Shown piece by piece: positions 1-64,000 of a DNA stretch of 64,000 nucleotides; the stretch's first letter is position 1, and each line of letters begins with the position of its first letter. The stretch covers positions 1,333 to 65,332 of the forward strand of contig NZ_LT635834.1 of the NCBI RefSeq assembly GCF_900128475.1, in the 5' to 3' direction. This DNA is from Mediterranea massiliensis (GTDB lineage: Bacteria; Bacteroidota; Bacteroidia; Bacteroidales; Bacteroidaceae). The notes beneath the pieces are model-generated. The model saw only the letters and a list, made by a program, of their open reading frames with translations, was not told where the DNA came from and did not search any database. Position numbers and translations under genes: made by a program.

Positions 1-740
1 TCGGCCCGGCGGAAGGCAGCCAGATACTCGTCGCGCGTCTGCTTGCGGCCCACGCGCCGCTCCGCCACGGGCACCACGTGGGTGATGAACGGGGGCACGT
101 CGTCGAGCATCGAGAGTACCAGCACCAGCTGTACCGTGCCCGTGCGGGCGATACGCTCCAGCAGGTCGGCCAGCAGCCGGCGCGTGTCGGCGTCGAGGCC
201 GATGAAGGGGTTGTCCATCACCAGCACGCGGGGCTGGGTGAGCAGGGCCTTGGCCAGCTGGAACTTGCGCAGCTCGCCGCTGCTCAGCAGGATGATTTTC
301 TTGTCCATGAGCGGCTCCAGCCCAAAGAGGTCGAAGAGGTGCCGGCGCCGTTCCTCGTCCCTTACAGGGCCCAGCTGCTGGCGCACGGTGGGTGCCTCGT
401 CCTGGTCGTGGGCATTCCAGCGCTGCTGGTAGTAGTAGTTGGCATCGGCGCTCCCGTAGGTGTCGCGGAAGGCGATGGTGCGGATGTTGTCGTAGGCCGA
501 GGCCGAAGCCGAGGGGCGGAAGTCGTAGGCCAGCGTGCCTCCGGCCAGCGGATACTTGCCCGTCAGCAGGTCCACCAGCAGGCTCTTTCCCGCGCCGTTG
601 GGGCCCATGATGGCAATGTGTTCGTCCGCCCCGAAGGCCACCGTAGCAGGCTCAGCCAGCCTCACCTGCGGCAGGCGGGGCACGCCGGCAGTGAGGCATA
701 TTGTTTGTTGTCCGTTCGTTTCCATATCATTCTGTTGCAT
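1..740 (-). CDS. ABC transporter ATP-binding protein, ModF/PhrA-like (3' end cut by window)
   Basis: The 246 visible residues form one ABC ATPase domain. Walker A is GPNGAGKS (residues 46-53), an ABC signature-like stretch SSGEL lies at 153-157, and Walker B ends in MDN (Asp176-Asn177), so the usual catalytic Glu after the Walker B Asp is Asn. No membrane segment is present, and the style resembles the ModF/PhrA family, whose members carry two ABC domains in tandem; the second would lie outside the window. ATG at 740 was chosen; an in-frame ATG at 725 is the alternative. The substrate cannot be told. The gene starts about 120 bp from the large inverted repeat at 860-1058, which may carry its promoter. 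Confidence 0.8.
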   Translation of the reverse strand, partial: MQQNDMETNGQQTICLTAGVPRLPQVRLAEPATVAFGADEHIAIMGPNGAGKSLLVDLLTGKYPLAGGTLAYDFRPSASASAYDNIRTIAFRDTYGSADANYYYQQRWNAHDQDEAPTVRQQLGPVRDEERRRHLFDLFGLEPLMDKKIILLSSGELRKFQLAKALLTQPRVLVMDNPFIGLDADTRRLLADLLERIARTGTVQLVLVLSMLDDVPPFITHVVPVAERRVGRKQTRDEYLAAFRRA

Positions 741-859
741 TTACGCCGCGAAGATACGACATTTTCACTTACGATGTTGCTCCCCGGCCGACAAATAGTT
801 TCCGGCAAAAAACGGACGGATGAAGAGCCGAAAATCTGAAGCGAGACACCCATCCAGCC

Positions 860-1058
860 CGTTACGTTACAATTGTTACAACGTTACAATTAGTTTTTTC
901 AATTTCCTCCTCCCTGTAAAGAAAAAAGTGTTAAATATTTTAATACTATATATTATATATATAAATATATATAATATATAGTATTAATTTTCTCTCCCGC
1001 ATTTTTTCGTGTGACAATTTTGCTAATTGTAACGTTGTAACAATTGTAACGCGTAACG
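860..1058. repeat. Concentric inverted repeats: 23-bp AT palindrome inside 29-bp outer arms
   Basis: The inner arms at 940-962 and 965-987 are perfect reverse complements separated by only two bases. The outer arms at 865-893 and 1023-1051 are a perfect 29-nt match, and the similarity continues outward to 860 and 1058 with a 2-nt indel. Each outer arm carries three copies of GTTACAA (read as TTGTAAC on the right). The structure sits in the 526-bp stretch between the M23 peptidase stop and the ABC ATPase start. Apart from it I see only unremarkable sequence at 741-859 and 1059-1266. It could be a cruciform, a protein-binding site or an RNA hairpin. Confidence 0.9.
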
Positions 1059-1266
1059 CCCAAAATGTCTTTTCCTGAATTCAGTAGACTAACCCAATCC
1101 TGCAAAAATCCTCAAACAAATCGGCGGAAAGCCCGAAATACATTTAGAGACCGCGCGCGCCGCGCACGAAAAGCACCGCCCTGCGCATGCAAAAACGGTG
1201 CCTTCCCATCAGAAAATCAGCGAGTTATTTTTATTAACACAAAAAGCATATTTCGTTAACAGATTT

Positions 1267-2604
1267 TCACTGAATACCGATATCCTGTTTTTGGCCGCCG
1301 GCCGCGGAAACGGTATCTTTGTCAGTGCCGGCCGGTTCGGAGGGCGGAGCGAGGGTCGCGAGCCGCTTCACCAACGAATCGCACAGCTGGCCGAAGGCCG
1401 CACGGTGGGCCGGGGCGATGGGTTTCTTGGGTTGCGACTTGATGGTGAGCGGGTTGATGGGGCGCCCGTTCTCGTAGACGCGGAAGTCGAGGTGGGGTCC
1501 CGTAGAGAGGCCGGTAGACCCCACGTAGCCGATAATCTGCTTCTGCTGTACCATGTCGCCCACCTTCAGGCCCTTGGCGAAGCGCGACAGGTGCATGTAG
1601 GTGGTGGTGTAGGTGCTGTTGTGGCGTATCTTCACGTAGTTGCCCCCGCCGCCGGCCTGGTAGGCACGGGCGATGACCTTGCCGCTGCCGATGGCATAGA
1701 CGGGGGTGCCGGCAGGAGCGGCATAGTCCACGCCGTGGTGGGCCCGGTAGCGCTTCAGCACGGGGTGGTAGCGGCTGTTCGTGAAGCGCGAGGAGATGCG
1801 GTAGAAGTCGAGCGGTGCCTTCAGGAAAGCGCCCTCGAGGCTGTTGCCCCGCTCGTTGTAGTAGAGCTCCTCGTCGTCCTGCACGAAGGGGATGGCATAG
1901 TAGGTGCTGTCCGAGGCACGAAACGAGGCCGCCAGGACGTGGAAGTTGTCGAGCGCCTGCCCGCGGACGTACTCCTGCTCGTAGATGACGCGGAACTCGT
2001 CCTCCTTCTGCAGGCCGAAGAAGTCGATGGTCCAGCCGAAGATGTGCGACAGGGTGACGGCCAGCAGGGGCGACGTGCCGCTGCGCTGCATGGCCACCCA
2101 GAGCGACGACTCCACCTGTCCGACGACCGTCTGCGTGCGCCACTCGGCAGGGTTCTGCCCGCGGCTGACGGCCAGGTCGCCGCGGAGGTCGAAGACGACG
2201 TACGACTTGGGGTCTTCCTCGTAGACAAAGAAGCGCGGAGGAGCCAGGCTGTCGCGCTTGCTGAAGAACAGGGCGTAGGCCTGGCCGCTACGGATGCGGC
2301 GCACGTCGAACACGCCGCGAGCCTTCTCGCCCAGGCGGTGCACCGTGCGGGTGTCCACGCCATGTCCGCCCAAGATGGAGCCCAGGCTCTGGCGGGGCTG
2401 TACGATGCCATACTTCAGGTTGTAGCGGTCCACCGGGATGCCATATTCGCAGACCATCTCCTGCACGTCGGCAGAGTCGGTCACCGTCACTTCGTCGAGC
2501 TCGCCGCCACCCCGGTAGGTGGGCAGGAAGAGCAGCAGCGCTCCTGCCGCCACCATCACCAGCAGGGCAGAAAGCCATATTTTCTTGTTACTGAACTTGA
2601 ACAC
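1267..2604 (-). CDS. M23 family metallopeptidase (LytM/peptidoglycan endopeptidase)
   Basis: A 445-residue protein with one N-terminal membrane segment (about residues 9-28), so probably periplasmic and anchored. The C-terminal M23 domain shows the HxxxD zinc motif (His289, Asp293), YMH (His338) and a final GPHLDF (371-373). In classical M23 enzymes the last motif is HxH; here it is HxD, so one zinc ligand would be Asp. The middle region resembles the LysM-like/OapA-type segment often found before such domains. The likely role is cleavage of peptidoglycan cross-links during growth. It ends far from the next gene and lies 36 bp downstream of the pullulanase gene, possibly cotranscribed with it. 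Confidence 0.88.
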   Translation of the reverse strand: MFKFSNKKIWLSALLVMVAAGALLLFLPTYRGGGELDEVTVTDSADVQEMVCEYGIPVDRYNLKYGIVQPRQSLGSILGGHGVDTRTVHRLGEKARGVFDVRRIRSGQAYALFFSKRDSLAPPRFFVYEEDPKSYVVFDLRGDLAVSRGQNPAEWRTQTVVGQVESSLWVAMQRSGTSPLLAVTLSHIFGWTIDFFGLQKEDEFRVIYEQEYVRGQALDNFHVLAASFRASDSTYYAIPFVQDDEELYYNERGNSLEGAFLKAPLDFYRISSRFTNSRYHPVLKRYRAHHGVDYAAPAGTPVYAIGSGKVIARAYQAGGGGNYVKIRHNSTYTTTYMHLSRFAKGLKVGDMVQQKQIIGYVGSTGLSTGPHLDFRVYENGRPINPLTIKSQPKKPIAPAHRAAFGQLCDSLVKRLATLAPPSEPAGTDKDTVSAAGGQKQDIGIQ

Positions 2605-2640
2605 TTCTTTAATTGAAAATGGAGAATGGATAATTGAGAA

Positions 2641-4638
2641 TTATTTCCAGGCGATGAGGGCCGACTGGGCAGGCACCGTCAGTTCGGCACCCGACACCTT
2701 GGCCAGGCCGCCTTCATTAATCGCCCCGTCCTTGCACACTATAGTATAATTCCCCTGGGGCACGGCCACACGGGCGGGCTCGCGACGCGAGTTGAGCACC
2801 ACGACAATGTCTTCCCAGCGGTCGCCGCCGGCATGTTCCTTCAGGCGCCAGGCCACGAGGTTCTTGCCCTCGACAGGCAGGAACTCCAGATGGCGGCGCA
2901 CCAGCTCGGCCGAACCCAGGCGGAAGGCCGGATGGTTCTTGCGCAGCTGTATCAGGCCCTTGTAGTAGGCAAAGACATCGGCATGCAGGGCCTTGCGGCT
3001 CCAGTCGATGGCGTTGATGGAGTCGGGACTCTGGTAGCTGTTGTGCACGCCCTTCTTGTCGCGCATCACCTCCTCGCCGGCATAGATGAAGGGGATGCCC
3101 TGCGAGGTGAAGACGGCCGTCTGGGCCAGCTTGTCGAGGCGGGCCAGCTCGTCGTCCTTGATGCCGGGGATGCTGGCACGCAGGCGGTCGACGAGGCACA
3201 TGTCGTCGTGACACGACACGTAGCTGATCATCTGCGTAGGTTCGCCCGCCCAGGGTGCCTGGCTGTAGTTGACGGAGTCGTTGCACACCTGCGGATGCTG
3301 CACGGCACCCACGATGCCAAACTTGATGCTCTCCTCACCGCCCGGCAGGCCTGCCAGGAAGGCGCCCTGCTTGTTGTCGTTGAAGGGGCCGCGGAGGGCG
3401 TCGCGCATCTCATCGCTGAAGGCGGCGATGCCCGGCATGCGGTAGGTATTGGCCTTCATGGCCAGCGAGTCCTGCGGGAGCTGGGGCGCCTGGGCCGCCC
3501 ATCCCTCGCCGTAGACGATGATGGAGGGGTCGAGGGCCGTGAGGGCGGCACGCACCTCGTTCATCGTACGGATGTCGTGGATGCCCATCAGGTCGAAGCG
3601 GAAGCCGTCGATGTGGTACTCGCGCGCCCAGTGGAGCACGGACTCGACGATGTACTTGCGCATCATGGGACGGTCGCTGGCCGTCTCGTTGCCGCAGGCC
3701 GAGGCGTCGGCATAGGTGCCGTCGGGGCGCTGGCGGTAGAAGTATCCGGGAGCGGTGCGCTCGAAGTTGCTCCCGTCGATGCTGAACGTATGGTTATAGA
3801 CCACGTCGAGGATGACGCGGATGCCTGCCTGGTGGAGCGCCTGCACCATCTGCTTGAACTCGCGGATGCGCACGTCGGGGCGGTAGGGGTCGGTGGCATA
3901 CGAGCCGTCGGGCACGTTGTAGTTCAGCGGGTCGTAGCCCCAGTTGTAGCGGTTCTCGTCCAGGCGGGTTTCGTCGATGGAGGCATAGTCGTAGGAGGGC
4001 AGCAGGTGGACGTGCGTCACGCCCAGCTCGCGCAGGTGGTCGATGCCCGTGGCCAGTCCTTCGGGCGAACGGGTACCCGCCTCCGTCAAGGCCAGGAACT
4101 TGCCCTTGTGCTCGATGCCCGATGCGGGCGAAATGGAGAAGTCGCGGTGGTGCATCTCGTAGATCACCACGTCGGCCGCCGAGCGGAGGGGCGGACGGCG
4201 GTCGTCGGCCCAGCCTTCGGGGTCGGTAGAGCGAAGGTCGATGATGGCGGCCCGATGGCCGTTCACGCCGACGGCCTTGGCAAAGATACCGGGCGTATCG
4301 CCCAGCCAGCGGTCGCCGGTCTTGACGTTGAAGGTGTAGAACTTGCCCAGGAGGTCTTCCGCAACGGTGGTGTGCCACACACCTTCTTCACCCGCCTCCA
4401 TGCTGACGGTGCGGTAGGCATGTCCGCCCTCGCCCTCGTTGTAGAGCATGAGGCGCACCTCGTCGGCCGTCGGTGCCCAGAGGGAGAAGCGGGTGCCCTC
4501 GGGGGCATATTCCATCTCCGCCAGGCTGCCCGAGCGCACGGGGTAAAGCTCGTAGGAGGCATACTCGTTCTTCGCGGGCGCACAACCGGTAGCCGTTGCC
4601 ACCGCCACACCCAAAATGGCCAAATCATTCAGTTCCAT
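2641..4638 (-). CDS. pulA: Type I pullulanase (GH13), probable lipoprotein
   Basis: A 665-residue GH13 enzyme that debranches alpha-1,6 bonds in pullulan, starch or glycogen. The N terminus ends in TATGC (Cys19), a plausible lipobox although no Arg/Lys precedes the hydrophobic stretch. A CBM48-like domain occupies about residues 40-130. The type I pullulanase signature YNWGYDP is at 231-237. Catalytic candidates are Asp349 (FRFDL), Glu378 (YGEGW) and Asp478/479 (SCHDD). All core residues are present, so the enzyme should be active. Being outside or on the outer membrane would fit a role in dietary glucan use, but no SusC/SusD pair is adjacent. Confidence 0.92.
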   Translation of the reverse strand: MELNDLAILGVAVATATGCAPAKNEYASYELYPVRSGSLAEMEYAPEGTRFSLWAPTADEVRLMLYNEGEGGHAYRTVSMEAGEEGVWHTTVAEDLLGKFYTFNVKTGDRWLGDTPGIFAKAVGVNGHRAAIIDLRSTDPEGWADDRRPPLRSAADVVIYEMHHRDFSISPASGIEHKGKFLALTEAGTRSPEGLATGIDHLRELGVTHVHLLPSYDYASIDETRLDENRYNWGYDPLNYNVPDGSYATDPYRPDVRIREFKQMVQALHQAGIRVILDVVYNHTFSIDGSNFERTAPGYFYRQRPDGTYADASACGNETASDRPMMRKYIVESVLHWAREYHIDGFRFDLMGIHDIRTMNEVRAALTALDPSIIVYGEGWAAQAPQLPQDSLAMKANTYRMPGIAAFSDEMRDALRGPFNDNKQGAFLAGLPGGEESIKFGIVGAVQHPQVCNDSVNYSQAPWAGEPTQMISYVSCHDDMCLVDRLRASIPGIKDDELARLDKLAQTAVFTSQGIPFIYAGEEVMRDKKGVHNSYQSPDSINAIDWSRKALHADVFAYYKGLIQLRKNHPAFRLGSAELVRRHLEFLPVEGKNLVAWRLKEHAGGDRWEDIVVVLNSRREPARVAVPQGNYTIVCKDGAINEGGLAKVSGAELTVPAQSALIAWK

Positions 4639-4705
4639 GGCTTATTTCTCTATTAATTGTTACATTATATATATAATTCTCAACTCTTCACTCTCAACTC
4701 TCCAC

Positions 4706-5272
4706 TCACCTCACCTTGTCGGGATTCTTGGCAATGAAGTCTTTCCAGCCGCGGTAGGCCTTGTCCACCGTGGGCCGCCCCATCTGTAAGTAGTGGCAAT
4801 AGGCGGCGGCCAGGGCATCGGTGGCGTCCATGAAGGTAGGCATGTCGGCCTTGTCGAAGCGGAGCATGCGCTGGAGCATGTCGGCCACCTGTTCCTTCGA
4901 GGCCTGCCCGTTGCCGGTGATGGCCATCTTGATCTTGAGCGGCGCATACTCGGTGATGGGGATGTCGCGCCCCAGGGCGGCGGCCATGGCCACTCCCTGC
5001 GCCCGCCCCAGCTTGAGCATGGACTGGACGTTCTTGCCGAAGAAGGGGGCCTCGATGGCCAGCTCGTCGGGCAGGTAGCTGTCGATGATGCCCAGCACAC
5101 GCTGGTAGATGTGCTTCAGCTTGAGGTAGGTGTCGCCCACACGGCGCAGGTCCACGACCCCCATGGCCACCATCTCGGGCTTGGTGCCCGTGACGCGCAA
5201 CACGCCGTAGCCCATGAGGTTGGTGCCCGGGTCGATGCCCAGGATAATCTTTTCCTTGACCGGCGCTATCAC
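4706..5272 (-). CDS. ruvC: Crossover junction endodeoxyribonuclease RuvC
   Basis: A 188-residue Holliday-junction resolvase acting with RuvAB in recombinational repair. The four acidic residues of the family are visible: Asp in GIDPGT, Glu in AIEAPF, and two Asp in [11 protein letters not shown] chose GTG at 5272, whose GTGA overlaps the TGA of the upstream DUF4286 gene, because the alternative upstream ATG adds a low-complexity Gly-rich extension that would lie inside the neighbour. The 4-nt overlap implies translational coupling. The 60 bp or so between ruvC and the pullulanase gene carry no obvious terminator. Confidence 0.95.
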
Positions 5273-5574
5273 TCCACCACCTCCATCAACGTGGGAAATC
5301 CCACCACCTTGTCCTTGAACATACGGAGCAGCTCGTCGTTGAGCTTCACCCCCTGGGTGCAATGCCAGCGGTGCAGCAGGGCCGAGCTTTCCACCTCAAA
5401 CTGAACGGAGTAGCAGGTGCTCCCCTCTTCGCGATGACTCAGGATGCGCAGGATGCGCGGGGCATGCAACGTGCCCTCCTTCTCCACCTCGGGCAGGTAG
5501 CATTCCTTCATCCAGATGAGGAAGTATTTCTCCTGTCCCTCTTCCACGTGATACGTCGTATTATAGACCAACAT
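5269..5574 (-). CDS. DUF4286 family protein
   Basis: A 101-residue small protein starting [10 protein letters not shown], typical of the DUF4286 family found beside ruvC in Bacteroidales. It is predicted soluble, with a ferredoxin-like alpha/beta pattern by eye. Function is unknown. I placed the start at 5574 rather than at upstream in-frame ATGs because the conserved family N terminus begins here and a -7 box (TATGTTTG, minus strand, 5598-5605) lies just upstream. It overlaps ruvC by 4 nt (GTGA), so the two are probably cotranscribed. Confidence 0.85.
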
Positions 5575-5597
5575 AATTTTTTTCGTTATTTTTTCTG

Positions 5598-5636
5598 CAA
5601 ACATAGCAATTATTTCAGAAATATGCATTATCTTTG
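5598..5636. promoter_or_regulatory. Divergent Bacteroides-type -7 boxes
   Basis: On the minus strand TATGTTTG (5598-5605) lies 24 bp from the DUF4286 start. On the plus strand TATCTTTG (5629-5636) lies 42 bp before tRNA-Ala. Both fit the TAnnTTTG consensus of the Bacteroides primary sigma factor; I see no matching TTTG at -33 for either. Confidence 0.6.
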
Positions 5637-5678
5637 CGCCATCAAAACGAAAGCCATGGTGCAAACGTTTACAATTTT

Positions 5679-5752
5679 GGGGTATTAGCTCATCTGGCTA
5701 GAGCGCGACACTGGCAGTGTCGAGGTGAGCGGTTCGAGTCCGCTATGCTCCA
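5679..5752 (+). tRNA. tRNA-Ala (anticodon GGC)
   Basis: A 74-nt cloverleaf. The acceptor stem GGGGTAT pairs with ATGCTCC (two G-T wobbles), a D-arm with AGCTCATCTGGCTAGAGC follows, and the T-arm contains GGTTCGAGTCC. The anticodon loop CTGGCAG is closed by CGACA/TGTCG, giving anticodon GGC. The 3' CCA is not encoded. Confidence 0.95.
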
Positions 5753-5756
5753 CGCA

Positions 5757-5791
5757 AAGTCCTTGACAACGGAAGTTTCAAGGACTTTTTT
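5757..5791 (+). terminator. Rho-independent terminator after tRNA-Ala
   Basis: Ten-base arms AAGTCCTTGA (5757-5766) and TCAAGGACTT (5778-5787) surround an 11-nt loop and run into a T tract. Confidence 0.85.
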
Positions 5792-5890
5792 CGTATCTTT
5801 CCGGCTCTTGGCGAAACGAAGTGACAAGAAAGTTGTATCTTTGCAACGTTTTCAAGACAAAAGACGAAAAATCAAAAAGACAACAACGAT

Positions 5891-6925
5891 ATGATAGCTA
5901 AAATCAACGAGCTTCTGCAGGAAGTGGAAGCACTGACGGCCTCCAACGCCGAAGAACTGGAGGCACTCCGCATCAAATACCTCAGCAAGAAGGGTGCCAT
6001 CAACGAACTGATGGCCGACTTCCGAAGCGTGCCCGCCGACCAGAAAAAGGAAGTGGGCATGAAGCTGAACGAGCTCAAGAACAAGGCACAGGAGAAAATC
6101 AACGCCCTGAAGGAGCAGTTCGAAAGCCAGGACACGGGTTGCGACGACCTGGACCTGACACGCACCGCCTACCCTGCCTCGCTGGGCACACGCCACCCCC
6201 TGTCCATCGTCAAGAACGAAATCATCGACATCTTCTCGCGCATGGGCTTCAACATTGCCGACGGCCCCGAGGTGGAGGACGACCTGCACGTGTATACCAA
6301 GCTGAACTTCGCCGCCGACCATCCGGCACGCGACATGCAGGACACCTTCTTCGTGGACGTGAACCCCGGCGACGTGACCAAAAACATCATCCTGCGCTCG
6401 CACACCAGCTCCGTGCAGGTGCGCACCATGGAGCACGCCCAGCCGCCCATCCGCATCATCTGCCCGGGACGCGTGTACCGCAACGAGGCCATCAGCTACC
6501 GCGCCCACTGCTTCTTCCACCAGGTAGAGGCCCTGTACGTGGACAAGGGCGTGTCGTTCACCGACCTGAAGCAGGTATTGCTGCTCTTCGCCCAGGAGAT
6601 GTTCGGCAGCGACACAAAGATACGTCTGCGTCCGTCCTACTTCCCCTTCACGGAGCCCAGCGCCGAGATGGACATCAGCTGCAACATCTGCGGTGGCAAG
6701 GGATGCCCCTTCTGCAAAGGTACCGGTTGGGTGGAAATCCTCGGTTGCGGCATGGTGGACCCCAACGTACTCGAAGCCTGCGGCATCGACAGCAAGGTCT
6801 ACTCCGGCTACGCCCTGGGTATGGGCATCGAGCGCATCACCAACCTGAAGTATCAGGTGAAGGACCTGCGCATGTTCTCTGAAAACGACACCCGCTTCCT
6901 GAAGGAATTCGAAGCGGCCCGATAA
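5891..6925 (+). CDS. pheS: Phenylalanine--tRNA ligase alpha subunit
   Basis: A 344-residue class II aminoacyl-tRNA synthetase subunit that charges tRNA-Phe together with PheT, which is not in the window. An N-terminal coiled coil (about 1-85) is followed by the catalytic core: RSHTSSVQVR, the motif 2 region GRVYRNEAIS, a CxxC-GxGC-xxC zinc-ribbon-like insert (CNICGGKGCPFCKGTG), and motif 3 ALGMGIERI. The length is normal for the family. The gene is separated from the next by a 123-bp spacer filled with heptamer repeats. Confidence 0.97.
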   Translation: MIAKINELLQEVEALTASNAEELEALRIKYLSKKGAINELMADFRSVPADQKKEVGMKLNELKNKAQEKINALKEQFESQDTGCDDLDLTRTAYPASLGTRHPLSIVKNEIIDIFSRMGFNIADGPEVEDDLHVYTKLNFAADHPARDMQDTFFVDVNPGDVTKNIILRSHTSSVQVRTMEHAQPPIRIICPGRVYRNEAISYRAHCFFHQVEALYVDKGVSFTDLKQVLLLFAQEMFGSDTKIRLRPSYFPFTEPSAEMDISCNICGGKGCPFCKGTGWVEILGCGMVDPNVLEACGIDSKVYSGYALGMGIERITNLKYQVKDLRMFSENDTRFLKEFEAAR

Positions 6926-6933
6926 GACATAGA

Positions 6934-7036
6934 GCAGCGGCGAGCGGTGAGCGGTGAGTGGTGAGCATCCGTCCGAAAATCCACTGACCGCTGACCGCTC
7001 ATTACTAACCGCTAACCACTCACCACTAACCGCTAA
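6934..7036. repeat. Opposed heptamer tandem arrays
   Basis: At 6934-6961 four direct units of the type TGAGYGG occur (gcagcgg, cgagcgg, tgagcgg, tgagtgg). At 6981-7036 eight consecutive units of the reverse-complement type CCRCTVA occur without interruption (one degenerate unit, ttactaa). The two arrays face each other across about 20 bp, so the transcript can fold into a long hairpin with several registers. The right array ends 12 bp before the start codon of the MFS gene. Confidence 0.9.
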
Positions 7037-7048
7037 AACCGACCGTTC

Positions 7049-8245
7049 ATGAAAGACCGGCTCATCACTCCAAGTTACTGCTTCATTCTGGCAGCCAACT
7101 TTCTGCTCTACTTCGGCTTCTGGCTGATGATGCCCGTACTGCCCTTCTACCTGACGGAGGTATTCGGGGCAGACAAGTTCACGATGGGGCTCGTCCTGTC
7201 GTGCTACACTATTGCGGCCCTGTGCATCCGCCCCTTCTCGGGCTACCTGCTCGACACGTTCGCCCGCAAGCCCCTCTACCTGGTGGCCTACTTCATCTTC
7301 ACGTCCATCTTCGGGGGCTATCTGCTGGCCGGCACCCTGACCCTCTTCATCATCCTGCGCATCGTCCACGGCGTGTCGTTCGGCATGGTGACGGTGGGCG
7401 GCAACACGGTGGTCATCGACATCATGCCCTCGTCGCGCCGCGGCGAAGGGCTGGGCTACTACGGACTGGCCAACAACATCGCCATGTCCATCGGCCCCAT
7501 GGCAGGCCTCTTCCTGCACGATGCGGGCATCGGCTACACGTGGATATTCTGCACCTCGCTGGGTTCGTGCCTGGCCGGTTTCTGTTGCGCCACGCTGGTC
7601 AAGACACCCTACAAGCCGCCCGTGAAGCGCGACCCCATCTCGCTCGACCGCTTCATCCTGCTCAAGGGTCTGCCTGCCGGAGCCAGCCTCCTGCTCCTGT
7701 CCATCCCCTACGGCATGACGACCAACTACGTGGCCATGTATGCCCGCCAAATCGAGATAAACGCCTCCACGGGCTTCTTCTTCACCTTCATGGCACTGGG
7801 TATGGCGGTGTCGCGCCTCTTCTCGGGCCGACTGGTGGACAGAGGCAAGATTACGCAAGTCATATCCGCAGGACTGGTGCTGGTGGTGTTCAGCTTCTTC
7901 CTGCTGGCCGCGTGCGTGTACATCATCCGCTGGGACAGCCAGGCCTGCACGGTGGTGTTCTTCACCATCGCCCTGCTGCTGGGCATCGGCTTCGGCACCA
8001 TGTTTCCCGCCTACAACACCCTGTTCGTCAACCTGGCGCCCAACAGCCAGCGCGGCACGGCCACCTCGACCTACCTCACCTCGTGGGACGTGGGCATCGG
8101 CATCGGCATGCTGGCCGGCGGATACATTGCCGAAATCAGCACCTTCGACAAGGCCTACCTCTTCGGTGCCTGCCTGACGGTGGTGTCCATGCTGTACTTC
8201 AACCTGAAAGTGGCTCCCCACTATCACCGCAACAAACTGAGATGA
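7049..8245 (+). CDS. MFS transporter
   Basis: A 398-residue inner-membrane protein with about 12 hydrophobic helices and the MFS loop 2-3 pattern (RPFSGYLLDTFARKPLY). The second half contains the matching SRLFSGRLVDRGKI. The substrate is not identifiable from sequence. It overlaps nth by 4 nt (ATGA), so the two are likely cotranslated. The leader carries the heptamer arrays at 6934-7036, which could act on expression. Drug efflux or sugar transport are both possible. Confidence 0.88.
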   Translation: MKDRLITPSYCFILAANFLLYFGFWLMMPVLPFYLTEVFGADKFTMGLVLSCYTIAALCIRPFSGYLLDTFARKPLYLVAYFIFTSIFGGYLLAGTLTLFIILRIVHGVSFGMVTVGGNTVVIDIMPSSRRGEGLGYYGLANNIAMSIGPMAGLFLHDAGIGYTWIFCTSLGSCLAGFCCATLVKTPYKPPVKRDPISLDRFILLKGLPAGASLLLLSIPYGMTTNYVAMYARQIEINASTGFFFTFMALGMAVSRLFSGRLVDRGKITQVISAGLVLVVFSFFLLAACVYIIRWDSQACTVVFFTIALLLGIGFGTMFPAYNTLFVNLAPNSQRGTATSTYLTSWDVGIGIGMLAGGYIAEISTFDKAYLFGACLTVVSMLYFNLKVAPHYHRNKLR

Positions 8246-8904
8246 GAAAGAAAGAACGATACGAAAAGATACTGGCCTGGTTCAGGGAGAACCGGCCCGT
8301 GGCCGAAACGGAGTTGCACTACAACAACCCCTTCGAGCTGCTCATCGCCGTCATCCTGTCGGCGCAATGCACGGACAAGCGTGTCAACATGATCACGCCT
8401 CCGCTCTTCCACGACTTCCCCACCCCCGAAGCGCTTGCCGCCACCACGCCCGAGGTGGTGTTCGAATACATCCGCAGCGTGTCCTACCCCAACAACAAGG
8501 CCCGCCATCTGGTGGGCATGGCGCAGATGCTCGTCAAGGACTTCAACAGCCAGGTGCCCGACACGCTGGAGGAACTCATCAAGCTGCCCGGCGTGGGACG
8601 CAAAACGGCCAACGTCATCCAGTCTGTCGTGTTCAACAAGGCCGCCATGGCGGTAGACACGCACGTCTTCCGCGTGAGCCATCGGCTGGGGCTGGTGGGG
8701 CCGAGCTGCACCACCCCGCTGAGCGTGGAGAAGGAGCTGACCAAGCACATCCCTGAGACCGACATCCCCATCGCCCACCACTGGCTCATCCTGCACGGAC
8801 GCTACGTGTGCCAGGCCCGCACGCCCCAATGCGATGCCTGCGGCCTGAAGATGCTGTGCAAAGACTATGAAAAAAGGACGGGCGCCAAAGAGGCAGAAAG
8901 CTAA
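8242..8904 (+). CDS. nth: Endonuclease III (DNA glycosylase/AP lyase)
   Basis: A 220-residue base-excision repair enzyme removing oxidised pyrimidines. The helix-hairpin-helix is LPGVGRKTANV with the catalytic Lys, and the catalytic Asp is in VDTHVFRVSHRLGL. The C terminus has the 4Fe-4S cysteine pattern Cx6Cx2Cx5C (CQARTPQCDACGLKMLC). ATG at 8242 overlaps the MFS stop by ATGA; an upstream extension would run through the MFS gene in another frame. All functional residues are present. Confidence 0.96.
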   Translation: MRKKERYEKILAWFRENRPVAETELHYNNPFELLIAVILSAQCTDKRVNMITPPLFHDFPTPEALAATTPEVVFEYIRSVSYPNNKARHLVGMAQMLVKDFNSQVPDTLEELIKLPGVGRKTANVIQSVVFNKAAMAVDTHVFRVSHRLGLVGPSCTTPLSVEKELTKHIPETDIPIAHHWLILHGRYVCQARTPQCDACGLKMLCKDYEKRTGAKEAES

Positions 8905-8986
8905 AGCGGCATGCCCCACCCCCTATATTTTTAAGATTCACAACGTAAAAAAACACGCTTTGCGAACATTTTACAGAAAATAATGC

Positions 8987-8994
8987 TAACTTTG
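8987..8994 (+). promoter_or_regulatory. Likely -7 box of the pgk promoter
   Basis: TAACTTTG fits TAnnTTTG. A TTTG at 8959-8962 lies 24 bp upstream, slightly more than the usual 19-21. The implied leader to the pgk ATG is about 50 nt. Confidence 0.55.
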
Positions 8995-9047
8995 CGGGCA
9001 AGTTTAAAAGAGAATATTCGTAACACTTTTAAATAAAATAGAGCATT

Positions 9048-10304
9048 ATGACAATTGATCAATTCAACTTTGCCGGTAAAAAGGCATTCGTCCGCGTGGA
9101 CTTCAACGTGCCCCTGGACGAGAATTTCAACATCACAGATGACACCCGTATGCGTGCCGCTCTTCCCACTCTGAAGAAGATCCTGGCCGACGGAGGCAGT
9201 TTGATTATCGGCTCTCACCTGGGCCGTCCGAAAGGCGTAGCCGACAAGTTCTCCTTGAAGCACATCCTGAAGCACCTGGACGAGCTGCTGGGCATTGAAG
9301 TTCAGTTTGCCAGCGACTGCATGAGCGAAGAAGCCGCCGCAAAGGCCGCTGCCCTGCAACCGGGTGAAGCCCTGCTGCTGGAAAACCTGCGCTTCTACGC
9401 TGAAGAGGAAGGCAAACCCCGTGGCCTGGCCGACGACGCTACCGACGAAGAGAAGAAAGCCGCCAAAGCAAAAGTTAAGGAAAGCCAGAAGGAATTCACC
9501 AAGAGACTGGCTTCGTATGCCGACTGCTATGTGAACGATGCCTTCGGTACCGCTCACCGCGCACATGCTTCTACGGCACTCATCGCTAAATATTTTGACA
9601 AAGACCACAAGATGTTCGGCTACCTGATGGAGAAGGAAGTGAAGGCCGTCGACAAAGTGCTGAACGACATCCACCGTCCGTTTACCGCCATCATGGGTGG
9701 TTCGAAGGTTTCTTCCAAGATTGAAATCATCGAGAACCTGCTCAACAAGGTAGACAACCTCATCATCGCCGGCGGTATGACCTATACCTTCACCAAGGCT
9801 ATGGGCGGCAAGATCGGTATCTCCATCTGCGAGGACGACAAACTCGACCTGGCTCTCAACCTGATGAAGGAAGCCAAGGAAAAAGGCGTGAACCTGGTAC
9901 TGGCTACCGATGCCAAAATCGCCGACTCCTTCTCGAACGACGCCAACACGAAGTTCTGCAAGGTGAACGAAATTCCTGACGGATGGGAAGGCCTCGACAT
10001 AGGCCCCGAGAGCGAGAAGCTCTTCGCCGACGTCATCAAGACTTCCAAGACCATCCTGTGGAACGGCCCGACGGGCGTATTCGAATTCGACAACTTCACT
10101 CACGGCTCTCGTGCCGTAGGCGAAGCTATCGTAGAGGCTACAAAGAACGGCGCCTTCTCACTGGTAGGTGGCGGTGACTCCGTAGCTTGCGTCAACAAGT
10201 TCGGCCTGGCCAGCGGTGTATCTTATGTATCGACCGGCGGCGGCGCTCTGCTCGAAGCCATCGAAGGCAAGGTACTTCCGGGTATTGCAGCCATCAACGA
10301 ATAA
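9048..10304 (+). CDS. pgk: Phosphoglycerate kinase
   Basis: A 418-residue glycolytic enzyme making ATP from 1,3-bisphosphoglycerate. The N-terminal substrate motif [14 protein letters not shown], the C-terminal nucleotide-binding stretch WNGPTGVFE and GGGDSVACV are all present. The length matches bacterial Pgk. It has its own promoter-like -7 box and a strong terminator directly downstream, so it is probably transcribed alone. Codon use looks more biased than in neighbours, as expected for a highly expressed gene. Confidence 0.98.
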
Positions 10305-10321
10305 GACATAATCACCAACCG

Positions 10322-10364
10322 AAAGAGGGTGTGTCAAGGAAAGATACGCCCTCTTTTCTTTTTT
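10322..10364 (+). terminator. Terminator after pgk
   Basis: AAAGAGGGTGT (10322-10332) pairs with ACGCCCTCTTT (10346-10356) around a 13-nt loop, followed by a T-rich tail. Confidence 0.85.
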
Positions 10365-10373
10365 AAAACTTCC

Positions 10374-11432
10374 ATGAAGAAACTGCTGATACTATGGCTT
10401 GCCTGCGCCTTCATGGCTTCGGCCGCCGCACAAGAAAAACAGGAAGAAGGAAAGAAATCCCAGGCCAAGACGCTGACCAACGTCGTGAACACCCTGAAGG
10501 ACCGCATCACCCTCGAAGGATACATCCAGCTGGGATATACCTACAACGACCAGCCGGCAAGCAAAACCAATACGTTCGACATCAAACGCGCCATCCTCAT
10601 GGCCCGCGGACGCATCACCGACCACTGGTCGTGCTACTTCATGTACAGCCTGGCCAACTCGCCCAAGATACTGGAAATCTACACCGAGTATCATTTCCTG
10701 CCCGAAATCAGCGTGCGCGTTGGCCAGTTCAAGACGATGTACACCATCGAGAACCCCATGTCGCCCAGCGTACTCGAACTGATCAACGTCAACTCACAAG
10801 CCACCAACTACCTGGCCGGATACAACGGAAGCGACCCGCTCTACGGCTCGACCACCGGCCGCGACATGGGTCTGATGATTTACGGCGACCTCTTCAAGGG
10901 CCTGCTGAACTACAAACTGGCCGTCATGAACGGACAGGGCATCAACCTGAAGGACGGCAACAACCAGAAGGACATCGTGGGCAACCTGATGGTCAACCCA
11001 TTGGAATGGCTGTCCGTGGGCGGCTCCTTCATCAAAGGAAAAGGCTGTGCCGTAGCCACTTCGGACATCAACCCCGACATCCAGGTGGGCGACAGCTATA
11101 CACGAAACCGCTGGGCCGCAGGCTTGAAAATCAAACTGAAACAACTGGACCTGCGAAGCGAATACCTGGCCGGCAAGGACGGCACCGTGAAGAGTGACGG
11201 CTACTATGCCACGGCCAACGTGCACCTCATCAGCAACAAACTGGACTTCATAGCCTCCTACGACTACTTCAACAAGAACAAGGCCGCCGACAACAAGCAG
11301 ACCAACTACATCGCCGGCCTGCAATGGTGGTTCTATCCCAAATGCCGCCTGCAGGTGCAATACACCTATTGCAACCCTCATCTGGGCGAGAACTACAACC
11401 TGCTACAAACCCAAGTACAAGTCCGATTCTAA
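10374..11432 (+). CDS. Outer-membrane porin, phosphate-selective porin O/P-like
   Basis: A 352-residue protein with a clear signal peptide (cleavage near ASAAAQ, residue 20) and alternating beta-strand character to a terminal Phe (VQVRF), typical of outer-membrane beta-barrels. Segments such as DIKRAILMARGRI and VRVGQFKTMYTIEN match the porin O/P family. ATG at 10374 gives the signal peptide; the in-frame codons upstream lie within the pgk terminator. Solute specificity is unknown. It precedes the glutaminase gene by 31 bp, so the two may be cotranscribed. Confidence 0.85.
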   Translation: MKKLLILWLACAFMASAAAQEKQEEGKKSQAKTLTNVVNTLKDRITLEGYIQLGYTYNDQPASKTNTFDIKRAILMARGRITDHWSCYFMYSLANSPKILEIYTEYHFLPEISVRVGQFKTMYTIENPMSPSVLELINVNSQATNYLAGYNGSDPLYGSTTGRDMGLMIYGDLFKGLLNYKLAVMNGQGINLKDGNNQKDIVGNLMVNPLEWLSVGGSFIKGKGCAVATSDINPDIQVGDSYTRNRWAAGLKIKLKQLDLRSEYLAGKDGTVKSDGYYATANVHLISNKLDFIASYDYFNKNKAADNKQTNYIAGLQWWFYPKCRLQVQYTYCNPHLGENYNLLQTQVQVRF

Positions 11433-11463
11433 AACTCACCCTGCTTCCCAAACCTTACCAACC

Positions 11464-12378
11464 ATGAATTACGACCGCATTCTGCAAGAAATTTATCAGG
11501 AAATACAGCCATACGCCCACCAGGGAGAACCCGCCGCATATATCCCCGACCTGCTGAAAGTAGATCCCGACCGCTACGGCATCTGCCTCCATACCCTCGA
11601 CGGGCACGAGCATGCCATGGGAGATTGCGACGAGCGCTTCGCCATCCAAAGCATCTCCAAGGTCTTTGCGCTGGCTATGGGTTTCGCCCGATTGGGCGAC
11701 CGCCTGTGGCAACGCATCGGTGTAGAGCCGTCGGGCAACGCCTTCAACTCCATCTTCCAGCTCGAGCTGGAGCACGGCATTCCCCGCAATCCCCTCATCA
11801 ACGCGGGCGCACTGGTCATGACCGACATCCTTCTCTCTTCACTGGAGTATCCCGAACGTGAATACCTGGCCTTTGTACGAAGCCTTTGCGGATGCGACTC
11901 CATCCAGTATGACGAAAGCATGGCCGCCTCGGAGCGTGACCACGGCTACCTGAATGCAGCCATCGTGAACATGTTGAAATATTATGGCAACATCGAGAAC
12001 GATGTGGAGCGCGTGCTCCGCTTCTACTTCCGCCAGTGCTCGCTCAAGATGAATTGCCGCGAATTGTCACGCGCCTTCCTGCCCTTCGCCGACCATACGC
12101 ACGCCTTCAGCTTTGACGGCACCGACCTGACCACCTCACAGGTAAAGCGCATCAACGCCATCATGCAGACATGTGGCTTCTATGACGAAGCGGGTGAATT
12201 CTCCTACCTCGTGGGTCTGCCCGGCAAGAGCGGTGTGGGAGGAGGTATCGCCGCCATCTGTCCCCGCCAATACTCGGTAGCCGTCTGGAGCCCCCGCCTC
12301 AACAAGAAAGGTAACTCCATCATGGGCCTGAAAGCACTCGAATTGCTCACTACCAAGACCGCCGTCAGCATTTTCTGA
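11464..12378 (+). CDS. glsA: Glutaminase A
   Basis: A 304-residue serine-dependent glutaminase with a beta-lactamase-like fold, converting glutamine to glutamate and ammonia. The catalytic Ser-Lys pair is in QSISKVFAL; NPLINAGALVM, SERDHGYLNAA and the C-terminal SGVGGGIAAICP block are typical. No signal peptide, so cytosolic. In gut bacteria glutaminase can support acid resistance, but no glutamate decarboxylase is adjacent here. Confidence 0.95.
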   Translation: MNYDRILQEIYQEIQPYAHQGEPAAYIPDLLKVDPDRYGICLHTLDGHEHAMGDCDERFAIQSISKVFALAMGFARLGDRLWQRIGVEPSGNAFNSIFQLELEHGIPRNPLINAGALVMTDILLSSLEYPEREYLAFVRSLCGCDSIQYDESMAASERDHGYLNAAIVNMLKYYGNIENDVERVLRFYFRQCSLKMNCRELSRAFLPFADHTHAFSFDGTDLTTSQVKRINAIMQTCGFYDEAGEFSYLVGLPGKSGVGGGIAAICPRQYSVAVWSPRLNKKGNSIMGLKALELLTTKTAVSIF

Positions 12379-12453
12379 TTGCCTGACGCCCCTATCCGCC
12401 TGCCTCTCCTGTCATTTTGCTGAAAAAAGCATGCGAATGTGAAAAATGTTTCG

Positions 12454-12461
12454 TATTTTTG
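12454..12461 (+). promoter_or_regulatory. Likely -7 box of the lysS promoter
   Basis: TATTTTTG matches TAnnTTTG, 28 bp before the chosen lysS ATG. No TTTG is seen at the right distance upstream. Confidence 0.45.
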
Positions 12462-12488
12462 TACCCAAATTGAGTGAATTTTAACGAT

Positions 12489-14219
12489 ATGAACGTTTTA
12501 GAACTAAGTGAACAGGAAATCATTCGCCGCAACAGCATGAATGAACTTCGCGCGATGGGCATCGACCCCTATCCCGCAGCAGAGTATGTAACCAACGCTT
12601 TCTCTACCGACATAAAAGCCGAATTCAAGGACGACGACGAACCGCGCCAGGTGTCCATCGCCGGACGTATGATGAGCCGTCGTATCATGGGGAAAGCCTC
12701 TTTCATCGAATTGCAGGACTCCAAAGGACGTATCCAGGTATACATCACCCGCGATGACATCTGTCCCGATGAAAACAAGGACATGTACACCACCGTGTTC
12801 AAACGTTTGCTCGACCTGGGCGACTTCATCGGCATCGAAGGCTTTGTCTTCCGCACCCAGATGGGTGAAATCAGCGTTCATGCCAAGAAACTGACTGTAC
12901 TCGCCAAGAGCCTCAAGCCCCTGCCCATCGTGAAATACAAGGACGGAGTGGCTTACGACTCGTTCGAAGATCCTGAACTCCGCTACCGCCAACGGTACGT
13001 AGACCTCATCGTGAACGACGGCGTCAAGGAAACGTTCCTGAAACGCACCAAAGTCATCTCGACCATGCGTGCCGCCCTCGACGAAGCCGGCTATACCGAA
13101 GTGGAGACACCCATCCTCCAATCTATCCCCGGCGGTGCAAGCGCCCGTCCGTTCATCACCCACCACAATTCGCTGGACATCGACCTGTACCTGCGTATCG
13201 CCACCGAGCTGTACCTGAAGAGACTCATCGTAGGCGGATTCGAAGGTGTATACGAAATTGGAAAGAACTTCCGCAACGAGGGTATGGACCGCACACACAA
13301 CCCCGAATTCACCTGCATGGAGCTCTATGTACAGTATAAGGACTATAACTGGATGATGAGTTTCACAGAAAAGCTGCTGGAGCGTATCTGCATCGCCGTA
13401 AACGGTTGTAGCGAAACCGTCATCGACGGCAAGACAATCAGCTTCAAAGCTCCCTACCGCCGTCTGCCCATCCTCGATGCCATCAAGGAAAAGACCGGCT
13501 ACGACCTCAACGGCAAGAGCGAAGAGGAAATCCGCCAGATTTGCAAGGAACTGAAGATGGAAATCGACGACACCATGGGCAAGGGCAAGCTCATTGATGA
13601 AATCTTCGGAGAATTCTGCGAAGGGACCTTCATCCAGCCGACCTTCATCACCGACTACCCCGTCGAAATGAGTCCGCTGACCAAGATGCACCGCAGCAAG
13701 CCGGGCCTGACCGAACGCTTCGAGCTGATGGTGAACGGCAAGGAACTGGCCAATGCCTATAGCGAGCTGAACGACCCCATCGACCAGGAAGAGCGCTTCA
13801 AGGAGCAGCTGCGCCTGAGCGAAAAGGGCGACGACGAAGCCATGTTCATCGACCAGGACTTCTTGAAAGCCTTGCAATACGGTATGCCTCCCACATCGGG
13901 TATCGGTATCGGTATCGACCGTCTGGTCATGCTGATGACAGGCAAATCCTATATCCAGGAAATACTGCTCTTCCCGCAGATGCGTCCCGAAAAGGTGGCT
14001 CCCAAAGACGCACCGGCCAAATATATCGAACTCGGCATCCCCGAAGCATGGGTACCCGTCATTCAGAAAGCCGGCTATAACCAGGTGAGCGACATGGCGG
14101 AAGTCAATCCTCAGAAACTTCACATGGATATCTGTGGCATCAACAAGAAATATAAGTTGGAACTGACCAATCCAAGCGTCAACGACGTGGCCGGATGGAT
14201 AGAAAAATTGAAGAACTAA
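12489..14219 (+). CDS. lysS: Lysine--tRNA ligase (class II)
   Basis: A 576-residue synthetase. An N-terminal OB-fold anticodon-binding domain (about 50-160, VSIAGRMMSRRIMGKASF) is followed by the class II core: motif 2 is FRNEGMDRTHNPEFT and motif 3 is GIGIGIDRLVMLM. A C-terminal extension of about 70 residues, typical of Bacteroidetes LysS, follows the core. I chose ATG at 12489 (MNVLELSEQ) over a GTG 15 bp upstream. It is 10 bp from gpsA and probably cotranscribed with it. Confidence 0.97.
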   Translation: MNVLELSEQEIIRRNSMNELRAMGIDPYPAAEYVTNAFSTDIKAEFKDDDEPRQVSIAGRMMSRRIMGKASFIELQDSKGRIQVYITRDDICPDENKDMYTTVFKRLLDLGDFIGIEGFVFRTQMGEISVHAKKLTVLAKSLKPLPIVKYKDGVAYDSFEDPELRYRQRYVDLIVNDGVKETFLKRTKVISTMRAALDEAGYTEVETPILQSIPGGASARPFITHHNSLDIDLYLRIATELYLKRLIVGGFEGVYEIGKNFRNEGMDRTHNPEFTCMELYVQYKDYNWMMSFTEKLLERICIAVNGCSETVIDGKTISFKAPYRRLPILDAIKEKTGYDLNGKSEEEIRQICKELKMEIDDTMGKGKLIDEIFGEFCEGTFIQPTFITDYPVEMSPLTKMHRSKPGLTERFELMVNGKELANAYSELNDPIDQEERFKEQLRLSEKGDDEAMFIDQDFLKALQYGMPPTSGIGIGIDRLVMLMTGKSYIQEILLFPQMRPEKVAPKDAPAKYIELGIPEAWVPVIQKAGYNQVSDMAEVNPQKLHMDICGINKKYKLELTNPSVNDVAGWIEKLKN

Positions 14220-14229
14220 CCGAACAGAA

Positions 14230-15225
14230 ATGAAAGTTCCCGGAAAGATAGCCATCATGGGCGGAGGTAGTTGGGCGACAGCCATTGCCAAAATGGTGCT
14301 CAACCAAGCCGAGTCGATCAATTGGTACATGCGGCGCGACGACCGCATTGCCGACTTCAAACGGCTGGGCCATAACCCCGCCTATCTGACGGGCGTCAAA
14401 TTCGACACCAAGCGTATCAATTTCAGCTCCAACATCAACGATGTAGTGAAGGCTTCCGATACGCTGATATTCGTCACTCCGTCTCCCTATCTCAAGTCGC
14501 ACTTGAAGAAGCTGAAGACCAAAATCAAGGACAAGTTCATCATCACGGCCATCAAAGGCATCGTGCCCGACGACAACCTGATTGTGTCCGAATACTTCAC
14601 CAAAGAATATGGGGTACCGGCCGAGAATATCGCCGTCGTGGCAGGTCCCTGCCATGCTGAAGAAGTAGCGCTGGAGCGTCTTTCTTACCTTACTATCGCC
14701 TGCCCCGACATTGACAAGGCCTCTATCTTTGCCCGCCAGCTCAGCTGCTCGTACATCAAGACATCCGTAAGCAACGACGTGGTTGGCATTGAGTATGGTT
14801 CGGTCCTGAAAAACGTATATGCCATCGCGGCCGGCATCTGCAACGGGCTGAAGTATGGAGATAACTTCCAGGCCGTACTCATTTCGAACGCCATACAAGA
14901 GATGAACCGTTTTCTACAAACCGTTCATCCCCTGGACCGCAATGTCAACGAATCGGCCTATCTGGGCGACTTGCTGGTAACGGGGTATTCCAACTTCAGC
15001 CGCAACCGTACCTTCGGCACCATGATAGGAAAGGGATATTCAGTAAAAAGCGCACAGATTGAAATGGAAATGATCGCTGAAGGCTATTACGGCACCAAGT
15101 GTATCAAGGAAATCAACAAGCACTACCACGTCAACATGCCGATTGTAGACGCCGTCTACAACATCTTGTACGAACGGATATCTCCCATGATCGAAATCAA
15201 GCTACTGACCGACTCTTTCAGATAA
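14230..15225 (+). CDS. gpsA: Glycerol-3-phosphate dehydrogenase [NAD(P)+]
   Basis: A 331-residue cytosolic enzyme making sn-glycerol 3-phosphate from DHAP for phospholipid synthesis. The Rossmann motif is IMGGGSWATAIAKM, the catalytic Lys lies in AIKGI, and VAGPCHAEEVA and VLKNVYAIAAG are family blocks. It lacks the canonical GxGxxGT spacing (GGGSWAT), which is normal for GpsA. It follows lysS by 10 bp and pgi begins 56 bp downstream, so a lysS-gpsA-pgi transcript is plausible. Confidence 0.95.
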   Translation: MKVPGKIAIMGGGSWATAIAKMVLNQAESINWYMRRDDRIADFKRLGHNPAYLTGVKFDTKRINFSSNINDVVKASDTLIFVTPSPYLKSHLKKLKTKIKDKFIITAIKGIVPDDNLIVSEYFTKEYGVPAENIAVVAGPCHAEEVALERLSYLTIACPDIDKASIFARQLSCSYIKTSVSNDVVGIEYGSVLKNVYAIAAGICNGLKYGDNFQAVLISNAIQEMNRFLQTVHPLDRNVNESAYLGDLLVTGYSNFSRNRTFGTMIGKGYSVKSAQIEMEMIAEGYYGTKCIKEINKHYHVNMPIVDAVYNILYERISPMIEIKLLTDSFR

Positions 15226-15281
15226 TTCGGACGTCGAATAAAAGACAGACACAGAAATAACTTTTTAAATTAATAAGGAAT

Positions 15282-16619
15282 ATGATTAGTTTAAACATCG
15301 AAAAAACCTTTGGATTCATCTCCAAAGAAAGCATCTCAGCTTACGAAGCCAAGGTAAAAGAAGCACAGGAAGCACTCGAAAACGGTACCTGCAAAGGCAG
15401 CGATTTCTTGGGATGGCTGCACCTGCCTTCTTCCATCACCAAAGAACACCTGGACGACTTGAAGGCTACCGCCCAAGTATTGCGTGACAATTGCGAAGTC
15501 GTAGTTGTAGCCGGCATCGGTGGAAGCTACCTCGGTGCACGCGCCGTCATCGAAGCCCTGTCCAACAGCTTCGTATGGTTGCAGGAAAAGAAAAATGCGC
15601 CTACCATCCTTTTTGCCGGACACAACATCGGCGAGGATTATTTATATGAACTGACCGAATACCTGAAAGGCAAGAAATTCGGCGTCATCAATATCTCCAA
15701 ATCGGGTACGACTACCGAAACCGCCCTCGCCTTCCGTCTGCTGAAAAAGCAATGCGAAGACCAGCGTGGCAAGGAAACAGCCCAAAAAGTCATTGTAGCC
15801 ATCACCGACGCCAAGAAAGGCGCTGCACGCGTTACGGCCGACAAGGAAGGCTACAAGTCGTTCATCATCCCCGACAACGTGGGCGGACGTTTCTCCGTAC
15901 TGACTCCGGTAGGCTTGCTGCCTATCGCCGTAGCCGGATTCGATATCGACAAACTGGTGGCCGGTGCCGTTGAAATGGAAAAAGCCTGCGGTGCAGACGT
16001 TCCTTTCGAACAAAATCCTGCCGCCCTGTATGCCGCTACCCGCAACGAGCTCTACAAGAATGGCAAGAAGATCGAAATTCTGGTCAACTTCAACCCCAAA
16101 CTCCACTACGTCAACGAATGGTGGAAACAGCTCTATGGCGAATCCGAAGGCAAGGAAGGCAAAGGTATCTTCCCCGCAGCCGTAGATTTCTCGACCGACC
16201 TCCACTCCATGGGACAATGGATTCAGGAAGGCGAACGTACCATCTACGAAACGGTTATCTCCGTTGAACAACCTACTCACAAGCTGGTAGTACCCAGCGA
16301 TGACGAAAACCTGGACGGTTTGAACTTCCTGGCCGGCAAACGCGTGGATGAAGTCAACAAAATGGCCGAACTGGGCACTCAGCTGGCTCACGTAGACGGT
16401 GGCGTACCCAACATGCGCATCTCTGTACCCGCACTGACTGAGGAATGCATCGGCGGCCTGCTCTACTTCTTTGAAAAGGCTTGCGGCATCAGCGGTTACT
16501 TGCTGGGTGTCAATGCCTTCAACCAGCCGGGTGTAGAGGCTTACAAGAAGAATATGTTTGCCCTGCTCAACAAGCCGGGCTACGAAGCTGAATCCAAAGC
16601 GATCCGCGCAAGACTGTAA
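15282..16619 (+). CDS. pgi: Glucose-6-phosphate isomerase
   Basis: A 445-residue short-type Pgi interconverting glucose 6-phosphate and fructose 6-phosphate. Typical blocks are [41 protein letters not shown] (Arg for substrate) and [14 protein letters not shown] with the catalytic Lys. The length matches the short bacterial form rather than the 550-residue form. Besides glycolysis it links hexose phosphates to the storage glucan genes elsewhere in the window. Confidence 0.97.
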
Positions 16620-16623
16620 CCAC

Positions 16624-17370
16624 ATGAATTCCATTCACGAATCCATGGCCCGCTATCTTCAAGGTAGCGGGCATTCTTGTGTCCGCCTCAAGGCTGTATT
16701 GTTCGACATGGATGGCGTGCTCTTCGACTCCATGCCCTATCATGCCGATGCCTGGCACACGGTGATGGAACGCCATGGCCTTCACTTGAGCCGCGAAGAA
16801 GCCTTCCTGCACGAAGGGCGCACCGGTGCAGACACCATCAACCTCGTTTACCAGAGGCAGTTTGGCAAGGATGCCACTCCCGAAATGATTCAAGAGATTT
16901 ATGAGGAGAAGAGTCGGGAGTTCAACAAGAATCCCGAGCCCAAACGCATGCCGGGAGCATGGGAACTGATGCAGAAAGTCAAGGCAGCCCACCTGACTCC
17001 TGTACTGGTCACCGGTTCGGGCCAAACCTCCCTACTGGACAGGCTGGAGCACAGCTATCCAGGGACATTCGACTGTGCCCACATGGTCACGGCATTCGAT
17101 GTCAAATATGGCAAACCCAACCCCGAACCCTACCTGATGGGATTGGAAAAGGCACACGTGGCAGCCAACGAAGCCATCGTCGTAGAGAATGCCCCTATCG
17201 GAGTGCAGGCAGGAGCAGCCGCAGGAATTTTCACCATAGCAGTCAATACCGGCCCCTTGGACGGACAAGTACTGCTTGACGCCGGCGCCAACCTGCTTTT
17301 TTCTTCCATGTCAGACTTCTGCAACCATTGGGAAGAAGTTTATCAGGCGTTTCAACAAACTTCCTTATAA
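16624..17370 (+). CDS. HAD-superfamily hydrolase, beta-phosphoglucomutase-like
   Basis: A 248-residue HAD protein: motif I FDMDGVLFDS with both Asp, motif II VTGS, motif III Lys in KYGKPNPEP, motif IV VENAPIG (Glu in place of the usual first Asp). The cap domain suggests subfamily I, like beta-phosphoglucomutase or sugar-phosphate phosphatases. The first 20 or so codons, from ATG 16624, pass through a 10-bp hairpin at 16648-16672, so the N terminus is uncertain; no other in-frame ATG exists before the catalytic motif except 16645. It follows pgi by 4 bp, suggesting a sugar-phosphate role. Confidence 0.85.
   Translation: MNSIHESMARYLQGSGHSCVRLKAVLFDMDGVLFDSMPYHADAWHTVMERHGLHLSREEAFLHEGRTGADTINLVYQRQFGKDATPEMIQEIYEEKSREFNKNPEPKRMPGAWELMQKVKAAHLTPVLVTGSGQTSLLDRLEHSYPGTFDCAHMVTAFDVKYGKPNPEPYLMGLEKAHVAANEAIVVENAPIGVQAGAAAGIFTIAVNTGPLDGQVLLDAGANLLFSSMSDFCNHWEEVYQAFQQTSL
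16648..16672 (+). other. Stable hairpin inside the 5' end of the HAD gene
   Basis: GCCCGCTA (16648-16655) and TAGCGGGC (16665-16672) are perfect complements, extended by two inner pairs to a 10-bp stem with a 5-nt loop, 24 nt after the chosen start. The tail (attcttgt) is T-rich but interrupted, so this may be the old pgi terminator now read through, or an attenuating structure. Confidence 0.7.
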
Positions 17371-17417
17371 AAAAGAAGGTGGACATGCCTTTCCGGCACG
17401 TCCACCTTCTTTTTTAC
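17369..17417. terminator. Bidirectional terminator between HAD and histone-like genes
   Basis: An A-rich arm ending in AGAAGGTGGAC pairs with GTCCACCTTCT near 17400 and is flanked by A and T tracts on both sides, so it can end transcripts from both converging genes. Confidence 0.85.
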
Positions 17418-17433
17418 TTTTCACTCTGCTATC

Positions 17434-17607
17434 TTATTTGGCAGCTTCCAAAGATGCTTTACGGAAAGCCTTCATAGCCTTTTCAATTTCCAACGAAGCC
17501 TTGCGTGCACGAGTACCGGCAGCTTTGTTACCATTTTCAACTTGTGCTTTCGCATCTTTCTCGAATGCTGCATATAATTCAGCAACCTTCTCTACTAATT
17601 CTTTCAT
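17434..17607 (-). CDS. Histone H1-like protein (Hc1 family)
   Basis: A 57-residue basic protein, starting MKELVEKVAELYAAFEKDAK and ending KASLEAAK. It is rich in Lys and Ala, with amphipathic helices and a short middle segment GNKAAGTRARK. This matches the small Hc1/histone H1-like proteins of Bacteroides, thought to bind DNA. ATG is at 17607; the stop is 17 bp from the shared terminator. The A+T content is higher than in neighbours. The DNA-binding role is inferred from family and charge only. Confidence 0.85.
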   Translation of the reverse strand: MKELVEKVAELYAAFEKDAKAQVENGNKAAGTRARKASLEIEKAMKAFRKASLEAAK

Positions 17608-17743
17608 AATCCCTTTTTATTTACTTTGTTAATAATGTACGGCAAAAATACATTCTTTCGCGAAATAAAAACACAAAAAGGATATTTTTTTTTATCTAAA
17701 ACGCAATTTTATGATAAAAAATGAATAATCGGCGTTTTTTCCC

Positions 17744-17751
17744 TACTTTTG
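17744..17751 (+). promoter_or_regulatory. -7 box almost touching the AlbA-domain gene start
   Basis: TACTTTTG ends five bases before the ATG at 17757. With the usual Bacteroides geometry transcription would begin within about two bases of the start codon, giving a leaderless mRNA. Confidence 0.55.
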
Positions 17752-17756
17752 CAGCC

Positions 17757-18401
17757 ATGAAGACTCTCACTGACACTGAATATATACATGCGCTCATTGA
17801 CGAAGGAGAACACCAGCAACAGGACTTCAAATTCGAAATTTCGGATGCCCGCAAGATTGCCAAGACTTTGTCGGCTTTTGCCAATACCGATGGCGGACGG
17901 CTGCTGATTGGCGTCAAGGACAACGGGAAAATTGCCGGAGTACGCTCCGACGAAGAAGTCTATATGATCGAAGCGGCTGCGCAGATGTACTGCTCTCCCC
18001 CCATGGAAGTACAAACCTATACCTATCAGGTGGAGGGAAGAACGGTCCTGCTGGCACAAATCAATGAAAGCGACCGGAAGCCCGTATATGCCAAAGACGA
18101 AAGCGGCAAGCTGCTGGCCTACCTCCGCATCAAGGACGAAAACATCCTGGCCACTCCCGTACACCTGCGTGTGTGGCAACAACAGGAAAGCCCCCGCGGA
18201 GAATTGATGGAATACACTGAACGAGAACAACTGCTGCTCGACCTGTTGGAACAGAACGACCGCCTGTCGCTGAACCGATATTGCCGGCTGGCCCGGCTTT
18301 CACGACGTGCCGCCGAACATCTGCTGGCCAAATTCATCCGATACGGCATCGTAGAAACCGTTTTCGAAGGGCACAAGTTTCATTTCCGCCTGAAAAAATA
18401 A
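17757..18401 (+). CDS. AlbA_2 (Schlafen-like) domain ATP-binding protein
   Basis: A 214-residue protein. The N-terminal half is an AlbA_2 domain with EHQQQDFKFEI, a conserved AFANTDGGRLLIGVKDNGKI block and VYMIEAAAQMYCSPP. The C-terminal part (about 150-214) resembles a winged helix, as in many AlbA_2 proteins annotated as putative transcriptional regulators. ATG at 17757 begins just after a -7 box; an upstream ATG at 17721 would precede the promoter. The role is unknown: nucleic-acid binding or regulation. Confidence 0.78.
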   Translation: MKTLTDTEYIHALIDEGEHQQQDFKFEISDARKIAKTLSAFANTDGGRLLIGVKDNGKIAGVRSDEEVYMIEAAAQMYCSPPMEVQTYTYQVEGRTVLLAQINESDRKPVYAKDESGKLLAYLRIKDENILATPVHLRVWQQQESPRGELMEYTEREQLLLDLLEQNDRLSLNRYCRLARLSRRAAEHLLAKFIRYGIVETVFEGHKFHFRLKK

Positions 18402-18423
18402 ATCACCTCACCACACAACCCTT

Positions 18424-19827
18424 ATGCAAGCAATCAACTTTATCAACGACATCCTTTGGACCTATCTTCTCATCGCCCTCCTGCTGGGATGCGCCGTCTG
18501 GTTCACGCTGAAAACCCGCTTTGTCCAGTTCCGCATGGTCAAGGAAATGATACGCCTGCTGGCCGACTCCACGGGGAGCAACAACGGCACCAAGCACATT
18601 TCGTCTTTCCAGGCATTCGCCATCTCGATAGCCAGCCGTGTAGGCACAGGAAACCTGGCGGGTGTTGCCACCGCCATTGCCATAGGCGGGCCGGGAGCCG
18701 TCTTCTGGATGTGGGTTATCGCCCTGTTCGGAGCCTCCAGTTCGTTTGTCGAGTCTACCCTGGCCCAGCTTTACAAGGAAAAAGGCAAAGACTCGTTTGT
18801 GGGAGGACCGGCCTACTACATGAAGAAAGGTTTGAAGCAACCCTGGATGGGCGCCCTCTTTGCCGTACTGATTACCGTGACCTTCGGCTTTGCCTTCAAT
18901 TCGGTACAGAGCAACACACTGTGTGCAGCTTTCGAAAACGCTTTTGGCGTCAGCCATAGCCTTACGGGAGGCATCATCACCCTGTTGACCCTCCTCATCA
19001 TCTTCGGCGGCGTACAGCGCATTGCCAAGGTCAGCAGCATCCTCGTTCCCGTCATGGCATTGGGCTACGTAGCGCTTGCACTCGCAATCGTCCTGATGAA
19101 CATCACAGAACTTCCCGCCGTCATTGCCCTGATTGTCGGCCATGCCTTCGGTTGGGAGCAGGCGCTGGGGGGAGGCGTAGGCATGGCGCTGATGCAAGGC
19201 ATCAAGCGCGGGCTCTTCAGCAACGAAGCCGGTATGGGTTCCGCTCCGAACGTGGCCGCTACCGCCAACGTTACCCACCCCGTCAAACAAGGACTTATCC
19301 AGACACTGGGCGTATTCACCGACACATTGATCATCTGCACCTGCACGGCCTTCATCATCCTGTTCAGCGGAGCACCTCTGGACGGTTCGACCAATGGCGT
19401 TCAGCTCACCCAACATGCCCTGACCAACGAAATCGGTCCCTCGGGAGGCATTTTCGTGGCCATCGCGCTCTTCTTTTTTGCTTTCAGCAGCATCTTGGGC
19501 AACTATTATTATGGAGAAGCCAACGTACGCTATCTCACCCGCCGGAAGTGGATCCTGACCGTCTACCGCCTGCTGGTAGGCGGCATGGTGCTGTTCGGCG
19601 CCCTTACGACGCTGGACGTTGCCTGGGGACTGGCCGACATCACCATGGGACTGATGACCCTCTGCAACCTGACAGCCATCACCCTGCTGGGGAAATATGC
19701 CTTCCGATTGCTCGAAGACTACCGCATGCAGAAGCGGAACGGCATCAAGGACCCCGTCTTTACCAGCGACCGGCTGGAGGGACTGGAAGACGACCTGGAG
19801 TGCTGGAAGAAGAAAGTTGAGAAATAA
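18424..19827 (+). CDS. Sodium:alanine (AGCS family) symporter
   Basis: A 467-residue inner-membrane protein with about 11 hydrophobic segments and AGCS hallmarks: SRVGTGNLAGVATAIAIGGPGA near residue 75, FVGGPAYYMKKGL, and GLFSNEAGMGSAPNVAATANV. It should take up alanine or glycine with Na+. A hydrophilic C-terminal tail of about 35 residues carries many charges (RLEGLEDDLECWKK). It begins 22 bp after the AlbA gene, so the two may be cotranscribed. Confidence 0.93.
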   Translation: MQAINFINDILWTYLLIALLLGCAVWFTLKTRFVQFRMVKEMIRLLADSTGSNNGTKHISSFQAFAISIASRVGTGNLAGVATAIAIGGPGAVFWMWVIALFGASSSFVESTLAQLYKEKGKDSFVGGPAYYMKKGLKQPWMGALFAVLITVTFGFAFNSVQSNTLCAAFENAFGVSHSLTGGIITLLTLLIIFGGVQRIAKVSSILVPVMALGYVALALAIVLMNITELPAVIALIVGHAFGWEQALGGGVGMALMQGIKRGLFSNEAGMGSAPNVAATANVTHPVKQGLIQTLGVFTDTLIICTCTAFIILFSGAPLDGSTNGVQLTQHALTNEIGPSGGIFVAIALFFFAFSSILGNYYYGEANVRYLTRRKWILTVYRLLVGGMVLFGALTTLDVAWGLADITMGLMTLCNLTAITLLGKYAFRLLEDYRMQKRNGIKDPVFTSDRLEGLEDDLECWKKKVEK

Positions 19828-19839
19828 GCCCCTTACAAT

Positions 19840-19871
19840 ATTGGCGTAAACCTACTTATTTCGTAAATTTG
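19840..19871 (+). promoter_or_regulatory. Promoter of the 209-residue unknown gene
   Basis: ATTG (19840-19843), 20 bp, then TAAATTTG (19864-19871): a near match to TTTG-N19-21-TAnnTTTG, 36 bp before the ATG at 19908. Confidence 0.6.
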
Positions 19872-19907
19872 CGCCACAACTGAAAAAATCATACATAACT
19901 AAGATAT

Positions 19908-20537
19908 ATGGGAATATTTGCCAATCTGTTCAAGAAGAACGCAGGAGAAAACTCCTCGAAGAACGTGGAAGACTTCGTGTTGCTGACGCGTGTCTATTTC
20001 CAGTCCGTAATAGCCTCCAACCTGGGCATCACCAACATACGCTTCGTGCCTGATGTAGCCACCTTCAAGCGCTTGTTCAAGATACCTACCCAAGGCGGAC
20101 GACTGGGCCAAGGCGAGAAGACCGCCTCCAAGAAGATGCTGATGCAGGACTACGGACTGAGCGAAAACTTCTTCAAGGAAATCGACGCCTCCATCAAGAA
20201 ACATTGCCGCACCCAAAACGACGTGCAGGCCTACCTCTTCATGTACCAGGGCTTCTCCAACGACCTGATGATGCTGATGGGCAACCTGATGCAATGGAAA
20301 TTCCGCATGCCGTCCATCTTCAAAGGTGCCCTGAGAACCATGACCGAAAAGACCGTACACGACGTCTGCACCAAGACCGTGTGGAAGAAGGACGACGTCC
20401 ACAAGACCGCCGCTTCCGTACGCCAGTACAAGGAACGCTTGGGCTACTCGGAGCAATGGATGACGGAGTATGTCTACAACGTCGTCATGCTGGCCAAAAA
20501 AGAAGCCAAGCATAAAAACCACGAAGAGAAGAAATAG
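19908..20537 (+). CDS. Conserved hypothetical protein, 209 residues
   Basis: I do not recognise this family. It is predicted soluble and mostly helical, with no signal peptide or membrane segment. The start (MGIFANLFKKN) and the Lys-rich end (KKEAKHKNHEEKK) look like flexible tails; the middle contains YLFMYQGFSNDLMMLMGNLMQ, a Met-rich hydrophobic helix. It has its own promoter, and the UDG-like gene follows 8 bp downstream, so the two are likely one operon and may share a DNA-related role. Confidence 0.75.
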   Translation: MGIFANLFKKNAGENSSKNVEDFVLLTRVYFQSVIASNLGITNIRFVPDVATFKRLFKIPTQGGRLGQGEKTASKKMLMQDYGLSENFFKEIDASIKKHCRTQNDVQAYLFMYQGFSNDLMMLMGNLMQWKFRMPSIFKGALRTMTEKTVHDVCTKTVWKKDDVHKTAASVRQYKERLGYSEQWMTEYVYNVVMLAKKEAKHKNHEEKK

Positions 20538-20545
20538 GCCGTATC

Positions 20546-21121
20546 ATGGAGATCGAACAGCATCCGCTGGAACCCTTCCTGCCGGCCAACGCCCGCCTGC
20601 TGATGTTGGGCAGCTTTCCTCCCCAACGCAAACGGTGGAGCATGGAGTTCTACTACCCCAACTGGAACAACGACATGTGGCGCATTGTAGGCCTCATCTT
20701 CTTCGGCGACAAGGAGCACTTCGTTGTCAAGGGGAAAAGGGCCTTTTCCAAGGACGAACTCATTGCTTTCCTTCAGGAAAAAGGCATTGCCCTCTACGAC
20801 ACGGCAACTGCCGTCCGACGATTGCAGGACAATGCCTCCGACAAGTTTCTGGAAGTGGTCCAGCCGACCGATGTCCGCGCTCTGCTCGAAAAGCTGTCCC
20901 AATGCCAAGCCATCGTCACCACCGGCGAGAAAGCAACGGAAACCCTCTGCCGGACCTTCGCTCTCACGGCTCCCAAGGTGGGCGACTTCACCGAATTCGT
21001 TTTCGAAGGACGTCCCTTGCGCCTCTACCGCATGCCCTCCTCATCGCGCGCCTACCCGCTGGCCCTGGACAAGAAGGCGGCTGCCTATCAGGTCATGTAC
21101 CAGGACCTGCAGATGCTATAA
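20546..21121 (+). CDS. Uracil-DNA glycosylase superfamily protein
   Basis: A 191-residue protein of the UDG fold. The N terminus has LMLGSFPP followed by YYPNWNNDMWRIVG, corresponding to the water-activating and pyrimidine pocket region; the C terminus has MPSSSRAYPL in the place of the HPSxxN leucine-loop motif. This resembles the MUG/SMUG-like branch, but substrate specificity is unclear because the expected Asn/Asp catalytic position cannot be assigned with certainty. It follows the unknown gene by 8 bp and precedes tRNA-Trp. Confidence 0.75.
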   Translation: MEIEQHPLEPFLPANARLLMLGSFPPQRKRWSMEFYYPNWNNDMWRIVGLIFFGDKEHFVVKGKRAFSKDELIAFLQEKGIALYDTATAVRRLQDNASDKFLEVVQPTDVRALLEKLSQCQAIVTTGEKATETLCRTFALTAPKVGDFTEFVFEGRPLRLYRMPSSSRAYPLALDKKAAAYQVMYQDLQML

Positions 21122-21155
21122 TCTCTGCGTCACACAGAAAATAAAGCGGTAAAGG

Positions 21156-21186
21156 CTTGCGGAATCAAAACTTTCCACTACCTTTG
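21156..21186 (+). promoter_or_regulatory. tRNA-Trp promoter
   Basis: CTTG (21156-21159), 19 bp, TACCTTTG (21179-21186), a good fit to the Bacteroides consensus, ending 11 bp before the tRNA. Confidence 0.65.
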
Positions 21187-21197
21187 CAGCCGCAAAC

Positions 21198-21273
21198 ACG
21201 GGAATAGCTCAGTTGGTAGAGCATCGGTCTCCAAAACCGAGTGTCGGGAGTTCGAGCCTCTCTTCCCGTGCCA
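21198..21273 (+). tRNA. tRNA-Trp (anticodon CCA)
   Basis: A 76-nt cloverleaf: acceptor ACGGGAA/TTCCCGT, D-arm AGCTCAGTTGGTAGAGC, anticodon loop with CCA, T-arm GGAGTTCGAGCCTC. The discriminator is G and the 3' CCA is encoded, unlike in tRNA-Ala at 5679. Confidence 0.96.
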
Positions 21274-21276
21274 CAC

Positions 21277-21320
21277 AAAAAAATCCGGTATTCCTCGAAA
21301 GGATATCGGATTTTTCTATT
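21277..21320. terminator. Hairpin between tRNA-Trp and lutC
   Basis: AAAAATCCGG-TATTCCT pairs with AGGATA-TCGGATTTTT around CGAA with one bulge. A and T tracts on both sides suit termination of both converging transcripts. Confidence 0.75.
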
Positions 21321-21333
21321 TCTACATGTACCG

Positions 21334-21912
21334 TCACTTCAACACTACCAGTACCTTGCGTGCTCCATGGGCGCCCATCACCAGTGCCTGCTCGATATCG
21401 GCCGTCTTCGAGGGGCCCGAGATAAATACACCATAAGGATAGGAAGCCTCCTTCAAGGCGGCATAAGCCTCGTGCATGTTGTTGACCAGCCGGTTGCGGT
21501 CTACCACAATCAGCAACGCCTCCGCTATGAAATAAAGCAATTTGTGCTTAACCGTTTGCGGAATCCAGACAGCCCCATTCTCGGCCACTCCCATTTCTCC
21601 CGACACCACGGCCAGATCCACTCCGTTCAAGTCCTGCGCACGCTCCACTTCATCGGGGTTCAGTGTGGTGCAGGTCACTTCCGACAGGGTCGAAGCAATG
21701 CTGCGCGCCTCGGGAAAACGGGAACGGATGATGTCGTCCAACGTTTCACCTTCCTGCCACACCATCGCGTCACCACCTACCTGGCGGCTGACCTCACAAA
21801 ACTGTTTCACCTTGTCGGCATAGGTCGTAGCCTTTATCTCCCAACGGGGATAGTCGAAGCGCTGCTTCGTATTCCGACGTATCTTGTCCAATATTTCGTC
21901 ACGATTGCTCAT
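21334..21912 (-). CDS. lutC: LutC/YkgG-type LUD domain protein
   Basis: A 192-residue LUD-domain subunit of the LutABC L-lactate oxidation system. The block VSGEMGVAENGAVWIP and the C-terminal FISGPSKTADIEQALVMGAHG are family-typical. ATG at 21912 overlaps the lutB stop by ATGA, which decides the start over an upstream in-frame ATG. It is the last gene of the operon, ending in the shared hairpin with tRNA-Trp. Confidence 0.92.
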   Translation of the reverse strand: MSNRDEILDKIRRNTKQRFDYPRWEIKATTYADKVKQFCEVSRQVGGDAMVWQEGETLDDIIRSRFPEARSIASTLSEVTCTTLNPDEVERAQDLNGVDLAVVSGEMGVAENGAVWIPQTVKHKLLYFIAEALLIVVDRNRLVNNMHEAYAALKEASYPYGVFISGPSKTADIEQALVMGAHGARKVLVVLK

Positions 21913-23297
21913 TTCTTCTGGTCCTCCTTTCCCTGTACTTTGTTTTTCTTCCACATTTCGTTGAACGACTCCGAAGCAAACTTGGGCAGTTCACGTCCCT
22001 TGCCCCATTCGTTCAGGCCGTTGTACTTCATGAAGCGGGGCAGGCCGTTCACCATCGGAGCCGCCCACAGCGCCGCGTTGAACAAGGCCGGACGCTCCAT
22101 CAGGAACTTCATACCGCCGGACATGTACTGCTTCTCACTGCTGGCCTTGCCGATGGCCTTCAGTCCCTGGCGCCGCTTGTAAATCTGCTCACCCAAATCG
22201 ACCTTTGCCGGACAAACGTTGGAGCAGGAAAGGCAGAGCGAACAGGCCGAAAGATTGTCATAATACTTATGCGGATCATGAGCCATACCCAGATTGATGC
22301 CGATAGGACCGGGAATGAAATAGGTATAGGAATATCCGCCGCTCCGCCGATAGACCGGGCAGGTGTTCATGCAGGCTCCGCAACGGATGCAGTTCAGCAG
22401 ACGGATGTGGTCGGTATTGGCCAGCATGTCGCTACGACCATTGTCCACAATAATGATGTGGTACTCGCCTCCCGGACGCGGGGAACGGAAATGGGACGTA
22501 TACGTCGTGCTGGGCTGCCCCGTACCCGAACGGGCCAGCAGACGGGTAAAGACGCCCAACGCCTCCAGGTCGGGCACGATTTTCTCCAGCCCGAACGCCG
22601 AAATGTTCAGCTTGGGGCAGGACATGCCCATGTCGGCATTGCCCTCGTTGGTACACACCACCACGTCACCCGTCGAAGCCACGGCAAAGTTGGCTCCGGT
22701 CATGGCCGCATCGGCGTTCAGGAAAATGTCGCGCAGGTTCTTGCGGGCCACATGGGTCAGATAGGTAGGGTCGTAATTACCCTTCTCGGCTCCCATCTCC
22801 TTCTCAAACAGTTCGCCCACCTGCTGGCGCTTGATGTGTATGGCCGGCAGTACCACGTGGCTGGGCGGCAGGTGCATCAGCTGCAGGATGCGTTCGCCCA
22901 GGTCGGTTTCTACCGTATCGATACCCTTGGATATCAGGAAGGGATCCAGTTCGCACTCTTCGGAAAGCATGGATTTGCTCTTGACAAAGCGCTTGACGCC
23001 GTGGCTGCGCAGCAGGTCGTAGATGATGTTGCGGTATTCCTCCGCATCTTTGGCCCAATGCACAATGGCACCATTGGCCGTAGCATTTTCCTCAAAATCA
23101 ACCAGCAGCTCTTCCAGATGGCTGTTGGAGTATAGTTTCAGCTGGCAAGCCTTCTCGCGCAGGTCTTCCCACTCGGGCAGCTCCCGGCTCATCTTGTCGC
23201 GCTTGGCACGGACCATCCAGAGGGTCTCGTTGTGCCATGCCACCTGTTCCTTGTTCTGGAGGAACTTCTCGGCAGCTTTTGAATGCTTGGTACTCAT
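21909..23297 (-). CDS. lutB: LutB-type iron-sulfur oxidoreductase
   Basis: A 462-residue protein with an N-terminal LUD domain and two 4Fe-4S clusters: CIRCGACMNTCPVY and CSLCLSCSNVCPAK. This is the electron-transfer subunit of L-lactate dehydrogenase LutABC. A C-terminal DUF3390-like tail follows. Start and stop both overlap neighbours by 4 nt (ATGA), a sign of tightly coupled, equimolar synthesis. All cysteines are present. Confidence 0.95.
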   Translation of the reverse strand: MSTKHSKAAEKFLQNKEQVAWHNETLWMVRAKRDKMSRELPEWEDLREKACQLKLYSNSHLEELLVDFEENATANGAIVHWAKDAEEYRNIIYDLLRSHGVKRFVKSKSMLSEECELDPFLISKGIDTVETDLGERILQLMHLPPSHVVLPAIHIKRQQVGELFEKEMGAEKGNYDPTYLTHVARKNLRDIFLNADAAMTGANFAVASTGDVVVCTNEGNADMGMSCPKLNISAFGLEKIVPDLEALGVFTRLLARSGTGQPSTTYTSHFRSPRPGGEYHIIIVDNGRSDMLANTDHIRLLNCIRCGACMNTCPVYRRSGGYSYTYFIPGPIGINLGMAHDPHKYYDNLSACSLCLSCSNVCPAKVDLGEQIYKRRQGLKAIGKASSEKQYMSGGMKFLMERPALFNAALWAAPMVNGLPRFMKYNGLNEWGKGRELPKFASESFNEMWKKNKVQGKEDQKK

Positions 23298-24034
23298 AGT
23301 TGTGAAGCTAATATTTCTACAATATGAATGGTTTTGATGGGCAGGTGCTCACGGTCGATGACGCCCTGCATGTGCATCAGGCAGGAGCTGTCGGCACCGG
23401 TGATGTACTCGGCCCCCGTCTCCATGTGGTGTCTGATCTTATCCTGGGCCATGCAGACCGACACGGCCTGCTCTTCTACGGCAAACATGCCGCCGAAGCC
23501 GCAACACTCGTCCGGATGGGAAGGTTCGAACACTTCGATGTCCTTCACCATCCCCAGGAGGTTGCGCAGCTTGTTGTAGTACGGGATGTTGCGCTCGCTG
23601 GGCGAAGACAGGTTCAGTTCGCGCACTCCGTGGCAACTGTTGTGGATGCTCACCTTGTGGGGAAAACGCGCTTTCAGGCCGGACGGCTTCACTACGTCGT
23701 GGATAAATTCACAGAGGTCGTAAATTTTTCCTGCACTTTGGCACACGTGTCCTTCGTGCTTCAGGATATCCGGATGGTTCAGCTTCACAAAGGCCACGCA
23801 GCTGGCCGAGGGGCCTACCACGTAGTCGTAATCCTTGAACAAGTCGTCGAAGCGGAGGGCCAGCTTGGTAGCTTCGCCTTCGAAGCCCGCGTTGGCCATG
23901 GGCTGTCCGCAGCACGTCTGGTCCAGCGGATAGTCCACGTCTACTCCCAGGCTCTTCAGCAGCTTGTAGGACGCCACCCCCACTTGCGGATAGATGGCGT
24001 TGATATAGCATGGAATAAACAAACCTACTTTCAT
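23294..24034 (-). CDS. lutA: LutA-type (Fe-S)-binding CCG protein
   Basis: A 246-residue subunit with two CCG cysteine-rich domains: CCGQPMANAGFEGEA in the first half and CCGFGGMFAVE in the second, with SASCVAF and SSCLMHMQG as partners. It probably forms the catalytic part of LutABC, oxidising L-lactate to pyruvate. ATG at 24034 (MKVGLFIPC) is preferred; an ATG three codons upstream (24043) is possible. It is the first gene of lutABC; its stop overlaps lutB by ATGA. No LutR-type regulator is adjacent. Confidence 0.94.
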   Translation of the reverse strand: MKVGLFIPCYINAIYPQVGVASYKLLKSLGVDVDYPLDQTCCGQPMANAGFEGEATKLALRFDDLFKDYDYVVGPSASCVAFVKLNHPDILKHEGHVCQSAGKIYDLCEFIHDVVKPSGLKARFPHKVSIHNSCHGVRELNLSSPSERNIPYYNKLRNLLGMVKDIEVFEPSHPDECCGFGGMFAVEEQAVSVCMAQDKIRHHMETGAEYITGADSSCLMHMQGVIDREHLPIKTIHIVEILASQL

Positions 24035-24065
24035 GGGGTTCATCAGATTGAATGATTAGATGTTT

Positions 24066-24611
24066 CTATTGTATGTTGATCAGTTTATGCGTTTGCAGAC
24101 TGAGCCGCCAGCGCGGATGGGCCAGTACGCAGGCCACCGTCTCGGCCGTATTCAGGCATGAACAGGGCTGGAGGAAAAAGTGTGCGGCAGGCAGCTGCTC
24201 GTAGGGCGCCAGGTCCTGACCCTCGTACACCACCTTCACTTCGTCCATGCGGGCCAGCTGCAACGCGCCTCCCCTCTTGGGCGAACAGGTCACCCAGTCG
24301 ATGCCTTCCGGCAGGGGGCGGGTACCGTTGGTCTCGATGCAGACGTACTTCCCTGCCCGATGGAGCAGGTCCACGAACGCCCCGTCAATCCAGAGCGAAG
24401 GCTCGCCGCCGGTCAGTATCACCATGCGGGCCGGATATTTCCGCACTTCGGCCAGGATGGCCTCATCGGTCATCAGCACGCCGTCCTCGTGGTGCGTGTC
24501 GCAGAAAGGGCATTTCAGATTGCACCCCGAGAAGCGCACGAATACGGCAGGAGTCCCCGTGTGGAAACCCTCGCCCTGCAGACTGTAGAATATTTCGTTA
24601 ATCTTTCTCAT
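24066..24611 (-). CDS. queE: 7-carboxy-7-deazaguanine synthase
   Basis: A 181-residue radical SAM enzyme of queuosine (preQ0) synthesis, converting carboxytetrahydropterin to CDG. The cluster motif is CNLKCPFCD and the N terminus MRKINEIFYSLQGEG is characteristic. GGEPS is the SAM-binding motif. It overlaps queD by 14 bp, so the pair is translated from one mRNA. ATG at 24611 was chosen from the conserved N terminus; upstream in-frame codons lie inside queD. Confidence 0.95.
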   Translation of the reverse strand: MRKINEIFYSLQGEGFHTGTPAVFVRFSGCNLKCPFCDTHHEDGVLMTDEAILAEVRKYPARMVILTGGEPSLWIDGAFVDLLHRAGKYVCIETNGTRPLPEGIDWVTCSPKRGGALQLARMDEVKVVYEGQDLAPYEQLPAAHFFLQPCSCLNTAETVACVLAHPRWRLSLQTHKLINIQ

Positions 24612-24930
24612 AAATAGCCGTGTTGCCTTCGGACTCCTGCACTTCCACCTTGAAGCAGGTGGGTATCTGGTCGCACACCCAACGGGCAATGTTCTCGGCC
24701 GTCGGGTTGCAGGGGATGACTTCGTTCAGATTCTTGTGGTCGAGACGGTCCATCACCGCCTGCTTGATGTGGGTAAAGTCGACCACCATGCCGTCCCGGT
24801 TCAATTCGCGCGAACGGCACCAGACGGTGATAATCCAGTTGTGACCGTGCAGATTCTCACATTTGCTGGGATAAGAGAGGCACAGGCTGTGGGCGGCCGA
24901 CACCTCCATGCGCTTGACTACTGTATACAT
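24598..24930 (-). CDS. queD: 6-carboxy-5,6,7,8-tetrahydropterin synthase
   Basis: A 110-residue PTPS-family enzyme, the step before QueE. Zinc-binding His residues are in SAAHSL and HGHNW, and the catalytic Cys is likely that in KCENLHGH. The C-terminal VQESEGN is family-typical. The gene heads the queD-queE pair. A -7 box (TACTTTTG, minus strand, 25001-25008) lies upstream, giving a leader of about 70 nt in which I found no preQ1 riboswitch. Confidence 0.95.
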   Translation of the reverse strand: MYTVVKRMEVSAAHSLCLSYPSKCENLHGHNWIITVWCRSRELNRDGMVVDFTHIKQAVMDRLDHKNLNEVIPCNPTAENIARWVCDQIPTCFKVEVQESEGNTAIYEKD

Positions 24931-25000
24931 AGGTTTAATACGCTTACTAAATAAAGGGTCCTACATGAATTCTGCATCTAATGTCACCTCGATGCGGCGG

Positions 25001-25038
25001 CAAAAGTACAAATTTCTTCGTAATTTTTTCTACATTTG
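25001..25038. promoter_or_regulatory. Divergent -7 boxes for queD and the DUF454 gene
   Basis: Minus strand TACTTTTG at 25001-25008 faces queD. Plus strand TACATTTG at 25031-25038 ends only four bases before the DUF454 ATG (25043), implying a nearly leaderless transcript. Confidence 0.6.
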
Positions 25039-25042
25039 CGCC

Positions 25043-25402
25043 ATGAAAGTAATCTGCATCCTTCTGGGAAGCCTGTCACTGGGACTGGGCATTGCGGGCA
25101 TCTTTCTGCCCCTGCTCCCCACCACGCCCTTCCTGCTGCTGACGGCAGCCCTCTACTTCCGCGGCTCACCCCGCCTGTACGACTGGCTGCTACGACAGAA
25201 GCGGCTGGGTCCCTACATCCGCAACTTCCGCGAACACAAGGCCATACCGCTTCATGCCAAAATTGTTTCCGTCGGCCTGACGTGGATTACCATCCTCTAT
25301 TGCGTGGCATTCCTCCTGCCACAGGTGTGGCTGAAGGTTCTGCTGCTGGCACTGTCTGCAGGCATCACCTGCCACATCCTGTCCTACAAGACCCTGAAAT
25401 AG
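25043..25402 (+). CDS. DUF454 family membrane protein (YbaN-like)
   Basis: A 119-residue inner-membrane protein with about three hydrophobic helices. The block GIAGIFLPLLPTTPFLLLTAALYF followed by RLYDWLL and LGPYIRNFREHKAIP identifies DUF454. Function is unknown. ATG at 25043 sits four bases past a -7 box, so upstream in-frame ATGs are unlikely to be used. Confidence 0.87.
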   Translation: MKVICILLGSLSLGLGIAGIFLPLLPTTPFLLLTAALYFRGSPRLYDWLLRQKRLGPYIRNFREHKAIPLHAKIVSVGLTWITILYCVAFLLPQVWLKVLLLALSAGITCHILSYKTLK

Positions 25403-25412
25403 GCCGGACTGC

Positions 25413-26282
25413 CTACTCCTTCACCACTACGACACGACTGTTGGGCAGGTCGGGGATGTAGAGGTATCCGCCCGTCACCGTGATGTCTGCCGGGCCCACC
25501 AGTGCCTGGGGCAACTTAAGGTCCAGCGGGCTGATCTGACGCGTGTTCAGGTCGATGCGGCTCACCTGGGCCGGCGTCCAATTGGTCACGTACAGGGCTT
25601 TTCCGTCCGAAGCCACGGCCAGGCCGTCATATTGTCCCGGTACTTCCATCCATTTTTCGGCTACAGGATTCTTCAGGTCGGCGATGCGATAGACCACATG
25701 CGCGTCGGTGGTACGGCCGTCGGCCGGATAGGAAGCCACGTACAGGCTGCCTTCGTGCAGCAGCAACCCGTTGGGGCCGGCAACGGAAAGCCACTCCTGG
25801 GGCTGGCCGGGCTGACCGGGACGGCTGATGTCCACCCGGAAAATCCGATCCGTATTGGTCACCGACACATAGAGATAATCGCCCTCTGACACCAGGTCGT
25901 TGGCAAACAGATTCCCTTCCGGCAAGGCGATCGTCCGCGGCTCGGCAGCTTTGTCCGCCAGGTTATAGACCATCACCTTGTTGACGTCGCACACGTACAG
26001 ATAACCGTCGCGCACCAGCATTCCCTTGGGGGCCGACAGGTGTCCGTCGGCAGGTATCAGCACTTCATTCTTTCCATCCTTGTGCAGGACGATATAGCCC
26101 TTGCCTTCGGTGTTCAGCGGATTGAGCTGCTCCGTGCCGAAGTTGGCTATCAGCAGACCGCCGTCATACGGATATGTACTCTCGCAATAACGGATACCCT
26201 TGTCTATCACATTCACTACCGTTTGCGCCGATGCCGCTACAAACGACAGGCAAACCCACATTGTACAAATTAAAGTCTTCAT
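25413..26282 (-). CDS. Secreted SMP-30/NHL-type beta-propeller protein
   Basis: A 289-residue protein with a signal peptide (cleavage near VAASAQ, residue 20). The body has repeated units like GYLYVCDVNKVMVYNLAD, DYLYVSVTNTDRIFRVDIS, GSLYVASYPADGR and ALYVTNWTPAQVSRIDLN, i.e. a six-bladed propeller of the SMP-30/gluconolactonase or NHL type. The substrate is unknown, so periplasmic lactonase or binding protein are both possible. It shares leftward direction with the MFS gene 21 bp upstream, a likely operon. Confidence 0.72.
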   Translation of the reverse strand: MKTLICTMWVCLSFVAASAQTVVNVIDKGIRYCESTYPYDGGLLIANFGTEQLNPLNTEGKGYIVLHKDGKNEVLIPADGHLSAPKGMLVRDGYLYVCDVNKVMVYNLADKAAEPRTIALPEGNLFANDLVSEGDYLYVSVTNTDRIFRVDISRPGQPGQPQEWLSVAGPNGLLLHEGSLYVASYPADGRTTDAHVVYRIADLKNPVAEKWMEVPGQYDGLAVASDGKALYVTNWTPAQVSRIDLNTRQISPLDLKLPQALVGPADITVTGGYLYIPDLPNSRVVVVKE

Positions 26283-26303
26283 GTTTTCTTGTTATTTTGA
26301 GGA

Positions 26304-27539
26304 TTAAGAATTAATGCTATGTTTCACCGGTCGCAGCACCAGCCGATGGACAGGCAACGCCACACACGACACTCCGAACGACACGCCCACCAGCACCGTG
26401 AGCCCCGCTACAAAGACCGGCCAGCCATAGTCGGACAGCAGAATGCCCGTGGCCGAACCCAACAGGCTCGAACCGGTGTAGTAGAACAGCCAGTACAGGC
26501 TGGTGGCACTGCTCCGCGCCTCGCGTGCCTGCATCGAGACAATGCGGCTGGCCATGGTATGGGTACTGAAGAAGGCGAAGGTCAGGATGCCCACTCCCAC
26601 AACGATGCTGTCCAGACGCGGTACCAGCAGAAGCAGCAGGCCCAGCACCATCAGCAACAGCGAACCGCGCAACAGCGTGTACGGGCTGTGGTGGTCGGAC
26701 AAACGGCCCGTCAGCACCGAACCGGCCACGCCGGCCGTGTACATCAGGAAGACACCCGCCACCACGTAGTGGGGCAACCCGAAGGCCGGAGACTCCAGCA
26801 GGAAGGACAAGTAATTGTAGACGCTCACAAAGACACCCATCGACAAGGCGGCAATGAGGTAGGCCCCTACAAAGCTACGGCTGCCCAGCAGACGGGCCAT
26901 CTGCCCCAGCTTGACCCTGACGGGCACAGCCGACGGACGGAAGTGGCGCGAAGCGGGAAGCAACCGCACAAAAATCATGCCCAGCAGCAGGCTGACGGCT
27001 CCGATGACCAGCACCGCCACATGCCAGTCGGCCCAACCGGCCAGCAGGGTGCCCGACACTCGGCCTGCCATGCCTCCCAGCGTATTGCCGCTCAGGTACA
27101 GACTGATGGTCAAACCGATGACCGCGGCATCCACCTCCTCGGTCAGGTAGGCCAACGCTACGGCCGAGACACCGGCCAGCACCGCCCCCTTCAGGAAATT
27201 GGCCAGCAGGAGCAACGGATAGTTGAAGGCAAGCACCGAGAGCAGCGTCAGCAGACTCGAAGCGATGAGCGAACCGCCCATCAGCCTGCCGCGCGACACG
27301 GCATCGGCCTTGAAGGCCAGCACAAACAGTCCGAAGGCCATCCCGATGGTAGAGGCCGAAACAGACAGACTGCCCGTCACCGCCGATATACCGTAAAAGC
27401 TGCACAGGTCCGACAACAAGGGTTGGAACAGATACAGCTGCGCAAAGACCGAAAGGCCGGAAAGGAGCATGCACAGACGGATGCGGCGGAAGCGTTTCCG
27501 CTCGGCGGGGCTGACGGGGTGTGAAGAGGTTGGTATCAT
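26304..27539 (-). CDS. MFS transporter, YnfM-like
   Basis: A 411-residue inner-membrane transporter with about 12 helices. The first loop motif is KADAVSRGRLMGGS and the central helices contain GNTLGGMAGRVSGTLLAG, as in YnfM/arabinose-efflux-type MFS proteins. The substrate cannot be named. A -7 box (TATTTTTG, minus strand, 27565-27572) lies 25 bp upstream of the start. It probably shares an mRNA with the downstream beta-propeller gene. Confidence 0.85.
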   Translation of the reverse strand: MIPTSSHPVSPAERKRFRRIRLCMLLSGLSVFAQLYLFQPLLSDLCSFYGISAVTGSLSVSASTIGMAFGLFVLAFKADAVSRGRLMGGSLIASSLLTLLSVLAFNYPLLLLANFLKGAVLAGVSAVALAYLTEEVDAAVIGLTISLYLSGNTLGGMAGRVSGTLLAGWADWHVAVLVIGAVSLLLGMIFVRLLPASRHFRPSAVPVRVKLGQMARLLGSRSFVGAYLIAALSMGVFVSVYNYLSFLLESPAFGLPHYVVAGVFLMYTAGVAGSVLTGRLSDHHSPYTLLRGSLLLMVLGLLLLLVPRLDSIVVGVGILTFAFFSTHTMASRIVSMQAREARSSATSLYWLFYYTGSSLLGSATGILLSDYGWPVFVAGLTVLVGVSFGVSCVALPVHRLVLRPVKHSINS

Positions 27540-27899
27540 CGTTGCATCGTTCTTGATTACGGTGCAAAAATACAGGGAAGCGACAGAACGCCATCTATCT
27601 AAAAAATACTATTTTTCGATAATATTCATCGATAAAACCGATGGATAAAAGAAACCTCTGCCAACTGAATGAACAATGCTCCTCAGCTATCACCCGGGAA
27701 AGACACTCACGGATTGACACTTTGACACTTTGATTTCCCAAGGCACTGAGAATCGCTTCTTTCGGCCCGAAGATGGAAGGGATGGAAAAGAACGGAGAAG
27801 GAAAGGCGTTTCTACTTGTTTTACAACAAGATATCGAAATCTTTACACTTGAAATAGAGCGCAAAAACACCCTTCAAGGTCCCTCTGAACGCAAAAGCC

Positions 27900-28009
27900 G
27901 GGCAAAACGTCCTCAAGATATGGGCAAACCGAACACAAAACGTGGGCAAACTGACTGGAAGAGCTGGGCAAACAGACGAAAAGATACGGGCAAGCGGGTG
28001 AAAAGAAGC
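27900..28009. repeat. 22-bp tandem repeat, five units
   Basis: GGGCAAA or GGGCAAG recurs at 27900, 27922, 27944, 27966 and 27988, exactly 22 bp apart. The rest of each unit is A-rich and less conserved (for example positions 27966-27987). A degenerate unit may precede at 27878. A 22-nt period is not divisible by three, so this is not a coding repeat. It lies in the 664-bp intergenic stretch 27540-28203, whose remainder holds only a -7 box at 27565-27572, a TTGACACT direct repeat near 27714-27730 and AT-rich sequence. Confidence 0.9.
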
Positions 28010-28203
28010 AGTCTTTTTATCCAAAACATACTATCATTTATTGGAAAACAAGGCATGAAATGCCGAAAAGGCAAGCATAAAGCGCCCTGAAAGCTCCTAT
28101 TTCAGCCATTCGGGAAACAATGTCCGTCAGCAAAACAATGAATTGAAAAGAAAATCGTCAAGAAAGAACAGCAAACAGGCGTCCTTTTGTCAGACCACAA
28201 ACA

Positions 28204-30924
28204 TCAATACCACTGGATGTTGCTCTGCGTCTGGCTGCGCTGCTCCCACTTCAGGTCCTGCAGGATGCTGGCATTGGCACGGATAGTGAAGTTATAGTAT
28301 TTCCAGCGACCGAAGGGCGAAAGACTGGCCGACATGCTGAAGCAGTGCAGGTCGCGCGTAATGTTGAAGGCCGTCTGTACAATCTCCTTCGCATCGAAGT
28401 CGTAGCCCGAGTTGAAGCTGATGGCCCACTTGTTGGAAATCTTGATATTGCCGTTGATGCTGAGGTTCTGCGTATATTTGTAGGGATAGCGCATCTTCTT
28501 CTTGTTGATTTCCGCGCTACGGTCTTCCGTAATGCCGAAACCATAGTTCACATTGATGGACCACGGCATCTTGAAGGCCTGATAGCCGTCACTGTCTACA
28601 GCCGCCTTCTCTTTCTTGCGCTTGCCTGGTACGCCCTCCGTGTTTTCTTCATCTCCGGCATCCTCATCCGCCTCGGTATTGTTGCCATCCTTGCCTTCAT
28701 CCAACTTCTCGCCGCGGAAGAAAGCCATCCACTTCTTCCAGGTATCGTTGTTGAAGGTGTAGCTGAACGAGGAGCTGTAGCCCTGGAAGATACCGAAGCG
28801 ACCGTACGACCACTCCGTGCGGTCGTTGTCCACCACGTTGCCGCGCTCGTCGAACTTGTAACCGTAGGTCTTGAACGTCGAGCTCATACTGAAAGTATAA
28901 TTGCCGGGGAACTTCAGACGCGCGTTCAGCGTCAGGTCACTCCAAGGCTTCGTAGCGGCGGCCATGTTGTAGGAAAGATTGGCACCCAATTCATCAATCA
29001 GGCTGACCTTGCGGATGGAGTCGTTCTTGTCCTTGTACTTCATCTCCAGGTTGTTGGAGATGCTGAACGTGATGTTACCCTGCCTGCCTCCGCTGGGCAC
29101 GCCGAACATTTGGTTGGCGTAGTAGGAATACTTCACCGTGTCCTGCGTACCGTCGGCGTTGGGACGGTAGTAGGTGTCATAGTAACCATAGCGCGAGGTA
29201 GTGAAGTCGGGCGCGGCACTGAGGCTGATGGACGGCGTGATGATGTGTCGAATCTGAATCTCCTTCTTCGGAAAGAGGAGCGGCTTGTACATGCCATAAA
29301 TCTTCGTGTTCAGACCGAGGCTGGCGTTGTAGTTGTACACGCGGTGGAAACCGTAAATAGTATCGGTGTTCACCTCCTTGTTGGCTTCCTGATCCCATCC
29401 CTTCGTCACCTTACGGGTATACCAGCGCTCGGTATAGCTTACCGAAGGTGTCAGGTTGAAGTACTTGAAGAGCGTGAAGGTGGCGCTGATGGGCACTTCG
29501 TGCTGCATGCCGTTCTCCCAGTCCTTGATCAGGTTGGACTTGAAGAGCAGGTTGTCCTTGGTATTGATGCTGTTCTTGAAACGTCCCGTGTAGCGGACCG
29601 AGATCTTTTCGTACCAGCGTTCGTCGCCCACCGCCTTCTTGCGCTTGAAGGGATAGATGTTGCTCAGCGAAATGGTCAGGTCGGGCAGGGTGACCGAAAT
29701 GGAGGAGTCTCGCATGGTCTGCGCGATGTTCGACGTAGCCGAAATGGTCAGCTTCTGGTCAGGGAAGCTGCGGGTATAGCTGATACTCGAAGTCTTGGTA
29801 TTCTGCGTCATGGCCTGCGAGTTGTACAGGTTGTTGATGTTGGACTGCTCGTAACTACTGGTCGAGAAGTTCACGCTGGCCGAGAAGGTAGAGTTAGGAT
29901 TAGCCTTGGGGTCCTGACGGTGGCTCCACACAATCTTGAAGTCCTTCGACACGGAATAGTCGGGCAAACCCTTGTCGCCCGTCTTGGTCACCTGGTAACT
30001 GGCCTGGAACAAGCCGGAATAGCGGTAGCGCTTCACATAATTGCTCTCCGCATTCAGCGCCCACGAACCTTTGGTAAAGATGTCGCCGCGCACTTTCAGG
30101 TCCATCTTGTCGCTGATGGCGAAGTAATATCCACCGTCGGTCAGACCGAATCCGCGGCTGGAGTCGTCCATATAGGTAGGCATCAGGAATCCCGACGAAT
30201 AGCTGCTGGAGAACGGAAAGAAGAAGAAAGGCACCGCCAGCGGCAGCGGCACGTCCTCGACCACCAGATAGGCCGGTCCGGTCACCACATTCTTCTTGGG
30301 ACGCACCTTGGCGTAGGTCATCTGCATGTAGAAGTGGGGATGCTCGTGATTGTCGCAGGTGGTATATTTGCCGTCCTTCATGTACAGTTCGTCGCCCGAG
30401 CCCTTCTTGGCGTTGTTGCCCGTCACATATCCTTCGCCCTGCTGGCTCACGACGTTGCTGATGATACCCCGCTTGCTCTTGAAGTTGTAGCGGATGGTAT
30501 TGGTTTCATAGGGTGTCTCCCCGTCCTTGAAGACCGGCTTGCCCGTTACCACTCCCAACGAATCCTCCACGCCGTGGGCATAGACGGTGCTGCTGTCCAT
30601 GTTCATGGAGATGACGGCGGCTGTCAGTTCGGCCTGCGGATAGGTCACCTTGCCTTCGCCGTACAGGTGGGCGTAGCCGTTCTGCGTGAACACAATGGAG
30701 TCCGAGGCCTCGTAGACAACGGGGGCGTCCAATGCACTCTTTTTGGCCGGAACAGAGTCAACGGCAAGGGAATCGGCAGACAACGTATCGCCCGCCAGCA
30801 ACGAATCCCGCTGGCTTCTGTTGGGATGCGCCACGTTCCTGCCCCGACGCTGAGATTCGGCTTCAGCAGAAATGATCAGCAAGAGAAACAGCAATAGAAA
30901 TGATATGATGTTTTTTGGCTTCAA
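28204..30924 (-). CDS. lptD: LPS-assembly protein LptD-like outer-membrane protein
   Basis: A 906-residue protein with an N-terminal signal peptide (about 1-23). The N-terminal beta-jellyroll (about 70-210) resembles LptA/OstA repeats (GYAHLYGEGKVTYPQAELTA, then GEGYVTGNNAKKGSGDELYM), followed by a large beta-barrel to the C terminus. It should insert LPS into the outer membrane with LptE. A charged low-complexity insert near residues 745-790 (many Glu/Asp then Lys) looks like an extracellular or periplasmic loop. A -7 box TACTTTTG on the minus strand (30962-30969) gives a leader of about 35 nt. Confidence 0.88.
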   Translation of the reverse strand: MKPKNIISFLLLFLLLIISAEAESQRRGRNVAHPNRSQRDSLLAGDTLSADSLAVDSVPAKKSALDAPVVYEASDSIVFTQNGYAHLYGEGKVTYPQAELTAAVISMNMDSSTVYAHGVEDSLGVVTGKPVFKDGETPYETNTIRYNFKSKRGIISNVVSQQGEGYVTGNNAKKGSGDELYMKDGKYTTCDNHEHPHFYMQMTYAKVRPKKNVVTGPAYLVVEDVPLPLAVPFFFFPFSSSYSSGFLMPTYMDDSSRGFGLTDGGYYFAISDKMDLKVRGDIFTKGSWALNAESNYVKRYRYSGLFQASYQVTKTGDKGLPDYSVSKDFKIVWSHRQDPKANPNSTFSASVNFSTSSYEQSNINNLYNSQAMTQNTKTSSISYTRSFPDQKLTISATSNIAQTMRDSSISVTLPDLTISLSNIYPFKRKKAVGDERWYEKISVRYTGRFKNSINTKDNLLFKSNLIKDWENGMQHEVPISATFTLFKYFNLTPSVSYTERWYTRKVTKGWDQEANKEVNTDTIYGFHRVYNYNASLGLNTKIYGMYKPLLFPKKEIQIRHIITPSISLSAAPDFTTSRYGYYDTYYRPNADGTQDTVKYSYYANQMFGVPSGGRQGNITFSISNNLEMKYKDKNDSIRKVSLIDELGANLSYNMAAATKPWSDLTLNARLKFPGNYTFSMSSTFKTYGYKFDERGNVVDNDRTEWSYGRFGIFQGYSSSFSYTFNNDTWKKWMAFFRGEKLDEGKDGNNTEADEDAGDEENTEGVPGKRKKEKAAVDSDGYQAFKMPWSINVNYGFGITEDRSAEINKKKMRYPYKYTQNLSINGNIKISNKWAISFNSGYDFDAKEIVQTAFNITRDLHCFSMSASLSPFGRWKYYNFTIRANASILQDLKWEQRSQTQSNIQWY

Positions 30925-31016
30925 TGGTTCAAATCAACAAACAATATTTCGCTTGATGCGGCAAAAGTACGTAAAATACACGGATTAGCACTTCCTTTTT
31001 AAAGAAAATTAGATAG

Positions 31017-31553
31017 CTACAAGAAGAGTTCGCACCAGCGGTCAAACCTTTTCAGACCCGCTTCCCCATAGCGCTCGAGGCTTTTCCGTGCCTTTTCCAC
31101 CGATTTCTCCTTGTCAAGTTTGGTCTTGGAATAAAATTTGTCGGCAAAGCAGACAATCTGTTCCTCGATGCTGACGGGCACCATCTCCCGATGGGGCACC
31201 GGCAGGTTCTGTGCCACAATCTGCTCCAACGACAGCCCGGCGCCCGTATGACGCTCGCACACCAGGGCATGGCGCGGATAGCCTTCGGCCCGCATCAGGT
31301 CGGCCCCCAGATAGCCATGACAGATGTAAGGCTTGTCGCCGAAACAGCAGATGCCGTCGGCATCGGTCAGGAAGATACCGATATCGTGGAGCATGGCCGC
31401 CTCGTACAGGAAAGTGCGGTCGGCCTGCAGTTCGGGATGGTGGTCGGCTATCTGCACGGCCTTGTCGGCCACAGAACGGCTGTGGGTCAGGAGGATGTGG
31501 CGCAACTCGCTGCCCTCCTGATAATATTTGTCGATAATGTCAATAGGATTCAT
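31017..31553 (-). CDS. HD-domain (HDIG) hydrolase
   Basis: A 178-residue phosphohydrolase. The metal motif is HSRSVADKAVQIA followed by AAMLHDIGIF; a later His lies in CERHTGAGL and Asp in CFADKFYSKTK. The substrate (a nucleotide or phosphorylated small molecule) is not evident. It starts 6 bp after the stop of the ArnT-like gene, so the two are almost certainly cotranscribed; a cell-envelope link is possible. Confidence 0.85.
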   Translation of the reverse strand: MNPIDIIDKYYQEGSELRHILLTHSRSVADKAVQIADHHPELQADRTFLYEAAMLHDIGIFLTDADGICCFGDKPYICHGYLGADLMRAEGYPRHALVCERHTGAGLSLEQIVAQNLPVPHREMVPVSIEEQIVCFADKFYSKTKLDKEKSVEKARKSLERYGEAGLKRFDRWCELFL

Positions 31554-31559
31554 AACGAA

Positions 31560-33290
31560 TTATTTCTTCTTACTGAAACGAAACAGAATGACTTTCGAAC
31601 GGGTATCGCAACTGCGCTTGTCGGTATAGAAGACTTCTTCCACCCGATACTGATGTTCTTCCAGCAGACTGAGCGCCTCCTCCTTCTGGGGTTCCGCCAC
31701 CAGTGCATATCCTTCGGACACCTCGGGCACCGCCTTGGACAGATAGCGCATGCGGTCGCCCAAATAATAGTTCACGCCATAGAAGTTAATGCGCGAACAC
31801 GAATAGATGGGTCCTTCGGGGATAAGGGCATCCAGCCGTTCGGCCAATGCCTTGTCGGACTTCACCGCCAGCACCGTAGGCTGATAGACACCGTCGAGCG
31901 AGACGAACAGACAGAGCATGCAGCCGGCCACTCCGTAAAGCAAGGCATAGCTTCCGGCCCGCCGGGCCACCAGCCACAGGGCGCAGACAGCCGCTACCAC
32001 CGGCAGGGCAACCAGCAACCACTGGGGGACAGACAACGAAACATCCCGCAGGGCATGCATGAAAGCAATGTTCTCGGCCGCATGACGGCCCGTACCCCAA
32101 ATGCTTTCAGGTATCAAGTCGGCACGCACCGCCGCAAAGACAACGGTCAGCAGCAGGCCCAACGAAGCGAAGATGACGGCGCATACCTTGAACATCCGAG
32201 CTCCCTGACGGACCCTGGCCAACAGGTATTCGGCAATGAGCAGGGCCATGAAGGGATAGATGGGAAGCAGGTACACGCTGCGCTTGCTCTTGGGGATGCA
32301 ATAGAAAATGAAAATAATCAGAATGGTCAGCCACGTGAAGAGCTGCAACGGCGACTGGTTGCGGAAAGCCTGCCAGGCCTTTCTGATCCGCAAGCCCAAC
32401 GTCTCTCCGGCAGGCAGCAGACGCATGTTCTTCCACTTCAGTCCGAAAAGCGAAAGCAACAGCACCAGCGTCCAGGGAATCCATCCCCAGATAATCGTCA
32501 GGAAGTTATACCAGATGGGATTTTCGTGCGACTCATAGGACATCTTGTGGAAGAAACGGCCCGTATTCTCTTCGAGCATCAGGTCGACGAAAGGCTGGCC
32601 GCCCTGCTTCCAGGCCGCCCAGAACCACACGGCAAGCGGTACCAGCGAAAGAAGTCCGATACCTGCCAACGAAAAGAAAGCCTTGGCAAACGAACGTCCG
32701 CGCACCAGCTGATAGACTCCCACAACCAGACATGGGAAGATGGTGCCGACCGGCCCTTTGGTCAACGAAGCGCAGGCCATCAGCACGATGGCCAGCCAGG
32801 GCACCCGGCGGCACCCCTGCTCGTCCCAACGGTAAAGCAGGCACAAGGACATCACAATCAACGATACCTGCACCATGTCCAGCCGACAGGCCACAGCCGC
32901 CCGATGAACTTCGAAAGAAGTCAGAAGCAGGACAGAGGTCAGAAAAGCGGTCTTCACATCCTTCCGCCGGGCCACAAAGACGAAGAATACCAGCTGCATG
33001 GCCAGAAACATGACGGCCGACGGCAGGCGCGACGTAAACTCGCTCACGCCGCCCGCAATAGCCGAAAAGACGGCAATCATCCAATAGAGGAAAGGCGGCT
33101 TGTAGGCGATGTCGCCTCCATGGTTCAAAGGCAATATCCAGTTGCCGCTCTCCAGAATGGCATAGCCGACAATGGCCTCGCGAGGCTCACCCTTGGAATA
33201 AAAAATGGTTTCACCCAAAAAAGGAACGATGACCAGCACGCTCAGCAAGGCGATGAACCAGAACGCTTTCTTTCGATTGTTGTCCGACAT
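31560..33290 (-). CDS. ArnT/PMT-like integral membrane glycosyltransferase
   Basis: A 576-residue protein with about 11 hydrophobic helices and a C-terminal periplasmic domain. The first loop contains KGEPREAIVGYAI, matching the Glu/Asp loop motif of ArnT and other GT-C enzymes, and GGDIAYKPPFLYWM follows. Such enzymes transfer sugars from polyprenyl phosphate on the outer face of the inner membrane, for example to lipid A. The divergent GtrA and GT2 genes would supply and flip the donor. The acceptor here is unknown. Confidence 0.85.
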   Translation of the reverse strand: MSDNNRKKAFWFIALLSVLVIVPFLGETIFYSKGEPREAIVGYAILESGNWILPLNHGGDIAYKPPFLYWMIAVFSAIAGGVSEFTSRLPSAVMFLAMQLVFFVFVARRKDVKTAFLTSVLLLTSFEVHRAAVACRLDMVQVSLIVMSLCLLYRWDEQGCRRVPWLAIVLMACASLTKGPVGTIFPCLVVGVYQLVRGRSFAKAFFSLAGIGLLSLVPLAVWFWAAWKQGGQPFVDLMLEENTGRFFHKMSYESHENPIWYNFLTIIWGWIPWTLVLLLSLFGLKWKNMRLLPAGETLGLRIRKAWQAFRNQSPLQLFTWLTILIIFIFYCIPKSKRSVYLLPIYPFMALLIAEYLLARVRQGARMFKVCAVIFASLGLLLTVVFAAVRADLIPESIWGTGRHAAENIAFMHALRDVSLSVPQWLLVALPVVAAVCALWLVARRAGSYALLYGVAGCMLCLFVSLDGVYQPTVLAVKSDKALAERLDALIPEGPIYSCSRINFYGVNYYLGDRMRYLSKAVPEVSEGYALVAEPQKEEALSLLEEHQYRVEEVFYTDKRSCDTRSKVILFRFSKKK

Positions 33291-33322
33291 ATCCGAATCG
33301 TTTTTTAAAGTTAGTTTCGGCG

Positions 33323-33360
33323 CAAAAGTACGAATTATTCTCCAACAATGCCTAACTTTG
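33323..33360. promoter_or_regulatory. Divergent -7 boxes between the ArnT-like and GtrA genes
   Basis: Minus strand TACTTTTG at 33323-33330 serves the ArnT-like gene; plus strand TAACTTTG at 33353-33360 serves GtrA, with a leader of about 16 nt. Confidence 0.6.
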
Positions 33361-33379
33361 CCCCATAATTCAAAGAAAG

Positions 33380-33790
33380 ATGAAACAAGTCAGCCAACTG
33401 CCCGCATTCATCCGTTTCGTCATGGTGGGGACACTTGCCACGGCGATACACTACGGCCTCTATTTCCTCCTCCAGTTCGTCATAGAGGTCAACATCGCCT
33501 ATACGACAGGTTATCTGCTCAGCTTCGTAGCCAATTTCTACCTGACTGCCTACTTCACGTTCCACTCCCGTCCGTCATGGGGCAAAGCATTCGGATTCGG
33601 AGGAGCACACCTGTGCAACTACCTCCTGCACATGGGCCTGCTGAACCTGTTCCTCTACCTGGGCCTCTCCAAGCCGCTGGCTCCCATCCCCGTGTTTGCC
33701 ATCGCCATCCCGACCAACTTCCTGATGGTGAAATTCGTATTCAGAAAGAAAAAGGCCGAAATACCGACAGACATGGACAGCAATAACTAA
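33380..33790 (+). CDS. GtrA-like flippase protein
   Basis: A 136-residue inner-membrane protein with four hydrophobic helices. The start is like FIRFVMVGTLATAIHYGLYF, the typical GtrA N terminus, and the end carries FLMVKFVFRKKK. Members flip lipid-linked sugars across the inner membrane. It is divergent from the ArnT-like gene and 38 bp upstream of the GT2 gene, completing a synthase, flippase and transferase set. Confidence 0.88.
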   Translation: MKQVSQLPAFIRFVMVGTLATAIHYGLYFLLQFVIEVNIAYTTGYLLSFVANFYLTAYFTFHSRPSWGKAFGFGGAHLCNYLLHMGLLNLFLYLGLSKPLAPIPVFAIAIPTNFLMVKFVFRKKKAEIPTDMDSNN

Positions 33791-33828
33791 AAAAGTCCTA
33801 TATTTGTCCTGGAATTGACTGAAAGCCC

Positions 33829-34776
33829 ATGAAAAAAGTAACATTATTGATTCCCGTCTACAACGAAGAGGACAATCTTCCGACTCTCTACAAACGTCTG
33901 ACTGAGCTTATCGGACGCAATGAGAAATACGATTGGGAGATTCTGTTTGTCAACGACGGCAGCAGTGACCGCACACTGGAAGCTGTCCGCGAATTGAGGC
34001 AGAAGGACCGCCGTGTCAACTATGTCAACCTTTCGCGCAACTTCGGCAAAGAGATAGCCATGCTGGCCGGCTTCGACTACACCACGGGAGACTGTTGCGT
34101 CATCATGGATGCCGACCTGCAGGACCCGCCCGAACTGGTGGACCAAATGCTGGTGTATTGGGAAGAAGGCTACGATGACATCTATGCCAAACGACGCAGC
34201 CGCGGAGAAGAAAGCTGGATGAGGCGCAAGCTCTCGCTCGCCTTCTACAAGCTGCTGCAAAAGATGAGCCGCATTGACATCCTGCCCAACGTGGGCGACT
34301 TCCGCCTGCTGGACAGACGCTGCATACTGACCCTCCGCAAGCTGCGCGAACACGAACGTTATACCAAAGGGCTTTTCTGCTGGATCGGTTATCGGAAGAA
34401 AGGCATCGAGTTCGACCGCGGCGACCGTGTAGCCGGACAGTCGTCGTGGAGCTTCCTGAAACTGCTGAACCTGGCCATCGAAGGTATCACTTCCTCCTCG
34501 ACCGCCCCGCTTCGCATAGCTACCGTCTGCGGTATTCTGTTCTCCATCTCCAGCTTCGTATATGCCATTTATTTCCTCATCAAAACACTGGTTTTCGGTG
34601 ACCAAACGGCCGGTTTCCCAACCCTGATTGTTACCATTCTTTTCCTCGGAGGCATCCAGCTGTTCTCCCTCGGAGTCATCGGCGAATACATCGGCCGCAT
34701 CTTCAAGGAAACCAAAGGCCGACCGACCTACATCGCTTCGGATTACAACGAAAAGAAACTGGGATACGACGACTAA
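33829..34776 (+). CDS. Polyprenyl-phosphate glycosyltransferase, GT2 (GtrB/DPM1-like)
   Basis: A 315-residue GT2 enzyme. The nucleotide-sugar site is IPVYNEEDNLP, with DGSSDRT, the metal motif DADLQDPPE, and GDFRLLDRR. Two C-terminal hydrophobic helices (about 230-285) anchor it. The fold fits synthesis of undecaprenyl-phosphate sugar. With GtrA just upstream and an ArnT-like transferase divergent, it probably provides the sugar donor for envelope modification. The sugar is not known. Confidence 0.92.
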   Translation: MKKVTLLIPVYNEEDNLPTLYKRLTELIGRNEKYDWEILFVNDGSSDRTLEAVRELRQKDRRVNYVNLSRNFGKEIAMLAGFDYTTGDCCVIMDADLQDPPELVDQMLVYWEEGYDDIYAKRRSRGEESWMRRKLSLAFYKLLQKMSRIDILPNVGDFRLLDRRCILTLRKLREHERYTKGLFCWIGYRKKGIEFDRGDRVAGQSSWSFLKLLNLAIEGITSSSTAPLRIATVCGILFSISSFVYAIYFLIKTLVFGDQTAGFPTLIVTILFLGGIQLFSLGVIGEYIGRIFKETKGRPTYIASDYNEKKLGYDD

Positions 34777-34782
34777 AGACGC

Positions 34783-35748
34783 CTATTCTGCAGCCGCTTC
34801 CTTCTTTCTCTTCTTCCACAGCTGCCAGGAATTGATGATGTTCTGCCACAACACATAGGACCCCGGACCAACGGAAGACAAAGGATTCAGATAGGTATAT
34901 GCCATCCAGATGGCCAGCACGGTATTCTTCTGACCGAGAGCCTGACCGCCGCTGATGCGTTCCTTGTAATGTCCGCCGATGCGCTTGCCCAGATAAAACT
35001 GCAGGCAACAAGTCACCAGCCCTGCCAAAGCAATCAGGATTTCCACATAACCGGGAGCCGTGCTGTTGACCAGGGAACGCACCGTCTGCCCGGAAACGAT
35101 GGCCAAGGCCACTCCCCACAAATAGAAAGCAGCGTCATGACGTTCCAGCAGCCAATGGTGTACCTTCGGCACCCAAATGCGCAACAGCCAAGCCAGCAGG
35201 AACGGACAAAGCAGCAGGGGGAACACTTTACTGAGAATCTTCAGGAAGGCCAGCCAGAAAGTAATGTCGGCATGAGGCTCGACCAACGGGAAAACCAACG
35301 GAACGGCAATGGCCGCCAACAGATTGGAAGCCAACGTATAGGTAGTCAGGCTGGCGGCACTGCCACCCAACTTGCCTGTAATGACGGCTGCCGCCGTAGC
35401 CGTCGGACAGATCAGACAAACCATAGCTCCCTCGAACACTTCCCGATACAGCTCGTCCATCGGACAGAACACCAGCAAGGCCGCAATGGCCAGACAAGAC
35501 ACCGTCTGAAACAGCAACAGCCAGACATGCCATGCCTTGGGTTTCAATTCGCCCACCTCCACTTTGCAGAACGTGAGCAACAGTTGGGCAAAAATAAGCA
35601 ACGGTGTCAGAACAGCCACCAGTCCGTTAATGAACGGCTTGGCCGGTGCCAACACAGAAACTTTGGCAAAAAGGAAATATGCCAATGTACCGGCAACCAT
35701 GGCTACCGGCAACGTCCAGTTCTTGAGAAATCGAATCAATGCACCCAT
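34783..35748 (-). CDS. BASS-family (bile acid:sodium symporter-like) transporter
   Basis: A 321-residue inner-membrane protein with about 9-10 helices. The blocks ICPTATAAAVITGKLGGSAAS and GQALGQKNTVLAIWMAYTYLNP are typical of SBF/BASS proteins. The substrate may be a bile acid or another organic anion; it cannot be told. It converges with the GT2 gene, whose stop lies 6 bp away, with no terminator I can see between them. Confidence 0.8.
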   Translation of the reverse strand: MGALIRFLKNWTLPVAMVAGTLAYFLFAKVSVLAPAKPFINGLVAVLTPLLIFAQLLLTFCKVEVGELKPKAWHVWLLLFQTVSCLAIAALLVFCPMDELYREVFEGAMVCLICPTATAAAVITGKLGGSAASLTTYTLASNLLAAIAVPLVFPLVEPHADITFWLAFLKILSKVFPLLLCPFLLAWLLRIWVPKVHHWLLERHDAAFYLWGVALAIVSGQTVRSLVNSTAPGYVEILIALAGLVTCCLQFYLGKRIGGHYKERISGGQALGQKNTVLAIWMAYTYLNPLSSVGPGSYVLWQNIINSWQLWKKRKKEAAAE

Positions 35749-35938
35749 AATGTATACATGTACTTTTCATCCATCATCCATCGGAGGATCACCGCTTCTG
35801 TCAGTTTCCCCTCACAAAATCGGTGCAAAATTAGCTTCTATTCACGAAAGATGTTCTCCATCCAGCCTAAATCTGCCCAAAATAGATGGAAAAAGAATAA
35901 AACCTAAAACAATCCCACAGTTTTCGGCAAAATTACAC

Positions 35939-35946
35939 TACATTTG
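35939..35946 (+). promoter_or_regulatory. -7 box before the amidase gene
   Basis: TACATTTG fits the consensus, 18 bp before the ATG at 35965. Confidence 0.5.
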
Positions 35947-35964
35947 CAGACGCATTTATCTATA

Positions 35965-37179
35965 ATGAGACTGAACAGACTTCACATACAATCATGGATT
36001 GTCAGCTTATTGGTGCTGATGCTTCCCTTCTGTTCTGCCGGTGCCCAGAAACACAAATTTGTGGTAGTCATCGACGCCGGACATGGCGGACATGACCCCG
36101 GAGCCATCGGAAAGATTTCCAAGGAGAAGAACATCAACCTGGGTGTCGCTCTCCTGCTGGGCAATCTGATTAAAGAAAAGTGTCCCGACACCAAAGTGGT
36201 CTATACCCGGAGTCGGGACGTATTCATACCCTTGGCACGCCGGGCGGAGATAGCCAACGATGTCAAGGCGGATCTCTTTATCTCCATCCACACCAATTCG
36301 GTTGGCGGAAACCGGAACGTTCAGGGGGCATCGACCTGGACCCTCGGTCTGGCCAAGTCGGATGCGAACCTCGAAGTGGCCAAACGGGAAAACGCCGTCA
36401 TCCTGTACGAAGACGATTACAAGACCCGCTACGCCGGCTTTAATCCGAACTCTGCCGAGTCGTACATCATTTTTGAATTCATGCAGGACAAATACATGTC
36501 CCAGAGTGTCCATCTGGCTTCGCTGGTACAAAAGGAATTCAAGCAGCACGGCCGACGCATTGACCGCGGCGTACACCAAGCCGGATTCCTGGTGCTGAAA
36601 GCCAGTGCCATGCCCAGCATCCTGGTGGAATTGGGTTTCATTTCCAGCCCGCAGGAAGAACGCTACCTGAACAGCGACAGTGGAAGAAAAACGTTGGCCA
36701 ACAGCATTTTCCGCGCGTTCCTTACCTATAAACGGGAGCAGGAAATGCGTCTGAACGGACAGGCAACAACCACAATACCGCCTTCGGAAGCAGATTCATT
36801 TGTTGATACGCCGGTTGATACCCCAACCGTTGCCTCCGACGAGGAAGTGGAAGCTCCCAAAAGTAAACCGGTTGCCAAAGCCAAAACAACAACTTCGTCC
36901 GACAAACAGGCACCAGTATTCAAAATCCAGATACTGACGTCCACCAAATCCCTTTCCCTGCATGACAAGCAATTCAAAGGGCTGAAAGGAATAGAATACT
37001 ATAAGGAGAACGGTCTGTACAAGTATACTTACGGAGCTTCGACCGACTATAACGAAATCCTCCGACTAAAGAGATCCATCTCTTCCAAAATAAAGGACGC
37101 ATTCATCATCGCCTTCAAGAACGGCAAGAAAATGGATACGGTCAAAGCCATCAATGAGTTTAAAAAGAACAAGAAATAA
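35965..37179 (+). CDS. N-acetylmuramoyl-L-alanine amidase (AmiC-like)
   Basis: A 404-residue exported enzyme cleaving the amide bond between the sugar and peptide of peptidoglycan. The signal peptide ends near CSAGAQ. Zinc ligands fit DAGHGGHD (His), RRAEIAN (Glu) and SIHTNS (His); the catalytic Glu lies in ILVELGFISS. A Thr/Pro-rich linker (about 275-325) is followed by a basic C-terminal domain of about 80 residues that may bind glycan. ATG at 35965 gives the signal peptide. The MlaD gene follows 27 bp downstream, probably the same operon. Confidence 0.93.
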   Translation: MRLNRLHIQSWIVSLLVLMLPFCSAGAQKHKFVVVIDAGHGGHDPGAIGKISKEKNINLGVALLLGNLIKEKCPDTKVVYTRSRDVFIPLARRAEIANDVKADLFISIHTNSVGGNRNVQGASTWTLGLAKSDANLEVAKRENAVILYEDDYKTRYAGFNPNSAESYIIFEFMQDKYMSQSVHLASLVQKEFKQHGRRIDRGVHQAGFLVLKASAMPSILVELGFISSPQEERYLNSDSGRKTLANSIFRAFLTYKREQEMRLNGQATTTIPPSEADSFVDTPVDTPTVASDEEVEAPKSKPVAKAKTTTSSDKQAPVFKIQILTSTKSLSLHDKQFKGLKGIEYYKENGLYKYTYGASTDYNEILRLKRSISSKIKDAFIIAFKNGKKMDTVKAINEFKKNKK

Positions 37180-37206
37180 ACAACCTCATAAAGAAACAGA
37201 AACATC

Positions 37207-38100
37207 ATGAAGTATATCACAAAAGAAGTAAAGATAGGTATTGCCGGCATCGCCGCCCTGTGTATATTGGTCTATGGCATCAATTATCTGAAAGGTATCC
37301 ACATGTTCAAGCCTGCAAGCTATTTTTATATCAAATTCAACAATGTGAACGGTCTGACCAAATCGAGTCCGGTCTACGCCGACGGATTCCGAGTAGGTAT
37401 AGTCCGAGAACTCTATTACGATTACGACAATCCGGGCAATGTCCTGGCAGAAATAGACGTGGAACCCGACTTGCGCATCCCCAAAGGGAGTACGGCAGAA
37501 CTGGCAGCTGAGATGCTGGGAGGGGTTCGAATGAACCTATTGTTGGCCAACAACCCTCGTGAACGCTATGAAATCGGTGACACCATCCCGGGCAACCTGA
37601 ACAACGGCATGATGGAAAAAGTAGCCAACATGGTACCTCAAATTGAGAAGATGTTGCCCAAACTGGATTCCATCCTGGCTTCACTCAACAGTGTGCTGGC
37701 CAGTCCTGCCATTCCGGCCACCCTACAGAATGTACAGGACTTGACAGCCAGCTTGGCCGTTTCAAGCCATCAATTACAAACCTTGATGAACAAGGATATT
37801 CCGCAACTGACAGGGAAATTAAATACTATCGGCGACAACTTCATTGTCATGTCCGACAACCTGAAACAAATAGACTATGCTGCAGCCATGCAGAAAGTTG
37901 ACTCTACTCTTGCCAACGTCAGGACTCTTACCGAAAAATTGACAAGCAAAGACAACACCGTAGGGCTTCTGCTGAACGACCCCAGCCTCTACAACAACCT
38001 CAATGCAACTACCGCCAACGCGGCCAGCCTGCTGGAAGACCTGCAAGCTCATCCCAAACGATACGTGCACTTCTCCCTCTTCGGCAAAAAGGACAAATAA
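37207..38100 (+). CDS. MlaD/MCE-family lipid-transport protein
   Basis: A 297-residue protein with one N-terminal membrane helix (about 10-30) and an MCE domain (about 35-115; VNGLTKSSPVYADGFRVG, then LLGGVRMNL-like block). A long helical tail with Asn/Leu/Ser repeats follows, as in MlaD homologues that span the periplasm. The usual partners MlaE and MlaF are not in the window. It follows the amidase gene by 27 bp and may be transcribed with it. Confidence 0.87.
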   Translation: MKYITKEVKIGIAGIAALCILVYGINYLKGIHMFKPASYFYIKFNNVNGLTKSSPVYADGFRVGIVRELYYDYDNPGNVLAEIDVEPDLRIPKGSTAELAAEMLGGVRMNLLLANNPRERYEIGDTIPGNLNNGMMEKVANMVPQIEKMLPKLDSILASLNSVLASPAIPATLQNVQDLTASLAVSSHQLQTLMNKDIPQLTGKLNTIGDNFIVMSDNLKQIDYAAAMQKVDSTLANVRTLTEKLTSKDNTVGLLLNDPSLYNNLNATTANAASLLEDLQAHPKRYVHFSLFGKKDK

Positions 38101-38273
38101 TGCATTATATAGAATTCATCTAAATAGCGACATTCCATTTTCAAACAAACGATAAAAGCGAAAAGAAGTATATTCAAAGCATTAGAAGCCATTTTCCGCA
38201 GCAGGAATAAAAATGGAATAGACATCCAACGAAAGGAATAACTTCCTATTTTTCAGGAGGTTTTAAAAAAGCA

Positions 38274-38298
38274 ACAGCCCTATAAAAAGGGCTGTTTG
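38274..38298 (+). terminator. Hairpin before dnaA
   Basis: ACAGCCCT (38274-38281) pairs with AGGGCTGT (38288-38295), 6-nt loop. The tail is only TT, so this is a weak candidate terminator. The rest of the 344-bp gap (38101-38444) is AT-rich without further structure except the dnaA promoter; I found no DnaA-box cluster. Confidence 0.5.
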
Positions 38299-38367
38299 CA
38301 CATATAGTCGTAAATCACTGAAAGTAAAGCCCTTATTCATCCATCGAAAAAAACAAGAAAAAAGGCA

Positions 38368-38399
38368 TTTGTTTTTTCCAAATAAGATTACCAATTTTG
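38368..38399 (+). promoter_or_regulatory. dnaA promoter
   Basis: TTTG (38368-38371), 20 bp, CAATTTTG (38392-38399): seven of eight bases match TAnnTTTG. The ATG is 45 bp downstream. Confidence 0.6.
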
Positions 38400-38444
38400 C
38401 AAACGTAGAAGTTTTGCTTAATCAATAAATGTAGAGTAACCGCT

Positions 38445-39842
38445 ATGAGTAACAACAATCATGTCGGAAAATGGAATGCGTGTCTCGATATCATTCGAGA
38501 CAACGTGCCAGAACAGACATACAAAACCTGGTTCTGCCCCATTGTCCCCTTAAAATTTGAGGACAATACACTGTACCTGCAGGTGCCGAGCCAGTTTTTC
38601 TATGAATTTCTGGAAGAAAAATTCTTGGACTTGTTACGACAGACAATCCACAAGGTGTTTGGCGAAGGTGCCAAACTGATGTACAGTGTGATGGTAGTAA
38701 AAAACCCTCCCACAGCTGTGCCATTGCCTCCTCATGCCGGTGCTTCATCATCCACCCTTTCCGCCCAACGGAAAGTGGTGACCAAAGACATTCCCCAAAC
38801 TCCCCAAATAGCAGAACTCGACCCCCATTTGAACAGGGACTACAACTTTGATACATTTATTGAAGGGGAAAGCAACAAACTCTCGCGCAGTGTGGCTGAA
38901 GCCGTTGCGCTCAATCCGGCAAAGACCATCTTCAATCCGTTGTTCTTCTACGGAGCATCGGGAGTAGGTAAAACGCACCTGGCCAACGCCATCGGTACAA
39001 AGATTAAGGAACTTTATCCCGAAAAGAGAGTTTTGTACGTATCGGCTCACTTGTTCCAGGTACAATACACCGATTCGGTACGCAACAATACGACCAATGA
39101 CTTCATCAATTTCTACCAGACCATTGACGTACTGATTATTGATGACATTCAGGAATTTGCAGGGGTTACCAAGACACAGAACACGTTCTTCCACATCTTC
39201 AACCACCTGCACCAGAACGGCAAGCAACTCATCCTGACTTCCGACCGTGCCCCCGTGCTCCTGCAAGGCATGGAAGAACGCCTGATTACGCGCTTCAAAT
39301 GGGGAATGGTAGCTGAACTGGAAAAACCGACCGTCGAACTTCGCAAGGACATCCTCCGCAACAAGATTCGCCGCGACGGACTGCAATTTCCGCCCGAGGT
39401 CATCAATTATATTGCCGAGAATGTCAGTGACAGCGTACGCGATTTGGAAGGCATTATCATCTCCATCATGGCCCATTCGACCATCTACAATCGAGAGGTG
39501 GATTTGGAACTGGCCCAACGGATCGTACGAAAAGTATCGCATACCGAAAACAAGCCTGTTACAGTAGACAACATCATACAAGCTGTATGCAGCCACTTCG
39601 GGCTTGACATTAACGCCATCCACTCCAAGTCGAGGAAAAGGGATGTTGTACAGGCCAGGCAAATCGCCATGTATCTGGCCAAGAACTATACCGATTTCTC
39701 TACAGCCAAAATCGGTTCACTGATTGGGGGAAAGGACCATGCGACCGTACTGCATGCCTGTAAGACCATCACAGAGCTGAAAGAAGTGAACAAGCCTTTT
39801 GCAGCCGAACTGGACGAAATCCAGGCGACATTGAAACAATAG
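38445..39842 (+). CDS. dnaA: Chromosomal replication initiator DnaA
   Basis: A 465-residue AAA+ initiator. Domain I is at the N terminus (about 1-85), then a linker with Pro/Ala. Walker A is GASGVGKTH (about 170), Walker [10 protein letters not shown]. Domain IV has the DNA-binding signature [15 protein letters not shown]. The length is normal. It stands alone with its own promoter and a terminator; the MCE and nitroreductase neighbours are unlike the dnaA-dnaN layout of other phyla, and no origin-like DnaA-box cluster is visible nearby. Confidence 0.98.
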
Positions 39843-39861
39843 ACCTAATTCCCTTTAGAAT

Positions 39862-39893
39862 AAAAAGCAGGACTTTAAAAGCCCTGCTTTTTC
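39862..39893. terminator. Shared terminator of dnaA and nitroreductase genes
   Basis: AAAAAGCAGG pairs with CCTGCTTTTT; the middle CTTT/AAAG can also pair. It overlaps the last codons of the nitroreductase gene (stop 39875-39877). Confidence 0.8.
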
Positions 39894-40609
39894 ATTACAT
39901 TCCATAACAAATCGGACATGGCCTCCGCATCCTTCTTGGTGTAGCGAACATCGGTAAAGACCTGCGCCAGCGTTTCCTTTCCATTCTCCTGCACAAAGCC
40001 CTTGTTTTCAGGCAAAGACTCTTTGTAGGCATACAGGCGGTCAATGTCGTCGGCAGAATAATCATGATAAACTTCCTCATGAACCACTGCCTCCAACGGC
40101 AAGCGGTCCACCTGTACCGGATCTTCGGCCGGCCACCCCACCGTCACTGTTGTAATCGGGAAAACCAGCTCCGGCAATTCCAGAGCGTCGATAATCAGAT
40201 GGGGATTGTAAGTCGTGGTTCCCAAATAACAGATGCCCAGTCCTTTCTCCTCGGCTGCCACACAAAATGTCTGCGCCGCCAGCAACGCATCCACCGCTCC
40301 CGTAACGAACCACTCAAAATTGTTGTAACCAGGCTCAGCTTTACGTAATCTGCACCACTTGCTGAAACGGTTCAGATCAATGCAGAAAGTGAGTACTACA
40401 GGAGCTTCCGTCACCATTGGCTGATTGAAATGCGCCGGTGCCAGACGAGCCTTCCGACCAGCGTCACGGGTCACCACTACGCTGTAGACTTGCATGTTTC
40501 CTACGGTAGAAGCCCGGAAAGCGGACTCCAACAAATCATTTAACAAATCGGCAGGAATATCTTTCTGCTGATATTTCCGAATGGTTTTTCTTAACTTCAA
40601 GCTATCCAT
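39875..40609 (-). CDS. Nitroreductase-family flavoprotein
   Basis: A 244-residue FMN-binding enzyme. The start is MDSLKLRKTIRKYQQKDIP, followed by ESAFRASTVGNMQVYS, the family's FMN and active-site region. ATG at 40609 was chosen; upstream in-frame residues look like a promoter stretch. NAD(P)H-dependent reduction of a nitro or quinone substrate is likely, but the natural substrate is unknown. It converges with dnaA and uses the same terminator. Confidence 0.85.
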   Translation of the reverse strand: MDSLKLRKTIRKYQQKDIPADLLNDLLESAFRASTVGNMQVYSVVVTRDAGRKARLAPAHFNQPMVTEAPVVLTFCIDLNRFSKWCRLRKAEPGYNNFEWFVTGAVDALLAAQTFCVAAEEKGLGICYLGTTTYNPHLIIDALELPELVFPITTVTVGWPAEDPVQVDRLPLEAVVHEEVYHDYSADDIDRLYAYKESLPENKGFVQENGKETLAQVFTDVRYTKKDAEAMSDLLWNVMKKQGF

Positions 40610-40846
40610 ACTTCCTTTTTTTTGCAAATATAAGAAAGAATCGACAAAAAACACATTCTAGACGGACAAACTTGCATAGAAAAAATTTCCAAGCCGGGAA
40701 TTCAGTCAGACAGTAAATCCATACACGGTTTTCCCTTTTGGAAAAGTTCAAGCAATATGGGAAATACACAAACAACTAATATCCAATAATATAAGTTTTT
40801 AAAATAAGAAACTTTTCATTCCTGAACAAAAAGAGTAGCAAATTAT

Positions 40847-40877
40847 TTTGTAGAATAAAAAAACATTCATAGATTTG
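40847..40877 (+). promoter_or_regulatory. nrdJ promoter
   Basis: TTTG (40847-40850), 19 bp, TAGATTTG (40870-40877): a full match to the Bacteroides consensus. The implied leader to the GTG start at 40956 is about 70 nt. The remainder of the 346-bp gap (40610-40955) is AT-rich with no riboswitch I can recognise. Confidence 0.75.
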
Positions 40878-40955
40878 CAATCACATTTATTGGCCTTAAG
40901 CACAACTCCTACACTTTTACAGACAAAATCATTAGAATCTAAAGAATAGAATATC

Positions 40956-43493
40956 GTGGAAAAGAGAACTTACACTTACCAGGAAGCCTTTGAAGCATCT
41001 TTACAATACTTCCAAGGAGACGAGCTGGCAGCCAGAGTTTGGGTTAACAAGTATGCCGTCAAAGACTCTTTCGGGAATATCTATGAAAAGTCGCCCGAAG
41101 ACATGCATTGGCGCATCGCCAACGAGATTGCCCGCATAGAAGCCAAGTACCCCAACGGGCTCAGCGCCGAAGAACTGTTCGGTCTGCTGGACCACTTCAA
41201 GTACATCGTTCCGCAGGGAAGTCCGATGACCGGCATCGGCAACAATTATCAGGTAGCCTCCTTGTCCAACTGCTTCGTGATTGGCGTGGACGGGGAAGCT
41301 GACTCTTATGGTGCCATCTTCAAGATTGACGAAGAACAGGTACAACTGATGAAGAGACGTGGCGGCGTGGGACACGACCTTTCACACATCCGTCCTAAAG
41401 GTTCTCCCGTGAAGAACTCCGCATTGACCTCTACCGGGCTGGTACCTTTCATGGAACGCTACTCCAACTCCACTCGCGAAGTAGCACAGGACGGACGACG
41501 TGGTGCCCTGATGCTGAGTGTATCCATCAAGCATCCCGACTCGGAAGCCTTTATCGATGCCAAAATGACCGAAGGGAAGGTAACCGGAGCCAACGTTTCA
41601 GTTAAGATTGACGACGCCTTCATGGAAGCAGCCATCAACGGTACTCCCTATGTTCAGCAATACCCCATCGATTCTCCCAACCCACTGGTCAAGAAAGACA
41701 TCGACGCCAGTGCTCTTTGGAAGAAGATTGTTCACAACGCCTGGAAGTCTGCCGAACCCGGCGTGCTGTTTTGGGACACCATTCTCCGCGAATCTGTTCC
41801 CGACTGCTATGCTGACTTGGGCTACCGCACCGTTTCCACCAATCCGTGCGGCGAAATTCCCCTCTGCCCCTACGATTCCTGTCGCCTGCTGGCCATCAAC
41901 CTGTATTCCTATGTGGTCAATCCCTTCAAGCCGGACGCCTACTTCGACTTCGAGCTGTTCAAGAAGCACGTAGCCTTGGCCCAGCGCATCATGGACGATA
42001 TCATCGACCTGGAGCTGGAGAAGATTGAACGCATCATGGAAAAGATAGACTCCGACCCGGAAAGCGACGAGGTCAAGGAAACCGAACGCAACCTGTGGAA
42101 GAAAATCTATAAGAAGAGCGGACAGGGACGCCGCACCGGCGTAGGCATCACGGCCGAAGGCGACATGCTGGCCGCCCTGAACCTGCGTTATGGTACGGAA
42201 GAGGCTACAACCTTCTCTGAAGAGGTACACAAAACCATTGCCCTCAACGCCTACCGTTCATCGGTACAGATGGCCAAGGAACGCGGCGCATTCGAAATAT
42301 ATGACACCGAACGCGAGAAGAACAACCCCTTTATCGCCCGTCTGCGCGAAGCCGACCCCGAGCTCTACGAAGAAATGGCCAAGTACGGTCGCCGCAACAT
42401 CGCCTGCCTCACCATCGCCCCCACGGGTACGACCAGCCTGATGACGCAAACCACTTCGGGCATCGAACCCGTATTCCTGCCGGTATACAAGCGCCGCCGC
42501 AAGGTGAACCCCAACGACACGAACGCACGCATCGACTTCGTGGACGAAACGGGCGACGCCTTCGAAGAATACATTGTCTTCCATCCGAAATTTGTCACCT
42601 GGATGGAAGCACAAGGGCTGGATCCCGCCAAGCGCTATACACAAGAAGAAATAGACGATATGGTAGCCCGTTCTCCTTATTATAAAGCGACATCCAACGA
42701 TGTGGACTGGCTGATGAAAGTCAAGATGCAGGGACGCATCCAGAAATGGGTAGACCACTCCATCAGCGTCACCATCAACCTGCCCAACAACGTGGACGAA
42801 GAACTTGTCAACCGCCTCTACGTGGAAGCCTGGCGTTCGGGCTGCAAAGGCTGCACCGTCTACCGCGACGGCTCCCGCTCGGGCGTACTGCTCTCCACCA
42901 AGAGCGACAAGAAGGAAGAGTTGCCTCCCTGCAAGCCGCCTACGATTGTCGAGACACGTCCCAAGGTGCTTGATGCTGAAGTGGTACGTTTCCAGAACAA
43001 CAAGGAGAAATGGGTGGCCTTCGTGGGTCTGCTCAACGGCCATCCCTATGAAATCTTCACTGGTGTGCTCGACGACGACGAAGGCATCGTCCTCCCCAAG
43101 AATGTCGTTTCTGGACACATCATCAAGAACGTCGATGAGAACGGCGTCAAGCGGTACGACTTCCAGTTCGAAAACAAGCGCGGCTATAAGGTTACCATCG
43201 AAGGCTTGTCTGAGAAGTTCAACAAGGAATACTGGAACTACGCCAAGCTCATCTCGGGCGTTCTGCGCTACCGCATGCCCATCGAACAGGTCATCAAACT
43301 GGTCAGCTCCCTGCAACTCGACAGCGAGAACATCAACACTTGGAAGAACGGTGTAGAACGCGCCCTGAAGAAATACGTGCTCGACGGTACCGAGGCCAAG
43401 GGGCAGAAATGTCCCAACTGCGGCAACGAAACCCTCGTCTACCAGGAGGGCTGCCTCATCTGCAAGACCTGCGGAGCGTCGCGCTGTGGATAA
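40956..43493 (+). CDS. nrdJ: Adenosylcobalamin-dependent (class II) ribonucleotide reductase
   Basis: An 845-residue reductase converting ribonucleotides to deoxyribonucleotides using B12 as radical source. Typical blocks: LSNCFVIGVDG (active-site Cys), STNPCGEIPLCPYDSC, ITAEGDMLAAL and TIAPTGTTSLMTQTTSG. The C-terminal end is a zinc ribbon (CPNCGNETLVYQEGC then CKTCGASRCG) with the redox cysteines. The start is GTG. It has its own strong promoter. Needing B12 fits a gut anaerobe. Confidence 0.96.
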   Translation: MEKRTYTYQEAFEASLQYFQGDELAARVWVNKYAVKDSFGNIYEKSPEDMHWRIANEIARIEAKYPNGLSAEELFGLLDHFKYIVPQGSPMTGIGNNYQVASLSNCFVIGVDGEADSYGAIFKIDEEQVQLMKRRGGVGHDLSHIRPKGSPVKNSALTSTGLVPFMERYSNSTREVAQDGRRGALMLSVSIKHPDSEAFIDAKMTEGKVTGANVSVKIDDAFMEAAINGTPYVQQYPIDSPNPLVKKDIDASALWKKIVHNAWKSAEPGVLFWDTILRESVPDCYADLGYRTVSTNPCGEIPLCPYDSCRLLAINLYSYVVNPFKPDAYFDFELFKKHVALAQRIMDDIIDLELEKIERIMEKIDSDPESDEVKETERNLWKKIYKKSGQGRRTGVGITAEGDMLAALNLRYGTEEATTFSEEVHKTIALNAYRSSVQMAKERGAFEIYDTEREKNNPFIARLREADPELYEEMAKYGRRNIACLTIAPTGTTSLMTQTTSGIEPVFLPVYKRRRKVNPNDTNARIDFVDETGDAFEEYIVFHPKFVTWMEAQGLDPAKRYTQEEIDDMVARSPYYKATSNDVDWLMKVKMQGRIQKWVDHSISVTINLPNNVDEELVNRLYVEAWRSGCKGCTVYRDGSRSGVLLSTKSDKKEELPPCKPPTIVETRPKVLDAEVVRFQNNKEKWVAFVGLLNGHPYEIFTGVLDDDEGIVLPKNVVSGHIIKNVDENGVKRYDFQFENKRGYKVTIEGLSEKFNKEYWNYAKLISGVLRYRMPIEQVIKLVSSLQLDSENINTWKNGVERALKKYVLDGTEAKGQKCPNCGNETLVYQEGCLICKTCGASRCG

Positions 43494-43507
43494 GTTCCGT
43501 GCAAACA

Positions 43508-43600
43508 CAAACGTTTGCATAGGAATTTGAAAGACTTGAACATGCATAGCTGCATGACTAAGAAGAATAATCCCTATACTTGCATAGTCATTGCAGCTAT
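43508..43600. promoter_or_regulatory. Palindromes and inverted repeat before malQ
   Basis: CAAACGTTTG (43508-43517) is a 10-bp palindrome. An inverted repeat with one-base gap has arms ATAGCTGCATGACTA (43546-43560) and TAGTCATTGCAGCTAT (43585-43600). TTGCATAG occurs directly at 43514-43521 and 43580-43587. A -7-like TATACTTG (43575-43582) lies between the arms, 43 bp before malQ. This looks like an operator around the malQ promoter. Confidence 0.6.
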
Positions 43601-43624
43601 GTCATTTATTATAAATCTAATAAT

Positions 43625-46315
43625 ATGATCCTATCGTTCAATATCGAGTACCGCACCAATTGGGGAGAGGAAATCTGTGTTTCGGGTTCCATCCCCGAAC
43701 TTGGAAACAATGAAGCAGGCCATACACTGGCCCTGCATACGATGGACGGCATCCACTGGACATCGGGAGTCGAAATCCAACAACCAGCTGACGGAACCAT
43801 CCGCTACAGTTATCACGTCTGCCGCGACGGCGCCATCACGCGCAGCGAGTGGAACGGTCTGCCGCGTACCCTTTACGTATCCGGCCTCGACACCAAAGTC
43901 TACCGACTGGAGGACAGCTGGAAGAACCTGCCCGAGCAACAGTATTTCTATACCTCGGCCTTCACCGAATCGCTGTTGGCACATGCCCACCGCGACCCCG
44001 CCCCCAAAAGTCCGCAGAAGGGACTGCTCATCAAGGCATACGCCCCCTGCATCGACAGTGACCACTGCCTGGCCATCTGTGGCAGCGTCGATGCGCTGGG
44101 CCGTTGGGACACAGGCAAGGCTGTCCTGATGAGCGACGCCAACTTCCCCGAATGGCAGGTGGAGCTGGACGCTTCGCAGCTGACCTTCCCGCTGGAATAC
44201 AAGTTCGTGCTGTACAGCAAGACCGAACGGCGCGTCGTAGCCTGGGAGAACAACCCCAACCGCTACCTGGCCGATCCGCATCTGACCGACCAGGAAACAC
44301 TGGCCATAGGCGACCGTTACGTCTACTTCGCCCTGCCTGCCTGGAAAGGTGCTGGCACAGCCATCCCCGTCTTCTCGCTCCGTTCCGAAGGCAGCTTCGG
44401 CGTGGGCGACTTCGGCGACCTGATGCAGATGATAGACTGGGCCGTTCTGACCCGTCAAAAGGTAGTACAAATCCTACCCATCAACGATACGACCATGACC
44501 CACTCGTGGACTGACTCCTACCCCTACAGCAGCATCTCCATCTACGCTTTCCATCCCATGTACACCGACCTACGGCAACTGGGACGACTGAAAGACGAAG
44601 AGCAGATGGCCCGTTTCGAGCAGCGCCGCCGCGAGCTCAACGCCCTGCCCGCCATCGACTACGAGGCTGTGAACGAGGCCAAGTGGGAATACTTCCGCCT
44701 GATTTTTGCCCAGGAGGGAGAAGCGGTGATGCAGTCACCGGAATACCAGGCCTTCTTCGAGGCCAACAAGGAATGGCTCCAACCCTACGCCGTATTCAGC
44801 TATCTGCGCGACGCCTACCGGACGCCCGACTTCCGCCAGTGGCCGCGCTACAGCGACTACTGCCAGGAGGACATTGACGCCCTGTGCCGACCCGACTCGG
44901 CCGACTATCCGCACATCGCCATTTACTGCTACATCCAGTACCAGCTCCACCGCCAGCTGCTGGCCGCCAGCCGCCATGCCCGTGCCAACGGCGTGGTGCT
45001 CAAGGGCGATATTCCCATCGGCATCAGCCGCAACAGCGTCGAGGCTTGGAAAGAGCCCCACTACTTCAACCTCAACGGACAGGCCGGCGCCCCACCCGAC
45101 GACTTCTCGGCCAACGGACAGAACTGGGGCTTCCCCACCTACAACTGGGACGTTATGGAACAGGACGGCTACGCCTGGTGGATGAAGCGTTTCCGCAAGA
45201 TGTCCGAATACTTCGACGCCTACCGCATCGACCACATCCTGGGCTTCTTCCGCATCTGGGAGATTCCGATGAACGCCGTTCACGGCCTGCTGGGACAATT
45301 CGTCCCCGCCCTGCCCATGTCCCGTGAAGAAATCGAGAGCTACGGCCTCCCCTTCCGCCCCGAATACCTGCGACCCTACATCCACGAATACTTCCTCGGA
45401 CAGATGTTCGGCCCGCACACGGACTACGTGAAGCAGACTTTCATCGAGCCCACCGACACGTGGGAGGTGTACCGCATGCGTCCCGAGTTCGACACGCAGC
45501 GCAAGGTCGAAGCCTACTTTGCCGGCAAGACCGACGACGACAGCGTGTGGATACGCGACGGCCTCTACGCCCTCATCAGCGACGTACTGTTCGTGCCCGA
45601 CCGCACCGACCCCACGAAGTACCACCCGCGCATCGGCGTGCAGCACGACTACATCTACCGCTCGCTCAACGACTGGGAGAAGGCCGCCTTCAACCGTCTG
45701 TACGACCAATACTACTACCACCGCCACAACGACTTCTGGGGACAGCAGGCCATGAAGAAGCTGCCGCAGCTCACGCAGTCCACCCGCATGCTGGTCTGCG
45801 GCGAAGACCTCGGCATGATACCCGCCTGCGTGGCGTGGGTAATGAACGAACTGCGCATCCTCTCGCTCGAGATACAACGCATGCCCAAAGACCCCAGCCA
45901 AGAGTTCGGCCATCCCGAATGGTATCCCTACCGCTCTGTCTGCACCATCTCCACCCACGACATGTCCACCCTGCGCGGCTGGTGGGAGGAAGACTACCAG
46001 CAGACGCAGCGCTTCTACAACCACGCCCTGGGACACTATGGTACAGCACCCGCCACGGCCACGCCCGAGCTGTGCGAGGAAGTGGTGCGTGCACACCTGA
46101 CAAGCAATTCCATGCTCTGCATCCTCTCCTTCCAGGACTGGATGTCGATCGACGGGCAGCTGCGCAACCCCAACGCTGCCGAAGAACGCATCAATGTGCC
46201 GGCCAATCCGCGCCACTACTGGCGCTATCGCATGCATCTCACGCTGGAGCAGCTCATGGCTGCCGACGCCCTGAACGAGAAAATCCGCCGGCTGACCGCC
46301 GAAAGCGGACGCTGA
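43625..46315 (+). CDS. malQ: 4-alpha-glucanotransferase with two N-terminal starch-binding domains
   Basis: An 896-residue GH77 amylomaltase that transfers alpha-1,4 glucan segments. Two CBM20-type starch-binding domains occupy about residues 1-110 and 140-240 (FNIEYRTNWGEEICVSG and the second with CIDSDHCLAICGSV). The catalytic domain follows: Asp in YRIDHILGFFR, Glu in CGEDLGMIP, Asp in ISTHDMSTLRGWW. It is like the plant DPE2 architecture. ATG at 43625 is chosen; an upstream in-frame TTG is ignored. Preceded by a likely operator and followed by a strong hairpin. Confidence 0.95.
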   Translation: MILSFNIEYRTNWGEEICVSGSIPELGNNEAGHTLALHTMDGIHWTSGVEIQQPADGTIRYSYHVCRDGAITRSEWNGLPRTLYVSGLDTKVYRLEDSWKNLPEQQYFYTSAFTESLLAHAHRDPAPKSPQKGLLIKAYAPCIDSDHCLAICGSVDALGRWDTGKAVLMSDANFPEWQVELDASQLTFPLEYKFVLYSKTERRVVAWENNPNRYLADPHLTDQETLAIGDRYVYFALPAWKGAGTAIPVFSLRSEGSFGVGDFGDLMQMIDWAVLTRQKVVQILPINDTTMTHSWTDSYPYSSISIYAFHPMYTDLRQLGRLKDEEQMARFEQRRRELNALPAIDYEAVNEAKWEYFRLIFAQEGEAVMQSPEYQAFFEANKEWLQPYAVFSYLRDAYRTPDFRQWPRYSDYCQEDIDALCRPDSADYPHIAIYCYIQYQLHRQLLAASRHARANGVVLKGDIPIGISRNSVEAWKEPHYFNLNGQAGAPPDDFSANGQNWGFPTYNWDVMEQDGYAWWMKRFRKMSEYFDAYRIDHILGFFRIWEIPMNAVHGLLGQFVPALPMSREEIESYGLPFRPEYLRPYIHEYFLGQMFGPHTDYVKQTFIEPTDTWEVYRMRPEFDTQRKVEAYFAGKTDDDSVWIRDGLYALISDVLFVPDRTDPTKYHPRIGVQHDYIYRSLNDWEKAAFNRLYDQYYYHRHNDFWGQQAMKKLPQLTQSTRMLVCGEDLGMIPACVAWVMNELRILSLEIQRMPKDPSQEFGHPEWYPYRSVCTISTHDMSTLRGWWEEDYQQTQRFYNHALGHYGTAPATATPELCEEVVRAHLTSNSMLCILSFQDWMSIDGQLRNPNAAEERINVPANPRHYWRYRMHLTLEQLMAADALNEKIRRLTAESGR

Positions 46316-46402
46316 CGCACACTGACAAACGGAAGTACGCAGCCATAATGTAACCCGGAATAAACTGACCGACTGCCTCCCGCCCGCTGTGGAGAAAGAG
46401 AT

Positions 46403-46455
46403 ACTATATCAACTCCCCTCCTTCCAAATGGAGTGGAGTTGATATAGTTCTGTTT
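46403..46455 (+). terminator. Long hairpin after malQ
   Basis: ACTATATCAACTCC (46403-46416) and GGAGTTGATATAGT (46435-46448) are perfect 14-nt arms, with CTCC/GGAG able to extend inside. A T-rich tail follows. The remainder of the 351-bp gap (46316-46666) is unremarkable apart from the promoter at 46617. Confidence 0.7.
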
Positions 46456-46616
46456 TGATACGCGCCCGCTTTCCATCCCCACTCGCAAGCCGGGCGGACG
46501 TACCAAAGTGCATTCCTCCATCTCCACTTGCGCCCTTCCTCCGCCCGCAAAACCGACCATATTCCCCCTCCGCCCGCAATAATTTCGCAAAAAACAAGAA
46601 TTTTCGGCAAAAAGTT

Positions 46617-46646
46617 TTTGTAATATCCAAGTAAATAGTATTTTTG
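46617..46646 (+). promoter_or_regulatory. Promoter of the coiled-coil/zapA operon
   Basis: TTTG (46617-46620), 18 bp, TATTTTTG (46639-46646), 20 bp before the ATG at 46667. Confidence 0.7.
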
Positions 46647-46666
46647 TGTACAATTTTGGTGTAGTG

Positions 46667-46960
46667 ATGACAGAAGAAGAAAAAGAGCTATTGCAAACCT
46701 TTGAAGCCCGGCTGCGACACTTGATCTATCTGCACGATGAATTGAGACGCGAAAACGCCAGCTTGAGGCAGCTCCTCACCGACTGCCGGGCCGACTGCGA
46801 AAAGACCAAAGCCGACCTGAAGACCCTGGAAAAGCGCTACACCGACCTGAAGACAGCAACGACAATCAGCCTTAACGGCAGCGACGTCAGGGAGACCAAG
46901 CTGCGATTGTCCAAATTAGTGCGTGAAGTCGACAAATGCATCGCCCTACTGAATGAATAA
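46667..46960 (+). CDS. Coiled-coil protein upstream of zapA
   Basis: A 97-residue protein, heavily helical, with heptad-like Leu/Glu/Lys pattern from about residue 8 to 65 (for example LHDELRRENASLRQLLTD). I do not recognise a named family; the position and coiled-coil length recall ZapB, which bundles FtsZ together with ZapA, so a ZapB-like partner is an inference. ATG at 46667 is used, downstream of the -7 box. It is 18 bp from zapA in the same direction. Confidence 0.78.
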   Translation: MTEEEKELLQTFEARLRHLIYLHDELRRENASLRQLLTDCRADCEKTKADLKTLEKRYTDLKTATTISLNGSDVRETKLRLSKLVREVDKCIALLNE

Positions 46961-46978
46961 CGAAGGAGAAGAAGATGT

Positions 46979-47275
46979 ATGAACGATAAGATAAAGATAC
47001 ACCTGCTCATGGCAGGCACCGCCTACCCCCTCACCATCCGCCGCGAAGACGAGGAAACGGTGCGCGAAGCCGCCCGGCAGGTCAATGTCAGGCTCAAACA
47101 GTATAGGGACTACTACCCCGAAGCCAGCACGGAACAACTGCTTGGCATGGTGACCTACCAGTTCGCCATGGAAAACCTGCAGATGAACCGGCGCAACGAC
47201 ACCGCCCCCTATACCGAAAAGCTGAAGGAACTGACCGGACTGCTGGAAGCCTGCTTCAAGGAAGACGAACCCTGA
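46979..47275 (+). CDS. zapA: Cell division protein ZapA
   Basis: A 98-residue protein that binds FtsZ and promotes Z-ring formation. The N-terminal globular half IKIHLLMAGTAYPLTIRRED and the following helix with REAARQVN fit ZapA; the C-terminal helix is coiled-coil. It follows the coiled-coil gene by 18 bp. RNase Y starts 144 bp further on, after a structured spacer. Confidence 0.88.
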   Translation: MNDKIKIHLLMAGTAYPLTIRREDEETVREAARQVNVRLKQYRDYYPEASTEQLLGMVTYQFAMENLQMNRRNDTAPYTEKLKELTGLLEACFKEDEP

Positions 47276-47327
47276 AGACAGCCCACCCCGCATCCCCGGC
47301 CGGACATCCGGACCCGAACAAGAACCC

Positions 47328-47391
47328 GCGCACTGCACGAGGCCCCCTCCCCCACCGGGGAACGGGATAAGCCACCGACAGTGCGCTTTTT
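47328..47391 (+). terminator. Structured spacer hairpin after zapA
   Basis: GCGCACTG (47328-47335) and CAGTGCGC (47379-47386) close a 43-nt internal region and a run of five T follows directly, as in an intrinsic terminator. The interior can form a further CCCC/GGGG stem. A short CCGG-ACAT-CCGG hairpin lies just upstream. The spacer could alternatively be the end of a small RNA. Confidence 0.65.
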
Positions 47392-47419
47392 ATTTATTAT
47401 ATATAAACCAATTATCAAA

Positions 47420-48958
47420 ATGACAGCAGTTACAATAGTAGTATCCATCGTCTGTTTCATCGTCGGAGCCGCCGCCTCGTACATTCTGTTCAAGCACGGC
47501 CTGAAGACGAAATACGACGGCATCCTGAAAGACGCCGAGGCCGAAGCCGAAGTCATCAAGAAGAACAAGTTACTCGAAGTAAAGGAAAAGTTCCTCAACA
47601 AGAAAGCCGACCTCGAAAAAGAAGTGGCCGCCCGCAACCAGAAGATACAGCAGGCCGAAAACAAGCTGAAACAACGCGAACTGGTGCTGAACCAGCGCCA
47701 GGAAGAGCTGCAGCGCAAGAAACAGGAGGCCGACGCCATCCGCGAGAACCTCGAGGCACAGCTGGGTATCGTCGACAAGAAGAAGGACGAACTGGACCAC
47801 CTGCAACGCCAGGAGATCGAAAAGCTCGAAGCCATCTCGGGCCTCTCGGCCGACGAAGCCCGCGACCGCATGGTAGAGTCGCTCAAGGAAGAGGCCAAGA
47901 CCCAGGCACAGTCCTACATCAACGACATCATGGACGATGCCAAGATGACCGCCACCAAGGAAGCCAAGCGCATCGTCATCCAGACCATCCAGCGCGTGGC
48001 CACCGAAACAGCCATCGAGAACTCCGTCACCGTGTTCCACATCGAGTCCGACGAAATCAAGGGCCGCATCATCGGCCGTGAGGGACGCAACATCCGTGCC
48101 CTCGAAGCCGCCACCGGCGTCGAAATCGTAGTGGACGACACGCCCGAAGCCATCGTCCTCTCCGCCTTCGACCCCGTGCGCCGCGAGATAGCCCGCCTGG
48201 CCCTGCACCAGCTCGTCACCGACGGACGCATCCACCCCGCCCGCATCGAGGAAGTAGTGGCCAAGGTACGCAAGCAGGTCGAGGAAGAAGTAATCGAGAC
48301 CGGCAAACGCACCACCATCGACCTGGGTATCCACGGCCTGCACCCCGAACTGATCCGCATCATCGGAAAAATGAAATATCGCTCGTCCTACGGGCAGAAC
48401 CTCCTGCAGCACGCCCGCGAAACGGCAAACCTCTGCGCCGTCATGGCCGCGGAGCTGGGCCTCAACCCCAAGAAGGCCAAACGCGCCGGACTGCTGCACG
48501 ACATCGGCAAGGTGCCCGACGAAGAGCCCGAACTGCCCCACGCCCTCTACGGCATGAAGCTGGCCGAGAAGTATAAGGAGAAGCCCGACATCTGCAACGC
48601 CATCGGTGCCCACCACGACGAGACGGAGATGACCAGCCTGCTGGCACCCATCGTACAGGTGTGCGATGCTATTTCGGGCGCCCGCCCCGGCGCACGCCGC
48701 GAAATCGTGGAAGCCTACATCAAACGCCTCAACGACCTGGAGCAGCTGGCCATGTCCTACCCCGGCGTCACCAAGACCTACGCCATCCAGGCGGGCCGCG
48801 AGCTGCGCGTCATCGTCGGCGCCGACAAGATAGACGACAAGCAGACAGAAAGCCTCTCCGGCGAGATCGCCAAGAAGATACAGGACGAAATGACTTACCC
48901 GGGACAGGTGAAGATTACCGTCATCCGCGAGACGCGTGCCGTCAGCTACGCCAAGTAA
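47420..48958 (+). CDS. rny: Ribonuclease Y
   Basis: A 512-residue membrane-anchored endoribonuclease initiating mRNA decay. Order: N-terminal membrane helix (about 5-25), long coiled coil (about 25-180), KH domain ([19 protein letters not shown]), and HD domain with [12 protein letters not shown] and [15 protein letters not shown] at 47420 was chosen; upstream in-frame codons lie within the hairpin at 47328-47391. Length and domains are normal for the family. A strong terminator lies downstream. Confidence 0.97.
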
Positions 48959-48980
48959 AATTACAGCACATAATCCCTCC

Positions 48981-49034
48981 GTCGGGCACGGACCACCGGC
49001 TTCAGCCAGTGCCCTCCGTGCCTGACTACTTTTT
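48981..49034 (+). terminator. Terminator after RNase Y gene
   Basis: GTCGGGCACGGA (48981-48992) pairs with TCCGTGCCTGAC (49015-49026), 12 bp with one G-T, followed by TACTTTTTC. Confidence 0.8.
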
Positions 49035-49090
49035 CAACTCCCCCCATACATCCTCCCGATATGACAGCAAATCTCTCAACCTCGGAACCC

Positions 49091-49849
49091 ATGAAACAGT
49101 ATCAGTTTGAAGTCTGCGCCAACAGCGTGGAGAGCTGCCTGACTGCACAGGCAGGCGGAGCCCACCGTGTGGAACTCTGCGCAGGTATTCCCGAAGGGGG
49201 CACCACTCCCCCGTATGGCGACATCGCCACCGCCCGCGAACTGCTGACCCGTACCCGCCTGCACGTCATCATCCGTCCACGGAGCGGCGACTTCCTCTAT
49301 TCCGACCTCGAGCAACGCATCATGCTGAAAGACATCGAAAATGCCCGCCGACTGGGCGCCGACGGCGTGGTCTTCGGCTGCCTCACCGCTGACGGCGAGG
49401 TGGACAAGGCCCTCACCGGCCGCCTGATGGCCGCTGCCCAAGGGCTGTCGGTCACCTTCCACCGGGCCTTCGACGTATGCCGCGACCCGCACCGTGCGCT
49501 CGAAGACATCATCGCCTTGGGCTGCCACCGCATCCTTACCTCGGGCCAGCAGCCCACCGCCGAACAGGGCATCGGCCTGCTGGCCGAGCTGCAACGGCAA
49601 GCCGCCGGACGCATTACCCTACTGGCCGGTTGCGGCGTGAACGAGAGCAACATCGCCCGCATCGCCCGCGAAACCGGCATCTGCGAGTTCCACTTCTCGG
49701 CCCGCGAGACACTGGAGAGCGGCATGACGTGGCACAACGATGCCGTGTCGATGGGCGGCACCATCCACATAGACGAGTACACGCGCCCCGTCACCACAGA
49801 ACGCCGCGTGCGCGACACCATCGCCGCGGCCCTCAACACCGACCGGTAA
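49091..49849 (+). CDS. cutC: CutC family protein (copper homeostasis)
   Basis: A 252-residue TIM-barrel protein. The start KQYQFEVCANSVESCLTAQAGGAHRVELCA is the CutC signature; later VTFHRAFDVC and LAGCGVNESNI are typical. Members bind Cu(I) in some organisms, though a direct role in copper tolerance is unsettled. I use ATG 49091, where the conserved domain begins; ATG 49061 is an in-frame alternative adding ten residues. It converges with panD, with the IS element inserted between them. Confidence 0.9.
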   Translation: MKQYQFEVCANSVESCLTAQAGGAHRVELCAGIPEGGTTPPYGDIATARELLTRTRLHVIIRPRSGDFLYSDLEQRIMLKDIENARRLGADGVVFGCLTADGEVDKALTGRLMAAAQGLSVTFHRAFDVCRDPHRALEDIIALGCHRILTSGQQPTAEQGIGLLAELQRQAAGRITLLAGCGVNESNIARIARETGICEFHFSARETLESGMTWHNDAVSMGGTIHIDEYTRPVTTERRVRDTIAAALNTDR

Positions 49850-49872
49850 GAGACGGAAACGCACCACAAGAG

Positions 49873-51670
49873 AAGAGGCTGTCTCAAAATAGACTTGAGA
49901 TGGCCTCTGTTTGTTTCATCTCAGATTGAAGTCATTTTTCTCAAAAGAGGAGTTTACAAACTTACTTTTGAAGATATCATTCTTTCAAACTGTTTATTCG
50001 TTGTCATAAGCCTCCTACGAGGCTACTTTTGCAAGATTATGTGCCATGGCCAGCAGTCCGAACTCAATCTCAACCTTCTTAAGTCCACGAAGCTGGAACC
50101 TCTTGAAGTGCTTGTTGTTCTTGAGGTTTCCAAATACAGCCTCCACATCCTGTGGTCGCTGACTGCGATATTTCAGACCTTCATCAGAGAGTAGCTTTTC
50201 ACGTTCTCTTTCCTTGATTTTCCTCAGACGGTGATTTACCTGTACAATCCTTTCCGACTGGCTTCTGTGACACCGGCATCTTAACGGGCAGCCTTTACAG
50301 TTACGTGCTCTGTATCTTGATATGGTCTGCTCAAAACCGTTGTCTGTCGAACGCGTTATATCAGCAAGTCTTTCCATCCTTTGTCCCATCGGACAGTACA
50401 TTCCGTCCGTTTCTTCATTATAGTAGAAGTTGGCAGACAGAAAAGGGTCATTTCTGAAGTTCTTTTTCTGTTCCTTATGAAAATAATTGTACTTTATGAA
50501 GGTTTTAATGCCATGTCTGGAAGCATACAGATAGTTCTCTTCACTCCCGTATCCGGCATCACAGACAGATATGTCAGGGTATCTGTCGTAAAGGAAATGA
50601 AAATCATCCATATGCAGAGAATAGGTGGAGGTATCTCCCGCACACTGATGGAGGGTATAGTCCAGAATGAACTGCCTGTTGGTACTGATTTGGGTATTAT
50701 ATCCGGGTTTGAGTTGTCCATTCCTCATATGGTCTTCTTTCATACGCATGAAGGTGGCGTCATTGTCCGTCTTTGAATAGCTGTTGCGTCCGTCAAGTAT
50801 CTTTCCCTGTGATTCATATTTCCTGAGCTGTTCTGGCCATGACTTCCTTACACGTCTTACCTTCGCTTTCATTTTCTTGTCCGCATCCACTTCATTCAGG
50901 GCATCATCAATCTGCTTGAGTGCCTTTTCTACTTTCTCCGGAGTGATATCCTGACAGGTGACCGGAGCGGAACCACGCAGTTCCTGTTTGGTGACAGACT
51001 CGGCGTACTGCCATATCTCTTCAAGCTGTTCCGCGATTCTGGATATGCGGGTATGTATGGACTTGCCCCAGACGAACGTATAACGGTTGGCGTTCGCCTC
51101 CATCTTCGTCCCGTCGGTACAGGCTACATCCAGACTTACAAAACCTTCCGACACGAGAAACTTTACAATGGTGGCAAATATTGTCTTCAGTACATCCTTC
51201 AGCCGGCTGCTGCGAAAACGGTTGAGGGTGTTATGATCAGGAGTCACATTGCCGGTAAGCCACATGAAGCGGATGTCATTGCGACAGAATTCTTCTATGC
51301 GACGGCTGGAATAGATATTACGCAAATAAGCATAGACAAGAATTTGAAGCATCATACGTGGGTGGTACGCAGAACAGCCTTTAGGGGAATACTTACGGTA
51401 AAGTTCTTCAAGGTTTATCTGTTCAATGATACGGTGAACAACACGGACTGGATCGTTCTGGGGGATAAAATCGCCTAAACATGGAGGTAAAAGCAGATTA
51501 TCGTTGGATGTGTAACTTTTAAACATTATCTTTGGGATATCTTAACTTGGTTCCCTAAGATACAAAAAATTAGGGAAACGGGCAAGTTCTGGCTGAGAGA
51601 AGTTCGGGCTTGCCCATTTTTTTATAGACACAAAAAAGGCCATCTCAAAGTTTATTTGAGACAGCCTCTT
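49873..51670. mobile_element. IS1182-family insertion sequence, intact
   Basis: Imperfect terminal inverted repeats of about 40 bp: left from 49873 (AAGAGGCTGTCTCAAA) and right ending at 51670, reverse-complementing to the same start, with both continuing TTGAGATGGCCT. The single transposase is intact. It is inserted between the ends of cutC and panD, so no gene is broken. No clear target duplication is seen. It is less GC-rich than its surroundings, suggesting recent acquisition. Confidence 0.93.
50015..51526 (-). CDS. IS1182-family transposase
   Basis: A 503-residue DDE transposase. An N-terminal DUF772-like domain (FIPQNDPVRVVHRIIEQI, then YLRNIYSSRRIEEFCRND) precedes the catalytic core with Asp in VACTDGTKMEAN, Asp in CDAGYGSEENY and Glu in DVEAVFGNLKNN. 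A cysteine-rich segment CKGCPLRCRCHR lies in between. No frameshift or stop is visible, so it is likely functional. It is transcribed inward, away from panD and towards cutC. Confidence 0.95.
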   Translation of the reverse strand: MFKSYTSNDNLLLPPCLGDFIPQNDPVRVVHRIIEQINLEELYRKYSPKGCSAYHPRMMLQILVYAYLRNIYSSRRIEEFCRNDIRFMWLTGNVTPDHNTLNRFRSSRLKDVLKTIFATIVKFLVSEGFVSLDVACTDGTKMEANANRYTFVWGKSIHTRISRIAEQLEEIWQYAESVTKQELRGSAPVTCQDITPEKVEKALKQIDDALNEVDADKKMKAKVRRVRKSWPEQLRKYESQGKILDGRNSYSKTDNDATFMRMKEDHMRNGQLKPGYNTQISTNRQFILDYTLHQCAGDTSTYSLHMDDFHFLYDRYPDISVCDAGYGSEENYLYASRHGIKTFIKYNYFHKEQKKNFRNDPFLSANFYYNEETDGMYCPMGQRMERLADITRSTDNGFEQTISRYRARNCKGCPLRCRCHRSQSERIVQVNHRLRKIKEREREKLLSDEGLKYRSQRPQDVEAVFGNLKNNKHFKRFQLRGLKKVEIEFGLLAMAHNLAKVAS

Positions 51671-51711
51671 CCACTATTTACCAGAATTGAAAACCGATGA
51701 ATCGGAACCGA

Positions 51712-52065
51712 TCAGCCCACCACTCGGTTGGTGTCCGGGTCGGGGAAGACCACGGTCGGTTTGAAAGTCTTGGCTTCCTCGAAGTCCATCAGTGCGTAGG
51801 ACATGATGATGACAATGTCGCCGGGCTGCACACGCCGTGCGGCGGCGCCATTGAGGCAGACCTTGCCGGAGCCCCGTTCACCTTTAATGATATAGGTCTC
51901 AAAACGTTCGCCATTGTTGTTGTCGGCAATGTAGACCTTCTCGCCGGCAATCATGTTGGCCGCATCCATGAGGTCCTCGTCAATGGTGATGCTGCCCATG
52001 TAATTCAGATTAGCTTCCGTGACACGGGCGCAATGGATCTTGGACTTCAATACTTCAATCATCAT
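51712..52065 (-). CDS. panD: Aspartate 1-decarboxylase
   Basis: A 117-residue pyruvoyl enzyme making beta-alanine for pantothenate. Self-cleavage at YMGSITID (Gly-Ser, near residues 24-25) gives the active pyruvoyl group. [18 protein letters not shown] and [10 protein letters not shown] are conserved. It may start at either of two adjacent ATGs (52065 or 52062). It lies 18 bp downstream of panC in the same direction, and the IS right end lies 42 bp beyond its stop. Confidence 0.96.
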
Positions 52066-52083
52066 AGAGCTTTCTGTTTATTG

Positions 52084-52929
52084 TTAAGACTTGTACTTGA
52101 TATTATCAATCAGGCGGACCTCCCCGCAAAAGACGGTAATGCAACCCACGGCATAGTCGGTATCGGCCCAGTCGGCAATCTTCTGCAGCGTGTTGCCGTC
52201 CACCAGCTCGAAATACTCCAGCCGGAGGCCCGGAGCGGCGGCGATGGCATCCTCGACAAATTGTTGCGTCTGGGCCACGGTGTGAGTGGCAGCGTAGTCG
52301 ACGCTGGCAAAAAGGGTCTGCGAAATCTTCAGGGCCTGCTGGCGCTGCTCGGCCGAGAGGCGGGTGTTACGGCTGCTCAAAGCCAGGCCATCGGCCTCGC
52401 GGACGATGGGGCAGCCAACAATCTGGAGGGGAAACTTCAGCTGACGGACCATCTCACGAATGATAGCCAACTGCTGGAAATCCTTCTCGCCGAAGTAGGC
52501 GCGGTCGGGCTTCACCAAGTCGAACAGTTTGCTCACAATCTGGCAGACGCCGTTGAAGTGGCCCGGACGGTAAGCCCCTTCCATCACCGTGTCGAGCGGC
52601 GGGAAACTGAAGTGACGCATATCGGGTTCGGGATAGATTTCCTCGACCGAAGGCGCAAAGACTACCGTGGCTCCGCATTGCTCCAGCAAGCGGCAGTCGG
52701 CCTCTAGCGTACGAGGATATTTAGCCAAATCGTTCTTATCGTTGAATTGGGTAGGATTGACGAACACACTGACAACCGTGGCATCGTTCTCGGCCACACT
52801 GCGCTTCACGAGCGAGGCATGCCCCGCATGCAAAGCACCCATTGTAGGTACCAGGCCTACCGTTTTACCCTGGGCACGCAGGTTAGCCAATGCCTCCTGC
52901 AAGTCCTTGATAGCATGTACTATTTTCAT
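52084..52929 (-). CDS. panC: Pantothenate synthetase
   Basis: A 281-residue enzyme that joins pantoate and beta-alanine using [16 protein letters not shown] contains the HxGH nucleotide motif, with [16 protein letters not shown] and [10 protein letters not shown] as further family blocks. ATG at 52929 (MKIVHAI) is chosen over an upstream in-frame ATG. It is cotranscribed with panD; panB is not in the window. Promoter elements probably lie in the 244-bp divergent gap with the glycogen locus. Confidence 0.96.
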
Positions 52930-53118
52930 TACTTTTTTAGTTAGATATTTACAGGGTTGTTTCAAAAAGCGGTGCAAAATAAGCTATTATTTGCCACATA
53001 ACGAAGAAATATTGCATTTTTCTCATAAAATCCACCTGTGAAGAGGAGTATAAAGGCCCCTATGCAGAATTGAAATACAAGTACTTAACAAATCATAAGG
53101 AATAATAGCCAAGGCTTT

Positions 53119-53151
53119 TTTGGCGTAATGAGCGTTTTTTTTGTAACTTTG
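53119..53151 (+). promoter_or_regulatory. Promoter of the glycogen-type locus (rightward arm)
   Basis: TTTG (53119-53122), 21 bp, TAACTTTG (53144-53151), 22 bp before the ATG at 53174. Confidence 0.75.
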
Positions 53152-53173
53152 CGCAATAATTTGAGAACTGATT

Positions 53174-53992
53174 ATGACAAAGGCTAATAAGGTTTTATTT
53201 ATCACCCAAGAAATTACTCCTTACGTACCGGAAACCGAATTGTCTCTGACCGGCCGCAATCTGCCGCAAGCCATCCAGGAAAGAGGCAGAGAAATCAGGA
53301 CGTTCATGCCCAAATGGGGAAATATCAACGAACGGCGCAACCAGCTCCACGAAGTGATCCGCCTGTCGGGTATGAACCTCATCATCGACGATACTGACCA
53401 TCCACTCATCATCAAGGTAGCCTCCATCCAGTCGGCACGCATGCAGGTATACTTCATCGACAACGATGACTACTTCCAAAACCGCTTGCAGGCAACCGAC
53501 GAAAACGGAGAGGAATACGAGGACAACGATGCACGCACCATCTTCTACGCCCGCGGTGTACTTGAAACGGTGAAGAAGCTGCGCTGGTGTCCCGACATCA
53601 TCCATTGCCAAAGCTGGATGACGGCTCTAGCTCCCCTCTACATCAAGAAAGCCTATCGGGACGAACCTTCGTTCAGAAGTTCCAAAGTGATTTTCTCACT
53701 GTATGGCAACGACTTCAAGCAGACCTTCCATCCGGAATTCACCAACCTGCTGATGCTGAAGGGCATCACCAAGAAGGATATCTCCATACTGAAGGATCCC
53801 ATCAACTATACCACCCTATGCAAGCTGGCAGTAGAATACTCGGACGGCATCATCCAGCAGAGTCCCAATGCCAACCAGGAAGTACTGGACTATGCACGCA
53901 GCCTGGGCAAACCGATACTGGAATACCAGAACGACGACAACTTTGCCGACCGCTGCAACAGCTTCTACGACTTGGTGAGTGAAACCGAATAA
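53174..53992 (+). CDS. Half-length glycogen/starch synthase-like (GT5 N-terminal domain) protein
   Basis: A 272-residue protein equivalent only to the N-terminal catalytic domain of GlgA (usual length about 480). LFITQEITPYVPET begins the Rossmann fold, and IIHCQSWMTALAPLYIKK matches the middle of the domain. The ADP-glucose loop, normally K-T-G-G-L, reads ETELSLTGRNLP (residues 20-31), so the binding Lys and Gly pair are missing, and no C-terminal nucleotide-binding half follows: the next gene is a lipoprotein. I infer it is not a normal synthase. It is first in the glycogen locus with its own promoter. Confidence 0.8.
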   Translation: MTKANKVLFITQEITPYVPETELSLTGRNLPQAIQERGREIRTFMPKWGNINERRNQLHEVIRLSGMNLIIDDTDHPLIIKVASIQSARMQVYFIDNDDYFQNRLQATDENGEEYEDNDARTIFYARGVLETVKKLRWCPDIIHCQSWMTALAPLYIKKAYRDEPSFRSSKVIFSLYGNDFKQTFHPEFTNLLMLKGITKKDISILKDPINYTTLCKLAVEYSDGIIQQSPNANQEVLDYARSLGKPILEYQNDDNFADRCNSFYDLVSETE

Positions 53993-54031
53993 ATATCCTT
54001 AAACTACATAGAACCTGAACTCGTAAATAAA

Positions 54032-55630
54032 ATGAAAGCAAAATTCATAGGAGCCCTGCTCACCTCGGTGCTGACTCTGCTGACAGCCTGCGATGATACG
54101 ACCAACACACTGGGCATGAGCATGCTTCCCTCATCAGACGGAATGTCATCGCACACCACAACTTTCCAGGTTACTACCCAATCGTACCTGGTAGATTCGG
54201 TCTACGCCAAGACCAGTACCGGCTACGTGGGCCGCTTTACCGACCCGGACTTCGGCAGCTACACCGCCAGCTTCCTGACGGAACTGAACTGCACGGACAA
54301 CTTCAAGTTCGAAGATATCCTGCCCGATGTCTACGAGGAATACATCGAGAACGATACACTGAAAGGAAAGGGTACACTGGTGGATGAAAAGGTAAGAGGT
54401 GTCCGACTGATTGTCTACTACAGCACGTGGTTTGGAGACTCGCTGAACGCCTGCCGCATGAGCGCCTATGAACTGAACAATCAATGGGCACAGGAACGGA
54501 AAGACGAGAATCGCCACTATCGCTATACGGACATCAATACGGACCTCTACAAGGGCACCCTGCTGGGACGAAAGGCCTATACAGCCTACGACGCCACCGT
54601 GTCCGACTCTATACGGAAAGCCACCGACTCCAACGGGAATGCCATCTACTCGCCGAACATCGTGTTCAACCTGGATACGGAAATCGGACAGAAGATATAC
54701 GACGAAAACAAGAGCCATCCCGAATATTTCAAAAATGCGGACGCCTTCATCGAAAATGTATTCCCCGGCGTATGCATCCAGAATGACTATGGCGACGGTA
54801 CCATTCTCTACGTGGACCGTGTGGACCTGGAATTCCAGTTCCAGTTCCATTACGTGGACAGCCTGGGCGTGAAGCTGACGAAAAAGGTGAACGATGCCAA
54901 CGGCAGCATCGGCGACGACTCGACCTACATTGGTCGGCAGACCATCTTTGCATCTACCAAGGAAGTAATCCAAGCGAACCATTTCGAAAACTCGGACAAG
55001 CTAAAGGAAAAGGCAGCCGAAAAAGAATGGACCTACATCAAATCGCCGGCCGGCATCTTTACGGAAGCTACCCTGCCCTACGATGAAATCTATGAGGAAC
55101 TGGCCAACGACACACTGAACGCCGTGAAGCTGACCTTCACCAACTATAACGAAAAGAGCAACTACAAATTCAGCATGAACGTACCCAGCAACGTACTGTT
55201 ACTGCGCAAACAGGACTTAAGCACGTTCTTTGAAGAAAATAAGGTGAACGACAACATCACTTCATTTACGGCCAGCCACAACAATGTAGCGACCAACCAA
55301 TATACTTTCCAGAACATCGCCCGACTGGTATCGACCTGCATCAATGAAAAGAAGGCTGCCCGCAATGCCGCCCAACAGAGTGCAGGAGCCAACTGGGACG
55401 AAGCGGCCTGGAATGAGGAATGGAATGCACAACACCCCGACTGGAACAAGGTATTGCTCATCCCCGTCAGCATCACGACACAAAGTACAAGCAGTACCAG
55501 CAACAGTAGCACCACCACAGCCGTACAGCACGACCTGCAGCCCGGCTATGCCAAACTGCAAGGCGGTGACCCCGAAAACGGAGGTACAAAGCTGACGCTG
55601 GAGGTAACCTACACACAATTTGAACAATAA
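54032..55630 (+). CDS. DUF4270 lipoprotein
   Basis: A 532-residue protein with a lipobox (LLTAC, Cys20) after a typical signal peptide. DUF4270 covers most of it: GYVGRFTDPDFGSYTASFLTEL, an internal Tyr/Asp-rich region, and YANQ-like beta-strand segments to the end. Near residues 430-500 are Asn/Gln/Ser/Thr-rich stretches. Function is unknown; DUF4270 proteins are probably surface or periplasmic. It starts 39 bp after the GT5 half protein, so it is likely in the same operon, although an extracytoplasmic protein in a glycogen locus is unexpected. Confidence 0.85.
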   Translation: MKAKFIGALLTSVLTLLTACDDTTNTLGMSMLPSSDGMSSHTTTFQVTTQSYLVDSVYAKTSTGYVGRFTDPDFGSYTASFLTELNCTDNFKFEDILPDVYEEYIENDTLKGKGTLVDEKVRGVRLIVYYSTWFGDSLNACRMSAYELNNQWAQERKDENRHYRYTDINTDLYKGTLLGRKAYTAYDATVSDSIRKATDSNGNAIYSPNIVFNLDTEIGQKIYDENKSHPEYFKNADAFIENVFPGVCIQNDYGDGTILYVDRVDLEFQFQFHYVDSLGVKLTKKVNDANGSIGDDSTYIGRQTIFASTKEVIQANHFENSDKLKEKAAEKEWTYIKSPAGIFTEATLPYDEIYEELANDTLNAVKLTFTNYNEKSNYKFSMNVPSNVLLLRKQDLSTFFEENKVNDNITSFTASHNNVATNQYTFQNIARLVSTCINEKKAARNAAQQSAGANWDEAAWNEEWNAQHPDWNKVLLIPVSITTQSTSSTSNSSTTTAVQHDLQPGYAKLQGGDPENGGTKLTLEVTYTQFEQ

Positions 55631-55655
55631 TCCCTTTATACACACAACATAAAAT

Positions 55656-55701
55656 AAAGAAAGACTCCCGCCCTCCTTCTGAAGGGCGGGAGTCTTTCTT
55701 T
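55656..55701. terminator. Strong bidirectional terminator
   Basis: AAAGAAAGACTCCCGCCCT (55656-55674) and its perfect complement (55683-55701) enclose an 8-nt loop, with A and T runs either side, ending both the DUF4270 and the GH57 transcripts. Confidence 0.92.
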
Positions 55702-55715
55702 ATACTGTTCTAGCG

Positions 55716-57116
55716 TTACTCTTCCTTAGTCTTGGCTGTTGTCTTCTTCTTGGTAGCAACAGTCTTGGAAGTAGTTTTCTTGGCAGCAGCCTTCTTTTCG
55801 GTCAGCTTCTCCACCGTTTCCTTTTCCTTCACCAGCTTGCTGCGTACATCATCAAGTTCCTTATGCAGCTCATCAATCTCATCCCCCTGGTTCTTGATGG
55901 TAGTAAGCAGGGCATTCAGTTCTTCATTGTCGATGTCTACAGGGTACAGAGAATCCACCCGCTTGATGAAATCGCCCAAGATATTCATGTAGTTAGTGAA
56001 TGCATCGTAAGGCGACTCATAGATACCACGATACAGAGAGATACTGGAACTCTTGGTAGTCATGAAACGGAAATTATTGCTGGCCTGCAGATAATTCCAG
56101 TCCTGCTTGATACGACGGTCGTCGCACAAATGTACGCGTTCGGCCACACTATAGAGCTTGTTGAAAGCTTCACGCTGCATCACGTTTCCAAGCCAGCAGC
56201 TGGTATCTCTCTCTTCGTCGACCCATGACATCGGATAGGGAACATCGAGCTGGGATACGGACTTCAGCTTCGTCACGATTTCGGTTGGTGTAGAGAACGT
56301 AATGCCCTTCTCCTTGGCACAAGCAGGCAACGCCTTCATGAACTCCAGAATATTGGAAGACAGCGGCTGATACTTGCCCAGCGCACACAATTCCATAAAG
56401 ATATTGATGACCTGCTCTTCCTGCGGCAATGAATCAATCCAGGAGATATACTTGTCAGCAAACAGCGGATACTCGCTCCAGTCGGAATTGGAGAAACGCA
56501 GACTGATATCGTCGGACAACTTGAAGTCGCGCAACAGCAACTTCAGATTGGGATTCATGTTGCAATGGTATACGTAGTGCGGACTCTTCCAACCCAGCAC
56601 ATGCTTGGCACCCTCGGTCAGCATACCCTTGAAGCCCATGCTGGCCACTACGGCACCGATCTCATCGTTGTAGATCAGGCTCGAGTTACGGAACACCTTG
56701 GGGGTTTTGCCAAACATCTGTTTCATCTTGTTGCTCTGGCGCATCACTTCTTCCTTGAAGCAATCTTCGTTGGCCAACGAAGACAGGCCATGGGAATAAG
56801 GTTCTGCCAGGAATTCGCAGCAGCCGGTGTCGTTCAGCTGATGCAGGAGGTCCAAAACGGTAGGAGCATAAATCTCCAGCTGTTCCAGTGCCACACCCGA
56901 GATGGAGAAGGCGACTTTAAAAGCTCCTCCCGAATTTTTGACCATTTCCAGCAGAGTTGTCAGTGCCGGAATATAAGAATGTTCGGCCACATCACTGATA
57001 CTGGTTTCATTGGCGTAGTCATCATAATAATAGTGGTCAGTGCCAATGTCGAAGAAACGATAACGTTTCAGGTGAATAATCTGGTGTATTTCAAAATAAA
57101 GACAAATCGTTCTCAT
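55716..57116 (-). CDS. GH57 alpha-amylase-like protein with Lys/Thr-rich tail, catalytic residues replaced
   Basis: A 466-residue protein. GH57 motifs 1 and 2 are recognisable (FEIHQIIHLKRYR and GCCEFLAEPYSHG). At the nucleophile motif, active homologues have FRNTELIYN; here it is FRNSSLIYN (142-150), Ser replacing Glu. At the acid/base motif, active ones have FMDYETFGEH; here FMELCALGKY (240-249), Glu replacing Asp. The C-terminal 60 residues form a coiled coil then a basic tail of Lys, Thr and Ala. It lies 17 bp downstream of the GT4 gene in the same direction. Activity is doubtful, so a binding or scaffold role is more likely. Confidence 0.85.
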   Translation of the reverse strand: MRTICLYFEIHQIIHLKRYRFFDIGTDHYYYDDYANETSISDVAEHSYIPALTTLLEMVKNSGGAFKVAFSISGVALEQLEIYAPTVLDLLHQLNDTGCCEFLAEPYSHGLSSLANEDCFKEEVMRQSNKMKQMFGKTPKVFRNSSLIYNDEIGAVVASMGFKGMLTEGAKHVLGWKSPHYVYHCNMNPNLKLLLRDFKLSDDISLRFSNSDWSEYPLFADKYISWIDSLPQEEQVINIFMELCALGKYQPLSSNILEFMKALPACAKEKGITFSTPTEIVTKLKSVSQLDVPYPMSWVDEERDTSCWLGNVMQREAFNKLYSVAERVHLCDDRRIKQDWNYLQASNNFRFMTTKSSSISLYRGIYESPYDAFTNYMNILGDFIKRVDSLYPVDIDNEELNALLTTIKNQGDEIDELHKELDDVRSKLVKEKETVEKLTEKKAAAKKTTSKTVATKKKTTAKTKEE

Positions 57117-57133
57117 TTCCTATTCTTGTTTTG

Positions 57134-58402
57134 TTATTTACCATAGTTTCTTAATACATTCTCGTAGAGGGCACGGATACGCAGGCCTACCTTTTCCCAT
57201 GTGATACCGTCAACTTCCTTCTTGCCCTCTTCCTGCAGATACTGGAACAGGGCCGGATTGGTACAAATGGAATAAATGGCATCGGCCATGGCGTGGATAT
57301 CCCAGTAATCTACCTTAATGACCTTGTCCAGAATTTCACCGCAGCCCGACTGCTTGGAGATAATGGAAGGAGTGCCGCACTGCATGGCCTCCAGCGGCGC
57401 TATGCCGAACGGCTCCGACACGGAAGGCATGACAAAAACGTCGCTGTCCTTGTAAACCTCGTACACCTGCCGTCCCTTCATGAAGCCGGGGAAATGGAAG
57501 CGGTCTGCGATGCCGCGCTCGGCAGCCAGATTGATCATGGCATTCAGCATATCGCCCGAACCAGCCATCACAAAACGAATGTTCCGTGTACGGCTCAATA
57601 CCATAGCGGCAGCCTCCACGAAATATTCCGGGCCCTTCTGCATGGTGATACGACCCAGGAAGGTGACAATCTTCTCCTTGGAATGATCGGGACGAGGAAT
57701 GTCCTGCAGATCCTGCGACAGCGGATACACGGCATTGTGCATGGCAAACACCTTCCGCGGGTCCTGATGATATTCGTTGATAACTGTACGGCGGGTCAGC
57801 TCGGACACACACATGATACAGTCGGCATAATCCATACCGTTCTTCTCGATGGAGTAGACTGTCGGATTGACCTTACCGCGCGAGCGGTCGAAGTCCGTGG
57901 CATGTACATGAATGCACAATGGCTTGCCACTTACCATCTTGGCATGTACCCCGGCCGGATAGGTCAGCCAGTCGTGGGCATGGATAATATCAAATTGTTC
58001 CTTGCGTGCCACCACCCCGGCAATGATGGAGAAGTTATTGATCTCTTCATGCAGATTGCCCGGATAGCCGCCGGCAAACTCCATGCAGCCCAGGTCGTTG
58101 ACGTGCAGATAAGAAAAATCGGCATAAATATGGTCGCGGTAACTGTAATAGTCCTCCGGCGTCATCTGACCATAAAGGCGGGACTTCAGATAGTCGTAGT
58201 CGACCCCGCGCCAGACAACCGGCACCTGGTTCATTCCGACAATCTTGAGGAACTTCTCTTCATCACCGTTAGGCTTAGGCATGCAGAAGATGGTTTCTAC
58301 ATCGCCTTGCAGACTCAGGCCTTTGGTAATGCCGTAAGAAGCTACCGCCAGACCTCCATATATTTTGGGAGGAAATTCCCATCCAAACATTAATACTTTC
58401 AT
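57134..58402 (-). CDS. GT4 glycosyltransferase, probable glycogen synthase
   Basis: A 422-residue GT-B enzyme. The N-terminal loop is PPKIYGGLAVASYG, and the C-terminal half has GRITMQKGPEYFVEAA and the donor-site motif SEPFGIAPLEAM (EX7E). All expected residues are present, in contrast to the GT5-like neighbour. Position with debranching enzyme and GH57 protein suggests it builds the alpha-1,4 glucan. Its start overlaps the stop of the debranching gene (ATGA), implying coupled translation. Confidence 0.88.
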   Translation of the reverse strand: MKVLMFGWEFPPKIYGGLAVASYGITKGLSLQGDVETIFCMPKPNGDEEKFLKIVGMNQVPVVWRGVDYDYLKSRLYGQMTPEDYYSYRDHIYADFSYLHVNDLGCMEFAGGYPGNLHEEINNFSIIAGVVARKEQFDIIHAHDWLTYPAGVHAKMVSGKPLCIHVHATDFDRSRGKVNPTVYSIEKNGMDYADCIMCVSELTRRTVINEYHQDPRKVFAMHNAVYPLSQDLQDIPRPDHSKEKIVTFLGRITMQKGPEYFVEAAAMVLSRTRNIRFVMAGSGDMLNAMINLAAERGIADRFHFPGFMKGRQVYEVYKDSDVFVMPSVSEPFGIAPLEAMQCGTPSIISKQSGCGEILDKVIKVDYWDIHAMADAIYSICTNPALFQYLQEEGKKEVDGITWEKVGLRIRALYENVLRNYGK

Positions 58403-60366
58403 TTGCGTTCCTCCTCTTTTTTCTCTATTTGTTCATACTTATACAGCAAACTCAAAATGCGCAGGATTTCGGCCACATTCATCGCAAACGAGATGGCTCC
58501 TCTCCCAACAAACGGCGGATTGCCATCGAAGAGTTCGGGCAGAGTACTGATGCAATGGCGGCCCATCTCGTCTTCCATGCCGATGAGATGCCGCTCCACA
58601 AACGAAATGCCGCTCATCTTGTAGATGCGCAGATAAGCTTCCATGTAGAAGCCCATCAGCCAGGGCCAGGCTGTTCCCTGATGGTAGGCATAATCGCGCT
58701 GCGTCTGCGGCCCTACATAGTTCGGATTGTAACCGCCGCTCTTCGGGCTCAACGTACGGAGACCTTTCGGTGTCAAGAGTTCCTTGGTCACAATATCCAG
58801 TACCTGGCGCTTCTGTACGCGGTCCAGCGGAGAATAATCGAAAGCCACGGTAAATATCATATTCGGACGAACACTCCAGTCCATCATATAGCCATCCACA
58901 TAATCGAACAGATAGCCATATTCATTGCGGAAGACTTCGACAAACGACTTGCCCGTCACTTCCGCCTGTTGCTCCAACGCCTGTGCCAGGGGCTCGTTAC
59001 CGCCTTCGCGAACCATGTCGGCCACGAAGCGAAGGGCATTGTACCACAACGCGTTGATTTCGACCACATACCCCGTACGCGGAACGACCGGCCGTCCATT
59101 GGCCACGGAGTTCATCCACGTCACCGGATGTTCGGTCCCGTTGGTATAGAGCAGGCCGTTGTCGTGCAAGAACAGGTTGTCGTGCTTGCGGCTACGGATA
59201 TACTCGAGCATATCTTCGAGCAGGCTGCCATACATCTGGCGGCAACGCTCACGGGAAGTGAACTTGGCATACTGCTGCAAGCACCAGATAGCCCACAACA
59301 GGATGTCGGGATGCTCCATCTCGTAAATTTTATAGGTCACAGTCTCGCCGTTCATAAACTGGCGGAGCGCCTTCTCGGCCGTCTTCATCACATCCTCGAA
59401 CTCATCCTGTTCGTCGACGGCCAGCGTCAGGCCGGGCAGTGAGATGAAGAGGTCGCGCGCACGACACTTGAACCAGGGATAGCCTGCAAGGATGTAATGT
59501 TCGTCACCCTGCTTGTTGTGGAACTGATGGGCCGAGTTCTTCAGGCAGTGGTAGAAGCTGTCGCGCGGAGTACGGTCGGCTGCTTCTGCCTCGAATGTCT
59601 GCTTCAGCTTGCGGGTGTCCACTTCCGAAATACCGGCAGAGAACACGACGCTCTCCCCTTTCTTGATATCCACTTCAAAATAACCGGGCACATACAGGTC
59701 CTCATTGAAATCGTAACCACGTTCCTGCTCCTTCGGATACTCAATGCCCCGATACCAGTCGGGCTGGAAGTGGAATTCATTTTTCTTGTTCAGCTGCATG
59801 AACAATTCCGGATAGCCGGGATACATGCACGTCTTGATACCGTTCTCCACCAGCTGGTACTCACGGCTTGCCTGAGGATTCTCGTGCGTGTACTCGCGCA
59901 CGCTGCGGAAAGCCAGGAACGGCCGGAAACGTAAAGTCGTGGCCGAATGGGCATCGACCAGCGTGTAGCGTATCAGAATGCGGTTCTCATGGTGTACAAA
60001 AATCTTTTCCTTACGGAGGATAACGCCTCCCACACGGTAAGTTGTAGCCGGGACATGCTCGCAGTCGAACTCACGGATGTATTTATGTCCGTTGGGACTG
60101 AAATGATTGCCTTGATACTTGTGCAATCCCAGGTTAAACTCTGCACCGTGCTGAATTACCGTTTCGTCCAAAGAAGAGAGCAGCACATGATTCTCATCGT
60201 CCAAGTTGGGGACGGGGATCACCAACAAGCCGTGATATTTGCGTGTGTTACAATCTACAATCGTTGTACAATGATAGGCACCCGACTTGTTTGTACGGAG
60301 TATCTCCCGCGGGAGCGACTCTTCCAAATTAATCATCAGCGTCTTGTCAAATCGTAAATAACTCAT
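58399..60366 (-). CDS. Glycogen debranching enzyme (amylo-alpha-1,6-glucosidase, GH133)
   Basis: A 655-residue protein with the bacterial GDE_N domain (about 1-250) and the GDE_C (alpha/alpha)6 barrel (about 290-645). Conserved blocks are LAGYPWFKCRARDLFISLPGLTL (ends with RD at Asp305) and VVPRTGYVVEINALWYNAL (Glu436). The motif I expect as TWMD reads TWMN (Asn419), so a normally conserved Asp is missing. Whether the enzyme still cuts branches is uncertain. It heads the leftward arm of the glycogen locus and overlaps the GT4 gene by 4 nt. Confidence 0.9.
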   Translation of the reverse strand: MSYLRFDKTLMINLEESLPREILRTNKSGAYHCTTIVDCNTRKYHGLLVIPVPNLDDENHVLLSSLDETVIQHGAEFNLGLHKYQGNHFSPNGHKYIREFDCEHVPATTYRVGGVILRKEKIFVHHENRILIRYTLVDAHSATTLRFRPFLAFRSVREYTHENPQASREYQLVENGIKTCMYPGYPELFMQLNKKNEFHFQPDWYRGIEYPKEQERGYDFNEDLYVPGYFEVDIKKGESVVFSAGISEVDTRKLKQTFEAEAADRTPRDSFYHCLKNSAHQFHNKQGDEHYILAGYPWFKCRARDLFISLPGLTLAVDEQDEFEDVMKTAEKALRQFMNGETVTYKIYEMEHPDILLWAIWCLQQYAKFTSRERCRQMYGSLLEDMLEYIRSRKHDNLFLHDNGLLYTNGTEHPVTWMNSVANGRPVVPRTGYVVEINALWYNALRFVADMVREGGNEPLAQALEQQAEVTGKSFVEVFRNEYGYLFDYVDGYMMDWSVRPNMIFTVAFDYSPLDRVQKRQVLDIVTKELLTPKGLRTLSPKSGGYNPNYVGPQTQRDYAYHQGTAWPWLMGFYMEAYLRIYKMSGISFVERHLIGMEDEMGRHCISTLPELFDGNPPFVGRGAISFAMNVAEILRILSLLYKYEQIEKKEEERK

Positions 60367-60438
60367 AGTTGTGCATTATTTAAATTAAAGGTTAAAAATT
60401 CAGGTTCACTATGCCCTACAGATAGTTGTAGCAATGCC

Positions 60439-60468
60439 CAAAAATACAAATTAATGTATACACGCAAA
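60439..60468 (-). promoter_or_regulatory. Promoter of the debranching-GT4-GH57 operon
   Basis: On the minus strand TTTG (60465-60468), 18 bp, TATTTTTG (60439-60446), giving a leader of about 70 nt. Confidence 0.68.
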
Positions 60469-60564
60469 ATAAAAAATGACTTTTTTTTCGCTTTTCGACC
60501 AAATAATTGTAGTATTGCATCCGATTAGCATATAGCATGTGTCAAAAAGCCTCATGAACGCCCT

Positions 60565-61269
60565 ATGAAACGAGATATACAACGAATTTTTCTGGCAGCC
60601 GCCATCCCGCTGTTCTTTCTTTTCATCCTGTACATGTTGAAGATTTTAGAGGTCGGCATGGGATGGGATTTCACCCATCTGGGAATCTATCCGAGGGAAA
60701 AACGGGGGGTGTTCGGCATCTTCGCCCACCCGCTGGTCCATAGCAGTTTCAGCCATCTGGCAGCCAACAGTCTTCCATTGTTCTTCCTGTCCTGGTGCCT
60801 GTTTTATTTTTACAAAGGCATCGCGCCCCGCATTTTCTTCCTCGTCTGGATAGGAGGCGGCATCTTTACCTTTCTGTTCGGCAAGAGCGGATGGCATATC
60901 GGTTCGAGCGGCATCATCTACGGCCTGGCCTTTTTCCTGTTCTTCAGCGGCATTTTGCGCAGACATGTACCCCTCATCGCCATTTCATTGCTGGTCACCT
61001 TTCTGTACGGAGGACTGGTCTGGAACATGTTTCCCCAATTTGCCAAAGCCTCTACCTCCTGGGAAGGACACATGGGAGGAGCCATTGCGGGCATGCTGTG
61101 TGCAATAGGCTTCATGAACTACGGTCCCCAACGCCCCGATCCGTTTGCCGACGAAGACGAACAGGATGAGGAAGACGAAGAAAAAGAGGGAGAAGATAGA
61201 ACAGACGGCATCCCACCCGATGACCAGCAGTTGCAAGGAGAAGACAAGCATACGGAGGAACCCGAATGA
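60565..61269 (+). CDS. Rhomboid-family intramembrane serine protease
   Basis: A 234-residue protein with about six membrane helices. Catalytic Ser lies in GSSGIIYG and His in WEGHMGGAIAG; HLAANSLPLF supplies the HxxxN oxyanion region. A C-terminal tail of about 45 residues is strongly acidic (DEDEQDEEDEEKEGED), which is unusual for the family and may interact with a partner or substrate. The substrate is unknown. Confidence 0.9.
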   Translation: MKRDIQRIFLAAAIPLFFLFILYMLKILEVGMGWDFTHLGIYPREKRGVFGIFAHPLVHSSFSHLAANSLPLFFLSWCLFYFYKGIAPRIFFLVWIGGGIFTFLFGKSGWHIGSSGIIYGLAFFLFFSGILRRHVPLIAISLLVTFLYGGLVWNMFPQFAKASTSWEGHMGGAIAGMLCAIGFMNYGPQRPDPFADEDEQDEEDEEKEGEDRTDGIPPDDQQLQGEDKHTEEPE

Positions 61270-61407
61270 GCCCTTATTTTCATGTTTTTAAACGCAAAAA
61301 GTTGTTTAATTCCTCTCACAATCTTATTTTTGCCCTGCCAAACAGAAGAGGGACATCCTGTAACTCCCTGTTTGTAAACCCAAAAGACTTTTAACAACCC
61401 TAACGGC

Positions 61408-62919
61408 ATGGAAGGATTTATTGCGGACACACTATACGACCAGTCGATGAGAAAACGGAAAAACAGCCTCATCAATACGAAAATCATCATACGTGTACTG
61501 GGCATCCTGCTCTTCGTGGAAACAGCCATGTTCCTGCTCTGCGCGCTGGTTTCTTGGTTTTATGAGGAGAAAGAAACACTGACTTTCCTACAAACGGCAG
61601 CAATCAATACAGCCGTAGGCATCGTTCTGATCCTATTGAGCCGCGGTGCCGAACGGAAGCTGACCAAGCGTGACGGCTATTGCATTGCCAGCCTGTCGTG
61701 GGTACTGTTTTCGGCCTTCGGCATGCTCCCCTTCTACCTGAGCGGCAGTGTAGACAGCATTACCAACGCTTTTTTTGAAACCATGTCGGGGTTCACCACA
61801 ACGGGAGCCACCATTATGGACAACATTGACAGCCAGCCGCACGGCATCCTCTTCTGGCGCAGCCTGACCCAATGGATAGGCGGTTTGGGAATTGTCTGTT
61901 TCGCCATTGCCATCCTGCCCATTTTCAATGAAGGGAACATGCAACTTTTTTCAGCCGAAGCAACAGGGGTCACCCACAACAAACTGCATCCCAAAATCAG
62001 CATCATGGTCAAATGGATCTGGGGGGTATACCTCATGCTAACGACCTCGGTCACTCTCCTATTATACATCGGTGGCATGAACTGGTTCGATGCCGTCTGT
62101 CACGCCTTCGCCACGACCGCTACCGGCGGATATTCGACCAAACAAGCCAGTGTAGCCTATTGGAATTCTCCTTTCATCGAGTATGTGATTTCGTCCTTTA
62201 TGATTATTTCCAGCTTCAACTTCGGGCTGTTCTACCTGATAATAAAAGGCAAAGTATCCAAGATGTTCCGCGATGAGGAACTCCGCTGGTTCCTGTCCTC
62301 CATCTTCATTCTGACAGGCATCATCACGGTAGCCCTGTTCATCTACAACCAATATGACATTGAGACCGCATTCCGCAAATCCCTGTTCCAAGTGGCCAGT
62401 ATTCATACTTCCTGCGGTTTCGGCACCGACGACTATTGCTTGTGGCCTCCGTTCACATGGGTACTGCTCATCTTTGCCATGCTGGCCGGCGGATGCACGG
62501 GTTCAACAGCTGGCGGCATCAAGTATATGCGCCTTCTGATGATGGTCAAAGGTATCCGCAACAGTTTCCGACGCATGCTCCACCCCAATGCCGTACTGCC
62601 TATCCGCGTAGACCGGCAGGCCATCGCGTCGAATACCGTGCTGTCCGTAGCCTTTTTCATTGTCCTCTACATGATTATCATCCTGATAGGCTGGATAGCA
62701 CTCATGTTTTTGGGCGTCGGCTTCGAAGAGTCGCTTAGTACCGTCATCTCGAGTATCGGAAACGTAGGTCCCGGCCTGGGCAACTTCGGACCCGCCTACT
62801 CCTGGAATGCTCTGCCCGATGCTGCCAAATGGATTCTTTCCTTCCTGATGCTGGTGGGCCGTCTGGAAATGTTCTGCGTACTGCTGCTTTTCTACCCCAG
62901 CTTCTGGAAGAACCGGTAA
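61408..62919 (+). CDS. trkH: TrkH-family potassium uptake protein
   Basis: A 503-residue inner-membrane channel/transporter of the Trk/Ktr/HKT superfamily. The four selectivity loops are visible: FTTTGATI, TATTATGGYST, SCGFGTDD and SSIGNVGPGLG. Normally it works with a TrkA gating protein, which is not adjacent here. ATG at 61408 adds a short hydrophilic leader; ATG at 61447 (MRKRKNSL) is an equally possible start. Confidence 0.92.
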   Translation: MEGFIADTLYDQSMRKRKNSLINTKIIIRVLGILLFVETAMFLLCALVSWFYEEKETLTFLQTAAINTAVGIVLILLSRGAERKLTKRDGYCIASLSWVLFSAFGMLPFYLSGSVDSITNAFFETMSGFTTTGATIMDNIDSQPHGILFWRSLTQWIGGLGIVCFAIAILPIFNEGNMQLFSAEATGVTHNKLHPKISIMVKWIWGVYLMLTTSVTLLLYIGGMNWFDAVCHAFATTATGGYSTKQASVAYWNSPFIEYVISSFMIISSFNFGLFYLIIKGKVSKMFRDEELRWFLSSIFILTGIITVALFIYNQYDIETAFRKSLFQVASIHTSCGFGTDDYCLWPPFTWVLLIFAMLAGGCTGSTAGGIKYMRLLMMVKGIRNSFRRMLHPNAVLPIRVDRQAIASNTVLSVAFFIVLYMIIILIGWIALMFLGVGFEESLSTVISSIGNVGPGLGNFGPAYSWNALPDAAKWILSFLMLVGRLEMFCVLLLFYPSFWKNR

Positions 62920-62934
62920 AAGGTGTTGTATGGA

Positions 62935-63531
62935 TTACTTTTGCAGAGCCTCGATGAGGGCGGTGATGTTGACCGTGAACAGGCGGACAGAAACGGCCAA
63001 CAGAATAATTCCAAAGAATTTACGGATAATGTAGATGCCCCCTTTACCGAGAAAACGCTCCACACGTCCCGTCATGCTGACCACAAAATAAACCCAAATC
63101 ATGTTCAGCACCAAGGCGATGATGATGTTGATACTGGCATACTCGGCACGCAGGGTAAGCAAGGTCGTAAAAGCGCCGGCACCGGCCAGCAACGGGAAGA
63201 CCAGCGGCACCAGCGTAGCTTCCTTAATCGGTCCCTGGTTCTTGAAGATTTCGATGTCGAGAATCATTTCGAGCGCCATCAGGAAAATGACCACCGCACC
63301 CGCAATGGCAAACGACTCGATGTCTACATGGAACAGCTGGAGCATCCAGTCGCCCGCATAGAAGAAGCCCAGCAGAAGGGCAAACGATATCAAGGTAGCT
63401 TTCATCGCATTCACATCCTTGCCTTTCTCCTTCAGGTTGATGATGATGGGAATGGCTCCAATGATGTCTATCACAGCAAAAAGTACGATAAATGCACTGA
63501 TCATCTGCTGAAAATTGAATGCTGAAAACAT
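62935..63531 (-). CDS. MarC family membrane protein
   Basis: A 198-residue inner-membrane protein with about six helices. FIVLFAVIDIIGAIPIIINL and VPLVFPLLAGAGAFTTLL are typical of the MarC/UPF0056 family. Transport function is not established. It converges with trkH with only 15 bp between them. A -7 box TATCTTTG (minus strand, 63555-63562) lies upstream. Confidence 0.9.
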   Translation of the reverse strand: MFSAFNFQQMISAFIVLFAVIDIIGAIPIIINLKEKGKDVNAMKATLISFALLLGFFYAGDWMLQLFHVDIESFAIAGAVVIFLMALEMILDIEIFKNQGPIKEATLVPLVFPLLAGAGAFTTLLTLRAEYASINIIIALVLNMIWVYFVVSMTGRVERFLGKGGIYIIRKFFGIILLAVSVRLFTVNITALIEALQK

Positions 63532-63554
63532 GATATATTCCTCCTTTTTTCCGC

Positions 63555-63684
63555 AAAGATACTCTATAATCTCCTATTCCACAACAGAAAAATGAACGGA
63601 TTGAACAGTACGCTTAAGAAATAATAAAAAAAATAAAAAGCAATGGTCGCAGCACACCGCCGAAGCCTATTATCACTATTTTTG
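63555..63684. promoter_or_regulatory. Divergent -7 boxes for marC and crp-like genes
   Basis: TATCTTTG on the minus strand (63555-63562) serves the marC-like gene; TATTTTTG on the plus strand (63677-63684) lies 112 bp before the regulator's ATG. No -33 boxes are evident. Confidence 0.45.
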
Positions 63685-63795
63685 GATAAGATTAAGATGA
63701 AATTTGACATAGCCCCATGAACGGGACTCCGTTTCCATCGGCCATGAGCACTTCCTTCATCCTTTTTTATTCCAAACCAAAAGCAATTCTTAGCT

Positions 63796-64000
63796 ATGGA
63801 TACGATGTTCGATACGTTACTACAGCTCCCCTTGCTCCAAGGACTGGCTCCGGAGGACTTTACCAGCATACTGGAAAAAGTGAAACTGCATTTCGTCAAA
63901 CTGAAAATCGGCGAAACCATCGCACGGGCAAACACGCCCTGCAATGAACTTATCTTCCTCCTCAACGGAGAAGTGTCCGCCACCACAACCTCCTCTGACG
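63796..64000 (+). CDS. Crp/Fnr-family transcriptional regulator (N terminus only; cut by window)
   Basis: The 68 visible residues start [21 protein letters not shown] and continue [18 protein letters not shown], ending in FLLNGEVSA. This is the beginning of a cyclic-nucleotide-binding-type domain, as in Bacteroidetes Crp/Fnr-family regulators. No DNA-binding helix-turn-helix is inside the window, so effector and regulon cannot be judged. Confidence 0.75.

Follow-up and report, generated by a model that had tools for sequence, protein, structure and literature searches.

Predicted inactive GH57 and debranching proteins in a conserved GDE-GT4-GH57 operon of Bacteroides and Prevotella relatives

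Results

Two gene units in the region

We analyzed a 64,000-nucleotide stretch of the Mediterranea massiliensis genome (the window), part of which had been described in an initial annotation as a single glycogen locus dominated by catalytically altered proteins. All frames of the genes discussed here were open, as had been claimed. However, the genes formed two units rather than one. The genes for a debranching enzyme (GDE), a GT4 glucosyltransferase and a GH57 protein made up one operon whose gene order is conserved, and this part of the proposed locus stood. The GT5 half protein, in contrast, belonged to a separate neighborhood with panC/panD and bamH. The two units are convergent, and a candidate terminator, a 20-bp hairpin, is found between bamH and the GH57 gene (55655..55702). 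Eight terminator-like sites were found in the region as opposed to 6.3 expected in shuffled sequences, and the one between bamH and GH57 has 20 pairs. Matches to TAnnTTTG, presumably the -7 promoter element of Bacteroidota, mark a candidate promoter 22 bases upstream of the GT5-half start (TAACTTTG, 53144..53151, plus strand) and, as a pattern match only, a candidate promoter of the operon upstream of GDE (TATTTTTG, 60439..60446, minus strand); the window contained 50 such matches versus 23 expected.

The GT5 half protein (272 aa, 53174..53992, plus strand) matches Pfam Glyco_transf_5, the N-terminal Rossmann domain of glycogen/starch synthase. This domain (PF08323) was its sole family match, and the C-terminal GT domain found in GlgA is missing. 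The reported lack of the KxGG motif was borne out: PETE occupies residues 19-22 (53228-53239) where KTGG is expected, and KTGG was seen in none of the 34 aligned sequences. Divergent from this gene, on the minus strand, are panC, encoding pantoate-beta-alanine ligase (52084..52977; Pfam PF02569, E 2.1e-105), and panD, encoding aspartate decarboxylase (51712..52065; Pfam PF02261, E 8.6e-52). An alternative panC start at 52929 is possible. On the other side, 39 bases 3' of the GT5 half, bamH (DUF4270; 54032..55630, plus strand) encodes the surface lipoprotein of the Bacteroidota BAM complex, scoring 778.3 bits against NCBIfam NF053687 (cut-off, 670) and matching PDB 9his_G at E 1e-111. This gene, which separates the GT5 half from GH57, was absent from the initial account.

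panC was found beside the GT5 half in 49 of 59 GT5-half loci, and panD homologs adjoined many of them. A GT5 half of about 270 aa was present in all 36 other genomes of the class that we sampled; 33 of these lacked GT3 glycogen synthase and 33 lacked a GH57 protein of the operon type. Because the GT5 half is found in class genomes without GT3, its role in glycogen is weakened, and this analysis found no positive function for it. The same distribution, convergent transcription across a hairpin, and the location of the GT5 half and GH57 on different contigs in all 7 genomes from other families for which both coordinates were listed (draft assemblies) speak against a single glucan-synthesis complex in which the GT5 half, GH57, GDE and GT4 would serve as primer, scaffold and sensor. 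All four proteins do belong to alpha-glucan enzyme folds or families, and the two units neighbor each other in the window genome, as they do in 13 of the 80 named loci (flanks of ≤8 kb). On balance, we consider such a complex very unlikely. Another candidate role for the GT5 half, as the missing N-domain of GT4, was ruled out since GT4 itself matches families of both GT-B halves.

The GDE-GT4-GH57 operon

The GT4 glucosyltransferase (422 aa, 57134..58402, minus strand; Pfam PF00534/PF13692) was correctly described as intact: its catalytic core residues R251, K256, E330 and E338 are present, as they are in 76 of 76 aligned named loci. It scored 120.9 bits against NCBIfam TIGR02149, below the cut-off of 302.4 for a GlgM-like assignment. 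The donor loop reads KxxGGLAV in the window and 15 other named loci, and HxxGGLGT or HxxGGLAT in the remaining named loci where it was covered. In the GT4 tree, the window protein had a long branch, 0.40 as opposed to about 0.05-0.08 for the nearest rows; these trees were quick and midpoint-rooted, so that the direction of change is inferred. A ratio to GT4 for the window therefore owes something to a fast-evolving GT4.

The GH57 protein (466 aa, 55716..57116, minus strand) has the catalytic-domain fold and the Pfam family of GH57. As the initial annotation had it, both expected catalytic residues are absent. In profile alignments, S146 (codon 56681-56679) is found at the position of the nucleophile Glu and aligns to 1k1w E123, whereas E242 (codon 56393-56391) occupies the acid/base Asp position and aligns to 2b5d D349; we take E123 and D349 to be catalytic residues of GH57. 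Conserved region CSR1 reads HQIIH versus HQPFR, and the C-terminal tail is helical and rich in lysine. The protein is thus predicted from these residues to be inactive. Its closest 120 homologs listed retained long frames and the same substitutions, with Glu242 in all 120 and Ser146 in 119. A single PADLOC match in the coiled-coil region was taken as chance.

The GDE protein (655 aa, 58399..60366, minus strand) carries both domains of the GH133/archaeal-type enzyme, GDE_N (285.1 bits) and GDE_C (243.4 bits), and scored 298.9 bits against NCBIfam TIGR01561 (cut-off, 364.15). The Asn reported in its WMD motif is N419 (codon 59112-59110), which turns the motif into WMN at the general acid and aligns with 5d06 D1241. 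In addition, R302 (codon 59463-59461), aligned with 5d06 W1075, replaces the tryptophan of WGRD. Asn419 was found in 120 of the 120 closest homologs listed. The window GDE is likewise predicted to be inactive.

The two proteins might still be enzymes, with catalysis through other residues (Glu242 and another group in GH57; another carboxylate in GDE) or on another glucan. H11, E101, D203 and other residues were invariant when the two GH57 classes were aligned, and E436, D488 and E611 were invariant or nearly so in GDE. Residue 242 of GH57 remains acidic, and on the tree GDE position 419 toggled between Asp and Asn (about 11 losses and 5 reversions to Asp), a pattern that points to a mild effect. 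However, the nucleophile position is Ser in nearly all close GH57 homologs listed, the main clade lost the WGRD tryptophan as well as the Asp, and the equivalent Asp1241 is reported to be required for the glucosidase activity of fungal GDE (PMC4837477). We therefore judge retained catalysis to be unlikely.

Distribution of the operon and of the substitutions

All three genes of the operon were seen together in 71 of the 80 named loci; each of the remaining nine begins so close to the end of its contig that GDE would not be visible. All relatives sampled from Bacteroides, Phocaeicola and Prevotella had the substitutions, which agrees with the initial argument that they do not reflect random decay of one strain. 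Conservation in Bacteroidales, which the initial annotation had proposed to check, held for these Bacteroides-group relatives and not for the order as a whole, since GH57 and GDE were mostly intact in other Bacteroidales. GH57 was intact in five genomes from other orders as well. The regions compared for GH57 and GDE were mostly chosen for having both genes on one contig, and the genome draws are samples.

In other Bacteroidales, the operon often runs on into a GT3-GT35 (synthase-phosphorylase) fusion. Whether GT3 was fused or split was judged from open-frame lengths; we checked nine fused frames (eight adjoining GH57), two split loci and one fusion by Pfam. The G293 frame, at 777 aa, is probably cut by a contig end; the GT3 of G401 is 1442 aa by the listing and two frames in the DNA; and in G389, no GT3 adjoins GH57. 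For G315, which has two cassettes, the first was used. A GT3 row was absent from the listing in 14 of 84 genomes.

Loss of the GH57 catalytic residues was confined to genomes with a GlgB-type match. These residues changed at least seven times, and all 42 losses fell in such genomes; all 40 genomes without a match kept the residues, 22 of which were predicted in advance. A branch-share test for GlgB gave a P value of only 0.036; independent pairs were too few for a sign test. A GlgB-type match was defined as a match to TIGR01515 at E ≤1e-45, nearly all of which fell below the family cut-off (3 of 198 genomes above), and G378, G380, G381 and G407 were classed as GlgB-minus by elimination. The match in the window genome has CBM48 and alpha-amylase domains, and GlgB activity is assumed.

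The same rule, set beforehand for GDE, was broken by G310, a GlgB-minus genome with WMN. The other 21 of the 22 held-out genomes without GlgB obeyed it, and we retained the rule for GH57 only. Pullulanase (TIGR02104, over its cut-off in 35 of 198 genomes) was rejected as the cause of GDE loss: several GDE-lost genomes had no match over the cut-off (e.g., G241, G297, G300 and G401), and no one-way rule emerged. A general coupling of GH57 and GDE losses outside the main clade was rejected, too. Among 57 held-out genomes, 1 had lost both, 4 GH57 only, 12 GDE only and 40 neither. The coupling is a property of one clade.

Sequence conservation after loss

We compared protein identities within bins of GT4 identity. 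GH57 identity was lower in pairs where both proteins had lost their residues than in both-intact pairs in all five bins that contained both types (e.g., 64.0 versus 73.2%). GDE identity was lower in three of five bins: 44.2 versus 53.4%, 60.5 versus 62.9%, and 69.3 versus 81.1%, the last with only 5 intact pairs. An earlier view that GDE evolves no faster after loss was dropped, as the result was mixed once all bins were compared. The lower identity of GH57, and partly of GDE, would be as expected from relaxed constraint and would count against a binding function.

It is also what slow decay would produce, if GlgB and other enzymes had made GH57 and GDE needless and both were drifting to loss without a function of their own. 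Several other patterns fit such decay: position 242 is N, E, T, S or G among different GH57 lost rows, the two losses are uncoupled outside the main clade, and of 198 genomes of the order, 16 had no GH57 match and 16 had no GDE match (partly drafts). On the other hand, the closest homologs listed keep their long frames and substitutions, the three genes stay together in the named loci wherever contig ends allow, and Asp was replaced by Asn in 46 of the 50 rows with a GDE change, many of them from one clade. We regard decay as a rather improbable explanation.

Discussion

The reading that we tentatively prefer, while holding it to be somewhat short of probable, is that GH57 and GDE may be non-catalytic alpha-glucan-binding partners of GT4, with the GT5 half in its separate panC/panD-bamH neighborhood. 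The presence of GlgB may have rendered catalysis by GH57 dispensable. Both GH57 and GDE would have lost catalysis in the ancestor of the Bacteroides/Prevotella group, where GT3 and GT35 would also have split and moved away. Replacement of Asp by Asn at the acid position is a classic way to obtain glycosidase binding without cutting. Such changes would leave glucan-holding pockets, which could keep the acceptor chain close to GT4. A bolder version, which we find doubtful, is that GDE-GT4-GH57 might be a three-part synthase in which two dead-enzyme lectins, arising through repeated catalytic Asp to Asn changes, hold the primer, as a bacterial counterpart of glycogenin.

GH57 alpha-amylase-like proteins were reportedly treated by Janecek and Blesak in 2011. 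The alpha-amylase-like (AAMY-like) group lacks one or both catalytic residues, and its members are described as very probably not typical enzymes (PMC6037648). The window GH57 resembles them in lacking both residues. It differs from that account in being encoded in a defined operon together with another altered enzyme, in the GlgB rule and in its several independent losses; Bacteroides does not occur in the main text of that paper. The same three gene families are clustered as GT4-GH133-GH57 in Picrophilus torridus, where the proteins are described as putative enzymes (PMC11046441). The Bacteroidales cassette differs from that cluster as reported: the GT3-GT35 fusion is often part of it, and its GH57 and GDE are altered in members of the Bacteroides group. 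Among the papers listed for the presumed locus tags of B. thetaiotaomicron, no title concerned the GDE-GT4-GH57 operon, and pseudoenzyme, glycogen and Bacteroid were not found together in one paper.

A GlgA-GT5 fragment of Bacteroidetes is mentioned in one sentence in PMC11046441, where its neighborhood is not given. Like the GT5 half, it is a conserved partial GT5; here, it is tied class-wide to bamH and panC/panD. BamH of the Bacteroidota BAM complex (PMC12578637 and PMC12611786) is encoded by the gene that separates the GT5 half from GH57. The terms "glycogen" and "starch synthase" are absent from the main texts of both papers, which thus do not treat the neighboring GT5 half by these terms. 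The presence of half a starch synthase beside an outer-membrane assembly gene throughout the class is an unexplained pairing.

Glycogen metabolism of Bacteroides and Prevotella is poorly defined, and a gut review lists GlgC as missing in Bacteroidetes (PMC10395257). If the binding reading is true, conserved dead enzymes run part of the glycogen operon in these bacteria, and GH57 and GDE are misannotated when called amylase and debranching enzyme. The GlgB pattern also bears on a question raised in 2024, namely whether an amylase-type GH57 takes the place of the branching enzyme in archaea that lack a classical one (PMC11046441). In intact GH57 members, CSR4 reads DYETFGEH, which differs from the branching-enzyme fingerprint ELF(Y)GHW (PMC11206854); therefore, branching activity of the ancestral GH57 is unproven. 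Bacteroidales without GlgB carry naturally intact GH57 proteins, which offer direct test material for this branching question.

Two predicted transcription units at the glycogen locus

The initial annotation of this glycogen locus joined a half-length GT5 protein, a GH57 protein, a debranching enzyme (GDE) and a GT4 glucosyltransferase in one proposed glucan-synthesis complex. All five frames that it named or spanned are indeed open. On the plus strand, the GT5 half (53174-53992, 272 aa) is followed after 39 bases by the outer-membrane assembly gene bamH, formerly DUF4270 (54032-55630; NCBIfam NF053687, 778.3 bits vs. 670; PDB 9his). On the minus strand, the genes for GDE (58399-60366), GT4 (57134-58402) and GH57 (55716-57116) nearly abut. 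These convergent sets are separated by a 20-bp hairpin (55655-55702), panC and panD are transcribed divergently from the GT5 half, and matches to the Bacteroidota -7 element lie upstream of the GT5 half (53144) and of GDE (60439). As far as the sequence can tell, the locus would therefore span two transcription units, and the proposed grouping fails in one part, since the GT5 half forms a separate unit with bamH.

Elsewhere in the window, a type I pullulanase gene lies on the minus strand at 2719-4521 (TIGR02104, 808.5 bits), and a 503-aa frame just past panD (50015-51526) resembles an IS transposase on visual inspection.

GT5-half homologs were found in 30 of 31 relatives and in all 148 genomes drawn from the phylum. 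Many of the homologs from outside the class were full-length GlgA; in the 36 other class genomes within this draw, the best match lay in a frame of 258 to 397 aa, and 33 of the 36 had no GT3 and 33 no GH57 of the window type. None of the 120 best-listed homologs contained KTGG, and the block NERRNQLHEVIRLSGMN was strongly conserved. Counting the window's locus, bamH followed the GT5 half on the same strand in 52 of 59 loci and panC was divergent from it in 49 of 59, several of the loci without bamH or panC being cut by contig ends. The half starch synthase (53174-53992) and bamH (54032-55630) are same-strand neighbors class-wide. A GlgA-GT5 fragment in Bacteroidetes receives one sentence in PMC11046441, and the words glycogen and starch synthase are absent from the main texts of both Bacteroidota BAM papers. 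Within the literature searched, setting the GT5 half apart as a bamH unit appears to be new.

Paired loss of catalytic residues

The initial observation is confirmed, and the substitutions are not peculiar to this strain, an outcome that the initial annotation had named as its refutation; homologs and named loci carry them too, and their conservation is strong. Among the 120 best-listed homologs of each protein, GH57 had S146 in 119 and E242 in 120, and GDE had N419 and R302 in all 120. In the best 80 of at least 573 named loci (including Bacteroides, Phocaeicola, Mediterranea, Paraprevotella, Prevotella, Hoylesella, Xylanibacter and many MAGs), S146 and E242 each occurred in 76, none had the catalytic residue at either position, and N419 was present in all 71 with GDE aligned.

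The donor loop of the window GT4 (57134-58402) is changed to KxxGGLAV, as in 15 other named loci; 41 aligned named loci, largely Prevotella, have HxxGGLAT. This GT4 also sits on a long branch (0.40 vs. about 0.05 to 0.08 in the nearest rows).

GH57 and GDE were each present in 182 of 198 Bacteroidales genomes; in a phylum-wide draw, only 6 of 198 genomes, the window's included, had GH57. The order GDE, GT4, GH57 was seen in all 52 fetched regions showing the three genes, from a set picked for GH57 and GDE on one contig. Of the 89 GH57 rows aligned, which include five from other orders, 82 had E at position 146; at position 242 there were 53 with D, 25 with N, 4 with E, 4 with T, 2 with S and 1 with G. 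GDE position 419 was D in 42 of 79 rows, N in 34, and T, A and S in one each. Among 78 genomes with both genes, catalytic residues were lost from both proteins in 29, from GH57 only in 5, from GDE only in 7 and from neither in 37; the corresponding counts in 57 held-out genomes were 1, 4, 12 and 40. Joint and separate losses in these two sets mark the double loss as a feature of one clade, 34 to 35 rows around the window in GT4 trees, with separate losses elsewhere.

Taken alone, the window GH57 resembles a known alpha-amylase-like group, and the GDE-GT4-GH57 cassette is already known from an archaeon. As far as the literature was searched, the predicted paired loss of catalysis within one conserved operon would be new. 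One genome (G315, contigs C23 and C3) has two GDE and GH57 cassettes, at 77 to 79% and 55 to 63% identity to the window proteins.

Decay or reuse

At 70 to 80% GT4 identity, both-lost pairs (n = 259) shared 64.0% in GH57 and 60.5% in GDE, as opposed to 73.2% and 62.9% for both-intact pairs (n = 44). In each of the five GT4-identity bins containing both kinds of pair, loss went with lower conservation of GH57; GDE was less conserved at 55 to 60%, 70 to 80% and over 80%, equal at 65 to 70% and more conserved at 60 to 65%. Constraint is thus relaxed after loss, more clearly on GH57 than on GDE. On the other side, the Bacteroides group still keeps open frames, the operon and the same substitutions, and 46 of the 50 rows with a changed GDE carry Asn, many of them belonging to one clade. 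In the laboratory, glycosidases meant to bind without cutting are usually made by Asp-to-Asn replacement. On these grounds a putative binding role may be preferred over decay, at slightly less than an even chance.

The GH57 C-terminus (55716-55900) forms a long helix and then a Lys/Ala/Thr-rich tail recalling histone-like tails; such tails occur in intact and altered GH57 alike.

GlgB and the GT3-GT35 arrangement

The branching enzyme GlgB was called from TIGR01515 matches, strong but mostly below the cut-off. In a first genome set, it was present in all 37 GH57-lost genomes, and GH57 was intact in all 18 genomes without it. This pattern, fixed beforehand as a prediction, was checked on 58 further, held-out genomes: GH57 was intact in 22 of 22 GlgB-minus genomes, and GlgB was present in 5 of 5 GH57-lost ones. 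The GDE version of the rule had one failure (21 of 22 GlgB-minus genomes conformed), and pullulanase (TIGR02104) gave no comparable loss rule. A 139-row GT4 tree required at least 7 state changes in GH57 and 16 in GDE. All 7 GH57 losses fell on GlgB-plus branches, which comprise 62% of branch length (P = 0.036), as did 10 of 11 GDE losses (P = 0.042); the tree also has 5 returns in GDE. With relatedness allowed for, the GlgB link is suggestive rather than strong.

In most GH57-intact genomes, the frame that holds GT3 is about 1,400 aa long and often comes immediately after GH57. Nine such frames, eight of them adjoining GH57, proved on reading to be GT3-GT35 fusions, and a Pfam scan of one found PF05693, DUF3417 and PF00343. 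The window genome encodes GT3 (554 aa) and GT35 (854 aa) in two adjacent frames, on a different contig from the window. Judged by open-frame length, GT3 was fused in every one of the 42 GH57-intact genomes for which a GT3 row was listed (31 linked to GH57, 10 unlinked, 1 unclear); of 28 GH57-lost genomes with such a row, 25 had it split and unlinked and 3 fused. Within the literature searched, the association of GH57 loss with GlgB and with this arrangement is new. In one genome (G373), GT3 is longer (612 aa) and lies elsewhere, a phosphorylase-like frame directly follows GH57, and GDE has a GlgB-like frame next to it.
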